DNA from: a bacterium
GTDB lineage: Bacteria; UBA10199; 2-02-FULL-44-16; JAAZCA01
Direction: 5' to 3'
NCBI GenBank assembly: GCA_021810905.1
Contig: JAJZQH010000015.1
Location: 1 to 53,453, forward strand
Length of the DNA stretch: 53,453 bases
Shown: one piece after another, positions 1 through 53,453 of the stretch
Numbering within the stretch: the first letter of the stretch is position 1
Layout of the letters: every line of letters starts with the position of its first letter
Notes under the pieces: model-generated
What the model was told of the DNA's origin: nothing
The model's input: only the letters and a program-made list of their open reading frames with translations
Database searches by the model: none
Translations under genes and position numbers: made by a program

Positions 1-102
1 AAGGGAGAGAAGCTCGGCGAGGGATCGGTATTCCTGGGATACGAGCTGCTTGATCTCTCCGATCAATTGTTCATCGCTCATGTGTGACGGATGATTTTGC
101 AT
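1..102 (-). CDS. Partial CDS, N-terminus of an HNH-endonuclease-like family protein
   Basis: A reading frame begins with ATG at 102 and runs off the left edge of the window, so only 34 codons are visible. An AAGGAGG Shine-Dalgarno sequence at about 109-115, six bases upstream, supports this start. The visible N-terminus has MSDEQLIGEIKQLV followed by a Leu/Glu-rich helix (SLAELLSL). That pattern resembles the leader of the multi-copy HNH-endonuclease-domain proteins common in deltaproteobacterial genomes, but the catalytic part lies outside the window. The family call is therefore only a resemblance. An internal ATG at codon 8 is an alternative start without a clear ribosome-binding site. Confidence 0.45.
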   Translation of the reverse strand, partial: MQNHPSHMSDEQLIGEIKQLVSQEYRSLAELLSL

Positions 103-370
103 GTCGAGCCTCCTTGTTATGAGATCGCTATACCACATAAGTTTCCTGACGTGCGTAGAGGCGTTTGAGCAGAGATGCAGAGAAAAACGACGCGCATCTT
201 CAAACGCAGAACCGATGCGGATGTGCGCGATATGTGCGATGATGGCGGCATGAACTGATGAATGGCTCCGATGTCGGGCAAGATCGAAAATCGCGTTCGC
301 AAAAATCGTCAATATAAAAGTCAAGAGCACGAAATATTTTTTCAGGAGAAGAGACGTATATGTCCAAGTT

Positions 371-511
371 GTCACTTCGTTCTGACGATAAAGGTTATTT
401 GTTGTCACTTCGTTCTGACCGCAGATGTTATTTATTCAGAGCTTACGCTCTTCACTTATTGCATGGCGGTTCCGAGCTACGCTCGTCACGCTTTATAGCT
501 CCTGTACGTTG
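371..511 (+). repeat. Copy of the 72-73 bp mobile element, interrupted by a second copy
   Basis: Bases 371-403 match the left part of the element found in the tRNA-Ala remnant at the other end of the window (GTCACTTCGTTCTGACGAT, then AAGGTTATTTG). Bases 472-511 match its right part (CCGAGC, CGCTCGTCAC, CTCCTGTACG). Joined together they make 73 bp, the same length as the copies at 52181-52252 and 52278-52350. The element has a small internal hairpin (GAGC/GCTC) and no coding capacity. It follows a TT dinucleotide, as the other full copies do. Confidence 0.75.
404..471 (+). repeat. Divergent element copy nested inside the 371-511 element
   Basis: This copy begins with GTCACTTCGTTCTGAC, as the outer copy does, and then diverges (CGCAGATGTTATTTATTC). 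It keeps the GAGCTTACGCTC hairpin and ends near 471, where the outer copy resumes. It is about 68 bp long and also follows TT. The arrangement indicates that one member of the family jumped into another. Confidence 0.65.
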
Positions 512-676
512 TCCACAAACTCGTCGGCCGACGGCGGATGTCAGGTGAAGCCGGGCCGTCGGCCAGGGTATTGTGGGCAACTTGGACCAGGGATCGATCT
601 CGCGGTATTTTGTCGAAGCGTACGGCGGATGAACCAAAATTTCCGTCGATTTTGATGTGTCAGATCAATAACAAAT

Positions 677-689
677 GGTGCCTGGCACC
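677..689. repeat. GTGCCTGGCAC palindrome, copy 1
   Basis: GGTGCCTGGCACC is a near-perfect palindrome with arms GTGCC and GGCAC. The same core occurs at 12316-12327 and 21676-21687, so it is a dispersed motif. Its role is unknown. Confidence 0.55.
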
Positions 690-827
690 GTCGTATCATG
701 CCTGACAATTCGAACAATTTGCAAAAAGCCGCTGGTTTTTTGACGCCCTTCGCGCGACCGGCCGTGCGCACGCAAATAGTCCGAGGCTCCGCTGAACCTG
801 ATCTACGGCGGGCTCGGGCTCTGAATT

Positions 828-1244
828 CTAAAACTCCGCGCGATCGAGAAAATCCAGAAATTCAGCAGGTGAAATAATCGTGACGCCCTGAAATGACTTC
901 AGGGGGATGAGGTGTTTTTTGTCTCCTGACACCAGCAACTTTGCATCTGCCTCCACCGCGCACTCAAGAATACGGTTGTCCGCGTCCGGCGATTTGATTT
1001 TCTGGACCCGGAAACGCGGATAGATGAGCTGCGCAATAGCGATGATTCGATCACATGCATCCGTGGCCTCTTCTTCGGTAAATTTGAACTTCTCGATGAG
1101 CACTCTCCTGAATTCGGTAAGGATGTCCGGAGAGACGAAACACTTTACAGAGCCCATGCGCATGACGCGGATGACCTGATCGCAGACGCCGCCCGGGAAA
1201 ACCAGAGCCGAGATGTAGACGTTTGTATCGAGCACCACGTTCAC
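828..1244 (-). CDS. PIN-domain toxin of a type II toxin-antitoxin pair
   Basis: This is a 138-residue PIN-domain protein of the putative toxin group COG1569, a family of Mg2+-dependent RNases that cleave RNA when freed from their antitoxin. The N-terminal LDTN motif supplies Asp6. Further acidic residues expected of the active site are Glu44 (LTEFRR), Asp87/Asp89 (PDADNRILECA) and Asp108 (SGDKKHL), so the site looks complete. The gene starts with ATG at 1244 and overlaps the last four bases of the upstream ribbon-helix-helix gene, so the two are translationally coupled. The actual RNA target cannot be told from sequence. Confidence 0.85.
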   Translation of the reverse strand: MNVVLDTNVYISALVFPGGVCDQVIRVMRMGSVKCFVSPDILTEFRRVLIEKFKFTEEEATDACDRIIAIAQLIYPRFRVQKIKSPDADNRILECAVEADAKLLVSGDKKHLIPLKSFQGVTIISPAEFLDFLDRAEF

Positions 1245-1477
1245 GAGCGCACCTCGTCAACAATGCGTTCGATATCCTCGTCGGATGAAATCCTGAGCCT
1301 GCGCGCACGCCCGGAAATTTTAAGCTGCAACTCCTGCCACTTGCGCTGTTCGATATAATTGCGCACGGCATCCTGGATAACGGCGCTGCGCCCCTTGTGC
1401 TCGAGCCTTGCCATCTTATCGATTTCCTTCGCGATGTCCGCGGGCAATGAAATGCTCGCTGCTGTGCTTTTACCCAT
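1241..1477 (-). CDS. Ribbon-helix-helix (CopG-like) antitoxin
   Basis: This small DNA-binding protein of 78 residues begins MGKSTAASISLPADIAKEI, the typical beta strand and first helix of the ribbon-helix-helix fold. GRSAVIQDAVRNYI forms the second helix. The basic and acidic C-terminal tail probably wraps the PIN toxin encoded directly downstream. The start chosen is ATG at 1477, which has GAGGAGGAGG just upstream. A GTG at 1492 would place the start inside that ribosome-binding site. The protein probably represses its own promoter at 1500-1528, where an inverted repeat sits between the -35 and -10 boxes. Confidence 0.85.
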   Translation of the reverse strand: MGKSTAASISLPADIAKEIDKMARLEHKGRSAVIQDAVRNYIEQRKWQELQLKISGRARRLRISSDEDIERIVDEVRS

Positions 1478-1499
1478 ATGCCTCCTCCTCACAGGAAGA

Positions 1500-1528
1500 A
1501 GTATAGGTTATACGATTATCGTATTCAA
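1500..1528 (-). promoter_or_regulatory. Promoter with embedded operator for the PIN/RHH operon
   Basis: Read on the minus strand, TTGAAT (1528-1523) and TATACT (1505-1500) are separated by exactly 17 bases, a good sigma-70 type promoter. Within the spacer and the edge of the -35 box lies the inverted repeat ATACGA-TTA-TCGTAT (1510-1524), of the size bound by ribbon-helix-helix dimers. Binding there would block RNA polymerase, which fits autorepression. Confidence 0.65.
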
Positions 1529-1569
1529 TATTTTTTATTAGTTTCTATAATATTAAATAATATCATAAA

Positions 1570-2346
1570 TCATACCCGGATCATCACAATTTTCCTCAGC
1601 CAGAGGGCGCCCATGGACTCGATGACAAACGCTGCAGCCAGAAGCGCCAGGCCCATCCTCGTCTGAAAGAGCGGGGCGATGAATTCCGGCGCGAGAAGCC
1701 CAAGCGCTGCGGCGAGCCCCCAGGGGAGCGCCAGCAGGATGATCGCCTGCATCACATTCTGCATGGTGATGGCGCTTATCCGATCCGTCACGCGCCTCCG
1801 TTCCTCGATGGTTGAAGAGAGAGTGGCGAACGTCTCTATGAGATTGCCGCCCGTCCTTCGCAGCACCTCCACGGACTGAACCATGAGGGCGACGTCGTCG
1901 GTAGGGAGGCGTTGCGCAAGCGTCGCAAAGGCATCGTCAACGGTACGGCCGAGTTTCAGCTGCGCGAGCATCCTCTTCATCTCATCACCGAGAGGCGGGC
2001 TCATTTCTATGGCCGCCATTTCAAGGGCCTGCGGGAGCGCGAGTCCTGCCTTGAGCGCGCTTCCCATGAGCGAGAGCGCGTCCGAAAGCTGCGCGTCGGC
2101 GCGAGCCATCCTCCGGCGATGCATGGCCCGCAGCAGGACTTTGGCGACTGGGCCCGCAAGCGCGAGCAGAGGAATCGCCTCCTCGGGCGCCGAAAGCTCG
2201 GCAAGGTCGAGTGCTATAACGATCTTTTCGCGTTCCTTTGCCAGCCACGCCGAAAATCGGCGCCGCCTTGAGATCAGCGCCAGCACCGACGCAAATACCG
2301 CCAGCGCAAGAGCAAGGACGCTGATAAATTTGAGAACGAAATCCAT
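1570..2346 (-). CDS. TadB/TadC-type inner-membrane platform protein of the Tad pilus
   Basis: This is a 258-residue integral membrane protein of the type II secretion F (GspF) family, the inner-membrane base on which Tad/Flp pilin is assembled by the ATPase. A hydrophobic helix spans about residues 3-25. The cytoplasmic T2SSF helical domain covers about 90-205 (ALSLMGSALKAGLALPQALE, RRTGGNLIETF), and two hydrophobic segments close the protein. The start is ATG at 2346 with AGGTGGG upstream; a longer frame to 2376 lacks support. It is the last gene of the operon. Tad systems usually have two such proteins, TadB and TadC, but only one is present, and assignment between them is not possible. Confidence 0.8.
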   Translation of the reverse strand: MDFVLKFISVLALALAVFASVLALISRRRRFSAWLAKEREKIVIALDLAELSAPEEAIPLLALAGPVAKVLLRAMHRRRMARADAQLSDALSLMGSALKAGLALPQALEMAAIEMSPPLGDEMKRMLAQLKLGRTVDDAFATLAQRLPTDDVALMVQSVEVLRRTGGNLIETFATLSSTIEERRRVTDRISAITMQNVMQAIILLALPWGLAAALGLLAPEFIAPLFQTRMGLALLAAAFVIESMGALWLRKIVMIRV

Positions 2347-2410
2347 ACGCCCACCTTCCTGACCCTGATCCGACAATAAATTTCAAATGTCGGACCCGCA
2401 AAGTACCATC

Positions 2411-2519
2411 CCCTCTCCCCTTGCGGGAGAGGGACAGGGTGAGGGGAAACATACCTGTGGTAGACTTGGTTCCAATTGTTCACCCTCTCCCCAGCCCTCT
2501 CCCATCAAGGGAGAGGGGA
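2411..2519. repeat. Pair of inverted GGGAGAGGG palindromic repeats
   Basis: CCCTCTCCCCTTGCGGGAGAGGG at 2411 onward and a second copy at 2481-2519 (CCCTCTCCCATCAAGGGAGAG) are each self-complementary and lie in opposite orientations. They resemble REP/BIME repeats. They fill the roughly 200 bp gap between the ATPase gene and the last gene of the pilus operon, where they could stabilise or attenuate the transcript. Confidence 0.7.
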
Positions 2520-2563
2520 TGTTGATGACAGGTTTTATTGCCGGATCAGGGCTGACCGCTGCG

Positions 2564-4654
2564 TCACGGCTGCAATGCCGGCAGATCTAATCCCGCCGCG
2601 CGCAGCTGCTCGACAAAACGGGGAGGGAGTCCGGTGGACCGCAGAATCCCTCCGCCGTCGTCGCTCGCTGCAAGGGTCTGCATGCAGACCACGTTCCCTT
2701 CCATTCCAGTCACCTCGGAGATCTCCACGACCCTGCGCGCTCCGCCTCGAACGCGTGCGACCTGCACGATGAGATCCACGGCGCGCGCGATCTGTTCGCG
2801 CACAGCGGCGAGCGGAAGTTCAGCGCCCGCGGTGAGCACCATCGTCTCGAGCCGCGCCAGGACGTCGCGCGGAGAATTTGCGTGCACCGTGGTGAGCGAG
2901 CCCTCATGGCCCGTGTTCATCGCCTGCAGCATGTCCAGGGCCTCGGCCCCGCGGCACTCGCCGACCACGATTCGATCGGGCCGCATGCGCAGCGCATTTC
3001 TCACGAGATCGCGTATAGTCACCGCGCCCGCGCCTTCAATGTTTGCTGGCCTCGCCTCCAGCCTCACCACGTGCGGAAGGCCGATCTTGAGTTCCGCGGC
3101 GTCTTCTATGGTGATGATGCGTTCAATCGGATCGATCTCCGACGCGAGTACGCCGAGAAGCGTTGTCTTGCCTGCTCCAGTGCCGCCGGATATGACGATG
3201 GAGAGCCTCGCGCGCACGCACGCGCGCAGGAATGCCGCGGCATTCTGAGGCAACATTCCCAGCCGCACGGCCTGCGATAGTCCGTCGATCGATTTGAGGA
3301 ATCTCCTTATGGTGAGCGCCGGCCCGTCCACGGCGAGCGGCGGAATGATCGCGTGCAAGCGCGATCCGTCGGGGAGTCTCGCATCTACGGAGGGGCTCGC
3401 CTCGTCGAGCCTTCGGCCGGTCGGGAGGAGAAGCCGCTCGATCACGGCCATCAATTGCGCATCGTCCGCGAATGATGCATCCACGCGCTCTATGACGCCG
3501 CGCCGTTCGATATAGATCCTGTTCGAGCCGCACGCCATCACCTCGGTCACCTCGGGATCTGAAAGCAGCGGCGAGAGCGGACCGAAGCCGAGCGCGTCGT
3601 CGATAACGCGCTCCACCACGGCATCCTGAGAAACGCCATCCAGCCGCTCGCGCGGCAGAGTTACGGAAAGCCTTCTTGCCTCTGCGGCGATCTTCTCCCT
3701 GATTCCTTCACCAGATGGAGAGCCGTGCGCGTGGGCAGCGGCGCTTTTCATGGCGAGAGCGATGTCGCGGTCTTCCCTGATCCTGTCCAGCACGATTCGC
3801 GCTGCAATCGCGGTCGAATCTCCGGCACATTGGCGTCCGCTCGACGTCGCGCACTCATCGTCATCGCGTCCCGGCCCGCCTTGCAAAAGTGCGACCGCTC
3901 GATCGAGCACGCGTTCGGCCAGCCGTTCCGCATCGGAGGCGTCGCCCCACGACGCGAGCCGCCATCGCCTTGCGAGCCGGGAGGCGATCGCAAGATCAAA
4001 CGGGGAGATGCAGAATGCAGCGGGACGCAGCGATCCATGGAGCGACAGCATGCCTTCTATCGCCCTGCCGGCTGCGGCGACGCCTCCCTCGACGGCCGTC
4101 GATGCGACGATGAGCGCCGGCAGACCGGCCAGAGAGTTGAGATGCACCGGGGTAGAGCCGGCGGCAAAGCGCGCTGCAACAGACGAGAGCAGGATGATGT
4201 CATATGCTGCTGCAAATGCGCTGAGCTCTTGATCGAACGGTGCGCGGTCTCTCACCGCGATCATACCCGCGTGAAAACTTGCCGAAGCGACATATCCGCG
4301 CAAGGCCTCGGAGTCCATTCGATCCACATGCGGCAGGACTTCCTCAAGCGAACGGACTCCGCACCTGCCGTTGCTCTCGAGAGGATCGCAATCCATGACC
4401 AGCACGTTGATCCTCTTTTTCGCGAACCAACCTGCGATCGCATCTATCGCGCGCAGTCCAGAGCTATTGTCATCTGCGCTCACGATCGCAAAACCACGGC
4501 AGCGGGATTGAAAGCTCGCCGCGGCTTGCCGCGGGGTATCACTGGCAACATCTCCGATCACCCTCACCCTTCCCTCTCCCCTCAAGGGAGAGGGTGGCGG
4601 AAACCCCGCAGCAAGCTGCGGGGAATCTTCAGATTGAGAAGAACCGGCGATCAT
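2564..4654 (-). CDS. Fused CpaE/TadZ-like and CpaF/TadA ATPase of the Tad pilus
   Basis: The 696-residue protein has two parts. Residues about 50-260 look like a degenerate MinD/TadZ (CpaE) receiver-ATPase domain. It keeps the strand NVLVMDCDPLES but has lost the GKT Walker A signature (SADDNSSGLRA stands there). Residues about 285-695 are a complete secretion ATPase of the CpaF/TadA family with Walker A GGTGAGKTT (about 490-498), Asp box IEDAAEL, Walker B region VVGECRGAEALDM and His box TVHAN. This motor drives pilin assembly at the inner membrane. The start chosen is ATG at 4654, overlapping the secretin stop as ATGA; a GTG at 4660 is possible. Codons near the N-terminus come from a 70 bp dispersed repeat (4558-4627). 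Confidence 0.85.
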   Translation of the reverse strand: MIAGSSQSEDSPQLAAGFPPPSPLRGEGRVRVIGDVASDTPRQAAASFQSRCRGFAIVSADDNSSGLRAIDAIAGWFAKKRINVLVMDCDPLESNGRCGVRSLEEVLPHVDRMDSEALRGYVASASFHAGMIAVRDRAPFDQELSAFAAAYDIILLSSVAARFAAGSTPVHLNSLAGLPALIVASTAVEGGVAAAGRAIEGMLSLHGSLRPAAFCISPFDLAIASRLARRWRLASWGDASDAERLAERVLDRAVALLQGGPGRDDDECATSSGRQCAGDSTAIAARIVLDRIREDRDIALAMKSAAAHAHGSPSGEGIREKIAAEARRLSVTLPRERLDGVSQDAVVERVIDDALGFGPLSPLLSDPEVTEVMACGSNRIYIERRGVIERVDASFADDAQLMAVIERLLLPTGRRLDEASPSVDARLPDGSRLHAIIPPLAVDGPALTIRRFLKSIDGLSQAVRLGMLPQNAAAFLRACVRARLSIVISGGTGAGKTTLLGVLASEIDPIERIITIEDAAELKIGLPHVVRLEARPANIEGAGAVTIRDLVRNALRMRPDRIVVGECRGAEALDMLQAMNTGHEGSLTTVHANSPRDVLARLETMVLTAGAELPLAAVREQIARAVDLIVQVARVRGGARRVVEISEVTGMEGNVVCMQTLAASDDGGGILRSTGLPPRFVEQLRAAGLDLPALQP
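4558..4627. repeat. 70 bp palindromic repeat, copy A, inside the pilus ATPase gene
   Basis: This 70 bp sequence is identical to 27682-27751. It contains two hairpins, CCCTCTCCCCTCAAGGGAGAGGG and CCCCGCAGCAAGCTGCGGGG. Here it lies in frame within the 5' part of the ATPase gene and encodes a Pro/Gly/Arg-rich peptide around GFPPPSPLRGEGRVRV. Copy B is intergenic. Confidence 0.85.
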
Positions 4655-6162
4655 CTCCACTTTCTCCCTTTATTGCGCCGCGGCTTTTTTTCCGCGGCTG
4701 CATCGTCGATGGCAGCGCCGTTTTTGGTGGAGTATGCCGCAAACTCCTTCTTCGAACGATCCTTGATCATCGCCTCCTCGGTCGAGAGGAACGAGCGCAG
4801 CTCGGCCTCTGCTGGTTTCGGCTGTTCGACATACTTCGGCGTCACGAAGATCACGAACTCCGAGCGATTCGACTGAAAGTCCTTTGAAAGAAAGAGCGTG
4901 AACAGCGCCGACGATCCGTCCAGATCGCGCGGCGCCCGGTTGTGCATCTTGACGTCGCCGTTTCTGATGATGTTGCCCAGCACGACGCTTTGCCCTATGG
5001 GACATATCGCTGTAGTCGAAATCGTGTGCGTATCCACCGCACCGCGGATGTCCGCGGAAGGCGCCGAGAGAGTAGCGGATATTTTGAGATCCACGCCTCC
5101 CGGCACTTCGATCGGCTCAGCCGTTATGTCCACTCCGACCTTCTTGAATTGCACCTGCTCGCCCTTGAGAAATGGGACCTCCGAGCCGCTGAAGATCTTT
5201 GCCTCCTCCCCGCTCTTCACCACGATCGAAGGATTTTCGAGCACGCGGCCGTCGCCGCGCTCGCGGATAAAGCGCAACCGTGGGATCAAGTTGAAGACGA
5301 ATCCAAGGATCGAGCGGCCCATATCGCCGACTGCGGAGAGAAGTCCCGCGCCCCCGCCCGCCGACGCGGCCCCGCTGAAATCCTTTGGGAACGAACCCGG
5401 CGCCCAGTTGAGGCCGAGTTCGCGAAGGGCCTCGCGCTTGATCTCCATCAGATGGAAATCTAGTTCGATGAGTCTGCCCTGTCCGACGCTGCGGCCGCTG
5501 TCCTTCACCTCTATGAGATTGAGCACATCCGGAGAATAGAGCCTTGCTATTTCATTGGCGCGTTTCGCGTCTGCGGCGCTGTGTGCGACGCCCTCGAGCA
5601 CGACGCGGTCGCGCACCGCGCGGGCCTTGACGCCTGGCACATCGAGCGCCGCGCCGATTGCGTCCGCAACCTGCCCAACTACGTCGCGCGAGATGCGGAC
5701 CCTGCTTCGCACGCGCGGGTCCGAGCGCGCGAGCCCCTCGATCTGCCTAAAATCATCCGGCTCCGCGACTTCGCCCGCCACCTCCACGCGGCCGTCGCGC
5801 AGCTGAACCCTCACGCCCTTCAGATCGCCCACCTGCTCGCGCACGCGTTCGAGCGCATCCTTCAGAGTCGTGGTCACGACCCTCACCACGAACTCGTCCT
5901 GTTTACCGCCGCCCGAATCCCAGAGCGTAACGGTCGTTTCGCCTCCGCCCTTCGCGTTCAGGTAGAGCGAGCGGCGATCCTGGCCGACGAGATAGTCGCA
6001 CACGCCGGTATCGGCTACTGCCACGTCTCCGATATCGTATTCAACGGTGAGCGTCGCCGCCTGTCCCTTCATCATCGTCTGCGCCTCGATTGCTGCATAC
6101 GCATTGGGAATCAAGAGAATGATTACGAGCAGCGCTATTGCAGCAATGATTTTGGTCCTCAT
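4651..6162 (-). CDS. cpaC: Outer-membrane secretin CpaC/RcpA of the Tad pilus
   Basis: This 503-residue secretin forms the outer-membrane channel for the Flp pilus. A Sec signal peptide covers residues 1-23 (IIAAIALLVIILLIPNAYA). A pilus-specific N-domain follows, then BON-like segments (about 95-220, VRVQLRDGRVEVAGEV), then the secretin core (about 235-455) with FIRERGDGRVLENPSIVVK, SGSEVPF and VPGGVDLKISATLSAPS. The C-terminus is charged (KKPRRNKGRKWR). A GGAGG sequence precedes the ATG at 6162. The gene ends in an ATGA overlap with the ATPase gene. Length and domain order are normal for CpaC. Confidence 0.9.
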   Translation of the reverse strand: MRTKIIAAIALLVIILLIPNAYAAIEAQTMMKGQAATLTVEYDIGDVAVADTGVCDYLVGQDRRSLYLNAKGGGETTVTLWDSGGGKQDEFVVRVVTTTLKDALERVREQVGDLKGVRVQLRDGRVEVAGEVAEPDDFRQIEGLARSDPRVRSRVRISRDVVGQVADAIGAALDVPGVKARAVRDRVVLEGVAHSAADAKRANEIARLYSPDVLNLIEVKDSGRSVGQGRLIELDFHLMEIKREALRELGLNWAPGSFPKDFSGAASAGGGAGLLSAVGDMGRSILGFVFNLIPRLRFIRERGDGRVLENPSIVVKSGEEAKIFSGSEVPFLKGEQVQFKKVGVDITAEPIEVPGGVDLKISATLSAPSADIRGAVDTHTISTTAICPIGQSVVLGNIIRNGDVKMHNRAPRDLDGSSALFTLFLSKDFQSNRSEFVIFVTPKYVEQPKPAEAELRSFLSTEEAMIKDRSKKEFAAYSTKNGAAIDDAAAEKKPRRNKGRKWR

Positions 6163-6180
6163 TTCCGTCCTCCACGCATT

Positions 6181-6208
6181 TTTTACGACTTACGACTTAC
6201 GATTTACG
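6181..6208. repeat. Tandem heptamer repeats in the cpaB-cpaC gap
   Basis: Four 7-base units of the type TACGACT, TACGACT, TACGATT, TACGAAT stand in tandem in the 56-base gap between cpaB and cpaC. A different heptamer array lies in another gap of the same operon (8791-8825). Confidence 0.65.
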
Positions 6209-6218
6209 AATCACGGCC

Positions 6219-7067
6219 TCACCTTCCCTTGTACTCCCTGAACCCCTTGCGCGGCGACACGAGTTCCGCATTTTCCCCTGCGATCGAATGTATCGTCGTG
6301 GGTGCGGTTCGATTCGCGTCTTCCTCTTCACCCGTTGGTCTGAGAGCGATCGCGAGGGCCGCGGACTCTTGCGCAAACGCGAGCGACTGCGCCTCAGCCG
6401 GCGTAACAGAGAGCGTCACCGCCAAATCCTCGCTGCCCCTTCGCGCGGGCATGGCCGACGAGAAGATGCCGGTTTTTGTCCGTTCTTCGCCCGTCAATTC
6501 GGGACTGCCCGCCATCCTGCGGTTGACCGCCAAAACCTGCGCGCCGGAGACGATCTGCAGAGTCGTCCTTCTGATCGACGCCTCGTTTCCCAGATCGAAC
6601 GTGGCCAGGACGTCCACGGAATCGTTCGGCGCTATCAGTGCCGATGCGGCGGAATATGCGGGGAGCGAAACGGAGAACGCGCGGCGGCCGGACGGGATGA
6701 TGCCCGCGAGTCCGAAGCCGTCGGCCGGAAGGCGGGCCACGGATTTTGTGATCTGTGAACCCGCCCTGATTGGCACGACTGCGATCCTGCCGCCCGCCTC
6801 ATCCATGGAGGCTATCGCTCCGGGCTCTACGAATCGCCGCGGAATTTCCGCGAGCGCGAGCCTTCCTTCACCCAGCGACTCTCCGGCGGCAATGTCGCTT
6901 GCCGCAGCTACGACGACCACGGGTTCGGAAATTTTCATGAGCTTTGCCTCCCTCTGCGACAGATAGCCTGACGCAAAGAGCGCGGCTGCGAGCGCCGAGA
7001 GCGAAGCCACGATGACCGGTTTTTTTGAAACAGCATCTTTAAGGAACGCAAATCGGGATAGCTGCAA
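6219..7067 (-). CDS. cpaB: Flp pilus assembly protein CpaB/RcpC
   Basis: This is a 282-residue inner-membrane-anchored periplasmic protein that links the Tad inner-membrane complex with the secretin. One transmembrane segment (VIVASLSALAAALFASGYL) is followed by a SAF domain (VVVAAASDIAAGESL, EIPRRFVEPGAI, IRAGSQI) and the RcpC/CpaB domain (AFSVSLPAYSAASALIAPND, VDVLATFD). The start is a TTG at 7067, preceded by GAGGAGG with six-base spacing. The longer in-frame extension is antisense-like basic sequence that overlaps the upstream gene. The C-terminal 29 codons have few conserved features. The gene overlaps the upstream TadE-like gene by 29 bases, which suggests coupled translation. Confidence 0.85.
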   Translation of the reverse strand: MQLSRFAFLKDAVSKKPVIVASLSALAAALFASGYLSQREAKLMKISEPVVVVAAASDIAAGESLGEGRLALAEIPRRFVEPGAIASMDEAGGRIAVVPIRAGSQITKSVARLPADGFGLAGIIPSGRRAFSVSLPAYSAASALIAPNDSVDVLATFDLGNEASIRRTTLQIVSGAQVLAVNRRMAGSPELTGEERTKTGIFSSAMPARRGSEDLAVTLSVTPAEAQSLAFAQESAALAIALRPTGEEEDANRTAPTTIHSIAGENAELVSPRKGFREYKGR

Positions 7068-7473
7068 GTGAAACCTCCTCGATCTCCTCGATGCACGGCC
7101 TCTTGAATCCGTTTCCGTCATGCGATTCGTCCCAGGCCCGCGCGGCCATGCCTGCGCGGGCCTCAGCTTCCGCGACGTCGCGCACCGCTGCCGTGAAGAC
7201 AAAGGCGAAGTGTGCGATCGCGACGATGAAGATCGCCGCGATAGGGGCCATGGCCGCGAGTTCAACGGCCGCCGATCCCCTGCAGCGTTTGGACGAATGA
7301 AAAGGATGAGAACTTATTTCAAAACCCTGTTGCTCGGTACGGATGGTCCTTCTGGACGCAACTTCGGATGGGGAAACCCCCTCCCCGCGCCTGCGGCGCG
7401 GTTCCCTTCCCCAGCGTCCAGAAGAACCATCCTCCCCTCGCCGGATTTTGAAATAAGTTCTCGTCTTTTTCAT
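7039..7473 (-). CDS. Short TadE-like pseudopilin with repeat-encoded N-terminus
   Basis: Residues about 62-125 have the TadE/TadG signature: a basic start, then RGSAAVELAAMAP and a long hydrophobic helix (IAAIFIVAIAHFAFVFTAA), then a polar tail. Such minor pseudopilins help pilus biogenesis in the periplasm. The first 58 residues (MKKTRTYFKIRRGEDGSSGR and on) are encoded entirely by the palindromic element at 7295-7475 and have no relation to TadE. No other ATG, GTG or TTG gives a sensible start, so the element appears to supply it. The ATG overlaps the TadG-like stop codon as ATGA. The real leader may have been lost, so the protein may be altered or inactive. Confidence 0.6.
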   Translation of the reverse strand: MKKTRTYFKIRRGEDGSSGRWGREPRRRRGEGVSPSEVASRRTIRTEQQGFEISSHPFHSSKRCRGSAAVELAAMAPIAAIFIVAIAHFAFVFTAAVRDVAEAEARAGMAARAWDESHDGNGFKRPCIEEIEEVSLAAIPICVP

Positions 7474-7475
7474 TC
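7295..7475. mobile_element. MITE-like palindromic element with 30 bp inverted ends
   Basis: The left end 7295-7324 and the right end 7446-7475 are inverted repeats: GAATGAAAAGGATGAGAACT on one side against GAATGAAAAAGACGAGAACT on the other. The match weakly extends into the flanking GGAY. Inside, GATGGTCCTTCTGGACGC and its inverse form a second pair, with a GC-rich palindrome in the centre. There is no transposase and no clear target duplication. The element sits exactly at the junction of the TadG-like and short TadE-like genes. Confidence 0.75.
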
Positions 7476-8282
7476 ATCCACCCAGTTAGGAACTATCGCC
7501 GCGCGATAGAGCGCGTCGTAGCCGTCGTCGGTGACGAACGATTCCGCCTCATCGAGCGTGTCGCCTCCAGAAAGCGCGAAGTCCTCGATCGAACCTCCGA
7601 ACGCCTGTGCCGCGGAATCTGCATAGACCACTATTGATTCGCCCAGTGCGGCCCGAAGCATGAGCGGAGCCACCTCTTCCTGTGCGGAAATTCCGATCAG
7701 GGCTGCGGGCGATCTGCGCTTCTTAAGGTATTTGAGCGCCGCGTAAGAACCTCCGTCCACTGAATCGGGATCGACAAAGGACGCGCCCGCTATGGTAGCG
7801 TGTTGAAGCGTTTGCCATTGATCGTCGGGATCGGCCTGTGCATCGATCTCTGCTTCGGCCTCAAGATTGATCTCGGCAACGGCGCGCGGCGCCACGGCAA
7901 GAAACGTCGCCTGAGCGATCTGCTCGGCATCTGCCGGCATCTTTCCCGCTTCGGAATCTATCTCAGCGGCTGCGTCGTCCCGCGCGGCTTCATATGCGTC
8001 GATGCGCTGCTTTGTCGCATCCGAATCCTGCTGTGATGCGGACGTGAAATTATGTTCGAGGTCGCGATATGCCTTATTGATCTTCCAGTTCTCCGCGGCG
8101 ATATCGCCCAGCGAATGCGCAAGGGATGACGCGCCCGCGTAGACGGCCCGATCAGCGGCGGCTGAGAGCCTCGCGCGAGTGAGCGCGATGCGCCCGATAT
8201 CGATCACCAGCGCGAGGGCCGCAAGCATGAGCGGCAGCGCAAGCACCATGAGCACCACGATATTTCCGCGCCTGTCAGTCAT
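7470..8282 (-). CDS. TadG-like pilus assembly protein
   Basis: The 270-residue protein begins MTDRRGNIVVLMVLALPLML. This is the putative Flp pilus-assembly TadE/G-like motif with one transmembrane helix (to about residue 30, VIDIGR), followed by the usual LSAAADRAVYAGA segment and a long periplasmic region. TadG proteins are anchored minor components of the Tad machine. The start chosen, ATG at 8282, forms an ATGA overlap with the preceding TadE-like stop; an ATG at 8297 is the alternative. The stop codon lies within the inverted repeat of the element at 7295-7475, so the last residues (NWVDE) may have been set by that insertion. The protein is shorter than many TadG proteins and no von Willebrand domain is seen. 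Confidence 0.75.
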   Translation of the reverse strand: MTDRRGNIVVLMVLALPLMLAALALVIDIGRIALTRARLSAAADRAVYAGASSLAHSLGDIAAENWKINKAYRDLEHNFTSASQQDSDATKQRIDAYEAARDDAAAEIDSEAGKMPADAEQIAQATFLAVAPRAVAEINLEAEAEIDAQADPDDQWQTLQHATIAGASFVDPDSVDGGSYAALKYLKKRRSPAALIGISAQEEVAPLMLRAALGESIVVYADSAAQAFGGSIEDFALSGGDTLDEAESFVTDDGYDALYRAAIVPNWVDE

Positions 8283-8761
8283 TCCGCGAATCCGCATACC
8301 TCATATCCTCCTTCCCCTGCGCAATACGGCGACGGCGTGTCTCCGCCGCCAAGCGCCCGCTCTCCAAGGCCCGCCCTGAGTGCCGGCGCGACAGGGCTCT
8401 GCCTGCGGACGATTGAGGCCGAGAAGAGATCGAGCGCGCCGTTTGAGAGCGCACGAGCCTCGATCACGCCCTCCTCCTCGTTCGATGAACGCGCGCTGCC
8501 GTCCGTCGTCCTGACATCGATGGCCCCTCCGGCGAATATGTTTTCAGGCAGATTCCTGTCGAACTCGTGGATCGCCTCGTCTTCCTGAAACGTGGCTGCC
8601 TTTCTTGCGGCCTGCATGGCTGCAGTTTGAACAGCCACAGCGCGCACGCCCAGGACGGCCATGCCAAGCACGGTTATGATGAGCAGCATCGCAAACGGCA
8701 GCACGAGGACGAACTCCGTGGCCACATTTCCGGCATGATTCAGGGGATTGCCGCGCCGCAT
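8279..8761 (-). CDS. TadE-like minor pseudopilin
   Basis: This 160-residue protein has the TadE pattern: a short polar N-terminus, then GNVATEFVLVLPFAML with the conserved Glu near the start of the membrane helix, and a periplasmic domain with two cysteines near the end (SPYCAGEGGYEVCGF) that could form a disulfide. TadE-type proteins are processed like prepilins and act in pilus assembly. GAGGAG stands upstream of the ATG at 8761. The gene follows the pilin and joins the TadG-like gene by an ATGA overlap. Confidence 0.75.
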   Translation of the reverse strand: MRRGNPLNHAGNVATEFVLVLPFAMLLIITVLGMAVLGVRAVAVQTAAMQAARKAATFQEDEAIHEFDRNLPENIFAGGAIDVRTTDGSARSSNEEEGVIEARALSNGALDLFSASIVRRQSPVAPALRAGLGERALGGGDTPSPYCAGEGGYEVCGFAE

Positions 8762-8790
8762 ACGCTCCTCGCAATGGCACCCTCACCCTT

Positions 8791-8825
8791 CCAATCACCA
8801 ATCACCGACCACTGGTCACTGATTC
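8791..8825. repeat. Five tandem heptamers after the pilin gene
   Basis: Units CCAATCA, CCAATCA, CCGACCA, CTGGTCA and CTGATTC stand end to end. The array covers the pilin stop codon and last codons as well as the gap before the TadE-like gene. Confidence 0.6.
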
Positions 8826-9013
8826 GGACTCGCCATCTGCTGATTCGTGCTGATCCAGCCGGCCACGTTTTGCGCCAGTTGCGCCACTGCCTGGTTGAAG
8901 GCTGGGATGAAGTTGCTGGCCGCTGAGACAAGCCCCAGCACCACCACCGCCACGATGAGCATGTACTCGGTTGCCGACTGCCCCTTGCTGTTCTTGAAGA
9001 GTTTGATTCGCAT
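8816..9013 (-). CDS. Flp-type major pilin
   Basis: This 65-residue prepilin has a basic leader (MRIKLFKNSK) followed by GQSATEYMLIVAVVVLGLV. That is the Flp pilin signature, with a cleavage site after Gly11 and the conserved Glu-Tyr pair at mature positions 5-6 ahead of a hydrophobic helix. The tail (AQNVAGWISTNQQMASPNQ) is short and polar. It is the structural subunit of the Tad pilus and the first gene of the operon. The start is ATG at 9013 with CAAGGAGG upstream; a longer frame to 9148 is not supported. No prepilin peptidase gene (TadV/CpaA) is in the window. Confidence 0.85.
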   Translation of the reverse strand: MRIKLFKNSKGQSATEYMLIVAVVVLGLVSAASNFIPAFNQAVAQLAQNVAGWISTNQQMASPNQ

Positions 9014-9056
9014 CGAAGGCCTCCTTGTTTGATTTTGACTTCGTGCGGATTGGAAA

Positions 9057-9072
9057 TGCAGGCAGCGTGCCA
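9057..9072 (-). promoter_or_regulatory. Sigma-54-like promoter of the Tad pilus operon
   Basis: On the minus strand the sequence TGGCACGCTGCCTGCA matches the sigma-54 consensus TGGCACG-N4-TTGCA at all but one position. It lies about 44 bases ahead of the pilin ATG, which leaves a leader of about 30 bases. No sigma-54 activator gene is seen nearby. Confidence 0.55.
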
Positions 9073-9211
9073 GAATGAGGCAACGGAATTTCAACGGCTT
9101 GCAGGATTTCACGACCGGCCGCTGCTGCGAAACGCTGCAGCGCTGCACGAAATCACGGCAGCGGGATCATGTTTCTCGACATCTGGATCGCCATCATTAT
9201 AATTCGTGTCC

Positions 9212-10864
9212 ATGGGTGAGTTCAGCTGGTCCATGCTGATAGGCGGCATCGCCTTCTTCTTCTTCGGGCTCAAGAGTTCGAGAAAGGGGCTCGAGGTCAT
9301 TGCCGGTGACAGGCTGCGCGCAGCCATGGGAAAGGTCACGGGCAACCGCATCATGGCGCTGGGATTCGGCGCCTTCGTGACCCTGGTGCTGCAGAGTTCC
9401 GGAGCCACCTCCGCAATGCTCGTTAGCTTTACGGACACAGGGCTGCTCAGCCTCTTTCAGGCGACATCCGTTCTGCTGGGCGCTGACATCGGCACGACGA
9501 TCGTGGTGGTCATGCTCTCCATCAAGAGCATCACGGACATAGCTCTGCTCATCGTCGCCGCGGGATTCGGACTCCAGATGGTCGGCAGGACGAGAAAATC
9601 GCGCGAGATAGGTTCGATCATCCTGGGATTCGGCCTCATATTCTACGGGATGTATCTGATGGCGCTGGCCGCTGCGCCCCTCAAGGAGAGCGCGGATGCG
9701 ATGAAGGCCTTCGCGTTTCTGGCTGGGCATCCCTTCGCGACGCTGATCGGCGCTTCCGCCCTTGCGGGGGCAATACATTCCGCAGGGATGATCGGCATCG
9801 CGATAGCGCTCGCCTTTGCAGGAACGATCACCTTTGAAGCCTCGATCCCCATGGTTCTGGGCGCCAATATCGGCTCGTGCGTCACGGCGCTTCTTGCCGC
9901 GGCCGGCACCGCAACTGCGGGCCGCCGCCTGGCGCTGGCGCACACGCTCACTAAGGTATTCGGCGTGGCGCTCGTCTTTCCGTTCATCCCGCAGGTGGCC
10001 ACGGGCATCGGCCTTGTGGATCATCTCGTGCAGGCGATGTTGCCCGGCTATTCCGCTGGAATTGCCGCAAAGATCGCGCTCACGCACATACTCTTCAACG
10101 TGGGCCTCGCTGTTGTCTTCCTTCCGCTGCTCAAACCGCTCACGCGCATGGTCGAGTTCATACTTCCCATGCCGCCGCCGAAAGAGGAGGCATTTGGACC
10201 GAAGTACCTCGAAAAGCAGGCGCTCGAGACGCCCGCGCTGGCCTTTGCCCAGGCCAAGCGCGAGATCATGCGGCTGGGCGCGATCGCGCAGCATATGTTC
10301 GGCGAGTGCCTGCGGATGTTCAGCAGGGGCGAGGATTGCGTAGAGGCAATCGAGAAGATAGAGGGAGAGGACGACAAGATAGACATGCTTGAAAAGGCGA
10401 TCAGATTCTATCTGGCCGAGGTCGCCATGGAACAGCTCTCCGCGCAGCAGGTGAAGACGCAGATGTCGCTGATCGGCATCGCCTCGGAGATTGAGGAGAT
10501 CGGCGACACGATATCAAAGGAGATGGTCCAGCTCGCGCGAAAGAAGACCAAGTGGCACCGCGTATTCTCCGACGACGGCTGGCGCGATCTGCGCCATTTC
10601 CAGGACCTGGTCGGAGAGAATTTCAACCTCATGATTGCGACCCTGGCTCAACCGCACGAGGAGATTGCGATGAAGCTCGAGCGTCATGAGGAGCACATGA
10701 ACGATGTTGAGCAGCAGCTCCGTCAGGCGCACATCACGAGGCTGCACCAGGGGCTCAAGGAGTCGTTCGACACGAGCTCGATCCATCTGGATATCCTGGC
10801 AAACCTTCGCAGGATCAACTCAAGACTCACTCACGTGGCAAGGCTGGCGATGGAAGGCGGGTAG
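9212..10864 (+). CDS. Na+/phosphate cotransporter with C-terminal PhoU-like domain
   Basis: This is a PNaS-family transporter of about 550 residues. Two inverted Na_Pi_cotrans repeats carry the glutamine-serine motif (TLVLQSSGATSAMLVSF, near residue 60) and its counterpart (MVLGANIGSCVTALLA, near 220). They are followed by a cytoplasmic helical PhoU-like domain (about 345-550). It would import phosphate across the inner membrane with sodium, or act as a phosphate exporter like E. coli YjbB. The start is taken as ATG at 9212; a GTG at 9206 is in frame, and neither has a strong ribosome-binding site. The gene is transcribed divergently from the pilus operon and ends at a bidirectional terminator. 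Confidence 0.85.
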   Translation: MGEFSWSMLIGGIAFFFFGLKSSRKGLEVIAGDRLRAAMGKVTGNRIMALGFGAFVTLVLQSSGATSAMLVSFTDTGLLSLFQATSVLLGADIGTTIVVVMLSIKSITDIALLIVAAGFGLQMVGRTRKSREIGSIILGFGLIFYGMYLMALAAAPLKESADAMKAFAFLAGHPFATLIGASALAGAIHSAGMIGIAIALAFAGTITFEASIPMVLGANIGSCVTALLAAAGTATAGRRLALAHTLTKVFGVALVFPFIPQVATGIGLVDHLVQAMLPGYSAGIAAKIALTHILFNVGLAVVFLPLLKPLTRMVEFILPMPPPKEEAFGPKYLEKQALETPALAFAQAKREIMRLGAIAQHMFGECLRMFSRGEDCVEAIEKIEGEDDKIDMLEKAIRFYLAEVAMEQLSAQQVKTQMSLIGIASEIEEIGDTISKEMVQLARKKTKWHRVFSDDGWRDLRHFQDLVGENFNLMIATLAQPHEEIAMKLERHEEHMNDVEQQLRQAHITRLHQGLKESFDTSSIHLDILANLRRINSRLTHVARLAMEGG

Positions 10865-10883
10865 GTCACAGGCGTTACTGCGC

Positions 10884-10918
10884 AAAAAAAAAGACGGAGC
10901 GCATTGGCTCCGTCTTTT
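10884..10918. terminator. Bidirectional rho-independent terminator
   Basis: The stem AAAAGACGGAGC / GCTCCGTCTTTT has a six-base loop (GCATTG). It is flanked by an A run on the left and a T run on the right, so it can stop the phosphate transporter transcript and the converging gene at 10939. Confidence 0.85.
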
Positions 10919-10938
10919 GTGTTTATTAATATCGTAGC

Positions 10939-11286
10939 TTAGAAACTCTTCTGCGCCGCTGTTGCGCGTTCCTTCTGCTTCTTGAGGCGGGAGATCGCGG
11001 CATCCGTACGGCCGGTCTTTTCCTGCGCCAGTTTCGCCTTGGGCCACTTCTTCGCCTTGCGCAATTCCCTGACCGCAGCTGCCTGCTTCTTGCCGGTCTG
11101 CTCGGCCTTGGCGATCTGCTTGCCGAAGCGCTCCACCTGGCCGGCGAGGTACTTCTTTATATAAGCCTTAAATGCGGCTTCGAAGGCCTTTTTGCCCTCA
11201 GGGCTCGTGCGCTTGGTCTTCTTCTGCTTGTGCTCCGGGTGCTCCCGAAGGAAGTCTTTCCAAGTGTATTGCTGATTGAGCGACAT
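10939..11286 (-). CDS. Small lysine-rich protein of unknown function
   Basis: No family was recognised. The 115-residue product is very basic and predicted all-helical. It begins MSLNQQYTWKDFLREHPEH, followed by Lys/Ala-rich stretches (KKTKRTSPEGKKAFEAAFK, RELRKAKKWPKAKLAQEK). The composition suggests nucleic-acid binding, in the manner of histone-like tails, but this is only inference. A purine-rich AAAGAGAGG lies ahead of the ATG at 11286. The gene stands alone between a bidirectional terminator and a gene-poor gap. Confidence 0.65.
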   Translation of the reverse strand: MSLNQQYTWKDFLREHPEHKQKKTKRTSPEGKKAFEAAFKAYIKKYLAGQVERFGKQIAKAEQTGKKQAAAVRELRKAKKWPKAKLAQEKTGRTDAAISRLKKQKERATAAQKSF

Positions 11287-11543
11287 AATAACCTCTCTTT
11301 TTGCGATAGAACCGCGACGAGCGGGCCCTATTAGTCAACTTCCCCTTAACAGTCAAGCAGTTATTTGAGGGCGTGTGAGCTCCTGCGCGAGTACGGCTTC
11401 ATCACCGAAGAACAATACCGCGAGATCATGCCGCCTGCGCCAAAGCATTTGCCATCGCCGGCTTCTGCGTCCACGAGGCCGAGAATTGTCCATAGACTGC
11501 AAGCTCCTGTGAGTGATGAACGATGGCCATCCTGTCTTTGCCG
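11287..11543. other. Gap without a convincing gene
   Basis: A plus-strand frame at 11365-11571 contains CELLREYGFITEEQYREIM, which looks protein-like, but its second half is low-quality sequence and it has no ribosome-binding site. It may be a decayed fragment. The end of the gap holds the promoter of the next operon. Confidence 0.35.
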
Positions 11544-11572
11544 TAGACAACCCTTCGTAGCGCCTTTATAAT
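11544..11572 (+). promoter_or_regulatory. Promoter of the RelE/Phd operon
   Basis: TAGACA (11544-11549) and a perfect TATAAT (11567-11572) are 17 bases apart. Transcription would start at about 11579-11581, at or within two bases of the ATG of the toxin gene. Confidence 0.65.
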
Positions 11573-11580
11573 GTCTATTA

Positions 11581-11844
11581 ATGTGGACACTTAAAATATC
11601 GTCCCAGGCCAGCCGTTTCTACGCCTCCCTCCGTGGAAAAGAACAGGCGAGGGTCGCCGCTGCCTTTGACGAACTCGCGCGCGAACCGACATCTGGGAAA
11701 CCTTTGAAGGGGGAACTGAAGGGATACTGGTCGTACCGGGTCGGCGTCTACCGCATCCTGTACGCCATCGAAGAGAATGAAATCGTCGTCTATGTCCTCC
11801 GCATCCAGCATCGCAAGGAGGTCTACGAACGTTTCAGGAGGTGA
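11581..11844 (+). CDS. RelE/ParE-family toxin
   Basis: This is an 87-residue toxin of the RelE/StbE group, ribosome-dependent mRNA interferases or gyrase inhibitors. Family hallmarks are the N-terminal helix FYASLRGKEQARVAAAF, the strand LKGELKGYWSYRVGVYRILY with conserved Arg/Tyr, and the C-terminal RIQHRKEVYERF. The ATG at 11581 has no Shine-Dalgarno sequence and almost coincides with the predicted transcription start, so the mRNA may be leaderless. The protein has no later Met. The gene precedes its antitoxin, the reverse of the usual order, with the toxin stop codon inside the antitoxin ribosome-binding site. Confidence 0.85.
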   Translation: MWTLKISSQASRFYASLRGKEQARVAAAFDELAREPTSGKPLKGELKGYWSYRVGVYRILYAIEENEIVVYVLRIQHRKEVYERFRR

Positions 11845-11846
11845 TT

Positions 11847-12116
11847 ATGGCACAGCTCATTTCGGTTTCCAAAGCTAAGCAGCGGCTGCTCGAACTCGCC
11901 CGACGCGCCCATGATCAGGGGGAATCCTTCATCCTGCTCAAGGACGGCGAGCCAGTGAGCGCCATGCTTCCGTTCGACGAGTATGAGTCCCTCCTGGAGA
12001 CACTGGATATCCTGGAGGACGAACCCGACATCCTCTCCAAACTCAAGCGTGCTGAGAAGGAGATCAAGAAGGGAAAGTTCGCGATGTGGAGGGGAAAGAA
12101 AAACGCCATTCCCTGA
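11847..12116 (+). CDS. Phd/YefM-family antitoxin
   Basis: This 89-residue antitoxin has an N-terminal Phd/YefM DNA-binding fold (ISVSKAKQRLLELARRA, SFILLKDGEPVSAMLPFDEY) and a C-terminal charged tail that would bind the RelE-like toxin. The ATG at 11847 is preceded by AGGAGGTGATT, nearly a full complement of the 16S rRNA 3' end. This sequence contains the toxin stop codon, so the antitoxin should be translated very efficiently. The GTG at 11841 lies within that site and is unlikely to be the start. Confidence 0.85.
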   Translation: MAQLISVSKAKQRLLELARRAHDQGESFILLKDGEPVSAMLPFDEYESLLETLDILEDEPDILSKLKRAEKEIKKGKFAMWRGKKNAIP

Positions 12117-12245
12117 TTTTCTAATCACAGTGTTATTTTACGCGTATTTTATGGAATGATATCCATTTTTTCCGCATCAAAATAGAACGAGCCGAGACGG
12201 AAAACCACGCAACGTTTCTCAAATCCTGCCGATAATAATGATGTA

Positions 12246-12370
12246 GGGGGGCCTGCCGTGGCGCGAGCATTTGCTCCGTCACGCCAAAAATGATCGTAAA
12301 ATCAACGAGTTAACCGTGCCTGGCACCAAGTCCATATCCGAGGTCCGCGACCTCTACGACCTGATCTGAG
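12246..12370 (+). pseudogene. Possible C-terminal gene remnant
   Basis: An open frame without a start reads LPWREHLLRHAKNDRKINEL, then TVPGTKSISEVRDLYDLI and a stop. The composition looks protein-like, a stop lies just upstream, and no family was recognised. The frame includes the GTGCCTGGCACC palindrome (12316-12327), which it reads as VPGT. Confidence 0.3.
12316..12327. repeat. GTGCCTGGCAC palindrome, copy 2
   Basis: GTGCCTGGCACC is identical in core to the copy at 677-689. Confidence 0.55.
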
Positions 12371-12392
12371 ATTCAAATGGCCTCAGTTTTTA

Positions 12393-13562
12393 ATGGTAAG
12401 GTTTATGATCATCTACGCAAGAAATGCATGCACGGAAATTGGGCAAAACAATCCCTGCGCATCCCTTTACGATCATCCGTCCTCTCTGCCGATCGTAGAT
12501 GTAGATGCCTTCCGTGAAGGGATGCTCCCAAAGCCCGATGACTCATCATTTGTTATGGTGCGCTTGCATGAAGAACCACGCATCATTGCCGTTGATGCAT
12601 CAGATGATGTCTCTCATCGTCTCTTCGGGAGGATGAGTTCATTCGTCGAACAAACCTGCAGGACGTCCATCCCGTCTCTTGAGGAATCTCCGTACGGCGC
12701 GGGCTATGATCTCAGGATTGAAGATATTGCGGAATTTTTTACAAAATGTCGGCAGGAAGCTCGATCTCTCAATCCAGTCGAGCAGAATTTTCTGACGAAG
12801 CTGCTGGCAGAGGGGCTTCTCATGGAAAGCGGAGACGGCTATATTCCGCTCCAGGAAGCGGCGGTCATCGGCGTGAACCATGATCTTCCCCAATGGAATC
12901 GGGACGAAACCATCATGCACGAGTTGGCTCACGGTTTTTATTTCGTCGACACCGAATTTCGATCCAGAGTTGACGCACTTTGGGAATGCCTCGATTCTCC
13001 GATTCAACATTTTCTGCGGGGCGCCATGATTGCATCCGGATACTACAATTGCGGAGAGGATTGGCTTCTCAAAACTGAAACCCACGCGTATGCGGCGGAG
13101 TCTCTGTCGAACGGCAACTTCATTTCAATCCTTGAGGCTGCTGAACAACATTGTAAATCTCGTCCCGATGCTGATGGATGCAGTGATTTCTGGTCATTTG
13201 AAGGCGGCCTCTATATGTTTTTTTCTGAGCTCCATGAGCTGTACACCCAGATACCGGTCTTGCACGATCAGCTGGATGAACAGAGGCAGGGTAAACCCTA
13301 TTACTCAGAATATGCGATTCACCTCTCACCAATAGCCTTGTTGCCAAAATGGAAGGCCCTGGATTTTCATAAGATAGAGAAGCACGGCGAACTGTACCAA
13401 GAACTGAATCCGACATTTGCTCCAAGTGACGGAGTTTCAGCTGAGGACAGGTGGATTGAACTCCAGTTGCGATTTGATGAGCACCGGCCAGGAAATGCCT
13501 GTGACTCTCAACGACAGTTTCTTATCATGTGTGAAAATCATCAAGACGATAAACAAGAGTAG
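12393..13562 (+). CDS. Putative zinc metallopeptidase-like protein (HELAH motif)
   Basis: The family was not recognised. The 389-residue protein has the zincin motif HELAH at residues 176-180 in TIMHELAHGFYFVDTEFR, which gives two zinc-binding His and the catalytic Glu. A possible third ligand lies in KTETHAYAAESL at about 228-239. No signal peptide or transmembrane segment is evident, so it may act in the cytoplasm. It contains several Cys in the second half. Base composition is visibly less GC-rich than the flanking genes, and the gene is solitary between a toxin-antitoxin pair and the larC operon, which suggests horizontal acquisition. The start is ATG at 12393 or ATG at 12405; the second has AAGG just upstream. 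Confidence 0.65.
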   Translation: MVRFMIIYARNACTEIGQNNPCASLYDHPSSLPIVDVDAFREGMLPKPDDSSFVMVRLHEEPRIIAVDASDDVSHRLFGRMSSFVEQTCRTSIPSLEESPYGAGYDLRIEDIAEFFTKCRQEARSLNPVEQNFLTKLLAEGLLMESGDGYIPLQEAAVIGVNHDLPQWNRDETIMHELAHGFYFVDTEFRSRVDALWECLDSPIQHFLRGAMIASGYYNCGEDWLLKTETHAYAAESLSNGNFISILEAAEQHCKSRPDADGCSDFWSFEGGLYMFFSELHELYTQIPVLHDQLDEQRQGKPYYSEYAIHLSPIALLPKWKALDFHKIEKHGELYQELNPTFAPSDGVSAEDRWIELQLRFDEHRPGNACDSQRQFLIMCENHQDDKQE

Positions 13563-13646
13563 CGGCAACGGCGCAAAATCGTACAGCCGCTACCCCCCTA
13601 CTTGGCTGCCTTCTGCGCCCGCGAGGCGGTGAATTGCCGGTTACGC

Positions 13647-14801
13647 TCATCGTTTGAGCTTGAGGGACGCTGCGAGGGCTTCGGCGTAGGTTTCCGCGAG
13701 GGGGCGGCGGGTTTTTCTCGCTAGCCTCTTCACGTCCTCAAACTCCGGCATGGCCTTGACGATGCGGCCTTTGGAGTCGCGGCCTACCTTGAATGTCATG
13801 CCGCCTTGCTTCACCTTTCCTTTCACGAACTCACGCGTGAGCATCTTGCGCTCGGCGGGCCAGTAGCGCACGCCGAACGTCGTTGTTTCCGAGAGCATCG
13901 CGTCGATCACGCGATCTTTTGCCGCGCCCGGCGCGATGCAGGAGAGCCGCACGCCCGGGCGGTTCTTCTTCATCTGGATCGGCTGCAACGTCACATCCAC
14001 CGCCCCGGCGGCGAAGAGTTTTTCCATCGCGTTCTCGAAGAGCTGCGGGTTCATGTCGTCTATGTCCGCCTCGATCGCCACCGCGGCAAAGCCCTCGCCG
14101 ATGAGCAGCCTCAGGCAATTCGGCCTGCCGGGGATCTTCCTGTCGCCGAAGCCCACTCCCACGCGCTCGACCTTCTGCAGCGGGCTCTCGCCGAAGTGCG
14201 CGACAACCGTCGCGAGTATTGCCGCGCCCGTGGGTGTGACGATCTCGCCCTTGACCTTGGTGCTCTCAAGCGGCACGCCCTTTAGAATCTCGAGTGTGGC
14301 CGGCGCAGGCACGGGCAGCTCGCCGTGAGCGGTTCGCACGCTGCCGCGCGACATGGGCAGGGGCGAGGCATGGATCTCGTCGAATCCGAAGTAGTCGAAG
14401 CCGATGGCCGCTCCCACCACGTCCACGATCGAATCCACGTCGCCCACCTCGTGGAAGTGCACGCGATCGAGAGTCACCCCGTGAACGCGCGCCTCCGCAT
14501 TTGCGATGCGCGCCATGATTGCGCGCGCCATATCGCGCACCTGCGATGGAAGCCCGCTCTCTGCGATCAGGCTGTCGATTTCGGAATAATGCGCGGAATG
14601 CGATTCGTGTTTCACGATCACGCGCACGTCGGTCCCGGCGATGGCGTCATTTTTTTTCTTCGCTACGAGGTCGTAACTGCCCATGCGCAGGCAGCCGAGC
14701 TGCTTCTTGAGATATGAAAGCGGCATGCCCGCATCGATGAGCGCACCGAGGATCATGTCGCCCGCGACACCGGAGAAGCAGTCGAACCAGGCGATCTTCA
14801 T
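13647..14801 (-). CDS. larC: LarC, nickel-pincer cofactor biosynthesis protein
   Basis: This 384-residue protein matches the LarC family (formerly DUF111). LarC is the CTP-dependent cyclometallase that inserts nickel into the pincer nucleotide cofactor of lactate racemase and related LarA enzymes. Family hallmarks are the N-terminal FDCFSGVAGDMILGALIDAG, the HFHEVGDVDSIVDVVGAA segment, TPTGAAIL, and DIDDMNPQ in the C-terminal half. In some Firmicutes larC is split into two frames; here it is one open frame. No larA, larB or larE is in the window. The start ATG overlaps the stop of the upstream CorC-like gene by four bases, so it is the last cistron of the hrcA operon. Confidence 0.9.
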   Translation of the reverse strand: MKIAWFDCFSGVAGDMILGALIDAGMPLSYLKKQLGCLRMGSYDLVAKKKNDAIAGTDVRVIVKHESHSAHYSEIDSLIAESGLPSQVRDMARAIMARIANAEARVHGVTLDRVHFHEVGDVDSIVDVVGAAIGFDYFGFDEIHASPLPMSRGSVRTAHGELPVPAPATLEILKGVPLESTKVKGEIVTPTGAAILATVVAHFGESPLQKVERVGVGFGDRKIPGRPNCLRLLIGEGFAAVAIEADIDDMNPQLFENAMEKLFAAGAVDVTLQPIQMKKNRPGVRLSCIAPGAAKDRVIDAMLSETTTFGVRYWPAERKMLTREFVKGKVKQGGMTFKVGRDSKGRIVKAMPEFEDVKRLARKTRRPLAETYAEALAASLKLKR

Positions 14802-16054
14802 CGCTCGCCCCCCTCGCTTTTCTCAGGTACGAGGTTGATCTCCACTTCCAGGACGGCCCGGTCGGTCGCGCGCGTCACGCGATACAGGTAGCGGCCGGAA
14901 CGGAATGATTCGCCGATCTTCGGTATGCGCTCGAACGAATGGATGACGAACCCGGCGACCGTCTGATACGCGCCCTTGGGGATATCGAGCCCCAGCCTCG
15001 CGTTTGCATGGGCCACCTCCATCCTGCACCTCACGATGTAGCGGTGCCTGCCAATGCGCCAGTACAGCTGCTTCGTCTCGTCGTGCTCGTCGCGGATTTC
15101 ACCGATGACCTCTTCGAGCAGGTCCTCTACTGTAACGATTCCCGTCGCAGCGCCGAATTCGTCGACTGCCACGGCCATAGGTCTGCCGCCGCGCTTCATC
15201 GCGACGAGCAGCTCGTCGAGCGGCATATCCTCCGGGACGAAGTAAGCGGGCCGCATCAACTCGCGCACCGTGTGCCCCTCCTCGCCGAAGAGCAGATCAG
15301 TGCTCGTGAGCATACCGACCACGTTATATGCGTGCCCTTCCGTCACCGGCACGCGCGAGAAGCCGTGTTCGTCGAGCGTGCGCGCCGCCTCCTCGCGGCT
15401 TGCGGAGACGGGAATCGATATGACGTCGACGAGCGGCGTCATTATCTGACCGACGTGCTTGTCCGCCAGATCGAAAAGCCTGGATATGAGAGTGCGCTCG
15501 GCCTGCCGCACGTCGCTCGATTCCGGCGTACCCACCTCAAGCATCAGCTCAAGCTCCTCGCGCGAAATCGGTGGGGCCTTTCCCTTCTGTTTCTGGACGC
15601 GGCCCAGGATGAGATAGGTCAACCTCGAAAAAACCCAGACTACCGGATACAGCACGAACGAGATCGTAAACAGCAGAGGCGCTATGCGCAGCACGATGCG
15701 GTCGGCATAATGCTGATAGATGCTCTTGGGAAGAATTTCGCCGAACAGGAGCGTGAACGGCCAGTACACTATCGCCAGCGGCGCGTACTGCGGCCCGTAA
15801 CGGTCAATGATGAAGAGAGTGGTGACGACCGAACCGGTGACGGTGCAGAGATTGGTCCCGAACAACGTCGTTGCAAAAAAAGTCGCCGGACGCTTGATCA
15901 GATGGAGTGCAGAGCGCGCCCTCGCGGAACCTGCGTCGGTTGCGAGAGCCAGGCGGTATTTGTCCGCGCTCACCACCGCCATCTCGCTGCCTGAAAAAAA
16001 CCCCTCGAGCAGGAGCGCGACCGCAAGTATGACGATGACAAGGATGAGGCTCAT
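14798..16054 (-). CDS. CNNM/CorC-family transporter with DUF21, CBS pair and CorC domain
   Basis: This 418-residue membrane protein of the HlyC/CorC (CNNM) family is linked with Mg2+ or Co2+ efflux. An N-terminal DUF21 domain covers about 1-185 with the GSEMAVVSADKYRLA motif and FGEILPKSIYQHYAD. Two CBS domains follow (about 205-330, MTPLVDVISIPV; VDEFGAATGIVTVEDLLEEV), then a CorC/HlyC domain (about 345-410). It overlaps its neighbours by four bases at both ends. It is a paralogue of the next gene upstream, and the two may work as a heteromer. Confidence 0.85.
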   Translation of the reverse strand: MSLILVIVILAVALLLEGFFSGSEMAVVSADKYRLALATDAGSARARSALHLIKRPATFFATTLFGTNLCTVTGSVVTTLFIIDRYGPQYAPLAIVYWPFTLLFGEILPKSIYQHYADRIVLRIAPLLFTISFVLYPVVWVFSRLTYLILGRVQKQKGKAPPISREELELMLEVGTPESSDVRQAERTLISRLFDLADKHVGQIMTPLVDVISIPVSASREEAARTLDEHGFSRVPVTEGHAYNVVGMLTSTDLLFGEEGHTVRELMRPAYFVPEDMPLDELLVAMKRGGRPMAVAVDEFGAATGIVTVEDLLEEVIGEIRDEHDETKQLYWRIGRHRYIVRCRMEVAHANARLGLDIPKGAYQTVAGFVIHSFERIPKIGESFRSGRYLYRVTRATDRAVLEVEINLVPEKSEGGER

Positions 16055-17046
16055 TCCTCTATCTCCCCGAACAATTCCTGCTGCACGTCATCGAGCGTGA
16101 CGACTCCGATCACCCGCTGGAACTCGTCGATCACCAGGGCCATGTGCAAATGCGTGCGCTGAAACTCCTTGAGCAGTTCTTCGAGCGGAGTGCGTCTGCC
16201 CACAAAAAGCGGATGTCTCAGGAGCGTGCGCATGTCGATCTGTGCGCCCGAAGTCCGCCGCCTGTTGAACGAGAAGAGGTCGCGCACGTGCAATATTCCT
16301 ATTACGTTTGAACGATCCCCCTCGAAAACCGGGACCCTCGAAAACTGCGAGTTTTTGATCTCCTCCATCATCCGCTCGTAGGATGTGTCGACGGGCAGCG
16401 CGAAAAGCTCTTCAGCCGGAGTCATTATTTCGCCCACGACCTTGTCGGTGAAATCGAAGACGTTGTGAATAATCTCGCGCTCTTCCTCCACGATGGCGCC
16501 GCCCTGGCGGCCCATATCCACCAGCCTGCGGAACTCCTGCTCCATGATCATGGGCTCCTCAGCTACACTCTTGCTGCCCAGGGTACGCATGACGCCGTTC
16601 GCAATCCACGTGAGCACTACGCGCAGTGGAGCTATCAGCTTATAGAAAGGCCTGATCGGCACGATGAAGATGGGAGCGAGCTGCGCCGCATAGCGAATCG
16701 CGATGTTCTTGGGGAGGATTTCGCCGAACGTCATGATGATCGGGGTGATGACGGCCACGGCGATGAAGGTCTGGACCTCCACGTTGGATCTGCAGAACCT
16801 GCTGATGATCGCAGCGCCGACGATAGATATCGAAACATTGACGAGTTCGTTTCCAAAAAGAATCGTTACGATCAGATCCCTCGGCTTGCGGAGGCTTGCG
16901 ATGATATTTTCGGCAGCCCAGCCGCCGACCTGCTTGAGCTTGTGCACATGGACGCGCGAGAGCGAAAAGAGAGCGGTCTCAGACGCGGAAAAAAACGCGG
17001 AGCAACCGAGCAGAAAGAGAAACAGGACGATCATAGAAAACATCAT
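16051..17046 (-). CDS. CNNM/CorC-family transporter lacking the C-terminal CorC domain
   Basis: This 331-residue paralogue of the downstream gene has a DUF21 membrane domain (about 1-190; CSAFFSASETALFSLSR, FGEILPKNIAIRYAA) and a CBS pair (about 205-328; IMTPAEELFALPV, VIDEFQRVIGVVTLDDV). It ends right after the second CBS domain and so lacks the terminal CorC domain. CBS domains in this family bind adenine nucleotides and Mg2+. ATGA overlaps join it to thiL upstream and to its paralogue downstream. Confidence 0.85.
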   Translation of the reverse strand: MMFSMIVLFLFLLGCSAFFSASETALFSLSRVHVHKLKQVGGWAAENIIASLRKPRDLIVTILFGNELVNVSISIVGAAIISRFCRSNVEVQTFIAVAVITPIIMTFGEILPKNIAIRYAAQLAPIFIVPIRPFYKLIAPLRVVLTWIANGVMRTLGSKSVAEEPMIMEQEFRRLVDMGRQGGAIVEEEREIIHNVFDFTDKVVGEIMTPAEELFALPVDTSYERMMEEIKNSQFSRVPVFEGDRSNVIGILHVRDLFSFNRRRTSGAQIDMRTLLRHPLFVGRRTPLEELLKEFQRTHLHMALVIDEFQRVIGVVTLDDVQQELFGEIEE

Positions 17047-18041
17047 TTACCCCTGCTCGCGAAGTGATCGAATCCCCGCATTGCGATTTCGATCCGTTTT
17101 CCATCCCGCGATCTCACCTCGCGCGATTCGCGATCCGCGACGATTTTTCCTATGCGCGAGACTGGAATCGGAAGAGAGGGAGCTATCTCGCGATCGAATT
17201 CACCCGCAACCTCGGAGCGCACCGTAAAGATCAGCTCGTAGTCCTCTCCGCCTGAAAGCACGAGTTCAGCCGGGTTCAGACCTAGCTCGGCGGAAAGCCC
17301 GTCGAAGCGCGGCTCTCTAGGAACAAGCCAATCCTCGATTTCGAATCCTACTCCGCTGGCCTCAGCAATGTGCGAAAGATCCGCCATCAGCCCGTCGCTC
17401 GAATCGATCATAGCGCTCACCATGCCGCATTTCATGAGCGCCTCTCCCGCGGCCAGGCGAGGTTCAGGATCGAGATGGCGCCTGACAAAAAGCGCACAAG
17501 CATCATCGCGCCTTCCGGATTCAAGGCACGCGAGCCCAAGGGCCGCACTGCCTGACGTGCCCGTGACGTATACCGCATCGCCTGGCCGTGCGCCGCTGCG
17601 CAGGATCGCCCTCCCGCTCTCTATCTCGCCCAGCATTGCAATGGAGATTAGCAAGCCCGAACGCGAGGCCGACGTGTCGCCGCCTATGAGCAGTGCGCCG
17701 GAGGCTCGAGCGCGCTCTCTCATACCAGCGTAGAGTTGCAAAGCGCCTTCGGCGCCCAGATCATCGGGAACTGCGAGCGACACGATGTAGAATCGTGGAA
17801 CGCCGCCCATCGACGCGATATCGCTCAAATTCGCGGCCATCGCTTTTTTGCCTAGAGACGCAAGATCGGTCCACTCGCGTCTGAAGTGCACTCCCTCGAT
17901 CAGCGCGTCGGCGGTAACGAGCCAGTCACGCCCGGATGGGCCCGCGATCACGGCGCAATCGTCGCCGACACCGTGCGCGAGATCCCGCGCCTCGCGAGGC
18001 GCGCCTTCGGTCAACTTTGCGATGAGTTCGAATTCAGTCAT
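17043..18041 (-). CDS. thiL: Thiamine-monophosphate kinase ThiL
   Basis: This 332-residue enzyme phosphorylates thiamine monophosphate to thiamine diphosphate with ATP, the last step of cofactor synthesis. Motifs are GVGDDCAVI, DALIEGVHF, NLSDIASMGG, GGDTSAS, DSSDGLMADLSHIAEA and SGGEDYELIF, all typical of ThiL in the PurM-like ATPase superfamily. The start is ATG at 18041 (MTEFELI), which overlaps the upstream lipoprotein stop as ATGA; a longer frame to 18083 is not needed. No TPP riboswitch is seen. Length is normal. Confidence 0.92.
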   Translation of the reverse strand: MTEFELIAKLTEGAPREARDLAHGVGDDCAVIAGPSGRDWLVTADALIEGVHFRREWTDLASLGKKAMAANLSDIASMGGVPRFYIVSLAVPDDLGAEGALQLYAGMRERARASGALLIGGDTSASRSGLLISIAMLGEIESGRAILRSGARPGDAVYVTGTSGSAALGLACLESGRRDDACALFVRRHLDPEPRLAAGEALMKCGMVSAMIDSSDGLMADLSHIAEASGVGFEIEDWLVPREPRFDGLSAELGLNPAELVLSGGEDYELIFTVRSEVAGEFDREIAPSLPIPVSRIGKIVADRESREVRSRDGKRIEIAMRGFDHFASRGK

Positions 18042-19981
18042 TTTGCCGAAGTTATCTGGCCCCCTCGTACAGTAAGCACCCACATCTGGCGCACGGCCTC
18101 GCCCTCTTCGTTAAAAGAGGTCTTGCCGGCTACGCCTGGAAAATCCGTAGTGCGCGCGATGGCTTCGCGCAGCGAATCGCGCCGCGCCGCGCCCTTGCGC
18201 TGGACCGCATCGATTACGATCCGCATCGTGTCGTAACCCAGCGCTTCGAGCAGGGTCGCGTCGACGTTATATGCCTGTTTGAAGTGAGTGACAAAACCCG
18301 CTACCTCTGCATCCGGAGTCCCCCGATAGAATGAATCCACGAAGAGCGAACCCTCCAGCGCATCGGCTCCTCTGCCGCCCATCTCGGGATCGTTCCACCT
18401 GGCGATTCCGAGGAGATTCACCTTCTCAGGGCTGCCAAGGGAGATCATCTTTGCGATCGCGACCGCAGCCCACGATGCGTCCGGGATAAAGATCGCGTCG
18501 TAGGACGCACCGGCTTGAGTGAAATCGTACGCCTGCTTCGACGCCTCTTCGCCTGCCTGTTCCACGGCGCCGCGGCCGCGCAGTTCATTCACAGGCTGTA
18601 TCTGGCTCGGAGAATAGGTCTTGCTGGCGACCACACGGCCGCCCTCCGCCTTTACCGCATCCTGGAAGAGCCTGACATATTCCGCGGCCTTCCTGTTGTT
18701 GGGCGCCAGAATAAAGAATCGTTTGTAGCCCTTTGTGTGCACGGCATAGCTGACGAGGGTGCCCATCTCCGATGACGTGGAAACGGAATTTTTGAAGACG
18801 TAGTCGCCCACCTCCGCAACTCCTTCGCGCTGCGAAAGCGAAATCAGCGGAATGCCCAGCTCCTGCGCACGTTGTCCCGCCTCAAGCGCCTCTGCCGATG
18901 CAAGAGGACCTACGATCGCAAGGACGTCCTTGTCCTGCGCCAGCTCGGCGACCGCCGCAGCGGAGCCGCCCGGCGTTGAAGCGGAATCCTTGATAACTAT
19001 GCGCATCCCCGAAGGTCCCGTGCACGGTTCGTATAGGCCTATGGCGCATTCTATTCCGTGGAGCACGGACTCGCCGTAAACTCCGAAACGTCCGGTAAGA
19101 GGCAGGACCACGCCGACCGCTATGCCAGCGGACTCTCCGACCGCTCCGCCAAGTTCCGTCATGAGCGTACGCGCGGAGCTGTAATATTCGTGTTTGGGAT
19201 AATTGCCGATGTAGGCGCGCAATAGGCGCGTGGCCTCCGCAGTGTCACCGGAGCGGTGATATACGAGCGCGAGTTTATAGAGGGCGTAACCGCCGGAACG
19301 CTTGCCCTTCATATCCTTGAGAGGAAGAGTCTCCACGTCGGCAGCGCTTATCTTGGGATCGTCTACCCACGCCCTTGCTTTGGCCACGGCGTCCGACTCG
19401 GAAACGATCTTCTCATCCGGCAATCCCGAGGGAGGAGCCGCTCCATCCGCATAATCGTCGAGCAGCCACAGATACCAGACGATGGACTTGCTGGCAGGCT
19501 CATGCGCCGCCGCCGCTGCGGAAACGCCCAGCGAATCCATGCGGAGCCTGAGCACGGCGCTCGCTTCGCTACGCCGTATCGCCGCAAGCTCGTTCAGAGC
19601 CTCCGCGGGCCTCTGCATGCGGTAGAGCGCGAGGGCTGACTTGAACCTCGCCTTCGGTTCTATGCCGGGAGATGCGATCTCGCCGTATGAAGATCTGTAG
19701 AATTTTACAGCACCGTCGTAATCCTTGCGGATGAACGCTATTTCACCGCGCAGGAATCTGGCCTCGTCGGTGAGTTCGGTGTAGGGAGATTCGGAAATAA
19801 ATCGTGCGAGCGCGCCGTCCGCGGTGGAAAATTTCTTGTCCATGTAAAGCTGTCCGGCCTGTTTGAACTGCGCCAGCGTCTCCGGCGTGGCCGAATTAGG
19901 ATAGCGAACGCTGCGCGTACCGCCCGTAGCGCAACCGGCCAGCACTATTATTGCCACGCAGCACAACAGCAGCTTTTTCAT
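18038..19981 (-). CDS. LpoA-like lipoprotein: TPR region plus periplasmic binding domain
   Basis: This is a 647-residue lipoprotein with signal peptide MKKLLLCCVAIIVLAGC (lipobox LAGC, Cys17). Residues about 35-280 are TPR-like helices (QAGQLYMDKKFSTADGALAR, LARFISESPYTEL). Residues about 290-640 form a type-I periplasmic-binding fold (VGVVLPLTGRFGVYGESVLH, LAIVGPLASAEALEAGQRAQ, GIPLISLSQREG). The same architecture is seen in LpoA, the outer-membrane activator of penicillin-binding protein 1A, but also in branched-chain amino-acid binding lipoproteins. A role in cell-wall synthesis is therefore inference. It sits 24 bases after grpE and overlaps thiL by four bases. Confidence 0.8.
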   Translation of the reverse strand: MKKLLLCCVAIIVLAGCATGGTRSVRYPNSATPETLAQFKQAGQLYMDKKFSTADGALARFISESPYTELTDEARFLRGEIAFIRKDYDGAVKFYRSSYGEIASPGIEPKARFKSALALYRMQRPAEALNELAAIRRSEASAVLRLRMDSLGVSAAAAAHEPASKSIVWYLWLLDDYADGAAPPSGLPDEKIVSESDAVAKARAWVDDPKISAADVETLPLKDMKGKRSGGYALYKLALVYHRSGDTAEATRLLRAYIGNYPKHEYYSSARTLMTELGGAVGESAGIAVGVVLPLTGRFGVYGESVLHGIECAIGLYEPCTGPSGMRIVIKDSASTPGGSAAAVAELAQDKDVLAIVGPLASAEALEAGQRAQELGIPLISLSQREGVAEVGDYVFKNSVSTSSEMGTLVSYAVHTKGYKRFFILAPNNRKAAEYVRLFQDAVKAEGGRVVASKTYSPSQIQPVNELRGRGAVEQAGEEASKQAYDFTQAGASYDAIFIPDASWAAVAIAKMISLGSPEKVNLLGIARWNDPEMGGRGADALEGSLFVDSFYRGTPDAEVAGFVTHFKQAYNVDATLLEALGYDTMRIVIDAVQRKGAARRDSLREAIARTTDFPGVAGKTSFNEEGEAVRQMWVLTVRGGQITSAK

Positions 19982-20005
19982 TATTCCCCCGAATTTTTGC
20001 CAACG

Positions 20006-20596
20006 TCACTTCGAATTATCTTCCGCCGCCTTCGCAACCGTGACCATCGCGGGTCTCAGCAACCTGTCGAAGAGCCGGTAGCCTGCGCGGTGCACCGCCA
20101 TCACGGCTCCCGGTTCGCGCGCGTCGCTCTCCACCACAGCGATCGCCTCATGCTGCGCGGGATCGAACGGCTCTCCCAGGGCCGGAACCTCCTTGAGACC
20201 AAATTTTTCAAGCGTGGCGCCGAGCGAGCGTCGCGCCAGGGCGACGCCATCCGCGAACTTCTTGACGTCTTCCGACGGATCGACCGGCAGATGTTCGAGT
20301 ACGCGATCCATATCGTCGAGCGCCGGCAGGAGTTCCGAAAGGAGTCTTTCGTTGCTGAATCTCGTCAGCTCTTCGTGCTCCCTGGACATGCGTTTCTTGA
20401 AATTTTCGAATTCAGCCATCACGCGGAGCAGCTTGTCGTAATGCTGTTTCGCTTCTTCTTCAGCCGCGCGGAGATGCGCGCCAAGGTCCTCTTCCTGCTG
20501 CTCATTCACCGGCTTATCGGAGGGCTGCGCCTCCGCAGTTATTTCTTCAGGAGTCACGGAGTCCTGAAATTTTGATATCCTATTCTGCTTCATCAT
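20006..20596 (-). CDS. grpE: Nucleotide exchange factor GrpE
   Basis: This 196-residue protein is the co-chaperone that drives ADP release from DnaK. An acidic N-terminal coiled coil covers about 20-100 (LLRVMAEFENFKKRMSREHE is the family signature), and the C-terminal beta wing contains GLKEVPALGEPFDPAQHEAI. The start may be either of two consecutive ATG codons. The gene follows hrcA after nine bases, the usual heat-shock order, but dnaK and dnaJ do not follow; a lipoprotein gene does. Confidence 0.93.
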   Translation of the reverse strand: MMKQNRISKFQDSVTPEEITAEAQPSDKPVNEQQEEDLGAHLRAAEEEAKQHYDKLLRVMAEFENFKKRMSREHEELTRFSNERLLSELLPALDDMDRVLEHLPVDPSEDVKKFADGVALARRSLGATLEKFGLKEVPALGEPFDPAQHEAIAVVESDAREPGAVMAVHRAGYRLFDRLLRPAMVTVAKAAEDNSK

Positions 20597-20605
20597 AGCG
20601 ATCCC

Positions 20606-21637
20606 CTACGATGCGAGCGTGTCGCTCAATACCTTTGCGGTGAAATCGACGATCGGCACCACTCGCGAATAGTCCATGCGCATCGGTCCGATAACCCCGA
20701 GCGCGCCGATGACCCTGCCGTCCTTGAAATACGGAGCGCTCACGATCCCCAGAGAATCCATATTCTGAAGACCGGCATCGGATCCGACGAAGATGCTCAC
20801 CCCGCTGCCCTCGCGGCACCGCTCGAGAAGATGAAGGAGCGAACGCTTCTCCTCAATTGCGTCGATCACGCGGCGGAACGCCTCCGCCTCGGCGAACTCG
20901 GGCTCGCTCAGCAGATGCAGTTCGCCCTCAACCACGAGTTCGGCGCCCGGCACCACTCCCAGGACCTCCCTTGAGAGCGACATCGCCTGCTTGAGCAGCG
21001 AATCGTAATCCGCGCGCTCAGCAGCGAGCTCGCGCTCGGCTTTTTCGACGGCTTCTTCCAAAGTGAGGCCCATGAACGCCTGGTTACAGTAGTTGGCGAT
21101 GCGCTCCAGTTCGGGATAGGTATAATCTTCGCTCACCTCAATGAGGCGGTTCTCCACCATTCCATCCTGCGATACGAAGATGCCGAGGAGCCTTCTGCCT
21201 GAAAGCGGAACGAATTCGATCTGCTTGAATACGACCCTGCCTGCGTCGGGCGTTACCACGAGACCCGCGTAGCGGGATACGGCAGCCAGCATCTTGGAAG
21301 TTCGCCTGAGCACGCTGCCCACGCGGCGTTCGTCGCCCTCGCAGCGGATGCGAATGGCCTCCATCTCGCCTTCGGACAGCTCTCTTCGCTTGAGGAGCGA
21401 ATCCACGTACAGCCGCATGCCTGCATCGGTGGGAACCCTTCCGGCCGAGACGTGCGGCTGGCCCACGAGCCCCATCTCGGTAAGATCAGCCATCACGTTG
21501 CGAACGGTGGCGGAAGAGAGACTGCCCGCATGTTTTTGGGCAATCGTCCGCGACCCCACCGGCTGCGCGCTGGCGATGTAATCTGAGATCAGGATATTCA
21601 GGATCTCAAGGTGTCTGGCTGATACTCGATTCGTCAT
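20606..21637 (-). CDS. hrcA: Heat-inducible transcription repressor HrcA
   Basis: This 343-residue repressor of class I heat-shock genes has an N-terminal winged helix (about 1-85; SARHLEILNILISDYIASAQ, PVGSRTIAQ, SSATVRNVMADLTEMGLV) and a GAF-like dimerisation domain (about 90-335). It normally binds the CIRCE operator (TTAGCACTC-N9-GAGTGCTAA) together with GroEL. No such sequence is seen upstream. Instead a different perfect inverted repeat lies at 21701-21724. It is the first gene of a seven-gene operon reaching to larC. Confidence 0.93.
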   Translation of the reverse strand: MTNRVSARHLEILNILISDYIASAQPVGSRTIAQKHAGSLSSATVRNVMADLTEMGLVGQPHVSAGRVPTDAGMRLYVDSLLKRRELSEGEMEAIRIRCEGDERRVGSVLRRTSKMLAAVSRYAGLVVTPDAGRVVFKQIEFVPLSGRRLLGIFVSQDGMVENRLIEVSEDYTYPELERIANYCNQAFMGLTLEEAVEKAERELAAERADYDSLLKQAMSLSREVLGVVPGAELVVEGELHLLSEPEFAEAEAFRRVIDAIEEKRSLLHLLERCREGSGVSIFVGSDAGLQNMDSLGIVSAPYFKDGRVIGALGVIGPMRMDYSRVVPIVDFTAKVLSDTLAS

Positions 21638-21675
21638 TTCATTAAGAGATTCAAGAGATTGCAGATCTTTTTCAC

Positions 21676-21687
21676 GGTGCCAGGCAC
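21676..21687. repeat. GTGCCAGGCAC palindrome, copy 3
   Basis: GGTGCCAGGCAC is the reverse-orientation form of the palindrome at 677 and 12316. It lies in the hrcA upstream region. Confidence 0.5.
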
Positions 21688-21700
21688 GCTAACAACCACA

Positions 21701-21724
21701 AGTTGCATTGTCAATGATGCAACT
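21701..21724. promoter_or_regulatory. Inverted repeat upstream of hrcA, candidate operator
   Basis: AGTTGCAT and ATGCAACT are perfect eight-base arms with an eight-base spacer (TGTCAATG), about 65 bases ahead of the hrcA start. The geometry resembles CIRCE (nine-base arms, nine-base spacer), but the sequence differs. It could alternatively be a weak terminator for the upstream gene at 21752, though no T run follows. Confidence 0.4.
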
Positions 21725-21751
21725 GAACTTGAGCCGGCAACGCCGGAGCGC

Positions 21752-23014
21752 TCATCTGACGAACGTCAAACCGGCGCCGGTAATCCATGTATCGAGGGGG
21801 GCGAGCGGAGCATCCCCAGACGCTTCTAGCTGGGTCGCTGAATGGAAATCCCAGCCTGGATCGCCTTCACGGGGAGCGGTCGGCTCTTCGATAAATTCCG
21901 CGTTTTCAGCCGCTACCACAAGAGGCGCTCCGCTGGAATGTGACTCGTGTATATCGCAGAGCGATTCGAGAAGGTCATATTTTTTAGAGGCGCGCATATT
22001 CATCGCCTCGAGGCCCGCAAGTGCGAGTTCGCGATCGCGCCTGCTTCCGCCTTCTTTTCGAGCAGAAATGCGATCGTCGAAAATCCGCTTCGGAAGATAT
22101 TCACCTACCATCGTTTTCCAAAGTCTGGAGACGTCACACCTTGCACGGCCGTCCGGCCCCACTTCTGCTCCCAGACTCGGCCAGGCCTGCAGTCCCTCCT
22201 CCTGCATGAGCCCGGTCCATTCCGGAATTTTGTGCATAACCGCGAACTCCAGCGCGGCGCAGAGAGACGCGGCTCCGATTCCCATCCGCCTGAGCTTATT
22301 CCCGACGTAGATATTGCGCGAGGTAATGCCCGGCATTCCCATCGCGACAGCGAGACCTACATCGTAGCTCAATTCTCGTCCTCTGATATCCTGCCTGGCA
22401 TAGAGGCCTTCGACCTCGATCTCATGGCGAAACTCGCTCAGGGCGCGATGGCTGATCGCAATACCACCGAGCGGTACGAGAGGCCCGCCGATATTTACAA
22501 GCTCCACGAGATCCATGAGCGTGAGCCGGCTGTGCAGTTCTCGCCTGAGAAAATCACGCACCTCCGTCGGGGTCTTCAGCACTATATGCGTGAAGGTATC
22601 ATCGTTTTCAGCTGCTCTACGGACGATTACTGCTAAGCCCTTCCCCAGGAGTCTTTCCGTCATTCGCTCGATCGCACTATCGATGCGCCGGCTGCTTTCC
22701 AGCCGCGCATTCGAAAACCTGTAGAGCAGATCCGCTTCATAGGTCCTTCCTTCACGCTCGCGCGCAAGCGCAAGATCCGCGATGGGCGTTTCCCTGTACA
22801 CTGGCAGGCTGCGAAGTCTCGGCGCCAGCGACATCGACCCTATGAATCTGCTCCTCAACGCAGCTGATATGCCGGAAACTGGTTTGACAACGTGCCTGTA
22901 TTCATCGGCCGCATTGACGGAGCGGTGTAGAATCCGCGGACCTTGAAAAAATTCTGACGATGTAAGCGCTCCATACGAAACCGAGCGCATACCCTTTATA
23001 TCTATAAGCCCCAT
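21752..23014 (-). CDS. Protein of unknown function with a GNAT-like segment
   Basis: The 420-residue product is not fully recognised. Its middle part (about 245-285) reads ITSRNIYVGNKLRRMGIGAA followed by a helix, which resembles the acetyl-CoA-binding R-x-x-G-x-G/A loop of GNAT N-acetyltransferases. The N-terminal third is basic and helical (RLESSRRIDSAIERMTERLL). The C-terminal third is rich in charged residues and may be disordered. No signal peptide is seen. The start is ATG at 23014 with GAGGAGA upstream, rather than the upstream ATG at 23041. The gene stands alone between hrcA and rnd, all on the same strand. Confidence 0.55.
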   Translation of the reverse strand: MGLIDIKGMRSVSYGALTSSEFFQGPRILHRSVNAADEYRHVVKPVSGISAALRSRFIGSMSLAPRLRSLPVYRETPIADLALAREREGRTYEADLLYRFSNARLESSRRIDSAIERMTERLLGKGLAVIVRRAAENDDTFTHIVLKTPTEVRDFLRRELHSRLTLMDLVELVNIGGPLVPLGGIAISHRALSEFRHEIEVEGLYARQDIRGRELSYDVGLAVAMGMPGITSRNIYVGNKLRRMGIGAASLCAALEFAVMHKIPEWTGLMQEEGLQAWPSLGAEVGPDGRARCDVSRLWKTMVGEYLPKRIFDDRISARKEGGSRRDRELALAGLEAMNMRASKKYDLLESLCDIHESHSSGAPLVVAAENAEFIEEPTAPREGDPGWDFHSATQLEASGDAPLAPLDTWITGAGLTFVR

Positions 23015-23086
23015 CTCTCTCCTCGCATATTTTGTCATCAATCCATAACGCGCACATTTTCGGCAGATTTGCGAAAAAGTTGCGGA

Positions 23087-24241
23087 CTATTTATCTCGAA
23101 TGCGGCCCGGTTTGAACCTGCCGACTACGACGCCAATCTCCGCCGCAAAGCGCCGGCGCTGCCACTCGCGGACCGGGGGTTCGCAGAGGACCTTCACCAG
23201 AGGAAGGCCCGCAGAGAGCCGCTTCATGGCCTCAAGCGGGAGGATGAGGTCGGCGTCGATCCTCTCCGTTTTCGCGGCCTTCAAGCGCCAGCACTTGAGC
23301 GCGTCCAGCATCTCCATAGATTCATGGCGGCGCGGCCCGGACCTTTTACGTGGCCATTCGGGTATCTGCGCCATGGAGCCTGCCTCGATGGCGGAGAGCA
23401 AGCGCTGGGCGCCGTCCTTTCTCAGCAAGGGATGCAACGCCCTGACTCTGGAAATATCTTCTTTTGTACGCGGGGGATTGAGCGCCATTCGAATAAGGGC
23501 CTCTGCAGAGGCCACAAAATGCACGGGCAGATCGAGTTCCCTCGCGATACATTCCCTCTCCTCCGCCAGCGCGGCCAGCACGGCCAGAGGCCTCCCCTTG
23601 AGCCTTGCCGCGCCCTTGACGCGCGCGAACGCGGGGCGTTCGTCCGGCTCATAGCGCTTGTTTTCGCAGAGTCTGAACTCCTCCCGCGCCCATTCCATGC
23701 GCCCTGCGCTCGAGAGCTCCGCGGCGAGGAGGTCGCGCAGCTCGAGAAGGAAGTGCGAATCCGTTGCGGCGTAAGAGAGCATCTCATCTGTGAGAGGACG
23801 CCTGCTCCAATCCGCGCGCTGAAAACGCTTCGAGAGAATCTTCCCAAAGTGAAATTCGATCAAGGCCGCAAGACCTATGCGCTCGCGGCCGCAGAGCCTC
23901 GCCGCGATCTGGGTGTCGAAGAGATTTTTTGGGCGCCAGCCGTATGCGTAATCCAGGCAGCGCATGTCAAAATCAGTATCGTGCATGACCTTCTCGATGC
24001 GTTCGCTCTCCATGATTTTCTTGAGCGCGGTGAGATCCAGGCCCGCCTGCGCGTCTATGATGAAGTTCCCATCAGGGGTGGAGAGCTGGATGAGGCAAAC
24101 GCGCGTGCCAAAGTGATGGAGGTTGTTGTCGCACTCGATGTCCAGGGCGATCGCGTCCCGGCAGGCGAGCTTATCGATAGCTGCCGGCAGCTGCCGCTGC
24201 TCTGAAATGAACTTATACGATACGGACGCTGATGGGGCCAT
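23087..24241 (-). CDS. rnd: Ribonuclease D
   Basis: This 384-residue 3'-5' exoribonuclease of the DEDDy superfamily trims tRNA precursors and other small RNAs. The catalytic acids are Asp34 and Glu36 in ALDIECDNN, an Asp of HDTDFDMR (88-92), and the Tyr157/Asp161 pair in LSYAATDSHFLLEL. HRDC-like helical domains follow from about residue 205. Length and motif spacing are normal. The ATG at 24241 has no strong ribosome-binding site. A GC-rich hairpin lies 40 bases upstream. Confidence 0.92.
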   Translation of the reverse strand: MAPSASVSYKFISEQRQLPAAIDKLACRDAIALDIECDNNLHHFGTRVCLIQLSTPDGNFIIDAQAGLDLTALKKIMESERIEKVMHDTDFDMRCLDYAYGWRPKNLFDTQIAARLCGRERIGLAALIEFHFGKILSKRFQRADWSRRPLTDEMLSYAATDSHFLLELRDLLAAELSSAGRMEWAREEFRLCENKRYEPDERPAFARVKGAARLKGRPLAVLAALAEERECIARELDLPVHFVASAEALIRMALNPPRTKEDISRVRALHPLLRKDGAQRLLSAIEAGSMAQIPEWPRKRSGPRRHESMEMLDALKCWRLKAAKTERIDADLILPLEAMKRLSAGLPLVKVLCEPPVREWQRRRFAAEIGVVVGRFKPGRIRDK

Positions 24242-24280
24242 GCGCCCTCACTACGGCATCGTTCATAAAATGTAAAATCA

Positions 24281-24304
24281 AAGGCCCCGCCGAAGCGGGG
24301 CCTT
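24281..24304 (-). terminator. Terminator-like hairpin after the 24347 gene
   Basis: AAGGCCCCGC / GCGGGGCCTT has a CGAA loop. On the minus strand the stem is followed by TTTGATTTTA, a moderate U tract. It separates the unknown membrane protein gene from rnd. Confidence 0.65.
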
Positions 24305-24346
24305 GAGAAAGTCGACAAAATTACTTTTGTGTCATCGCGAATAAGC

Positions 24347-25060
24347 TCAATATCTGACTCCGGTACTGGGGCGCTTCAATCTTTCCGCCCTGGCAGCCCT
24401 GGCGGCATCTTTGTCTTCGCCGCCCATCGCCGGAGGCATGAGGCTGTGACCGACGCCTTCAACTCTTGCAATACTCGACGACCCGCCCATGGGCGCCGCG
24501 GCGCCGGCATTCGCGGGTGGCACGGTGTCGGCATCTCGACCGTCTGCGCCCTTCACCACCGGCTCGATTTCCGGCTCCTGCGCAGATGCCGCCGGTTTCT
24601 GCTGCCCGGACCATACAAATCTCCAAAGGAGTGCAGCTATCAGACCAAAGGCCACGGCTCCCCCGGCTCCAATACCTACCAGAGGCGATATCTCGCCGGC
24701 CCCGGGTGCGCTCGGTTCACCGCCCAGTGCCTGATGGACTTCCAGCTGATTCGTCTGGGCGCTCAAGGGATTGCTCGCGAAAGCGATGCCACTGCCGACG
24801 CCCGCAGAGAGAAACCATTTCCAAAAATCCGCGAAACGCGAGGCCGCCAATGAACCCCTCGTCCGAAGGGCAGCGTCCGGTGCCTTTGTCGCTACATCGA
24901 TCGCAACTCCCCCTTCCTTAGCCGCACCCTCTTCCTCTGAAATCGCCTCTGCAACCTCCGCCGTAACTTCTGGCTCAGCGGCTGAATCGCCGATCGAAGA
25001 ATCGAAGCCTGTCCCTGCGTTCGATATCCACGCGATCCCCTCCAGCCCTATAGTACTCAT
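24347..25060 (-). CDS. Single-pass membrane protein of unknown function
   Basis: No family was recognised. The 237-residue protein has an acidic, Ala/Glu-rich N-terminal region (about 25-60; AEPEVTAEVAEAISEEEGAA), a central Gly-rich hydrophobic helix near 120-150 (LVGIGAGGAVAFGLIAALLW), and a basic, Ala/Pro-rich C-terminal tail ending KRPSTGVRY. There is no N-terminal signal peptide. AAGGAGGG precedes the ATG at 25060. It is a monocistronic unit with its own terminator. Confidence 0.6.
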   Translation of the reverse strand: MSTIGLEGIAWISNAGTGFDSSIGDSAAEPEVTAEVAEAISEEEGAAKEGGVAIDVATKAPDAALRTRGSLAASRFADFWKWFLSAGVGSGIAFASNPLSAQTNQLEVHQALGGEPSAPGAGEISPLVGIGAGGAVAFGLIAALLWRFVWSGQQKPAASAQEPEIEPVVKGADGRDADTVPPANAGAAAPMGGSSSIARVEGVGHSLMPPAMGGEDKDAARAARAERLKRPSTGVRY

Positions 25061-25248
25061 TCTACCCTCCTTCCCCGCCCAGCTGGGCGGGCAAAAATGA
25101 AACGACGGTTTTACTCAAACGCAGTTTCCATATGCAAGCCTTATTTCGATATCGTCCGCCCGGGAAAAAAGTTGCGTGAAAAATTATTATTTTTTCGGGA
25201 GCGTTCATCGGCATTGAGCATCCGTGGCATCTGCTATAATATGCCCCC

Positions 25249-25941
25249 ATGCTCTCGAAGGTAAGGCGGCTGCATTACATCACGGTGCTGACGGCGCAGA
25301 TATTCCTGCTATTCATCGCCGCAGTCATGGAGCACCACATCATCCTCACGGTGCTCTTCATCGTCTCGCTTTTCGGCATCTTCGGTTCGATCATCAGCAC
25401 GGTCTGGGGTTCAAGCCGCACGCGTTATCTGTCGTTGATCATCGCCGCCATAGCCATAGTGAGCGGGTTGTTGGGTTTTTTTCCGGTCTTTACCGACTAC
25501 GCGATTCGCACGGGTCTCACAGTCTGCTGTTTGAGCTATGCGACCTTTATCCTCATCGCCATCGTCTCCATCGGGCGCAATGTCTTCGTCACGGACCGAG
25601 TGACTGCCAACCGCATCGTCGGGAGCATCTGCGTCTACATGCTGCTCGGTATGTTCTTTGCCTTCATCTACGCATCCATGGCGCTGATTCACGGCTCCAT
25701 GTTCTCGATGAGCGAACAATCCTCGCCTGGCAAGTTCATGGCCCTGCGCGATTTCATCTATTTCAGCTATTCCACGCTCACTACGACCGGATATGGCGAC
25801 ATCCTCCCGACGAACCCGATAGCCCGTATGGTGTCATGCTTGGAGAGTATAGCCGGCTCCGTCTATCTCGCCATCATGGTGGCCCGCCTCGTCGGCATGC
25901 ACGTAACGCAGGCGCATCAACATCATGAGGCAAGTGAATGA
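25249..25941 (+). CDS. Potassium-channel-like protein
   Basis: The 230-residue membrane protein carries the K+ selectivity filter TTTGYGD at about residues 178-184, just after a pore helix (DFIYFSYSTL). It is followed by an inner helix. Upstream are four or five hydrophobic segments (LTAQIFLLFIAAVMEHH, TVLFIVSLFGIFGSIISTV and others), more than in a two-helix KcsA-type channel, so a voltage-sensor-like or other N-terminal bundle is possible. No cytosolic RCK domain is present. The last four bases overlap the following esterase gene, so the two are cotranscribed. Confidence 0.8.
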   Translation: MLSKVRRLHYITVLTAQIFLLFIAAVMEHHIILTVLFIVSLFGIFGSIISTVWGSSRTRYLSLIIAAIAIVSGLLGFFPVFTDYAIRTGLTVCCLSYATFILIAIVSIGRNVFVTDRVTANRIVGSICVYMLLGMFFAFIYASMALIHGSMFSMSEQSSPGKFMALRDFIYFSYSTLTTTGYGDILPTNPIARMVSCLESIAGSVYLAIMVARLVGMHVTQAHQHHEASE

Positions 25942-26882
25942 TGAACGAACCGGCGCATTCCACAGGGCTCGACCCTCAGGCTGCGGCATTCCTCAAATTG
26001 ATCGGCATGCTGCCGCCGCTGAAAGACGTGCCCCTCGAAGTCCTGCGCACCGAGCTTCCTCCGATATTCTACTCGCAGCCTCTGCATATCAAGATAGTCG
26101 AAGATATGAAGATCCCGGCCTGCGATCGCGAAATCCCTGTGCGCATCTACGTCAATTCGCTGAAGGAGCGCCTGCCCATCGCGCTGTATTTCCACGGCGG
26201 CGGCTGGGTGGCGGGTTGCACGAATTTCTACGACAACGTCTGCAGATCGATAGCGCGCAAGAGCGGATACATCGTGGCGTCGGTGGATTACAGCCTGGCG
26301 CCCGAGCATCCGTTTCCCGCGGGGCTCGTGGATTGCTGCAGGGCGCTCGAATGGGCGGCCGGCGGCGGGGGCTTCCTGGGCGGCGACGGCAGGCGCATTG
26401 CAGTCTGCGGGGACAGCGCGGGAGGCAATCTGGCCGCAGCGCTCGCGCTCAAGTCGAGGGACGAACGAGGGCCAGCGATCGGTCTTCAGGTCCTGATCTA
26501 TCCGTCGCTGGACCTTTCGAACCTGGATACGCAGTCCTATCGCCTCTTTCACTCCGGATATTATCTGCAGCGCGAGGACGTGGAATACTTTCGCTCACTA
26601 TATCTGCCGAACCCGTCGGACTGGAAAAATCCCTACGCATCTCCGCTTCTGCATGAGAACCACGCCGGACTCCCGCCCGCGCTCATCATCACCGATGAAT
26701 TCGACGTATTGCGCGACGAGGGAGAGGCGTACGCGGAAAAGCTCCGCAGTTCAGGCGTTGACGTGAAGCTCTCGCGCTACGCTGGGATGATCCACGGATT
26801 TATCTGCATGCCGACAGTCGACGCATCGCACAGGGCCACGGATGAAATCGCCGCTGCGTTGCGCACGGCGTTTGATCGATAA
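25938..26882 (+). CDS. Alpha/beta-hydrolase esterase of the hormone-sensitive-lipase family
   Basis: The 314-residue protein has the HSL/family IV signature HGGGW (oxyanion hole, about residue 86), the nucleophile elbow GDSAGGN (Ser about 159), a catalytic Asp in TDEFDVLRDEG and a catalytic His in MIHGF. All parts of the triad are visible. It should cleave short acyl esters in the cytoplasm; no signal peptide is seen. Its ATG overlaps the channel gene stop. The biological substrate is unknown. Confidence 0.88.
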   Translation: MMNEPAHSTGLDPQAAAFLKLIGMLPPLKDVPLEVLRTELPPIFYSQPLHIKIVEDMKIPACDREIPVRIYVNSLKERLPIALYFHGGGWVAGCTNFYDNVCRSIARKSGYIVASVDYSLAPEHPFPAGLVDCCRALEWAAGGGGFLGGDGRRIAVCGDSAGGNLAAALALKSRDERGPAIGLQVLIYPSLDLSNLDTQSYRLFHSGYYLQREDVEYFRSLYLPNPSDWKNPYASPLLHENHAGLPPALIITDEFDVLRDEGEAYAEKLRSSGVDVKLSRYAGMIHGFICMPTVDASHRATDEIAAALRTAFDR

Positions 26883-26907
26883 TTTCGATATCGTGAATAA
26901 ATGCCGA

Positions 26908-27618
26908 TCAGACCGGAACGCCTGCAGGTCCCACGCCCCTGAGATATGCGAGATTGTCCCTGAGGCTCTTGATGGGGATATTGTTGAGCAGCATCCCCCT
27001 GTTCTCCTCGAACAAGGAGACGATCTCGAGCATTGCGGCGACCTGATACTTGGGATCGTCGTGAACTCCGTAGATCAACCTGTACGAGTCATCCTGATGC
27101 ATATCCATGTTATGCACCACATCCCAGATCCTGTCGGCCAGGGCCTCGTTGGACGGCCAGTCGGACCGCACGAGCAGGACCGCCTGCTTGAGCTCGGCCA
27201 GCAGATGCAAAAGCGTCGTACGCCTTAATTCAAGGCTCGCCTCACGATCTGCCGCTGCCGATGGCTTCTGGACCTTGTCGGGCGCAGGTTTGTCGAATCC
27301 CGAACGAAGCTCGGCATTCAACAGCCTCTCCATATTTTTCCAGTCGCCGAAAAACTGTGCCCGGATCGGTCCGTTCAACCGGATATCGCCAAAATCGAGT
27401 CGCCCGTCCTGCGGAGGCCACATAAGGCAGATGGACGGGGTATTCTTAGAAAATGATCGCTCGCCCCGCAGGTCATCGGGTGGAAGCGTCGGATCAGGCT
27501 CTACGGATTCCTGCTGCGCCGGCGGTTGATCCACTTCTGCATCGGCCACGAGGCCTTGATCTGCCATCGCGCCCTGAAGGGCTATGCTCATAGGGAGTAA
27601 AGTGGCTGTTCCAATCAT
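26908..27618 (-). CDS. Protein of unknown function
   Basis: No family was recognised. The 236-residue product has a weak hydrophobic N-terminus (MIGTATLLPMSIALQGAMA) that could be a signal peptide with cleavage near ADQ, then a Pro/Glu-rich linker. A compact domain follows, with RLDFGDIRLNGPIRAQFFGD and helices (LLHLLAELKQAVLLVRSDWP, YQVAAMLEIVSLFEENRGML). The gene converges with the esterase gene. GGAGAAA lies upstream of the ATG at 27618. Confidence 0.55.
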   Translation of the reverse strand: MIGTATLLPMSIALQGAMADQGLVADAEVDQPPAQQESVEPDPTLPPDDLRGERSFSKNTPSICLMWPPQDGRLDFGDIRLNGPIRAQFFGDWKNMERLLNAELRSGFDKPAPDKVQKPSAAADREASLELRRTTLLHLLAELKQAVLLVRSDWPSNEALADRIWDVVHNMDMHQDDSYRLIYGVHDDPKYQVAAMLEIVSLFEENRGMLLNNIPIKSLRDNLAYLRGVGPAGVPV

Positions 27619-28050
27619 GGCTGTTTCTCCTATTGCTGCCCCGGGAACACGTGCGGGCTTTTACCGACAACGTCTCTCTGGTCACCCTCACCCTTCCCTC
27701 TCCCCTCAAGGGAGAGGGTGGCGGAAACCCCGCAGCAAGCTGCGGGGAATCATCTCATTGAATATTTTTTAACATATTTTTCAAACCTCTAAAACCTTTT
27801 TTAGATAATACGCTTAAGGAAAAGCCTGTAGCGCGCCAAAAACATTAATGATTTTGTAATGTTATTTGAGTGGTCTATTTTTAAAAAAAAACAAGAAAAT
27901 GATACGGAATGGTGTCGTTTTTATCCAAATCGGTCGAATCAGGGGTAACAATCGTTTTTATCCATCAAATATGGAAGGATCGCAATTGCAATAACGCCTA
28001 TCATTCCGTATTCGGGAAGCAACGCGACGACAACCATCCAGGGGGGCCAT
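27619..28050. other. Long intergenic region with repeats and possible operators
   Basis: No gene is seen. The region holds repeat copy B (27682-27751) and then a long AT-rich stretch. The inverted repeat AACATTA / TAATGTT lies at 27841-27863. Two identical 13-base direct repeats TCGTTTTTATCCA lie at 27915-27927 and 27952-27964. The last two are placed to act on the DUF981 gene at 28051. Confidence 0.5.
27682..27751. repeat. 70 bp palindromic repeat, copy B
   Basis: Identical over 70 bp to 4558-4627, in the same orientation on the plus strand, with the same two hairpins. Here it is intergenic, upstream of the gene at 26908-27618. Confidence 0.85.
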
Positions 28051-28632
28051 ATGTTTATCGATTACGTTACGCTTCTGCTCATAAACATGGTGGCAGGCCT
28101 CGCCGTGCTCGCGCATTTCATCTACAAAGGCCTGCACGTAGACGACAAGCGGGGGTGGGCGCCGGCATTTGCAATCACGGGGCTCATTGCAACAGTGGCC
28201 GGATTTCACATGGTCTTCAACTGGCCCATCGTCGGGAGCTACAATTCAGCGTTCGGAGAGTGTTCGGTCCTCTTCGGCAGCATATATCTTGCGGCCGCGC
28301 TCGCCATGTCGTTCGGATGGCCGCTGGACGCGGTTGCGCTCTACGCATTCTTCGGCGGCGCGCTCTCCATTCTCGCGGGCGTGAGAATCATCCACCTGCA
28401 GCTGACCGCGGCGCCCCTTCTCTCCGGCGCGGGCTTCGTCCTCACGGGTCTCGGCGGAGTCTTTGCGCTGGTGGCGCTTCGCAACAGGTATGTGCGCCTG
28501 GTACGCGTGGCCGGCGCAGCCGTTATGTCCGCGGCAGCCATCATCTGGGCGCTTACGGCCTACATGGCCTTCTGGATGCACCTCTCGTCCTTCTCAAAGT
28601 GGGTCCCGCAGATAATGGAGAAGACGCCCTGA
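28051..28632 (+). CDS. DUF981-family membrane protein
   Basis: This 193-residue integral membrane protein matches the DUF981 pattern: it starts MFIDYVTLLLINMVAG and has about six hydrophobic helices (ITGLIATVAGFHMVF, LYAFFGGALSILAG, VMSAAAIIWALTAYMAF). The family is of unknown function and occurs in archaea and scattered bacteria. GGGGGG lies ahead of the ATG. The upstream region contains paired repeats that may regulate it. It appears to be a single-gene unit. Confidence 0.75.
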   Translation: MFIDYVTLLLINMVAGLAVLAHFIYKGLHVDDKRGWAPAFAITGLIATVAGFHMVFNWPIVGSYNSAFGECSVLFGSIYLAAALAMSFGWPLDAVALYAFFGGALSILAGVRIIHLQLTAAPLLSGAGFVLTGLGGVFALVALRNRYVRLVRVAGAAVMSAAAIIWALTAYMAFWMHLSSFSKWVPQIMEKTP

Positions 28633-28787
28633 GCTGTCGACTCCACCCCCCATTCAAGCCTGAAAACGCAGCGACAGTCCCCGCCATTGTTTTGTGATTT
28701 CCGCGTAAAATCGCGATCTGCTGGCATCCCTCTATGGCATCGCACTTGCATATTCATAACCTCACTGGATACGACAAAGGAGGCGGC

Positions 28788-29024
28788 ATGAAGGGCGCAG
28801 GACAAATCAACGTCACATCAATCGCAGGGGCAATCTCGGATACGTTATCAAAAAAACAGGAACTGGATCGGCGTGACGACATAAGCAGCCCCACAACGCC
28901 CGGCGGTGCGCACGCCACATCCGGCGCTGCAACGAAACTCATCGACAAGGTCTGCGAAGCGAGCGGCAGCGGCAACGCCGGTGCGCGCGGAAGCTATTCC
29001 ACCGGACGTCCTGTAGCGTCGTAG
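28788..29024 (+). CDS. Small protein of unknown function
   Basis: No family was recognised. The 78-residue product starts MKGAGQINVTSIAGAISDTL and is polar, Ser/Gly/Ala-rich, with no membrane segment. The start at 28788 has a strong AAAGGAGG seven bases upstream; an in-frame ATG at 28734 has none. A good terminator follows 26 bases after the stop, which supports a real short transcription unit. Confidence 0.6.
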   Translation: MKGAGQINVTSIAGAISDTLSKKQELDRRDDISSPTTPGGAHATSGAATKLIDKVCEASGSGNAGARGSYSTGRPVAS

Positions 29025-29050
29025 AATTCACGAATAACAAACAAAACCAG

Positions 29051-29080
29051 AGGTCTCCATTCTTCGGAGACCTTTTTTTC
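29051..29080 (+). terminator. Rho-independent terminator
   Basis: AGGTCTCC / GGAGACCT stem followed by TTTTTTT, downstream of the small gene at 28788-29024. Confidence 0.85.
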
Positions 29081-29171
29081 ATTATCTCGCCGGCAGCAGT
29101 AGCGGCTCTTCTCTTGCACTCAATCGCGTATGACAATATAGCATTCGTCGACTGACGAAAAAGGAGGCTTC

Positions 29172-29606
29172 ATGCCCCATATCTCACCCGCACTTTTATG
29201 GGCTATCGCAGGAATCGTCCTCGTAATTCTGGAGATGGTGAGCGTCACGTTCGTTCTCGTCTTCTTCGGCATCGGCGCGTTGATAACGGCGGTTGCCGTG
29301 GCTTTAGGCGTTGAGAGCTTTGCCATACAGGCGATCGTTTTCTCCGTATCCTCGCTTCTTCTGCTGGTACTTCTGCGCAAAGGCGCAAAGTCGCTCTTCT
29401 CCGGCACAAAGGACCTGCCGCCGGATCACCTAGGCGCGAGGGTGCTCGTGACAAAAGAGATCCCCGCAAAGGGCGAAGGCAAAGTCGAATATCGCGGCAC
29501 AGTATGGATTGCGTTTACGGACACGGGCGAGGCCGTTCCGGCGGGCTCCATGGTGGAGATCGTCGGCGCGGACGGCATCAGATTCAAGGTAAAAAAGGGG
29601 GAGTAA
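29172..29606 (+). CDS. NfeD-family membrane protein
   Basis: This 144-residue protein has hydrophobic helices (LWAIAGIVLVILEMVSVTFV, FGIGALITAVAVALG, IQAIVFSVSSLLLLVLL) followed by a soluble OB-fold domain (LGARVLVTKEIPAKGEGKVE, VPAGSMVEIVGADGIRFKV). This is the short NfeD type. NfeD proteins partner with SPFH proteins, and the stomatin-like gene follows after three bases. The pair acts in membrane quality control or membrane microdomains. GGAGG precedes the ATG by six bases. Confidence 0.88.
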   Translation: MPHISPALLWAIAGIVLVILEMVSVTFVLVFFGIGALITAVAVALGVESFAIQAIVFSVSSLLLLVLLRKGAKSLFSGTKDLPPDHLGARVLVTKEIPAKGEGKVEYRGTVWIAFTDTGEAVPAGSMVEIVGADGIRFKVKKGE

Positions 29607-29609
29607 GCG

Positions 29610-30524
29610 ATGAATTATTTCCTGATCGTCATCATGTTCATGGTCGTGATCATCATTCTCAGATGCGTTCGCATCGTCCCGCAGCAGAGCGCCTACGTCG
29701 TCGAGCGGCTCGGAAAGTTCAGCAGGATCCTCAATGCCGGCGTCTCATTCGTCGTCCCGTTCATAGACAGTGTGGCCTACAGGCACTCGCTCAAGGAACT
29801 CTCGGTGGATATACCGGAGCAGGTCTGCATCACCAAGGACAACGTGCAGGTATCCGTGGATGGAATCATCTTCATTCAGGTGATCGACGCGCGCATGGCC
29901 AGCTACGGAATCACCAACTACAATTTCTCCATCCAGCAGCTCGCGCAGACGACGATGCGCAGCGAGATCGGCAAGATAGATCTGGACCGCACGTTCGAGG
30001 AGAGGGGCACGGTGAACTCGGCGGTAGTCAGCGCAATCGATGAAGCCGCGAGACAGTGGGGAGTGAAGGTATTGCGCTACGAGGTGAAGAACATAACGCC
30101 GCCGCAGACGGTGCTCGGGGCGATGGAGAAACAGATGCAGGCGGAACGCGAAAAGCGCGCGGTCATCCTGCAGTCCGAGGGAGTCAAGCAGTCGGCGATC
30201 AACGTGGCGGAAGGCCAGAAACAGAAGGTCGTTCTGGAGTCGGAGGGATCCAAGCTGCAGCGGATCAACGAGGCCATGGGACAGGCGGAGGCGATCCGCG
30301 CCATCGCCCAGGCCACGTCCGACGGGCTCGCCGCGGTCGCCAAGGCGATCACAGTCTCCGGAGGCATGGAGGCGGTTCAACTGCGCGTCGCCGAGCGCCT
30401 CGTGGAGCAGTTTGGCGCACTGGCGCGAACCACCAATACGCTCATAGTGCCCGCGAACTTCGGCGACATCTCATCGATGCTCGCCGGCGCGCTCTCGGTG
30501 ATCAAACATCCGGGCAAGGCGTAA
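29610..30524 (+). CDS. SPFH/stomatin-like (slipin/QmcA) protein
   Basis: This 304-residue protein has one N-terminal membrane helix (FLIVIMFMVVIIILRCVRIV), an SPFH/PHB domain (about 20-190; VPQQSAYVVERLGKFSRIL, VDIPEQVCITKDNVQVSVDG), a coiled-coil region (AMEKQMQAEREKRAVILQSE) and a C-terminal oligomerisation segment. Such proteins form large membrane rings and bind NfeD-type partners and proteases. It forms an operon with the NfeD gene. Confidence 0.9.
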   Translation: MNYFLIVIMFMVVIIILRCVRIVPQQSAYVVERLGKFSRILNAGVSFVVPFIDSVAYRHSLKELSVDIPEQVCITKDNVQVSVDGIIFIQVIDARMASYGITNYNFSIQQLAQTTMRSEIGKIDLDRTFEERGTVNSAVVSAIDEAARQWGVKVLRYEVKNITPPQTVLGAMEKQMQAEREKRAVILQSEGVKQSAINVAEGQKQKVVLESEGSKLQRINEAMGQAEAIRAIAQATSDGLAAVAKAITVSGGMEAVQLRVAERLVEQFGALARTTNTLIVPANFGDISSMLAGALSVIKHPGKA

Positions 30525-30551
30525 ACCAGATCAGACATCTTCGAGGAGAGG

Positions 30552-32351
30552 CTACGCGGCATTCAGCAGATTGCGGACGTATTCCGCTTCCGCCGTGCTG
30601 CCCGTCAGCTCATAAAGTCTGAACGCCTCATTCAAGAGGGATTTTTTCTGTTCGGACGGAGATAGCTTTGCCGCTTCTTCATAGGCATAGGCAGCACCTT
30701 TAAAACATACGCCTTCCAGATGATGCCTTGCAGACAACAACCAGTACCGCACCGACTCCTCGCCCTCGAATAAGGCCGCCGCTTCGCCGAACGCCGCCGC
30801 CGCAGTCCTCGAACGACCCGTTTTCAGTGCGACCTTCGCGACCTTGATCCAGATACCGGGCTCCGGCCGTAGAACCTGCTGAAGATTCGCCGCCTGAGAA
30901 TATTCATAGAGCGCCTGATCGTAACATTGTTCCTCAACGTAGAGATCGCCAGCCAGCGTACGATTGGCAACTGCATCTTCGCCCGTCAACCTCTCAGCCA
31001 CCCGGGCAAAACAATAGGCGGCGGACTTCTTGTCCCCTATTCTCTCGCGCAATCTTCCGCCGATGTTCCAGAACTCTCTCGCCTCGTCGCCTACCGCAAG
31101 CTCCGCCGCCATGGAACAGCAATGCGCCCCTTCGCGGAAACGATCTGCCTTGATCCACCGCTCAGCTGCGAGAACCCAGTAGCCCTTTGACTCCTCGTCT
31201 GAGGAAAGCATCGCGGCTTTTCCAAAGGCGTCCGCCGCTTCTATCAGGAAGGAGACGGCATCGAATTGGTCTGCAGCTTTGAGCCAGAGTAGCTTCGCCG
31301 CGTCGCCGCGGGCCAGCCGCGCAGCCTCGGCATAGGCCTTTCCTGCCTTCGCCGCAGCGCCGGCCCTTACGGAACAGTCGCCTGAGAGCTCACGCCACCC
31401 TACTGCCTCCGGAGGGGGAGAATGCCTCGCGAGCAGCGCATACGCCTCGGCCGCTTCGTTGAACAGCATCGCCTTCGCGAATTGCTCGGCCTCGGCGAGC
31501 CTGAGCTCTCTCGACTCATCGCCATCGCACAGATCGGCCGCCCTCCGGAAATCGTATGCCGCTTCCTTCGCACGTCCATCGAGTCGGAGATTGAGCGCAG
31601 CCGCCCTGCGAAGCCTCATGGCTTCTCTTCCGAACGCCTGTCTGGCGGCCTTTTGAAAGGCGAATCCTGCGTTCCGGACGAAGCCTGCCTTCTCGTACTC
31701 CTCGCCAGCCAGCCGATGCAGCTGCACTGCTTCGTAGCCTGTCGCAAGTTCAGCCGCGCGCTCGAAGGAATATCCCGCTTCCGGGTGCTGACCCGCCATT
31801 ACCTGTACCTGAGCCGCGCGGACCCAGAGTTCTTTCGCTTCTGCGCCTGTTGACCCCTTGGCGGCGACTCCGAAAAAATAACCGGCGTAACGATACCTGC
31901 CGGTCCGTTCGCCGTAGCTCGCCGCCTTGATGGCGAGCGGTTTTACCGCCTCGGCCGGAGCGAGGTTGACCGCCTCTCCATAGGCATGGCTCGCCTCCGG
32001 AAACAAAAGCGCCTTCACGAAGAGTTCGCCGGCCGCGATCCAGCCGTGCATGGCCGCCTCGCCCCGCTCCCTTCGCGCTGAAATGGCCATGGATCGGGCC
32101 ATCCTGCCGAAACGTTCGTATCGGGAGATGGCGCCCTGCCAGCGTTCGACAGAGCCGTCCGCCCCACTATCATTATAATAGGAGGTATCGCTGTCCGAGA
32201 AATCGCAGACCGGAGTATCTGACTGAAGAAAGGCGGATGCCGCCTCGATCTGATCGCATGCCAGCTCTTCCTCCCGAAGGCAGAGGCCCACTTCCTCCGA
32301 AGACGAAAAGGCGGGATCGCAGAAAAAATTCACTGGAATGTCTGATATCAT
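30552..32351 (-). CDS. Long helical-repeat (TPR-like) protein of unknown function
   Basis: The 599-residue protein from about residue 65 to the end is made of about a dozen degenerate helix-turn-helix repeats of roughly 38-40 residues. These have a recurring pattern such as AGEEYEKAGFVRNAGFAFQK, AAERWIKADRFREGAHCCSM and SARHHLEGVCFKGAAYAYEE. They form an alpha-solenoid of TPR or SNAP-like type, probably a protein-binding scaffold. There is no signal peptide. The acidic N-terminal 60 residues are unique. The gene converges with the stomatin gene. Confidence 0.7.
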   Translation of the reverse strand: MISDIPVNFFCDPAFSSSEEVGLCLREEELACDQIEAASAFLQSDTPVCDFSDSDTSYYNDSGADGSVERWQGAISRYERFGRMARSMAISARRERGEAAMHGWIAAGELFVKALLFPEASHAYGEAVNLAPAEAVKPLAIKAASYGERTGRYRYAGYFFGVAAKGSTGAEAKELWVRAAQVQVMAGQHPEAGYSFERAAELATGYEAVQLHRLAGEEYEKAGFVRNAGFAFQKAARQAFGREAMRLRRAAALNLRLDGRAKEAAYDFRRAADLCDGDESRELRLAEAEQFAKAMLFNEAAEAYALLARHSPPPEAVGWRELSGDCSVRAGAAAKAGKAYAEAARLARGDAAKLLWLKAADQFDAVSFLIEAADAFGKAAMLSSDEESKGYWVLAAERWIKADRFREGAHCCSMAAELAVGDEAREFWNIGGRLRERIGDKKSAAYCFARVAERLTGEDAVANRTLAGDLYVEEQCYDQALYEYSQAANLQQVLRPEPGIWIKVAKVALKTGRSRTAAAAFGEAAALFEGEESVRYWLLSARHHLEGVCFKGAAYAYEEAAKLSPSEQKKSLLNEAFRLYELTGSTAEAEYVRNLLNAA

Positions 32352-32523
32352 GAGCGGTCCGTCCTCACCCTCCTTCTATCGTCGCCCGCGCGCAGGAGTT
32401 GCTTGAAAAATGATAAAAAAAAACTGATCTGGTTAACCTCATCCGGATCGTCTTCGAAATCAAGAGCCTCTTGACGAAGAGCGCCCCATCGGCGAGCCTC
32501 TGGTACCATCCAAGGAGCGCCTC

Positions 32524-33318
32524 ATGCGGTTTTCGATCTTTCACGTCGACGCCTTTACCTCCGAACTCTTTGCCGGCAATCCCGCCGCAGTCGTCCCGCT
32601 TGATCAGTGGTTGCCGGATGATCTGCTCCAGAAGATCGCGATGGAGAACAACCTCTCCGAGACCGCATTCTTCGTGAAACGCGGCGGCCTTTTCGAGCTG
32701 CGCTGGTTCACGCCCGCTCGCGAGGTCGATCTGTGCGGACACGCAACGCTCGCAACCGCCTTCGTCCTGTTCAGCGAACTCAATCATCCGGGCAAGGAGA
32801 TTCGTTTTACGACGAAGAGCGGTGAGCTGATCGTCAGAAAAAACGGACAAGCGTTCGTCATGGATTTTCCCCTCATCGAGTCCTCTCCCGCAGGACCTGA
32901 GGTAGCGCGTTCGCTCCCGGCCGACCTCAGGCCGATCGAAGTCCTCACGTCGAAGCAAGATCTCGTGGTCGTGCTGAAATCGGAATCCGACGTCGCCCGT
33001 TTCGATCCGGACAAAACCTCCTTACGTTTCAATGGACATCGCGGTATCGGCCTCACCGCGAAGGGCGATGACGTCGATTTCGTCTCTCGATTTTTTTATC
33101 CGGAACTCCGCATCGAGGAAGACCCGGTCACCGGCTCCGCGCACTGCCAGCTGGCTCCCTATTGGTCGAAGCGGTTGGGCAAGACCACACTCAAGGCGAG
33201 GCAGATCTCCAGGCGCGGTGGCGAGATCATCTGCGAGGTCAAGGGAGAGAGGGTCTTTCTCACCGGTACGGCGACGATGTATCTTACAGGCGAATTCCGC
33301 TTGCCGGATTTGCCTTGA
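32524..33318 (+). CDS. PhzF-family isomerase
   Basis: This 264-residue protein matches the PhzF family, which folds like diaminopimelate epimerase. It starts FSIFHVDAFTSELFAGNPAA, has the catalytic Glu in NNLSETAFF (about 45), the motif LRWFTPAREVDLCGHATLA, and EDPVTGSAHC near the C-terminus. PhzF itself isomerises a phenazine precursor; most homologues have unknown substrates. AAGGAG lies ahead of the ATG. It is the first gene on the plus strand next to a methyltransferase and a flavoprotein, so it may serve their pathway. Confidence 0.85.
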   Translation: MRFSIFHVDAFTSELFAGNPAAVVPLDQWLPDDLLQKIAMENNLSETAFFVKRGGLFELRWFTPAREVDLCGHATLATAFVLFSELNHPGKEIRFTTKSGELIVRKNGQAFVMDFPLIESSPAGPEVARSLPADLRPIEVLTSKQDLVVVLKSESDVARFDPDKTSLRFNGHRGIGLTAKGDDVDFVSRFFYPELRIEEDPVTGSAHCQLAPYWSKRLGKTTLKARQISRRGGEIICEVKGERVFLTGTATMYLTGEFRLPDLP

Positions 33319-33335
33319 TGCCGTAACCAATTGCC

Positions 33336-34148
33336 ATGAAAAATTATATCGAAACTTTGGACGAGCTTGAACTCCGGGAACTGATGGACACTCAGCTCAA
33401 GATCCAGGTGGACTCGTCGTGGCCGCACGAGGCTGTCTATTTGGAAGAACATGGACTGTCCGACGCAAGGACGGTCCTGGATATCGGCACCGGCAACGCC
33501 TACCTGCTCTGCCGCCTGGCCGAACGGCACCCGACAAAGCGCTTTGTCGGGATCGAATCGAGCGACGTGCTCGCGGAACTCGCGCGCAAGGAGGTCGCGA
33601 AACGCGGACTTTCTAACGTGGAGATCGTTGAGGCCTCCTGCCCGATCGATGGATTCGAACGCGGCTTTGATTTTGCGTTTTCCCGGCTCGCGATATATTC
33701 GACGCCGGATCGCGAGGCAGTGATCGCCTGGGCGCGCGAACGGCTTCGCGACGGAGGCAAATTGATCGTGCTCGATGTGGACCATGGCTACATTTGGTCC
33801 TGGCCACATTCTGAGGCGTGGCAGCATCTCTTCGATGCGATGGAAGTGGAGATGGCGCCAAAGGGCGCGGACAGAAGGATCGGCCACAAGCTGCCGCACA
33901 TGCTGCTCTCCGCCGGTTTCAAAGAGGTAAAGCTGGACGTGAAAGCTTGGTACTCCTCCTTTGACATGCCCCCTGAAAAGTTTCGTCTTCTATTGTGCTC
34001 GATGGCACTTTTGATTCACAAGGTGATGCCTGAGCGATTCACAAAAGAGGACATGGATCGTTTTGTGGAGTTCAGCGAAAAGGTGGCTGAAGACGGGACA
34101 ACAACCGCATATTGTCCCTTTCTGATAGCGAGCGGCGTGGCAAGATGA
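33336..34148 (+). CDS. Class I SAM-dependent methyltransferase
   Basis: The 270-residue protein carries the Rossmann-fold SAM motif VLDIGTGNAYLLCRLAE (about 46-62), an acidic residue after strand 2 (FVGIESSD), and LIVLDVDHGY at strand 5. The C-terminal part holds an extra helical cap. The substrate is unknown. It begins 17 bases after the PhzF gene and its stop overlaps the next ATG (ATGA), so the three genes form one unit. No strong ribosome-binding site is seen for its ATG. Confidence 0.8.
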   Translation: MKNYIETLDELELRELMDTQLKIQVDSSWPHEAVYLEEHGLSDARTVLDIGTGNAYLLCRLAERHPTKRFVGIESSDVLAELARKEVAKRGLSNVEIVEASCPIDGFERGFDFAFSRLAIYSTPDREAVIAWARERLRDGGKLIVLDVDHGYIWSWPHSEAWQHLFDAMEVEMAPKGADRRIGHKLPHMLLSAGFKEVKLDVKAWYSSFDMPPEKFRLLLCSMALLIHKVMPERFTKEDMDRFVEFSEKVAEDGTTTAYCPFLIASGVAR

Positions 34149-35110
34149 AAATCGCGATCATGGGCGCCGGGCTCACCGGTTCATATCTGCACAGGCTGCT
34201 ATCTCTCCGCGGGTTCCGTGCGGATCTGTTCGATATCGATAAGAAGACGAAGTGCGGGATAAGCCCGTGCGCGTGGGGCACGTCGCGCGGATTTTCAGGG
34301 CTCGTGGCGGATGCGGGACTCGATCCTGAAGAATATATAATGAGGCGTTTTGATCGGCTTCTCATGGACGGGATCGAAATCCAAGCCGATCTCATGACCT
34401 TTGACAAGCCGGGGCTCATCAGGGACCTGCTTAAGGATACAGAGGTAAAACATGTCGAGCCGGATCTTACCCTCTACGATAAGATCATCGATGCGACCGG
34501 AGTCGCCCGAGCGTTCCTCCCGCCCATCGACGATGACATCATCCTGCCGTGTGTGCAGTTCAGGATGCAAAATCATGCGCCGATCGACAATCAGATCAAA
34601 CTCGGCTCCATAGGCTACGCGTGGAGTTTTCCTCTGTCGGGGAATGAATATCACGTCGGGTGCGGGAGCCTCATCTCCGATCCACGCAGGATTCTGGCCG
34701 AGCTTGGCTGGATCGATGACAATCAATCGGGCTCCACCATGCTCTGCGCCTGCGCCGGCCGCATACGCCTTACATCGCCACAGCATTCGCTTCCGTTCAC
34801 TCACGCCGGCAGGACCTGGGGCATTGGAGAGGCGATCGGATGCGTGGCGCCGCTCGCTGGAGACGGCATTATTCCCGGAATGAAGAGCGCGCAAATCCTG
34901 CTCGAATGCTTCGACGATCCGGATAAATATGCGAAGTCGATCCTCAGTGAATTCCAATGGATGAGAGGCGAGCGCGGGGTGATCGACAAGCTCCGCAGAA
35001 AAGCGCGCCTGGGCGTGGGCGACGCCCTGGTGTTGAAGCGCAATTCGAAGAGGATGGGGATGCGCGTGGGACTGAGAAATTCGCTGACTCTGCTTCGACA
35101 TCTTAAGTGA
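34145..35110 (+). CDS. FAD-dependent oxidoreductase resembling geranylgeranyl reductases
   Basis: This 321-residue flavoprotein begins MKIAIMGAGLTGSYLHRLL, a dinucleotide-binding GxGxxG motif. A second FAD contact appears in WGIGEAIGCVAPLAGDGIIP, the pattern seen in geranylgeranyl-reductase-family enzymes, which hydrogenate isoprenoid chains. CGISPCAWG near residue 38 is a Cys pair also common in that family. The start is ATG at 34145, overlapping the methyltransferase stop; a start at 34112 is less likely. Neighbouring polyprenyl synthase and UbiA genes support an isoprenoid substrate, but this is inference. Confidence 0.7.
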   Translation: MKIAIMGAGLTGSYLHRLLSLRGFRADLFDIDKKTKCGISPCAWGTSRGFSGLVADAGLDPEEYIMRRFDRLLMDGIEIQADLMTFDKPGLIRDLLKDTEVKHVEPDLTLYDKIIDATGVARAFLPPIDDDIILPCVQFRMQNHAPIDNQIKLGSIGYAWSFPLSGNEYHVGCGSLISDPRRILAELGWIDDNQSGSTMLCACAGRIRLTSPQHSLPFTHAGRTWGIGEAIGCVAPLAGDGIIPGMKSAQILLECFDDPDKYAKSILSEFQWMRGERGVIDKLRRKARLGVGDALVLKRNSKRMGMRVGLRNSLTLLRHLK

Positions 35111-35141
35111 TGCGGAATGCGGCCAATCGCACGGAGTTAAA

Positions 35142-35837
35142 ATGGCGACGAATCACAAAACCGCTCTCGTAGAACGCTTCTTCTCCGGCACCGGATCGCA
35201 GTACGATCGCTTTGCAAAGCTTTGCACCTTCGGATTCGACGTGATGTGGAAAAAACGGATCCTGGAAAAAATTCCTGACGGCTCGAAGCGAATCATGGAT
35301 CAGGCCTGCGGAACCGGCATCCTCACGTTTGAAATTGCGCAAAGATTTCCAGAAAGCCGCGTCGTAGGCGTCGAACTGCGCGACGAATATCTGCGCATCG
35401 CCAGGGAAAAGGCGCGCGCCTTGAATATCGACAACGCGGAATTCATCCTGGGCCGCGCCGAGGACGTGTTTCTGGAAGACGGCTTCGACTGCATCACTTC
35501 GTCATATCTCGCAAAATACGCGGAACTCGATCTTCTCGTGCGCAACAACCGCAAGATGCTGCGAGAGGGCGGCGTGCTCGTCATGCACGATTTCACCTAT
35601 CCCTCAAACCGCGCGTTCGCGTTGATCTGGGAATTTTATTTCAAGCTCCTGCAGACGATTGGAAGTTCGCTCTACCCGCAATGGAAGACCATCTTCGACG
35701 AGCTCCCGGGATTGTTGAAGGCTACGCGATGGGTGGACGAGCTCACGCGCGCGCTGGATGAAAACGCTTTTTCGGAAGTGGATGTCACGCCCCTTACTTT
35801 TCACACGGCGGCAATTGTCTCCGCGAGGAAGTCCTGA
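35142..35837 (+). CDS. UbiE/MenG-like SAM-dependent methyltransferase
   Basis: This 231-residue protein begins VERFFSGTGSQYDRFAKLCT, like the FSxxAxxYD start of the UbiE/COQ5 quinone methyltransferases. SAM-binding motifs are IMDQACGTGILTFEIAQRFP, GVELRDEYLRIA and AEFILGRAEDV. C-methylation of a quinone ring is a plausible activity given the UbiA and polyprenyl synthase genes nearby. GGAG precedes the ATG. The gene ends next to the converging polyprenyl synthase gene. Confidence 0.75.
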   Translation: MATNHKTALVERFFSGTGSQYDRFAKLCTFGFDVMWKKRILEKIPDGSKRIMDQACGTGILTFEIAQRFPESRVVGVELRDEYLRIAREKARALNIDNAEFILGRAEDVFLEDGFDCITSSYLAKYAELDLLVRNNRKMLREGGVLVMHDFTYPSNRAFALIWEFYFKLLQTIGSSLYPQWKTIFDELPGLLKATRWVDELTRALDENAFSEVDVTPLTFHTAAIVSARKS

Positions 35838-36812
35838 TCAGGATTCATTGAACATCCTCACGATGTCCCACGGCGCCCTCAGCGCAAGTGCGCCATGTCC
35901 GTTCGTGGAAATAATTCCATCCAGTTGCGACGCTGCCGCCTGCAAGGAAAGTTCGATATCCCTTTCCATCGACCATGCAACGGCGCGCAGCAGTCCGGCA
36001 GATGACTCGCATAAATTCCCACTGCCATCCTTTAACAAAACGAGCACATCGGAAATCCTGTCTGCCGCAAAGCAGAGAAGCGCGGGCGCCATTGCGACCG
36101 ATTCTTCCAGATGGAAATTTCCTTTCTCCAGAATAGCTCTCACTTCCTTCAGATCGTCCGCGATCTGGTAGGCCGCGCCGATACGCAGCCCATACTCGTA
36201 CGACGTCTTCTTGAACGCATCATCGGTTCCGGCGGCGATGGCTCCGAGCGCGCACGCCGTAGCGAACAACATGCCCGTCTTGAGGCGAATGATCTTCTTG
36301 TAGAGCCTCGCGTCGAACCCTGCGGACTCAATCGCGCGGACCAATGCCATAGGCTCCAGCGGTTCCTGCAGCGCGCCCAGCGACACCTCGGCGATCGCTT
36401 GGGATACGGCGGCACCGTCTTCCCTGCCGAGATCGTTCATGGATTTTATCGTGGCCGCAAAGATGACGTCGCCTATCAACACCGCACGCCTGGCGCCCTC
36501 GATCGTCCACGCCGCTGGCCTGTTTCTCCTCAAAGAATCGTGATCCACGAAATCGTCGTGTATCAGCGTCGCCGCCTGAATCAATTCCACTGCAACCGCG
36601 CGGGGCATGGCGGATTCCAGTGCGCCGCCCGCGGCCTCGCAGATCATGCAGGAGAGACAGCCCCTGATCTTCTTCCCCGCCGCGAGCGTATCGATGAACG
36701 ACGAGACGCTCGCAAATGGAACATCACCCATCAGCTCCGCGAGCCGCTCCCTGAAGGCCGTCTCCAGCGCCGGCCTCAGTTGCTCTGAGTAACTCTGAAA
36801 ATCCGAGGGCAT
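35838..36812 (-). CDS. Trans-isoprenyl diphosphate (polyprenyl) synthase
   Basis: This protein of about 325 residues is of the IspA/IspB superfamily and condenses isopentenyl diphosphate with allylic diphosphates. The first Asp-rich motif is complete (LIHDDFVDHDSLRR). The second is altered: YQIADDLKEV stands where DDxxD is usual, giving DDxxE. The residue five before the first Asp is Ala, which in this family tends to leave room for a long chain, so C30 or longer products are possible. The start may be ATG at 36812 with GGGAG upstream, or ATG at 36827 overlapping the previous stop. It forms an operon with the LolA-like gene. Confidence 0.82.
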   Translation of the reverse strand: MPSDFQSYSEQLRPALETAFRERLAELMGDVPFASVSSFIDTLAAGKKIRGCLSCMICEAAGGALESAMPRAVAVELIQAATLIHDDFVDHDSLRRNRPAAWTIEGARRAVLIGDVIFAATIKSMNDLGREDGAAVSQAIAEVSLGALQEPLEPMALVRAIESAGFDARLYKKIIRLKTGMLFATACALGAIAAGTDDAFKKTSYEYGLRIGAAYQIADDLKEVRAILEKGNFHLEESVAMAPALLCFAADRISDVLVLLKDGSGNLCESSAGLLRAVAWSMERDIELSLQAAASQLDGIISTNGHGALALRAPWDIVRMFNES

Positions 36813-36826
36813 CGTTACTTCTCCCA

Positions 36827-37513
36827 TTATTGTGGGGTTTCTTTCATTTCGAAGAAGGCGTCGGGCGTTCCGATGTTTGTCATGGTATCGCGAAACTCCA
36901 CCGTCCTCTTCGGCTTTCCATCGGGAGTCGATTCTTCGACTTCAACAGGGAGCCAGGTCCTCGCATCAATTGAGAATCTGTACAGGGTTTCTATATTATC
37001 GTTGAAGTGATCTTCCGCCAGCACGCTGATTTGAATTATGCCACCGACCTGAACGATCTGCACCGGCCCTTTGCGCTTATCGGTCACGCTGTGCGAAATA
37101 TTTTCGATCAGAAGCCCCATGTCCGTCTGGTCTATCCGTTGCCCCGAGCCTGCCCGCAAAAATCTGCTGCTAGTAGAGAGATGAAGAGTGAAAAAATGCT
37201 TGTCTCCAGGCGAGCGAAGGGCCACCTTTCCATTTTCATCCGGGTAGACGAGCGTCCATCCTGCACGGGGCGATTCAAAATCGATATGGATGCGATTCGG
37301 TTTTTTAAACGTATAGAGAAATTTCTGCGTCTTTACCACGCCGCCGCTCTTGAATTCTTTCACCATGACCTGCGTGTGATAATCGTTCACGCCGATGTAG
37401 TTCGACGCCATCTTTCTGAGTATCGTCCCGGCGTCAAGATGAGGCTGTGCCTGAGCGAATGAAGATACGAGCAGGGAGATGAACGCTATGATCAGCGTAA
37501 AAAAAGTTGACAT
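36827..37513 (-). CDS. LolA-like outer-membrane lipoprotein-sorting protein
   Basis: This protein of about 228 residues has a Sec signal peptide (FFTLIIAFISLLVSSFAQAQ) and a LolA/LolB-type half-barrel (HTQVMVKEFKSGGVVKTQKF, PNRIHIDFESPRAGWTLVYP). Proteins of this fold carry lipids or lipoproteins across the periplasm. The start is placed at ATG 37513; an in-frame start at 37570 would add 19 residues without a ribosome-binding site. Its stop overlaps the possible start of the polyprenyl synthase gene. Its place in an isoprenoid locus suggests it might carry an isoprenoid lipid, which is inference. Confidence 0.7.
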   Translation of the reverse strand: MSTFFTLIIAFISLLVSSFAQAQPHLDAGTILRKMASNYIGVNDYHTQVMVKEFKSGGVVKTQKFLYTFKKPNRIHIDFESPRAGWTLVYPDENGKVALRSPGDKHFFTLHLSTSSRFLRAGSGQRIDQTDMGLLIENISHSVTDKRKGPVQIVQVGGIIQISVLAEDHFNDNIETLYRFSIDARTWLPVEVEESTPDGKPKRTVEFRDTMTNIGTPDAFFEMKETPQ

Positions 37514-37580
37514 TGGATGACGTCCGTCATTATTTTTTGTAAGTTCTATCAACATATCGGACGGATGCAAGGGGTTAAAA

Positions 37581-38516
37581 ATGAGACCGCAGACGCTGCT
37601 CTACTTTGCACGAATCAAACCATTGGCCGCATGGAGCATCAGCGGTTCCGCCGTCGGCGTGGGAGTTGCAGCGTATCTCACCCACGGGAATATCGTTGCG
37701 ATATTTCCCATGCTGCTCGCGATCGTGGCCGTCGTGCTCATGCAGTACGTCGCCCATCCGATGAACGACATCATGGATTATGAGCTGGACCGCCAGGCGC
37801 CGATAGAAGTGACCGGACGCGTGAAACCCATCGTGGATGGCTTAATCAGCATGGACGAGGCCAAGTGGCTTTCCCGCGGGCTCGTGGCGGCAATAGCCAT
37901 CATCCTTTTGTATCTCATCGCGAGGCAGCCGCTTTTGATCTTTCCCGCGGCGTACGGGATGATGGCACTCATCGGTTACAACCATCCGAAGATGAAGCTG
38001 GCGTACAAACCCTTCAGCGAACTCTACCTGAGCATGCCGATCAACGCGCTGACCGTCTTCGTCATATCGTATATAGGTTCAGGGCAGTTCTCCTGGATCG
38101 CGGTAGCGGTGAGCATCGCATTCGGGTTTTCATCGAGCGCCTTCTTCGTGAGCATGATGAGCATGGATTTCCCGACGGACAGCCGCAATGGAAAACGGAC
38201 GACGATTGTGACGTTCCCGCGACTGAGATGGTGTACTTTTTTTCCCACGCTCGGATGCGTTGCGGTAATGCTTTCGCCGTTGCTGATGGCGCCATATTTC
38301 GGCCTCAGACAATCGATATTGTTCCTTGCGCTGTCGATGCTGGCGTTTATCATACTGGTTTTTCTCGGAAAGAAGGTCGACGAACTCCGCCTTGAATATC
38401 TGCGGGATCAAACAAAGGACCCGGAGGGGAAGACGGGAGAACTGCGCCTGTATCAACTCTACGTATCGATAGCCTACGCGGCGATCCTCACGTGCTTTTT
38501 CCTCGCGCTTAAGTAA
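37581..38516 (+). CDS. UbiA-family prenyltransferase
   Basis: This 311-residue integral membrane protein has about nine helices. The two Asp-rich motifs of the UbiA superfamily are visible: NDIMDYELD (about residue 72, NDxxDxxxD) and MDFPTDSRNGKRTTIV (about 193). It transfers an isoprenoid diphosphate chain to an aromatic or glycerol-type acceptor, as MenA, UbiA or archaeal DGGGP synthase do. The acceptor cannot be told from sequence. The gene is divergent from the LolA-like/polyprenyl synthase pair; AAGGGG stands ahead of the ATG. Confidence 0.85.
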   Translation: MRPQTLLYFARIKPLAAWSISGSAVGVGVAAYLTHGNIVAIFPMLLAIVAVVLMQYVAHPMNDIMDYELDRQAPIEVTGRVKPIVDGLISMDEAKWLSRGLVAAIAIILLYLIARQPLLIFPAAYGMMALIGYNHPKMKLAYKPFSELYLSMPINALTVFVISYIGSGQFSWIAVAVSIAFGFSSSAFFVSMMSMDFPTDSRNGKRTTIVTFPRLRWCTFFPTLGCVAVMLSPLLMAPYFGLRQSILFLALSMLAFIILVFLGKKVDELRLEYLRDQTKDPEGKTGELRLYQLYVSIAYAAILTCFFLALK

Positions 38517-38554
38517 GTTGGCGTTATGAGATCATGCAAGCGGAGTGATGTGAT

Positions 38555-38585
38555 AAAAGGGCCGCCTTTCGGGCGGCCCTTTATT
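38555..38585. terminator. Bidirectional rho-independent terminator
   Basis: AAAGGGCCGCC / GGCGGCCCTTT hairpin with T-rich tails on both strands, between the UbiA gene and the converging gene at 38606. Confidence 0.85.
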
Positions 38586-38605
38586 TCATCGCTGCGAGCG
38601 GACAG

Positions 38606-39085
38606 CTACTTCGCCTTGATCGTCCTGCTCACTCCCTCTTCGGTCTTCTGCGTGTTCGATTGCACGCCTATGGTCTTCTTCTTATGGCGCGGACCGGTCG
38701 CTTCAGCGGTTCCGGTCGTCGTGACGCCGCTTCCCTTTTCATAGGTCGTCGTGCTGGAAGAACCGGTCGTCACGGTTTTGCCGGATTCGGTATTAATCGT
38801 GCTCGACCCGGTATGAGAAACTCCTTCGTCTTTTTCATAGGTCGTACTGCCCTGGTGCTGCACGTCGGTGGTCTTGCCTCCGGGGCCCGTCACCGTCCCG
38901 GTGTTCTGATTCTGCACGCCCTGTCCGCGCTTGAACGTAGTGGAGCCGCTCGACTGGCTCTCCACGCTTCGGCCGCCGGGGCCGCTGATCGTCCCCTGCC
39001 TCTGCCGCGACATCGCCTGCACTGAGAGCAGTGATACGAACATGCCAACTGTCACCAACACTGCGAGCCTTACCTTCCGGTTCAT
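38606..39085 (-). CDS. Secreted Gly/Ser/Thr repeat protein of unknown function
   Basis: This 159-residue protein has a Sec signal peptide (LAVLVTVGMFVSLLSVQAMS) and three to four imperfect repeats of about 30 residues with the pattern TGPGGKTTDVQHQGSTTYEK. The mature part is hydrophilic, without Cys, and likely to be an extended or beta-rich fibre-like chain. The C-terminus is basic. No family was recognised. GGAGG precedes the ATG at 39085. Confidence 0.65.
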   Translation of the reverse strand: MNRKVRLAVLVTVGMFVSLLSVQAMSRQRQGTISGPGGRSVESQSSGSTTFKRGQGVQNQNTGTVTGPGGKTTDVQHQGSTTYEKDEGVSHTGSSTINTESGKTVTTGSSSTTTYEKGSGVTTTGTAEATGPRHKKKTIGVQSNTQKTEEGVSRTIKAK

Positions 39086-39148
39086 GTCGCCTCCTCAATT
39101 TGAGCCTCGCTGAGTTTCCAGCCGATAGAAGGCACTGAGAACTCCCCG

Positions 39149-39622
39149 CTATCTCAGATTCTCCATCGTCTCTTCGTGATCTACCTCTTCGCCGAGTATG
39201 TGGGTCACGAGTTGATAGACCACGTCTTCTTTGCCGAAGGTCATCTTTGCCAGCCTGCGATAGACCTCGATTGCGCCGGCCTCGGCGGCAATCACGAAAT
39301 CGATGATCCTGGCGTAGTCGTCGGTCTTGCTCGGAGGCATGGGGTACGGAAAGTTCGCGTTCTTCTCTATGTCTGCGAAATTCACCGTCGGCGTTCCGCC
39401 CAGCTTGATGATCATGTCGGCCAGCTCGTCCTGGTGCTCGAGCTCGTCCTTCGCGATCTTCTCAAGATATTCCTGCATGTCTTCGGCGCCTGGCCCGGAT
39501 ACCGCCTGCGCCATATACGTGTATGCGTAATAGGCGAGCCATTCGTCGCAATAGGCCTTATTGAGTTCAGCGACCAGTTCCTTTACGTCCACTCCGCAGC
39601 TCTTCCTGAATTTCTCTCCCAT
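39149..39622 (-). CDS. Ferritin-like di-iron protein
   Basis: This 157-residue four-helix-bundle protein has ferritin-type metal ligands: Glu in AYCDEWLAYYAY, the KDELEHQDELADM segment (ExxH), EAGAIEVYRRL and GEEVDHEETM (ExxH). It resembles bacterioferritin/Dps-like proteins (DPSL type) that oxidise and store iron or detoxify peroxide. The N-terminal half carries Cys9 and Cys25. GGGAGG lies upstream of the ATG at 39622. It is monocistronic. Confidence 0.82.
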   Translation of the reverse strand: MGEKFRKSCGVDVKELVAELNKAYCDEWLAYYAYTYMAQAVSGPGAEDMQEYLEKIAKDELEHQDELADMIIKLGGTPTVNFADIEKNANFPYPMPPSKTDDYARIIDFVIAAEAGAIEVYRRLAKMTFGKEDVVYQLVTHILGEEVDHEETMENLR

Positions 39623-39741
39623 TTTTTCCTCCCTGTTTATGAGACATTTATAGAATGCAGCTCGGACCGTTTAAATGACACAACTGGCATAATGTTTCAA
39701 TACTCAAGAACGTCATCGATGGCCGTATTTTATAAGACAGC

Positions 39742-39893
39742 GTAACTATTCAGGCCTTCTGGAGAACGTTTCGAGGTTACGTCCCCTCCCTTTGTAAGGG
39801 AGGGACAGGGAGGGTAGATCCTGGGTGAACACGATCTACCTCCCCTATCCCCTCCTTACAAAGGAGGGGAATTCATGATGGCTGAATAGTTAC
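39742..39893. mobile_element. MITE-like element with GTAACTATTCAG ends
   Basis: The 152 bp segment begins GTAACTATTCAG and ends with its exact inverse CTGAATAGTTAC. Inside, TCCCTCCCTTTGTAAGGGAGG and a mirrored copy form long inverted arms of about 38 bases around a short loop near 39824. It has no coding capacity, so it would depend on a transposase elsewhere. Confidence 0.75.
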
Positions 39894-39932
39894 AAAACAG
39901 CGCAGCCGGGCCATCTTTCCAGCTGCGCTGTG
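39894..39932 (-). terminator. Terminator of the multicopper oxidase/cohesin operon
   Basis: CAGCGCAGC / GCTGCGCTG stem; on the minus strand it is followed by TTTT and then by the end of the MITE-like element. It lies 24 bases after the stop of the cohesin-like lipoprotein gene. Confidence 0.7.
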
Positions 39933-39955
39933 ACGCATTTTCCCGTCGTCATATC

Positions 39956-40468
39956 TCACTGCATCGTCGCCACCAACTCGGCGGTCAGTCCCTGTATCGG
40001 CACTCCGTTCAGATCCACCGCCGAAAACGCAACCGGGCTTGCGAAATCCGCTGCCGATATGTTGCTGCCAGCGGCTATATCGCATGTGACGGTGGCGAAT
40101 TCGCCGACGCCGAAGCCGCTGGGATTCGCAACCTCTATTTTCAGCTGTTCCGGCGTGGGGCTTGCGCCGATAGCTATGGCATTTGCGCCTACGGCGACTC
40201 CCGATACCGTGACGATACCGCTGTATGTCACCACTGCGGCCTTGCTCGGGGCCGTCTTGACCGTGGCGCCGACGGGCAGGTTGAGCGTAACGTCAACCCC
40301 TCCGATCTGCGTGTTAGCCGGGAGCGTGCCCGCGCTGGAGAGCGTCAGCACGGCCGTGGTCGCGTTGGGGGTCGGCGTCGGCGGCGTGGAAGAGCTGCCT
40401 CCGCAGCCTCCGTAGAGAAAGAGAACAAATGCTGCTGTCAACCATACGAGCGGCGTTATCTTTTTCAT
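39956..40468 (-). CDS. Lipoprotein with a cohesin-like domain
   Basis: This 170-residue lipoprotein has a signal ending FLYGGC (Cys22), a Thr/Pro-rich spacer (GGSSSTPPTPTPNATTAVLT), then a beta-rich domain of about 130 residues. The domain includes VDVTLNLPVGATVKT, VGEFATVTCDIAAGS and ISAADFASPVAFSAVDLNG. This matches the pattern of cohesin-type beta sandwiches, which bind dockerin modules. The preceding gene of the same operon encodes a multicopper oxidase with a dockerin-like C-terminus, so the lipoprotein could hold it at the outer membrane. The cohesin assignment is by pattern only. Confidence 0.6.
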   Translation of the reverse strand: MKKITPLVWLTAAFVLFLYGGCGGSSSTPPTPTPNATTAVLTLSSAGTLPANTQIGGVDVTLNLPVGATVKTAPSKAAVVTYSGIVTVSGVAVGANAIAIGASPTPEQLKIEVANPSGFGVGEFATVTCDIAAGSNISAADFASPVAFSAVDLNGVPIQGLTAELVATMQ

Positions 40469-40541
40469 GACTGACCCCCGAATTTTATCACGCCGGAGAT
40501 CGGTAATGCCTGGTTACCGCTCTCCTGAGTCGTTCCGTTCA

Positions 40542-43500
40542 TTACCAGCTCACCAGCCCCATCACCTTCCTCAGTATCACCTCGACGTCGCCTATGTCTA
40601 TCTTGCCGTCGGGCTGCGGCCTGCCATTCACTAGTGGCGCTACGTCACCATGCGCCAGATCTCCAGGCGTTGCCGGTATACTACCCAAAGCGATCAGCAT
40701 TGCCGTGTTCACATCGTCAAGCGTCCCGCCATATCCCATGTCTCCGTCAGGCACCATGGTCGCGCCGACGTCGAAGTTGGCGGTGAGGTTCATATCAGCG
40801 GTAACGTTGCTCACCGTGAGCGGATTGGAGACGCTGCGGAATCCGCCCGTGCCAGTCCAGTCGACGAAGTGATAGAAGCTCGCGGGCACTGCCTCAACCG
40901 CGCTTGCAGAAGCCCCGTAGTTGACGTTCTGGCTCGCCGTACCGCTGAGCGTGCCATTGGCGCCGGCCACAAAGTCGACCGTGTAGGCGTTGATCGCGAA
41001 GTTCGCGGTGACGATGTGTCCATTCCCATCGCCCGTGACGGTCAGCGGATTCACCGTCGAGGTCACGAACCCGTTAGTCCCGGTCCAGTTGACGAGGTGA
41101 TATCCCTGATTCGGCACGGCCGTGATCGGCGTCCCTGCCACACCCAGGGCAAGTGCCTGGGCGAGAGTGCCGGTCAGCGTGCCGTTCGCGCCGGCCTGGA
41201 AGGTAACGCCTGGCTGCACGCTGTAGTTGATCGAGCCGGCGACATCCTGCGCCACGGACGCATCCGTCCGCACCTGGACATAAATGACGTAGTTGCCGAC
41301 TGCCGTCGCTGCCGGCATGGTCCAGGTCCGGCCGCCGCCGTAGTTCTGCACGATGCTCAGGTGCGCGAGGTCAGGACCCATCGAGAACTTGTAATCATAC
41401 CCGGACGAGCCTTGTCCGCTGGCCGTGACTACTACGGCGCTCCCCGCGATGTGCGGGCTGGACTGGTCCGTGGTGATCACCACCGAGGAAGCAGGCGCCA
41501 GGCGGATGTAATAGTTGAGGCTCACGGTTGCATCGGGGGCGATCAGCGCCGGATCGGTCCGCACATCCACCTGGATCACATGCGCTCCGGTGGCGGTCGA
41601 GGCCGGCATGGTCCACGTGTTCAGCAGACTCCAGTCCTGCACCGGCGTCAGACCGCCATCAAGCCAGAATCTGTATTCGCAGCCGATGGTGCAGAGGACA
41701 GAAGGAACCGGCGGCAGCGGCAGCGGATCCACGTAGGCCTGCGCCGTGAAGGTCACCGCAGTCCCCTGGGCATGCGGCGTCGCAACGCTCGGCGTGATCG
41801 AGACGAAGGTCGCGGGCGCCCAGCTCCCGGTATTCCCCGGCGCCGGAGTCGGAAGCGTCGTGCCGGGCGAATCGCCGCGCGCGTTGAAGGCGATGACCTG
41901 ATAGCTGTAGAGCGTGTTCGGCGAGACAAGCAAGTCGACGTAGCTGGGGTGCAGGAACGCCTGCAGCGCAGGACCGACTGTCGGATCTACGAGAGGATCG
42001 AGCGCTGGATTGTAGACGTCAGCCAGCGGCCTGAACGGCGTCACCACCGCGATCGGGTTCACGCTTCCGTTCCGATAGACCTTGTATCCGATGATGTCAT
42101 CTGAAACCGGAGGCGCATCCCACTGGATCGTCACCTGTGAATTGCTGGGGCCGCCGAGCGTAACGGTCACGTTCGCCGGATCTGCTGCCGGCGGCAGGAG
42201 TGGCACGTCGATGGCCAGGGCGCGCATCATGTCGTTCTCTTCGTGGCCCAGCAGATGGCAGTGCCACACGTATTCCCATCCGAAATCAAAGAGCGGGTTC
42301 GTGTTCGTGCCTCCCACCGTCGTGTTCGGTGGACCGTTGTAGGTCTTTCCCACCTCGCCGGTCGGCGGCATCGCGACGTTCATCGGTCGGATGCTCTCTG
42401 GCAGCGGCGGCCACGCGGCTGGGAGCGTCGGCACGGCCGGCTTCACCGCTACGATCACCTGCTCCAGGGGGTCGGCCCTGATGGTCTCCCTCCAGCCGAT
42501 CTCGTCGGGGTAGGGCGGCTTCACGACGCCAGCCCAGTCGACGCGGTTCACCACCTGGACGTTCATGAGATGGAAGTGCACGAAGTGCGTATCGACTCCG
42601 TTATGAATGATCATCCAGACCTGCGGCTGTCCTTCGGGGATGACCTCGGTTGGCAGGTCCGTGTATCCCATCTGGTGCGTGGTCTGGGTGTTGAAGTTGG
42701 TAAACTGCAGTTCGGTGCCGAGCAGCGCGTTCATGCGGCCGTAATCCAGTTCGAAGAGCTCCTGGATCGTCTTGAAGTGAACGGGCAGTTGATTGTTCGT
42801 AGCGTCCTTGATCGCCGTGTCGAAGTTGTTGATGTACACGCCGTCCGGGATAATGTGCGCGGGCTCCGTCGTTGCGAAGACGTTCGGCAGGCCCGTGGCC
42901 GGGTTCTGCAGCTTTGCGAGCGTAGTCGCGAAGTTGTCCGGGTCGGCCGGTCCCGTGAGCGGGACCACCTTGAACTGCATGATGGTCCGTGTGTTGGGGC
43001 CGTATCCCGGCAGCGTCGGAGGCGCACCGCCCGTCGCCGAGTTATCCGGATCGCCGGTATAGTAGTCGTATCGCAGGTCCGATGCAGGCGCCGGCGCCGG
43101 CGAGTCGTTGTAAAGGATCAGCGTCGTGCCCACTGGCAGCGTCGAGAAGTCCACTATGATGTCCGTGCGCTGCGCCGGTCCCATCAGTAGATTCGTATTC
43201 TTGATGTTCGTGACGGTGATGCTCCGCGGATCGGTATCAAACGTCACGTAGAGCGGTTTGATCGCCGGGTCATTGGTCACATAAGGCGCAGGCATGAAGC
43301 CGCCTTCAGTTCCTATCAGGATAAAAGGCGGACCGGCCGTGGTATCGTCCGGAATGCCGCCCGCGCGGCCGTCCGGCGCTGGCACCATCTTCACTTCCGT
43401 ATCTACCGACGCGACGGCCGCGGCGCCGGCGCCACCGCCACCGGAGATTTCAACCACTGGAGCCGACGTGTAGCCGACGCCCGGATTGGAGACGACGATG

Positions 43501-43808
43501 TCCGTGACCGCGCCACCCACGACCACAGCCGTGGCCGTTGCCGGCGTCGTAGCACCGCCGCCCGTGAACGTGACGGTCGGCGCGGAGGTGTAGCCGGAAC
43601 CGCCGTTGACGACCATGACGCTCATGGGCTCAGCCTTGTAGAGCTGCAGGTTGAGCGTGCGATCGTTGCAGGCGTTGAGGATCCTGAAGCGATACCTCCT
43701 CGGCTCGACATTCAGAGAAGGATATGCCGTACCGTTGACCACCGGCGTGTCCATGAACGCCTCTGGCACAATCGACGGATCCGGGAGCTGGGTGTTGTTC
43801 ACCGGCAC
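40542..43808 (-). CDS. Multicopper oxidase, C-terminal frame with FnIII, repeat and dockerin-like modules
   Basis: This frame continues the oxidase started at 45312 after a one-base shift at about 43817. Its first 540 residues hold the rest of the cupredoxin region. An inserted pair of [16 protein letters not shown]-type repeats (about 68-125) precedes the copper motifs HFVHFHL (about 408-414) and [12 protein letters not shown] (about 516-527, type 1 and trinuclear ligands). Then follow an FnIII-like domain (about 540-660), two Ig-like modules, two InlB-type repeats ([24 protein letters not shown]) and a dockerin-like end. The latter has two Ca-loop-like segments, [20 protein letters not shown] and [24 protein letters not shown] at the left end is not a real start. 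Confidence 0.8.
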
Positions 43809-45312
43809 GATGGGCCAAGGGACCGTAATCCCATCGGCCTAACGGATTCATGGCGCCCGTTCCAATCGACGGCGGCATCTGGTTCGGTTCGTAAATGTGG
43901 GGGAACCAGAGGTCCGCAACCAGCGGTCCCGCCAGCGGATCGTCATTGTATTTTCCCCAGCCTCGTGGGTTCCCCTGGCTGTCGAAATTCCACAGGGCAT
44001 CCTGCGTATCCACGTTCTTCGGGACGAAAGTCTTGTCCTGAATGATCAGGGGGACGTTGTGCGCGAGATCGGGTAGAGCACCTGAGGCCTCGAGGGCTGC
44101 TTCAGCGTTGTCCCGGATCAGGTAGCCCGCTGCCTCGCCTGCGTAGACGTTGAGCCGCGTGATGCCGTAGGCGTGGTCATGGTAGAACATGAGCCGCGCG
44201 CTCTGCTGGTTCGGATAGAAGAAGGTCTCGTAGCCCACGTTGTTGACGGCGTCCGTCGCCTGCTGGACCTGCGCTGCGAGATTAAGTTTGAACGCCGTGA
44301 CGACGTTGGTGACACCAAGCGGCGGTATGGCGCTCAACGTTGGAAACGGGCTCACGGCGACCAGGCTGTTCAGGCTGTCGAGTGCATAGAGCGCATCCGT
44401 ATAGCTCATGGAATTGCCTGGCACCATCGCGAGCGCGGCGGTGTTCGCGGTCTGCGCCGAGAGGACGATATCGTTGGCCGCCGTCACTTCTGCAGGCGTC
44501 ACCAGCGGCGTCGCATTGACCGTCGTCTGGAAATTGGTCGTGGCAGTGACAAGTGCTGCCGCGATCCCCTGAACGGTCGTATCCACGCCCGCGACGGCTG
44601 GCATCATGTCAGGGAGGTTTCGCGTGCTCATGCCGACGGGATACGGAGTCAGATCGCCGGCAGGGGTAATCCACTGGTGCGGGGTCCCGTCGCTGAGCCA
44701 CGGCGGGAATCCGCCGTGGAGATGCACGGTCGCGCGGTTCTGGTTGTAGATCGTCATGCCGTCAGGCGCCATGCCAGCGCCCATGATCGTTTCGTCCACG
44801 GGAATAGGGAGATTGCCAGCAGCTCCCTGGCCCAGTTCGTTGAAGAACTTGATGCGCACGGGCGTGTTTTCCGTCGCAACGATCAGAGGTCCCAGGTATT
44901 GCGAGCTGTGGTCCACGCCGTTCTTCTGATAATATCCCCTGATCTGCGTGGGGCCGGGGAGGTCCGAGTGCATCTGCGGGGTGTAGTCCCGGAGTCCGAT
45001 CTCATAATAGTCGGAGCCTGGGAATGGATTCGTTGCGGGCGGCTCCGCCTGCGCCACCGGAATGTACTGGCAGAGGTTATTTTCGTGGCACGATCCAGTG
45101 CCGCAGGGATTGCTCATGACACACCCGGGAAATCCCAGGCCCGGAAGACCATCGACAAATTTCCTCATGGCAGTTCCAGATAGCCCGCCCGCTGGGCTGT
45201 TGGCGTAATATGTGCCGCCGCCGGGTCCAGCCAGGGCCGGCGCAACTCCCCACACCACGGCTGCCAGCGTGAATACCAGGCTAATCACGATACAATAATA
45301 TCGCCTGAACAT
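43630..45312 (-). CDS. Multicopper oxidase, N-terminal frame (CotA-like), broken by a frameshift
   Basis: This frame starts at ATG 45312 with GGAGGGGG upstream and a signal peptide (residues 1-28, ending APALA). It encodes the first half of a CotA/phenoxazinone-synthase-like multicopper oxidase with copper motifs [15 protein letters not shown] (about 195-209) and FYHDHAYG (about 376-383). An Ala/Thr-rich, probably helical insertion of about 130 residues (227-357) separates them and is not usual for the family. After GRWDYGP the frame goes out of register: one base too many in a CCCTTGGCC run at about 43817 shifts it, and the correct continuation ([13 protein letters not shown]) lies in the other frame. 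The last 65 residues of this frame are therefore artefactual. Confidence 0.8.
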
Positions 45313-45518
45313 AACCCCCTCCTTCGTGAATTATGCATTCCGCCTGCGCCGAACATGTACCAATGATACGCTGGCCTGGGATAGTTGGGGATGTGCAGAT
45401 TCCCCCATTTATGGGCCGAATTTCACCCACAAATGAGAGGAACATCGAGGCAAGAGACCACGCTGATTTTGCTTATCATTTAAACGAATTATGGTTGGCG
45501 AAAACAGAAAGACTGCCA

Positions 45519-45953
45519 TCAGTTTTGAACCGATTTGGAGCCCAGATTTTTTTTCTTTGCCGTTGCGTCTTTTATCAGGGAAAGGAGCGCCGGCATGTCT
45601 ATAGGCTTGGAAAGTACTGCATCGGCAAGGCGCAGGGTTTCGAGCGACCCGTGCGTTCCCACGGCCTTGCGATTACGGACGGCGAAAATCTGCGAGGGAT
45701 CCATCTCGCCGGTGACAACGATGACATGGAGCCTGGTCCCGTTTTCCTTCAGCCTCTTGAGAATTTCGAGGCCGTCCAGTCCCGGCAGCCTCAGATCCAG
45801 GAGAAGGACGTCGAATTCATCGTTCGAGGCGAGCTCGTGTCCCTCGAGTCCGTCATAGGACACACTCACGTCATATCCTTCATCCACGAGGGATTCGGAG
45901 ACTTCGTCGCACAAGGTCTCGTCATCGTCTATTATGAGTACCCTTGCAGCCAT
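45519..45953 (-). CDS. Stand-alone response-regulator receiver protein
   Basis: This 144-residue CheY-like receiver has acidic pair DDDE (about 9-12), phospho-acceptor Asp in LLLDLRLPGLDG (about 52), Thr in VVTGEMD and Lys in LSKPIDMP. There is no output domain. The ATG at 45953 has AAGGAAAC upstream. It lies downstream of a histidine-kinase operon and is probably a phosphorelay partner. Confidence 0.85.
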   Translation of the reverse strand: MAARVLIIDDDETLCDEVSESLVDEGYDVSVSYDGLEGHELASNDEFDVLLLDLRLPGLDGLEILKRLKENGTRLHVIVVTGEMDPSQIFAVRNRKAVGTHGSLETLRLADAVLSKPIDMPALLSLIKDATAKKKNLGSKSVQN

Positions 45954-46136
45954 TTGTTTCCTTCTTTCTCTTGCAGTTGCAGTCTTCGTCCTCTGACACC
46001 AAGCATTTTACACGAAAACCCTGAATGGATGAATCACGCGATTCCACCATTAATTGACGTTTTTCACAGACGCCCATTACCTGGAAGATTTTTGTAGGAA
46101 TAAAACGCGGACTTGAGAAGTGCTGTAGTTGCGGCT

Positions 46137-46544
46137 TCAGGTTTCTGATTTGTCGGTCAAAGATTTGATCAGATTCAGCATCGCTTCGACATCGTAAGGT
46201 TTGATGACGATAGCCTCGGCCATGTTCAGAATGTCGTTTTCCTCGTCACTCACGGCCTCGGGGCCATCCATGAGATCGCAGTACAACGGCCGCGCGGTGA
46301 CGACGATGGCCTTGGCGGCGCTGTTGCGTTCTTTGAGCCTCTTGAGGACCGTGAATCCGTCCATGCCCGGCATCTTGAGATCGAGCATGACCAGGTCATA
46401 AGTGTTGGCCGACAGCAACTCGTCCCCTTTGATTCCGTCATTGGCCGCGGTAACGCTATAACCAGCGTCGGTGAGCAGGTGCGAGACCTCTTCCACCATC
46501 TCCTTGTCATCATCTACAACCAGTATGCTCCGCTCCCTAGTCAT
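46137..46544 (-). CDS. Response-regulator receiver protein
   Basis: This 135-residue single-domain receiver has DDD near residue 11, phospho-acceptor Asp in VMLDLKMPGMDGF (about 55), Thr in IVVTARPL and Lys in VIKPYDVEA. A loop insertion (YCDLMDGPEAVSDEEND) lies before the last strand. The gene overlaps the upstream histidine kinase gene by four bases, so it is likely a direct partner of that kinase. Confidence 0.87.
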   Translation of the reverse strand: MTRERSILVVDDDKEMVEEVSHLLTDAGYSVTAANDGIKGDELLSANTYDLVMLDLKMPGMDGFTVLKRLKERNSAAKAIVVTARPLYCDLMDGPEAVSDEENDILNMAEAIVIKPYDVEAMLNLIKSLTDKSET

Positions 46545-48343
46545 ATCTGGACCTCGATCGGAAATCTTACGGAGACGCGCGTGCCCTTGCCCTTCTCGCT
46601 CTCTATCGTGATGTCTCCGTTGTGGATGCGCACTATCTCCCGGCAGATGGCAAGGCCGAGCCCGGTCCCCTTCGACTTCCTGGTGAAAAACGGTTCAAAG
46701 ACCTGCTGCAGATCCTGTGCGTCGATCCCCTCTCCGTTGTCGGAGATGACGACCTCGATGCAACCGTTCGAATCCTTCTTCCCTTCAACTGCGATCCTTT
46801 TTTCATCTCCGCTCAAGGACTGATAGGCGTTGACCAGTATATTGTTGAAAACTTCCCTTATCTGGAAAATATCGGCATCGATCTTCACATTTCCTATCGG
46901 TTCGAGCCTCTTGTCCACGAATACGTTCTGATCATGAAATCTCTCGGCGAGATCCGCGATACATCCCTCCAGAATGCCGGCTACGGCCACCTTCTCATGG
47001 TTTTCCTGCTTGATTCGCGAATAGAAGAGGAGGTTGTTGATGATCTGACTGCTCTCGGCGATCTTCTCCTCGATATTGGCGATGTGCTTGTCCAGGGTTC
47101 CATCCGGCATCTTCCTCTTGAGATTATATGCAGCCGTCTTTATCACGCCGAGCGGATTTCTGAGTTCGTGAGCTACTCGCGCCGCAAGCGTGCCGATATC
47201 GGAGAGGTGCTTTGCCTCGGCGAGTTTGAGCTCGGCCCGCAACAGTTCGTGGGTCTTCTGCGCCGCCTTTATCTCCAGCTCGGCATAGGCCTTCGAGAGT
47301 TCTTCCTCGTTGCGCTTGCGAAGAACGGCTTCCCTCTTCCTCCACATTGCGAGCACGCCCAGCGCAGTGGCCGCTATCATCGTGGCAACGAGGCCGGCGA
47401 CCGTGATCTCGCGCTCGTAAATCGGACCGTAGATTTCGCTCTTCTCCATCTCCGCTATCAGAAACCAGCTTGTATCCGGAATTTTCTTGGCGACCGCGAA
47501 TACAGGGACTCCGCGATAATTCAGGCCTTCCATCCGCCCTTCCGTTCCGCGCAATGCCATTGCGGCCGGCAGATGTTCTGCGCTCGCCGGCATCGTCAGC
47601 GTCAGCGCCGCACCATCCCTGTAACGGAGATTGTTCAAGTAGAGCACACGATCGCCTTCGCGACGTACGAGGAGCATCTCCGCAGTCTTGCTAGGAACGG
47701 GCCACGACTTGACAAGCGAGAAGAGATAATGGTCGGCGTGAATCTTCAAAAAAGCAACTCCAGCCGGAAAGGAACCATCTTTTTTTGAGATCAACAAAGG
47801 AATCAACATCGCAATGCAAATTTCTCCAGTGCCCTCCTCACGGTAGAGATCCGAGAAGATGATTTTACTGTTCTCAAGCGACTCGAGCGCCAAAGATTTT
47901 TCCTGTGCGTCCAACCCGGAATTTGTGTCCGTCTCGGCAAGCCTGACGTTCGCCTGCGCATCAAGGATAAAAATCCCGTCAAAGTCCCTTTTCCTGATGC
48001 CCGCGTCCATCCATGCGAGGAGTTCTTGTCTCAATTTGTCGTCTCTGTAACCGCTCTTGAACCACTGCTCCACGCGTTCCGCAATTACCGGGATTCCGAA
48101 CATCGTACTGGCGTCGTACAATAGTTCGTTGCGCCAGTCTTGTATTTCATCGACCTTGAAATCTGCGATTATGCCGAGATCCCGATATGTCGCCTGGACG
48201 ATGCGCGTTTTCTGTCCGCTGAAATAGAGATATCCGGCGAAGGAAATGCCGACGGCCAGGAGAATGAAAGCTGTCAGCAAGCGCCACGGCACCTCCGCCC
48301 GTTCAGGTCTGAACTTACCGGCAATTTGTTCGAGCAGCTTCAT
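46541..48343 (-). CDS. Membrane sensor histidine kinase with extracytoplasmic Cache-like domain
   Basis: The 600-residue kinase has two transmembrane helices (about 22-42 and about 313-335, VAGLVATMIAATALGVLAMW) framing a periplasmic region of about 270 residues with the character of a Cache sensor (EIQDWRNELLYDAS, DFDGIFILDAQANVRL, LYREEGTGEICIAMLIPLLI). A coiled coil and HisKA domain follow with phospho-acceptor His in VAHELRNPLGVIK. The HATPase domain has N box EVFNNILVNAYQS, G1 DNGEGID and G2 GTGLGLAI. The start is set at ATG 48343; the upstream TTG at 48367 is an alternative. The ligand sensed is unknown. Confidence 0.87.
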   Translation of the reverse strand: MKLLEQIAGKFRPERAEVPWRLLTAFILLAVGISFAGYLYFSGQKTRIVQATYRDLGIIADFKVDEIQDWRNELLYDASTMFGIPVIAERVEQWFKSGYRDDKLRQELLAWMDAGIRKRDFDGIFILDAQANVRLAETDTNSGLDAQEKSLALESLENSKIIFSDLYREEGTGEICIAMLIPLLISKKDGSFPAGVAFLKIHADHYLFSLVKSWPVPSKTAEMLLVRREGDRVLYLNNLRYRDGAALTLTMPASAEHLPAAMALRGTEGRMEGLNYRGVPVFAVAKKIPDTSWFLIAEMEKSEIYGPIYEREITVAGLVATMIAATALGVLAMWRKREAVLRKRNEEELSKAYAELEIKAAQKTHELLRAELKLAEAKHLSDIGTLAARVAHELRNPLGVIKTAAYNLKRKMPDGTLDKHIANIEEKIAESSQIINNLLFYSRIKQENHEKVAVAGILEGCIADLAERFHDQNVFVDKRLEPIGNVKIDADIFQIREVFNNILVNAYQSLSGDEKRIAVEGKKDSNGCIEVVISDNGEGIDAQDLQQVFEPFFTRKSKGTGLGLAICREIVRIHNGDITIESEKGKGTRVSVRFPIEVQI

Positions 48344-48373
48344 GGACCCCCGCACGGCGATTCTCAAAAGCGT

Positions 48374-49120
48374 CTATACGCCATCGCCATCCTCATTGGC
48401 AGCCGCCTCACGCCCGCCTCTGAAGCGCGAGCGATATTCCGAAGGCGTGCATCCTGCAGATTTCTTAAAAGCCCTTATGAACGAACCGGCGTTCTCATAA
48501 GCGAGCTTGTCCGCTATCTGACTCACGTTGTATCCGGTTTTCTCGAGCATCTCCTTTGCCTTGTTTATCTTGACCTCGGCCCTGTAGTCGACGAATCCCA
48601 TGCCCGCTTCCTGTTTGAAAATCCTGCTCAGGTATTTTGGCGAGAGAGATACATGCGCCGCGGCCTCTTCGAGGCTCACCCTCTTGTCGAAATTCCTCTC
48701 GGCGAATCGCTTCACGCGCTCGACCTTGCCCTTGATATCCATTGAACTCAGCGCAGGTTCACGCGCGCTCACGGCGCGATATATAATTTCTATGAGCTTC
48801 GGCATATCTGCCGGCTTTTCGATATAATCGTCCGCGCGGCCCTTCAGCGCTTCAACAGCTACATCCTTCGAACTGTAGCCGGTCATTATGATGATGGCGA
48901 CGTTTGGCGCGATCTTTTTCATCTCGCGAAGCACGTCGGTGCCGCGCATCCCGGGCATCATCACGTCCAGGATCACGGCATCTATCTCGTTAGGCGCCTT
49001 GAGGATTTCGATGGCTTGGGCACCGCTGCCGGCCTGCTTCACGTCGAAATCGTCCAGTGCCTCGCAGAGCTCCTCCCTGTATTTTGCATCGTCATCGACT
49101 ATCAGTATTGAATATGACAT
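48374..49120 (-). CDS. Response regulator with AraC-type DNA-binding domain
   Basis: This 248-residue protein has a receiver domain (1-120; VDDDAKYRE, phospho-acceptor in VILDVMMPGMRG, MTGYSS, IEKPADMP), a short linker (MDIKGKVERVKRFAERNF), then an AraC/XylS double helix-turn-helix (VSLEEAAAHVSLSPKYLSRI, YNVSQIADKLAYENAGSFIR). It acts as a phosphorylation-controlled transcription factor. It is the first gene of a three-gene unit with the histidine kinase and a receiver. Confidence 0.9.
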   Translation of the reverse strand: MSYSILIVDDDAKYREELCEALDDFDVKQAGSGAQAIEILKAPNEIDAVILDVMMPGMRGTDVLREMKKIAPNVAIIIMTGYSSKDVAVEALKGRADDYIEKPADMPKLIEIIYRAVSAREPALSSMDIKGKVERVKRFAERNFDKRVSLEEAAAHVSLSPKYLSRIFKQEAGMGFVDYRAEVKINKAKEMLEKTGYNVSQIADKLAYENAGSFIRAFKKSAGCTPSEYRSRFRGGREAAANEDGDGV

Positions 49121-49253
49121 CGCGTCTCGTCTTCAGCAGGCCGTAGTCCGTTCCGTTTTTTCACTCGTGGGATACGCTCTTTTCTATATCACTATTTATA
49201 TGATGCAAGTCCATTCATCGACAGACGTCGGTTGAACGAGCTCACAATCGATT

Positions 49254-49290
49254 CAAAAAAAACGGGGCGCCTTTTGCGGGCGCCCCGTTC
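49254..49290 (-). terminator. Rho-independent terminator of the ACT-domain gene
   Basis: AACGGGGCGCC / GGCGCCCCGTT stem with a run of eight T on the minus strand, just after the stop at 49305. Confidence 0.88.
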
Positions 49291-49304
49291 GTGCGTAACG
49301 GCGA

Positions 49305-49709
49305 TCAGCCGAGCCTGTTCAGCACGTCTGTAGTGCGATCCGGATTGTCGGTATAGAAGACGACAGTCGTCGTATTCGTGCCGCCCGGCGTGCTGGCATA
49401 TGAGCAGAACGTGTTGATATTCGCCTCGGCCAGCGCAGTGGTGCCTTCATGCAGCGTGCCCGGCCTGTTGCTGGTAGTCCAGAGGACGACCGGCTCTTCC
49501 TTCACTGTGTAGCCGGCCTTTGTCCAGAGATCGCGCGCCTTATTGTTGTCGCTGGTCGTGAAACGGAAGTTAGCCGTCTTGCCCTCTTCCCACGCCACGA
49601 AGCATTCGACGTTCACGTTGTTGCTCTTGAGCTGAGTGGTGAGCCTGGATAGCGCACCGAGTTCGTTCGTTGTCGTGACCCACAGATCCGTAGTCTTTCG
49701 CGTTCCCAT
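49305..49709 (-). CDS. Tandem ACT-domain protein
   Basis: This 134-residue protein is built of two ACT-like modules. The first begins TDLWVTTTNELGALSRLTTQ (GALSRL binding loop) and the second PVVLWTTSNRPGTLHEGTTA (RPGTLHE loop). ACT domains bind amino acids and regulate enzymes or transcription. No catalytic domain is attached, so it is a stand-alone sensor or partner. GGAGGGG precedes the ATG at 49709. It is monocistronic with its own terminator. Confidence 0.78.
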   Translation of the reverse strand: MGTRKTTDLWVTTTNELGALSRLTTQLKSNNVNVECFVAWEEGKTANFRFTTSDNNKARDLWTKAGYTVKEEPVVLWTTSNRPGTLHEGTTALAEANINTFCSYASTPGGTNTTTVVFYTDNPDRTTDVLNRLG

Positions 49710-49793
49710 ATTCCCCTCCTTATTTAGGACTGCGTGATTAGGATGCTTGATATATCAACTCTATATAGAAGGGAACCACACAGTCAATCCGAT

Positions 49794-50222
49794 TTATTTC
49801 GGTAACTGCGGAACGCCTGGAGATGCCGGAATATCTGGAGCTGCAGGGATATCGGGTGCATACGGTACGCGCGGGACCTGAGGAATCATCGGAGCAGCAG
49901 GCAGGCTGACCCGCGGGATGCTTGGAGCCATGGGAAGCTGAAACGGGTTCGGCCTGAAGATAGTCTCGCAACCTTTCTGCGGCCTGCAGATTTCGATGCG
50001 GCATCTATCCGGCCTCGGCTCTCCAAAACATTGTTGGCTGATGCCGTCTATCGGCTCGGTCTTGCATTGCCCCACCTCGTCGCAGGTCTGAAGGACAAAT
50101 CCCGAACCGCTCGCCAGCTGCGCCTCCTGCTCAGGCGACTCAGACTCTTTCCTGGACGAACTGCTCGTGCAACTCAGCACGCCCATGACAGCCAGCCCCG
50201 CAATGATAAGCACCGGTATCAT
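49794..50222 (-). CDS. Proline-rich lipoprotein of unknown function
   Basis: This 142-residue lipoprotein has signal MIPVLIIAGLAVMGVLSC (lipobox VLSC, Cys18), a Ser/Glu-rich linker, a Cys-rich middle (TCDEVGQCKTEPIDGISQQC, CRIEICRPQKGC) with six Cys that could form disulfides, and a C-terminal repetitive tail. The tail has tripeptide periodicity around PxxP (PYAPDIPAAPDIPASPGVPQ), perhaps spanning the periplasm or cell wall. No family was recognised. Confidence 0.65.
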   Translation of the reverse strand: MIPVLIIAGLAVMGVLSCTSSSSRKESESPEQEAQLASGSGFVLQTCDEVGQCKTEPIDGISQQCFGEPRPDRCRIEICRPQKGCETIFRPNPFQLPMAPSIPRVSLPAAPMIPQVPRVPYAPDIPAAPDIPASPGVPQLPK

Positions 50223-50447
50223 ACAGCCTCCCTTTGTTGACTCCCTTATCGCCCAATAGCCGAAATAGTTGCGTGGTTATTTCAGAGGCGTTTGATAAGC
50301 AACTATTTTAATTCTTGAGGCGTCATGACCAGACGGCAACCAACCGCGTTGCCATGCGGCGTTTCTCGTTCGGCAAAGAATCGGCGTGGAAATCCTTGAG
50401 CTTTTTTCGAAAACGTTTAAAGTATAAAAACTACAAAGGGGGATGCC

Positions 50448-51098
50448 ATGAAACTATCTATCCAAGCAGCGAGATATGCATTTGCGTTATCATGCCTTGT
50501 GGCTGTCATCATGCTTTCGTCTCCGGCCTTGTGCGCCGATACTGCAGCCGCGCAAAAGAGCACCCCCACTATAGACAATTTGATGGCCGCATATAACGGG
50601 GAATCCAACGCGAGCGCCCGGTATCAGGCATTCGGCAAGAAGGCGGAAACGGAGGGATATCTCAAGGTGGCCAGCCTCTTCAAGGCCACGTCGAAATCCG
50701 AAGAGATCCACGCGCGCAACCACGCCGAGGTGATAAAGAAGATGGGCTACGAACCAAAGGCTACGCTGGAACAAGTCAAAGTCGGCTCCACGCGCGAAAA
50801 CCTTGAAGCAGCGCTCAAGGGCGAGACCTATGAAAAGGACACGATGTATCCGCAGTTCATAGACAAGGCGAAGTCGGACAACAACAAGGCCGCCGTGCGC
50901 ACCTTCAAGTTTGCGCAGGGCGTTGAGGAGAATCACGCAAAATTGTATGCATCGGCGCTGCAAAACCTCGATGCATGGAAGGTCGGCGGCGTAGTCTTTT
51001 CCGTCTGCAACGTCTGCGGGAACACCGTGGAGAAGGTGGATTTTGTGCTTTGCCCGGTCTGCCATGAACCGCGATCGAAATATTTTGCGGTCAACTGA
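50448..51098 (+). CDS. Exported rubrerythrin
   Basis: The 216-residue protein has a clear Sec signal peptide (residues 1-29, YAFALSCLVAVIMLSSPALC, then A). A rubrerythrin four-helix di-iron domain follows (about 40-170; AAYNGESNASARYQAFGKKA, KSEEIHARNHAEVI, EENHAKLYASAL with ExxH), then a C-terminal rubredoxin-like zinc or iron site (CNVCG and CPVC). Rubrerythrin normally reduces peroxide in the cytoplasm; this one should act in the periplasm or be a lipoprotein (Cys at the signal end). GGGGG lies ahead of the ATG. It is monocistronic. Confidence 0.85.
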   Translation: MKLSIQAARYAFALSCLVAVIMLSSPALCADTAAAQKSTPTIDNLMAAYNGESNASARYQAFGKKAETEGYLKVASLFKATSKSEEIHARNHAEVIKKMGYEPKATLEQVKVGSTRENLEAALKGETYEKDTMYPQFIDKAKSDNNKAAVRTFKFAQGVEENHAKLYASALQNLDAWKVGGVVFSVCNVCGNTVEKVDFVLCPVCHEPRSKYFAVN

Positions 51099-51141
51099 AA
51101 CCGGTTCAATGCGCAGGCAGCATTTTCCCGAGCGATCTGGC

Positions 51142-51522
51142 TTATCTTGCTATCGCGTCTATTTCCACGTCGACCCCTTCGATGGAGGACGGCGCTCGCA
51201 CGCATACCTTGGCAGGCTCCTGACCCGGCTGGAAATAGCGGTTACACACGGCATCTATCTTATCTTTCGAGCTCGTGTCCCTCATGTAGACGACGACCTT
51301 CACGATGTTGTCCATCTGACTGCCGCAGGACTCGACCAGGTATTTGAGGTTATCCATGGCGCGGATGGTCTGCTCGGTTACGTCGCCGGGGATGATCTGG
51401 CCCGTCTTCGGGTCCGCAGACAGCTGATTCGTGAAGAAGCGAAATCCGCCGGATTTCACGACATGATTTGACGAGCCCGGGTTCTCAGCCACACCATCGA
51501 TCTTGACGATTTCCTTTTCCAT
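51142..51522 (-). CDS. RidA/YjgF-family protein
   Basis: This 126-residue protein of the Rid family hydrolyses reactive enamines and imines from PLP enzymes. It has SSNHVVKSGGFRFFTNQLSA, the QTIRAMDNLKYLVESCGSQM helix, VKVVVYMRDTS and RAPSSIEGVDVEIDAIA. The Arg of RAPS in the C-terminal part is the usual carboxylate-binding residue, and the Glu of the last strand is present. The start is ATG at 51522 with AGGAGG upstream; a frame to 51597 lacks such a site. Confidence 0.87.
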   Translation of the reverse strand: MEKEIVKIDGVAENPGSSNHVVKSGGFRFFTNQLSADPKTGQIIPGDVTEQTIRAMDNLKYLVESCGSQMDNIVKVVVYMRDTSSKDKIDAVCNRYFQPGQEPAKVCVRAPSSIEGVDVEIDAIAR

Positions 51523-51772
51523 GATGAACCTCCTCGTATGCCTGCGAATACGGTTTAACGACCTTCCCCGACGTCGGTTGCACCTTGCTCTAATCAAAAT
51601 GAGTTATATCACATCTCTAATTAATAAGCACTTGCGTGTCAATTTACGAAAAAAAGCGTCGGAGACGGATATTTTTCAATTTTTTCGGCTGAAAACTGCT
51701 ATTTCGAGCGGGCCGGATTTCCCCTTGAAATAGGGATATCATTAAGATAGGTTCCCGCCCCACTTTGCAGTG

Positions 51773-51844
51773 GGGCGTTTAGCTCAGCGGAAGAGCACTG
51801 TCTTCACACGGCAGGGGTCACAGGTTCAAATCCTGTAACGCCCA
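51773..51844 (+). tRNA. tRNA-Val (anticodon CAC)
   Basis: A complete cloverleaf: acceptor GGGCGTT / AACGCCC, D arm GCTC / GAGC, anticodon arm CTGTC-TTCACAC-GGCAG with anticodon CAC, and T arm ACAGG-TTCAAAT-CCTGT. The discriminator is A. The CCA end is not encoded. Confidence 0.92.
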
Positions 51845-51881
51845 CAGAAGTTCGAGGTGGGAAAAAGATTTTTGACAACAG

Positions 51882-51955
51882 GCGCCTATAGCTCAGCGGA
51901 TTAGAGCGTCTGCCTCCGGAGCAGAAGGTCGCAGGTTCGATCCCTGCTAGGCGCG
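51882..51955 (+). tRNA. tRNA-Arg (anticodon CCG)
   Basis: Acceptor GCGCCTA / TAGGCGC, D arm GCTC / GAGC, anticodon arm TCTGC-CTCCGGA-GCAGA with anticodon CCG, and T arm GCAGG-TTCGATC-CCTGC. The CCA end is not encoded. It lies 37 bases after tRNA-Val. Confidence 0.92.
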
Positions 51956-51984
51956 CAGGTTTATTGCCGGGAAGCGGATCCGCA

Positions 51985-52143
51985 GTTTGACAAACAGTTT
52001 TTTCGCCTAAACCCGATGTGGGGTTGGTGGGGCACTAGCTCAGCTGGGAGAGCACCACGTTCGCAACGTGGGGGTCGAGGGTTCGAATCCCTTGTGCTCC
52101 ACCAACCCCATATTTTTTTTGGCGAAAAAACTGTTTGTCAAAC
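51985..52143. repeat. 23 bp perfect inverted repeat flanking tRNA-Ala
   Basis: Bases 51985-52007 (GTTTGACAAACAG then TTTTTTCGCC) are the exact reverse complement of 52121-52143. Between them an inner inverted repeat, TGGGGTTGGT (52019-52028) and ACCAACCCCA (52101-52110), directly extends the tRNA acceptor stem and pairs with the encoded CCA. The whole segment can fold as one long hairpin with the tRNA at its tip. Confidence 0.85.
52029..52104 (+). tRNA. tRNA-Ala (anticodon CGC)
   Basis: Acceptor GGGGCAC / GTGCTCC, D arm GCTC / GAGC, anticodon arm CCACG-TTCGCAA-CGTGG with anticodon CGC, and T arm GAGGG-TTCGAAT-CCCTT. The 3' CCA is encoded, unlike the two tRNA genes upstream. The gene sits inside a long inverted repeat. 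Confidence 0.92.
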
Positions 52144-52180
52144 CAGCTGGGACCTGCTGGCAGGCAGGGAGCACCACGTT

Positions 52181-52252
52181 GTCATTTCATTCTGACGATA
52201 GAGGTTATTTGTTCCTCGCTCCGCTCGTTACTTAATTATAGCTTCTGTTCGT
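52181..52252 (+). mobile_element. 72 bp element inserted in the anticodon loop of the tRNA-Ala copy
   Basis: It begins GTCATTTCATTCTGACGAT and ends CTTCTGTTCGTG, with a CCTCGCTCCGCTCG hairpin in the middle. It lies between T33 and C34 of the tRNA. It follows TT and leaves no target duplication. It is related to 371-511, 52278-52350 and 52428-52480. Confidence 0.75.
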
Positions 52253-52277
52253 GCGCAACGTGGGGGTCGAGGGTTCG

Positions 52278-52350
52278 CACGTACAAAAGCTGTAATAGAG
52301 TGGAGAGCGAAGCTCGGAACAAATAGCCTTGATCGTCAGAGCAATGCGAC
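52278..52350 (-). mobile_element. 73 bp element inserted in the T loop of the tRNA-Ala copy
   Basis: Read on the minus strand it begins GTCGCATTGCTCTGACGATC and ends CTTTTGTACGTG, collinear with the copy at 52181. On that strand it follows ATT, so the TT rule holds. It splits the T loop between TTCG and AA. Confidence 0.75.
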
Positions 52351-52427
52351 AATCCCTTGTGCTCCACTGATCCAATCGCTTTATTGTGCCGAAACATGTC
52401 CTGCTGTTTTTTTCTTGTCGAGGGTTC

Positions 52428-52480
52428 GCACGTACACAGGTCGTGATAAAGTGACGAGCGCAGCGAGGAACAAATAGCCT
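52428..52480 (-). mobile_element. Truncated element copy next to a T-arm fragment
   Basis: On the minus strand the sequence reads AGGCTATTTGTTCC, a CGCTGCGCTCG hairpin and TGTGTACGTG, matching the right two thirds of the element. It abuts the tRNA T-arm piece GTCGAGGGTTCG (52418-52427... on the plus strand), just as the copy at 52278 does. Its broken end coincides with the stop codon of the deaminase gene. Confidence 0.65.
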
Positions 52481-53046
52481 CATTTTTTCCAGAAGGCCCT
52501 GTGGGGAGCGACCAGTTCGTCTTCCAGTTCCGGAAAGGGACCTGCCACGCGGATAGGCTTTTGCCCCGCCTTGAAGACCGTGCGACACGGCAGGTTCATC
52601 GTGGGGTTCATCTTGTTGTCACCGGTCATTTTTTTCAATGTGGTTTCCGCAGCACCATAGACCACGTTTCCGATGTTGGCCCAATAGATGTTTCCGGCGC
52701 ACATGCAGCAAGGTTCAAACGTCGTCACCAGGGTACAACTCCACAAGTAATCGGGATCGTACTTCGCAAACGCCTTCCGTGAGAGCTCTGTTTCGGCATG
52801 CTCGATCGTACCCAGATTTTCCTGTTTCATCAGCACCGTCTCCCCATCCGGCGCCACAAGCACTGCGCCAAAAGGGTAGTAGCCGGATTTCACAGCTTCC
52901 TTGGCGACCTCATTGGCCGTCCTCAAATGTTTCAGGATCTGCTGATGACTGAGGGGGAAACCCTTCAGGTCCGAATCCGTACCGGTGCAGGCACAGAGAA
53001 TCGAAAGCAGAAACACGAGTGAAACTTTCATTGAGATATTCTTCAT
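52480..53046 (-). CDS. Nucleoside/CMP deaminase-like lipoprotein
   Basis: This 188-residue protein combines a lipoprotein signal (VSLVFLLSILCAC, Cys about 18-20) with a complete cytidine/deoxycytidylate-deaminase zinc site. HAETE (His and catalytic Glu, about 93-97) and EPCCMCAGNIYWA (PCxxC, about 121-133) would bind Zn. The fold is of the tRNA-adenosine/guanine deaminase (nucleoside deaminase) type. Enzymes of this family normally act in the cytoplasm, so an exported form is odd. The ATG at 53046 has GAGAGG upstream. The stop codon touches the truncated mobile element at 52428-52480. Confidence 0.75.
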   Translation of the reverse strand: MKNISMKVSLVFLLSILCACTGTDSDLKGFPLSHQQILKHLRTANEVAKEAVKSGYYPFGAVLVAPDGETVLMKQENLGTIEHAETELSRKAFAKYDPDYLWSCTLVTTFEPCCMCAGNIYWANIGNVVYGAAETTLKKMTGDNKMNPTMNLPCRTVFKAGQKPIRVAGPFPELEDELVAPHRAFWKK

Positions 53047-53453
53047 TTTAATCCTCTCTTTTCGGTATCGGTTTTAGCAAACTCCGCTTTGTGTAACAAG
53101 TCTGTGATGGTCCTGAAAGAATCCGGAACGTCGAATTCAATTTAGCATCATTATTTCGATATGGTGGCAGTTGACGAAGAAAAGGTGCTGCTGAAAATAG
53201 CCTCTATCATCATTTTTACAAAACTAATATTTCAACGATTACGACTAGATGGAGTGGTTGATGCCCTGTCATCATTTTTGCAACTTCCGGCGCTTCAGCT
53301 CAAACAACCGTTCTCATCATATTTGCGGTTCATCCGGGAAGTTTGTGTCTGAAACGCGATGAAAAAAACTGAACGAATCAAGCGATCAAAAGCGATCAAC
53401 TGCGATTGAGTCGATGATATTGCGAGAAAAACGAGAGACGGCGATCAGGGCGA
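53047..53453. other. AT-rich terminal region without a supported gene
   Basis: A 63-codon frame at 53161-53352 lacks a ribosome-binding site and known motifs. The fragment TCATCATTTTTRCAA occurs twice (about 53209 and 53270), so the region may be repeat-derived. Nothing else is seen up to the window end. Confidence 0.4.

Follow-up and report, generated by a model that had tools for sequence, protein, structure and literature searches.

Large multicopper oxidases that are secreted or associated with the outer membrane and carry a fibronectin type III (Fn3) domain, namely OmpB (GSU1394) of Geobacter sulfurreducens and MofA of Leptothrix discophora, have been linked to the reduction of Fe(III) oxides or the oxidation of Mn (PMC5566968). 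In the passages of another report that deal with such genes, Geobacter fibronectin-III genes with dockerin, cupredoxin, and laccase domains are described as highly expressed in iron-reducing soil, and the dockerin domains in Geobacter fibronectin and sialidase genes are taken as a link to cellulose (PMC6199725). Cohesin-fold domains combined with dockerin-type repeats on extracellular proteins are also known from non-cellulosomal pairs, in Archaeoglobus fulgidus (2xdh), Clostridium perfringens (2jh2/2vo8), and ANME and syntrophic SRB (PMC9012536, PMC10553843).

The locus analyzed here lies in a 53,453-nucleotide stretch of bacterial DNA (hereafter, the window) and combines elements of these systems (Table 1). 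It encodes a multicopper oxidase with an Fn3-like domain, as in OmpB and MofA (OmpB being compared by description), but the dockerin-like tail of this oxidase and the cohesin-type lipoprotein encoded next to it are not among the features described for OmpB/MofA (PMC5566968). The Geobacter fibronectin-dockerin-laccase genes, noted from annotation, encode the same kind of protein, and no cohesin partner is named for them in the passages concerned (PMC6199725). Compared with the known non-cellulosomal pairs, the cohesin here resides on a lipoprotein whose gene often comes immediately after that of the tailed protein, the second Ca loop of the tail carries an insert and the first loop is often degenerate, and most of the cohesins are missed by Pfam. 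Type I cellulosomal complexes (1ohz and others) share with this system the fold of the cohesin and, to judge from the tail alignment, the duplicated loop-helix arrangement of dockerins, whereas here there is no scaffoldin and no cellulase context, and a single cohesin is carried by a lipoprotein anchor. OmpB/MofA-type oxidases are the closest functional precedent, by analogy with which a role of the window oxidase in metal redox reactions is putative, as is the alternative of phenol substrates raised in the initial annotation.

Table 1 Features of the oxidase-lipoprotein locus in the window
Feature	Position	Strand	Remarks
Oxidase region	45312 down to 40542	(-)	then 73 bases to the lipoprotein gene
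Oxidase N-terminal part, first frame	43815-45312	(-)	ORF 43630-45312; signal peptide, conserved N-terminal start motif
Copper motif HLHG	44713-44724	(-)	oxidase first frame
Copper motif HDH	44173-44181	(-)	oxidase first frame
Frame break, net loss of 5 nt	43815-43819	(-)	homolog comparison
Oxidase C-terminal part, second frame	40542-43814	(-)	ORF 40542-43808
Copper motif HFVHFH	42570-42587	(-)	oxidase second frame
Fourth copper motif	42228-42263	(-)	oxidase second frame
Fn3-like domain, below Pfam cut-off	41862-42179	(-)	PF00041 2.3e-4, 21.8 bits, cut-off 25
Two divergent InlB B-repeats	40779-41207	(-)	PF18998 1.6e-15 and PF09479
Dockerin-like C-terminal tail, 75 aa	40545-40769	(-)	family alignment A5; 77% identity in G042
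Degenerate first Ca-loop region of tail	40713-40748	(-)	alignment A5 and loop survey
Second Ca-loop of tail with conserved insert	40587-40646	(-)	alignment A5 and loop survey
Oxidase stop codon TAA	40542-40544	(-)	
Lipoprotein gene, cohesin type, 170 aa	39956-40468	(-)	next gene after the oxidase
Lipobox YGGC	40403-40414	(-)	lipoprotein, cysteine C22
Cohesin-fold domain of lipoprotein	39959-40360	(-)	

The oxidase is CotA-like, CotA being its best match in the PDB (3e-20), and the part encoded in the second frame matches PF07731 (1.4e-7). All four copper-binding motifs that the initial annotation had attributed to a CotA-like oxidase are indeed present, but they are spread over two frames and the oxidase is not a single ORF. 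Its N-terminal part shares 50% identity with the copy in G042, another genome of the same phylum, and with Geobacterales oxidases. At 43815-43819 the window reads CCCTTGGCCC, whereas G042 and four Geobacterales homologs read CCCTGGTTCTGGCC or a close variant; the break site itself is CCC/TTGGCCC, compared with CC[CA]TGGTT[CT]TGGCC (GPWFWP) in all homologs compared. The net loss of 5 nt inside this conserved GPWFWP segment leaves the gene as two ORFs, the first frame continuing past the break in the wrong register as far as 43630. We also considered programmed +1 frameshifting at CCC-T. Skipping of the T would then yield GPWPIV, but neither a stop nor a stimulatory context is apparent at this site and the homologs are continuous, so that a deletion or an assembly error is preferred; the loss represents either genuine decay or an error of assembly. 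Because the assembly interrupts the reading frame, the function of the oxidase in the window's genome, where this is the sole such gene, is uncertain. The C-terminal repeats had been read as FnIII, Ig-like, and InlB-type; the InlB repeats were recovered by profile search, but the Fn3 match stays below the cut-off and no Ig-like family was matched in the window oxidase by Pfam. A repeat insert is located at 43400-43625, inside the oxidase domain, and is also present in G042. A ferritin-like gene (39149-39622; PF00210, 1.1e-23) adjoins the oxidase-lipoprotein pair on the same strand.

The last 70-75 residues of the oxidase comprise a dockerin-type module, for which a two-repeat layout is visible in the family alignment. 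The window tail has no match to the dockerin profile PF00404 (Dockerin_1), and Pfam and NCBIfam scans of this tail were uninformative, but the same profile matches 14 of 25 family tails at E<=0.1 (best, 1.5e-6), its cut-off being exceeded by two of the five family tails shown. Conversely, the profile of the tail retrieves PDB dockerins weakly (0.012-0.8). As for the two dockerin-like Ca loops noticed initially, the second one retains the ligand pattern D..DG.ID..D, interrupted by a conserved insert of some 8 residues, but the first one is degenerate, with positions 5, 6, and 8 lost. Across the family, the second loop takes the form DVAPLxNGxPxPDGxIDxxD, that is, a dockerin loop with the insert, and 71 of the 72 matched tails retain the Asp at its start. 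A canonical first loop (GDLDGNGKVDIVDAL) occurs in many relatives, altogether in 26 of the 75 tails of the loop survey. Given that the first loops of intact-oxidase tails in Geobacterales are degenerate as well, tails with a single loop may be characteristic of the oxidase branch. A search for tails in plasmids found none.

The product of the next gene starts with a signal peptide ending in a lipobox (MKK...FLYGG-C22; read by eye and with a regular expression), and a lipobox-like cysteine is found in 69 of 72 related partner lipoproteins; a location in the outer membrane is predicted. The cohesin profile PF00963 does not match the window lipoprotein at E up to 10, and it matches only 1 of 12 members of the lipoprotein family (0.0022); Pfam and NCBIfam scans were likewise uninformative. 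From an alignment of just two rows, AlphaFold2 gave a poor model of the lipoprotein (pLDDT 55). With 19 aligned family sequences, the G042 homolog (L002), which is about 52-53% identical to the window lipoprotein, was modeled as a confident beta-sandwich, with pLDDT near 90 for most of the domain. The best Foldseek match of this model in the PDB is the non-cellulosomal cohesin 2xdh of Archaeoglobus fulgidus (3e-4), and when the Foldseek PDB matches were aligned with VIA, all of the best 50 rows were cohesins or cohesin-like (model residues 113-250), with Z up to 10.0 over 108-128 residues and, for the best, rmsd of 2.5-2.8 over 108-117 residues. As modeled for this homolog, the lipoprotein domain is a nine-stranded jelly-roll of the cohesin fold, for which dockerin binding is a prediction. 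The cohesin likeness of the small lipoprotein, a point on which the initial annotation had made its proposal depend, accordingly holds at the level of the homolog's structure although not at that of the profile. AlphaFold2 modeling of a fused tail-lipoprotein read-through of the homolog, with an unpaired alignment, reproduced the cohesin part well but gave no docking, the final helix of the tail having packed into one unit with the signal peptide.

The tail and the lipoprotein are rare in the window's phylum, where the pair was detected in 2 of 46 genomes, the window's own and G042; this sparse distribution suggests horizontal acquisition, possibly from Geobacterales. In G042, the gene order is the same, with 21 bases between the two genes; the frame break of the window is absent there, but an independent in-frame TAA interrupts the oxidase further down (L007, about 3610). 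Intact oxidase-tail-lipoprotein operons were identified in four Geobacterales genomes (G391, G405, G433, G437), so that we do not regard this architecture as a chance feature peculiar to the window. The intact oxidases, 1588-1625 aa in length, share the N-terminal motif, the copper motifs, and the tail, and are followed by a lipoprotein of 186-192 aa that is cohesin-like but of a divergent type, still matching the family profile in hhalign (89%). Homologs of the window oxidase are common in this order. A gene for an FKBP_N-domain protein is located just upstream of the tailed oxidase in two Geobacterales loci (L106:7681-8013, Pfam 1.4e-10; L107:7389-7757), and none was seen upstream of the window oxidase. 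This arrangement is reminiscent of mofA, which is adjoined by the PPIase gene mofB.

We surveyed 58 genomes (including G353) of the order that contains Pelobacter propionicus, placed by means of its plasmid pPRO1, which matches G431 at 100% with identical coordinates over the 2417 bases tested; we take this order to be GTDB Geobacterales (NCBI Desulfuromonadales). Tails were detected in 43 of the 58 genomes (profile A1) and the cohesin-type lipoprotein domain in 40 (profile A4), with both present in 39. In the 30 loci fetched from the A1 search, the tail is at the C-terminus. Among the 150 listed tails, 71 are followed on the same strand by a lipoprotein domain that starts within 1.6 kb downstream (chance expectation, 0.12), a count that is biased towards adjacent matches by the sensitivity of A4, 9 of the 12 seeds of which come from loci adjoining tails; with the seed loci left out, about 60 adjacent cases would remain. 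No other tail-lipoprotein arrangement was found among these 150, and about half of them have no detected partner adjoining. Over 66 non-redundant pairs, seven of them from G417, the distances between tails correlate with those between cohesins (Mantel r 0.45), a value reached by none of 5000 within-genome shuffles of partners, nor by any when the size class of the lipoprotein was kept. Such co-variation, to which linked inheritance can contribute, supports cognate pairing and falls short of proving contact.

Several other gene arrangements were noted in the course of this survey. Tailed proteins of a different class are followed, at six loci (L027, L030, L042, L046, L048, L050) from several genomes of a single genus, by a conserved lipoprotein of more than 470 aa in which no cohesin domain is recognised. 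Genes for multiheme c-type cytochrome-like proteins (CXXCH) are located downstream of tailed proteins or cohesin lipoproteins at L032, L034, L036, L039, L049, and L051. Pfam-type cohesins of Geobacterales also occur in proteins of about 430-500 aa. Exported proteins of 425-438 aa with an N-terminal Pfam cohesin match are encoded at L106:707-1981 and L178:125-1438; the L106 protein ends in a single DLNGDGRYDGIDDYIY loop and, in G437, follows the oxidase-lipoprotein pair. Secretins that combine TPR, Secretin, and a C-terminal Pfam cohesin are encoded at L178:8318-10759 and L179:2231-4783, in a cluster that also includes two pseudopilin-like genes and an FtsE/FtsX-like pair.

We propose, with a probability of roughly 0.7, that a non-cellulosomal pair of the cohesin-dockerin type anchors the CotA/OmpB-like oxidase to the outer membrane, the binding itself being predicted. 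The secreted oxidase would end in the dockerin-like module, which would bind directly to the cohesin-fold domain of the lipoprotein from the next gene, probably in a Ca2+-dependent manner through at least one loop; the lipoprotein would hold the oxidase on the outer membrane, displayed outside, where it could perform an extracellular redox role as suggested for OmpB/MofA. Anchoring of this kind was the central idea of the initial annotation. The cohesin fold, the recurrent operons, the co-variation, and the four intact oxidase pairs argue for it, whereas the degenerate first loop and the broken gene of the window detract from it, as do the lack of PF00404 and PF00963 matches in the window proteins and the divergent type of the lipoprotein in the four intact operons.

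A different role of the tail deserves consideration, in particular, in Geobacterales, where the presence of secretin-fused Pfam cohesins makes it a real alternative: the tail could serve as the signal that sorts the protein to a type II-like secretion machine and dock on the secretin-borne cohesin rather than on the lipoprotein. The secretin in the pseudopilin cluster bears its C-terminal cohesin with E values of 1.8e-13 and 8.6e-13, 51 of the 58 genomes yielded PF00963 matches, most of them to proteins of about 800-925 aa, and the secretion of OmpB has been attributed to an atypical type II system (Mehta 2006, as relayed in PMC5566968 and in the relevant passages of PMC6199725). We nevertheless consider this quite improbable, given that the window's genome yields no PF00963 match at E 0.1, that several genomes (e.g., G385, G389, G393) encode Pfam cohesins without tails, and that it is the lipoprotein that so often neighbors the tail and co-varies with it. 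Somewhat less improbable, and still unlikely, is that the tail and the lipoprotein are surface modules linked by co-transcription alone, with no binding between them, the tail being a Ca-stabilized cap or binding something else; the degeneration of the first loop and the many tails without an adjoining partner would fit, but the juxtaposition of a cohesin fold with dockerin-type modules, in fixed order and with within-genome co-variation, speaks against it.

The fate of the window's own copy is a separate matter, compatible with anchoring in the relatives. It is a serious, if tentative, possibility that what is left here of a transferred operon is in decay and yields no working oxidase: the deletion affects a conserved segment of the genome's only copy, and the phylum's only other copy has the in-frame TAA. 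Against decay, 1088 codons are open after the break, the lipoprotein gene is intact, and a lone indel could have arisen in assembly. The cohesin-fold lipoprotein is the likely anchor of the dockerin-tailed oxidase, and the copy in the window's genome may be dead.

Beyond the oxidases, we believe, on balance, that Geobacterales and some of their relatives possess a large, largely unannotated set of cognate tails and cohesin lipoproteins that provides modular surface display for oxidases and other giant extracellular proteins, with up to about ten tails per genome, an insert-bearing Ca loop, and two-gene cassettes that may be mutually specific. For such dockerin domains, the data suggest surface anchoring over a link to cellulose. 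A plug-and-socket pair beside an oxidase would make the retention of OmpB-like redox proteins at the surface directly testable, would give the non-cellulosomal cohesins and dockerins, the role of which has been puzzling, a concrete job, and could provide new protein-protein docking parts for surface display. The recurrence of the two-gene arrangement, dozens of times in relatives of Geobacter, suggests a general mechanism, distinct from the cellulosome, by which secreted proteins for redox reactions and adhesion are held at the cell surface.

Follow-up and report, generated by a model that had tools for sequence, protein, structure and literature searches.

How does a tRNA gene come to be broken in three of its loops while an intact copy of the same gene survives next to it? 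The question is raised by a tRNA-Ala locus near the end of the DNA stretch analysed here (the window, 53,453 nt), which is the entire contig C21 of genome G000 (2.98 Mb, 99.5% complete). As a rule tRNA genes, which belong to the most conserved of all genes, are regarded as passive targets for incoming mobile DNA.

The tRNA-Ala locus and its broken copy

In the window the intact tRNA-Ala(CGC) is preceded by tRNA-Val and tRNA-Arg (ARAGORN). It is followed by pieces of a second tRNA-Ala, called here the outer tRNA, separated by inserts. Two of the inserts belong to an element that we call beta; alpha denotes a double hairpin that recurs in other genomes. The features of the locus, in window coordinates, are as follows:

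51974..51983, no strand: possible remnant of the centre of an alpha double hairpin, GCGGATCCGC, presumed from direct reading; G001 has GTCGAGGATCCGCGCTTTGACAAAC there
51985..52011, + strand: left arm of a 27-nt inverted repeat around the intact tRNA-Ala, 96% complementary, including TTGACA (computed)
52029..52104, + strand: intact (inner) tRNA-Ala, anticodon CGC (ARAGORN; Rfam, 63.7 bits)
52117..52143, + strand: right arm of the 27-nt inverted repeat around the intact tRNA (computed)
52144..52152, + strand: outer tRNA-Ala, positions 13-21 (join alignment)
52153..52168, + strand: 16-nt D-loop insert CCTGCTGGCAGGCAGG, a partial palindrome; G002 has a full palindrome, CCTGCCTGCCGGCAGGCAGG
52169..52180, + strand: outer tRNA-Ala, positions 22-33 (join alignment)
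52181..52253, - strand: reversed copy of the beta element between 33 and 34 of the anticodon loop, as also found, with the same orientation, in G001 and G002
52254..52277, + strand: outer tRNA-Ala, positions 34-57 (join alignment)
52278..52350, + strand: beta element in the T loop (57/58), 88% identical to the same-site copy of G002
52351..52367, + strand: outer tRNA-Ala, positions 58-74 (join alignment)
52417..52428, + strand: second T-arm fragment, tRNA positions 46-57
52429..52480, + strand: third beta copy, truncated, after the second T-arm fragment

When joined, the pieces of the broken copy are identical to positions 13-74 of the intact tRNA-Ala at 62 of 62 bases. The preliminary description was therefore right that the copy follows the intact gene from the D arm to the 3' end and that its arms are restored base for base once the inserts are removed. 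Inserts in the D, anticodon (33/34) and T loops were also confirmed, but the D-loop insert is 16 nt long, not 17-18, and the anticodon-loop insert, given as 72 bp, measures 73 nt, with edges ambiguous by 1-2 nt. The two 73-nt inserts are inverted relatives (65-nt arms, 78% complementary), as had been noticed; in the orientation of the element used here, the anticodon-loop copy is reversed and the T-loop copy forward. Positions 1-12 of the outer tRNA-Ala are missing from the window.

A related architecture is present at the same locus in the separately assembled genomes of three other genera (G001, G002 and G003), which rules out the assembly artefact considered earlier. Chance is excluded, since both beta inserts match about 15 dispersed places of their own genome with E values down to 1e-20. 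A sequence-only model of beta gave 25 matches there, at roughly 17 to 20 distinct places.

Outer and inner tRNAs in related genomes

In G001 the outer tRNA-Ala starts upstream of the inner one: its positions 1-15 are followed by a hairpin insert holding the intact tRNA-Ala, positions 16-33, the anticodon-loop element, positions 34-57, a T-loop insert and positions 58-74. In G003 the intact tRNA-Ala lies inside the anticodon loop of the outer tRNA-Ala. Complete nests were found for tRNA-Val of G005, tRNA-Ser and tRNA-Met of G031, tRNA-Ser of G017, tRNA-Ala of G001, and tRNA-Gly and tRNA-Ala of G003. The intact tRNA-Val of G005 forms the loop of the second hairpin of alpha, which splits an identical outer tRNA-Val in its anticodon region. 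Such split outers are missed by tRNA-finding programs because only the inner tRNA is called.

The broken tRNA-Ala of the window had been described as a duplicate placed after the intact gene. By comparison with these nests it more plausibly represents what is left of an outer tRNA, namely the 3' part of one that would once have enclosed the intact gene and is complete in other genomes; the window would thus show a decayed form of the nested arrangement. Its 27-nt inverted repeat has its counterpart in the hairpin arm around the inner tRNA of G001 and G003.

Many outer tRNAs, including that of the window, are missing one half. In three of the complete nests (G031 Ser, G031 Met and G017 Ser) the outers differ from the inners and the acceptor stems stay perfect through paired changes, e.g. 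the compensatory GGGCGCG/CGCGCCC versus GGGCCCT/AGGGCCC of the outer and inner tRNA-Met of G031. ARAGORN recognises these three outers, once joined, as tRNAs and assigns to each the anticodon of its inner tRNA. The outer tRNA-Gln of G000 has compensatory differences in its D and anticodon stems. Through such differences from the inner tRNA, some outers retain a perfect cloverleaf. Taken with the conservation of beta sites between genera described below, the compensatory outers suggest either that some outer copies are under constraint and not simply decaying, or that the locus has been transferred laterally. The apparent constraint could reflect splicing, a structured RNA, lateral transfer, or an outer and inner tRNA that were already paralogous before insertion.

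No Rfam family was assigned to the inserts of the window or of the other nests scanned, and sub-threshold matches to microRNA and leader families were set aside as chance. The group I core (RF00028) likewise gave no match in the window at the gathering threshold or in the other nests scanned at E<=1. As a positive control, the same model scored 83.6 bits on a canonical group I intron at L320 1526-1770 (G000:C17, about 13750-14000), which interrupts the anticodon loop of tRNA-Asn(GTT), the single such gene detected in G000.

Two further readings concern the outer copies. (i) The interrupted outers might be working RNA genes, with inserts that are spliced out to give a second functional tRNA, or with an extended-loop cloverleaf that is itself a stable structured RNA; the inserts would then be small introns or functional arms. 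We consider this rather unlikely. The joined outers with the right anticodon and with compensatory differences from the inner (G031 Met, G031 and G017 Ser, G000 Gln) argue for it, as do the position-specific conservation of beta between genera and the fact that the host uses tRNA introns, the tRNA-Asn of G000 containing one of group I. Against this, many outers have lost one half (positions 1-12 in the window), no ribozyme was recognised in the inserts by Rfam, and beta is found both ways round (forward in the T loop, reversed in the anticodon loop), which would be intolerable for a self-splicing intron. Moreover, the compensatory differences could predate insertion if outer and inner were paralogous tRNAs. 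If outer tRNAs are spliced, a new splicing activity would be at work in bacteria. (ii) The loci might be tRNA-in-tRNA genes, in which an outer tRNA is interrupted at the D, anticodon, variable and T loops by several small structured insert families absent from Rfam, and in which the insert of the anticodon or D loop carries the entire gene of an inner tRNA with the same specificity. The inserts would then be new small introns, or the unit a mobile cassette that takes over the role of the gene it has destroyed. This interpretation is possible, if doubtful.

Split tRNA copies across the family

The frequency of such loci was estimated in four genomes of the family, each from another genus, using the stretches around the listed tRNAs and counting as fragments those matches to a tRNA's own sequence that lie on the same strand within 450 nt (<=450 nt) and score at least 13. 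Second-copy fragments were found near 35 of the 152 intact tRNAs examined; as controls, a non-cognate tRNA gave a hit in 10 of 760 tests, and the rate for the opposite strand was 1.3%. In two genomes of the same order but of another family, one of 33 tRNAs had a cognate fragment, and this single case is real, being a tRNA-Met with alpha in its D loop.

Clean splits, i.e. two fragments contiguous in the tRNA and separated in the genome, touch the D, anticodon, T or variable loop in 24 of 25 cases, against a background of 56%. The data support tRNA-loop insertion as a family-wide habit of several element families, not of one only. The earlier proposal that loops are the preferred target is supported within tRNAs, but not for the dispersed copies of beta discussed in the next section.

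The inserts measure about 16-110 nt, and more when they hold a tRNA. Apart from alpha and beta, three recurrent modules without an Rfam match were recognised by eye: a T-loop module GTTCGACGACCTTC..GAAGTGYCGGCGAGTGGG..GCCGRC, a second T-loop module ending in ..GAAATCCCG.AGC..GCGGAGGG, and a D- or anticodon-loop module with GAATCCCYGGAGTGCGAGG..GCGGTTACG.AAGGG. A motif GGTGGGTGAGAA..GTTCGACGACC recurs just past the terminator of the intact tRNA, where it precedes a T-loop module and then a duplicate of the tRNA's 3' end (e.g. L134, L122, L099 and L150). At about 1620-1900 of L017 (G000:C18), a third tRNA-Ser fragment (GGTGGGAGTTGGGTGAGAAAACGCGTGGGTTCG) precedes what appears by eye to be the start of an insertion-sequence transposase gene.

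Several of the downstream fragments are repeats of 14-20 nt running from the T loop to the tRNA 3' end. In this they resemble the attachment-site duplications of integrative elements, for which tRNA 3' ends serve as attachment sites. Nevertheless, it is highly improbable that the loci are remnants of such elements, or plain tRNA pseudogenes with chance repeats: the splits also fall in D and anticodon loops, the inserts are short (mostly 70-240 nt), no integrase was recognised by eye in the list of ORFs beside the window locus, and the duplicates are nested rather than flanking and are conserved in other genera. The nested cases largely refute this reading.

At the tRNA-Thr of G003, a flank of about 64 nt and the start of the tRNA are duplicated in a tandem-like manner with an insert at the junction. 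Locus L098 (G002:C8) contains an antisense copy of tRNA-Met positions 10-39, at +106 to +135 of the intact tRNA-Met and before the 3' part of the outer.

It is conceivable that no dedicated element is involved, and that replication stalls at hairpin-prone tRNA genes, followed by template switching and palindrome correction, from which the apparently compensatory hairpins would also arise. Such a process would account for the tandem-like duplication in G003, for antisense partial tRNA copies (L098) and for the inverted repeat around the window tRNA, which includes a promoter-like TTGACA that is hard to explain by RNA pairing. Since this promoter-like sequence is probably untranscribed, DNA-level palindrome correction could be the source of the paired changes. 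We nevertheless regard template switching as unlikely to explain the loci, given that the inserts form recurrent sequence families whose letters are conserved across the families of the class, and that GIY-YIG genes cluster at the nests.

The alpha and beta elements

Alpha is a recurrent insert of D and anticodon loops with the dyad-symmetric structure TCCCGAC-hairpin-GTCGAGGATCCTCGAC-hairpin-GTCGGGA. An alignment of seven sequences contains 45 pairs, 26 of them with double compensatory changes, and the closing stem abuts the split junction. Alpha thus consists of two adjacent covarying hairpins present in many copies (28 places), as is characteristic of double-hairpin elements. At E<=1e-5 it was detected in 8 of the 46 genomes of the class and in 0 of 339 others. 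At the same threshold, 25 of its 28 distinct places lie within 300 bp of an intact tRNA (hand count), and two of the remaining three are on one short contig of G008, the first place beginning at base 1. In several genomes an intact tRNA is located inside alpha, within a loop of the outer copy of the same tRNA.

REP/BIME repeats with their RAYT transposases and the Rickettsia palindromic elements are short palindromic bacterial repeats, some of which lie inside genes. Alpha resembles an inverted hairpin pair, and Y1 transposases are encoded in all four family genomes, which would suit REP/BIME-like elements moved into single-stranded loops by a Y1 (RAYT-type) transposase. However, Y1 genes are equally present in the alpha-less genomes G006, G009, G010, G013, G015 and G034, none was found in the alpha-bearing G004 and G008 (both incomplete), the 5' junction has no constant tetranucleotide, and dispersed beta copies show no loop preference. 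This explanation is very unlikely, and a Y1 transposase was rejected as the mover because its presence does not track alpha. Unlike REP/BIME and the Rickettsia elements, the inserts have a tRNA-loop habit, and we found no constant foot sequence or linked transposase.

Besides the tRNA-Ala of the window, three further tRNA loci of G000 carry beta in a T loop, each adjoining the intact gene:

C9: Arg(ACG) fragment
C18: Ser(GGA) fragment
C16: nearly full copy of tRNA-Gln(CTG)

The T-loop site of beta is GGTTCG^AATC. The copies of the 72-bp element were listed in the genome and its relatives, as the preliminary description had proposed: those of the relatives are mostly in broken tRNAs, and about 11 of the G000 copies are at non-tRNA places and have no T-loop motif. 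The suggestion that the element generally prefers hairpin loops was not borne out, as the site of dispersed copies falls in a loop in 3 of 7 joined flanks, against 130 of 400 random positions.

Among 39 relatives, strong beta matches were obtained in only three same-family genomes, each from another genus, and mostly in broken tRNA copies (tRNA-Ala in all three; tRNA-Gln and tRNA-Arg(CCT) in G002). At the tRNA-Ala locus the reversed anticodon-loop beta is shared by G000, G001 and G002, and the T-loop beta by G000, G002 and G003. Same-site copies of different genera are 87% (anticodon loop, G001/G002), 88% (T loop, G000/G002) and 83% (T loop, G002/G003) identical, and copies at two sites of one genome 61% (G002) and 73% (G000), in a comparison that covered one genome per species and genera far apart, whose TrmH proteins share 45-60%. 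Neither a target-site duplication nor, within one species, an empty site was seen. RNAalifold predicted beta without covarying pairs, its predicted fold being weakly supported. Pattern scans for the beta 3' end in genome and viral collections found nothing, though beta is plain in same-family genomes.

Composite, partly duplicated beta elements are located near the contig start, at window positions 364-513. Because a similar arrangement with similar flanks was found at C9:326200 (a contig end), C4:57105-57218 and C6:23229, a larger repeat may carry beta along. Two dispersed copies, at L004 (C20:171091) and L006 (C2:244444), are immediately followed by AGGAGG, which resembles a Shine-Dalgarno sequence, and by a potential start codon, a position resembling a 5' untranslated region.

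GIY-YIG genes and a proposed homing-type explanation

In the tRNA-Met nest of G002, a GIY-YIG ORF and the intact tRNA-Met both lie inside the anticodon-loop insert of the outer copy, and at the tRNA-Met of G005 and the tRNA-His of G001 a GIY-YIG ORF lies between an alpha-bearing outer fragment and the intact tRNA (Pfam). Across eight genomes, with UvrC-like genes excluded, 5 of 17 stand-alone GIY-YIG genes are <=165 nt from a tRNA, while about 1.4% of the genome is within 300 bp of one. Most nests have no GIY-YIG gene nearby; G000 has one stand-alone gene, away from any tRNA, and none at the window locus.

Phage T6 encodes SegB, a GIY-YIG homing endonuclease whose cuts fall within tRNA genes, at RAWTSGAAC, and which causes a tRNA segment to be amplified in tandem (PMC13096335). 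This motif is the complement of GTTCSAWTY, which by our own reading is the T-loop sequence. The T-loop site of beta sits in the middle of GTTCSAWTY, and local tRNA duplication, a SegB-like feature, is present in the family genomes.

Because the splits are loop-exact, extra partial copies are present and an intact gene survives, homing with cut and repair is the best single account. We suggest, tentatively and with a probability of about 0.48, that hairpin elements invaded tRNA loops in a homing-type manner and that local duplication left one working gene. The cuts, at conserved loops of tRNA genes, would be made by a mobile unit to which a free-standing GIY-YIG homing endonuclease is linked; repair would leave a hairpin element (alpha, beta or another) at the cut and would also duplicate part or all of the tRNA locally. 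The intact copy would persist inside or beside the invaded tRNA, allowing the host to survive, and the window would be a later, decayed product that has no endonuclease gene of its own. By analogy, a site-specific cut of the GIY-YIG type at conserved tRNA loops would fit at least as well as the preference for single-stranded loops put forward earlier. The dispersed beta copies need a route other than a cut by a homing endonuclease. The outers with compensatory differences and the similarity of same-site beta copies between distant genera also speak against the model.

Comparison with known systems

Archaeal tRNA introns occur at several positions, in the D, anticodon and T regions, and need a bulge-helix-bulge motif and a splicing endonuclease. 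To our knowledge they have no intact nested copy. The inserts described here fall in the same regions but are accompanied by such a copy.

Bacterial group I introns in the anticodon loops of tRNAs (PMC3984707) share the insertion into a tRNA loop, and the tRNA-Asn of the same genome holds a real one. In contrast to these introns, the present inserts are short, are not of group I by Rfam, occupy all loops, occur in both orientations and come with an intact copy.

The mobile double-hairpin and repetitive hairpin elements of mitochondria have conserved stems and are mainly intergenic, although isolated examples occur in rRNA (PMC2800124 and works cited there). The elements studied here share with them the short single or double hairpin, the conserved stems and an occasional location inside RNA genes; unlike them, alpha hardly occurs outside tRNA loops and can have a tRNA inside it.

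The literature searched, with most subscription journals and preprints outside its scope, contained no description of nested or loop-interrupted bacterial tRNAs, and the pattern is real, unusual and apparently undescribed. It seems to work like homing-type mobile elements of double-hairpin build, which is a likeness only and not membership in a described family.

With SegB and related GIY-YIG homing endonucleases of T-even phages (PMC13096335, PMC2988022) the loci share local tRNA duplication and, in some nests, GIY-YIG genes beside tRNAs. The motif at which SegB cleaves tRNA genes is a T-loop one by our reading, and the T-loop site of beta lies within it. On the other hand, the elements described here reside in bacterial chromosomes, place hairpins in D, anticodon and T loops, and have no endonuclease gene near the window; the intact tRNA is nested inside the invaded one. 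In this one lineage many tRNA loci have been split at loops and rebuilt, and an intact gene survives within or next to the remains. Should the homing model be true, they show how an essential single-copy gene can be invaded without death of the host, and constitute a chromosomal counterpart of phage SegB.
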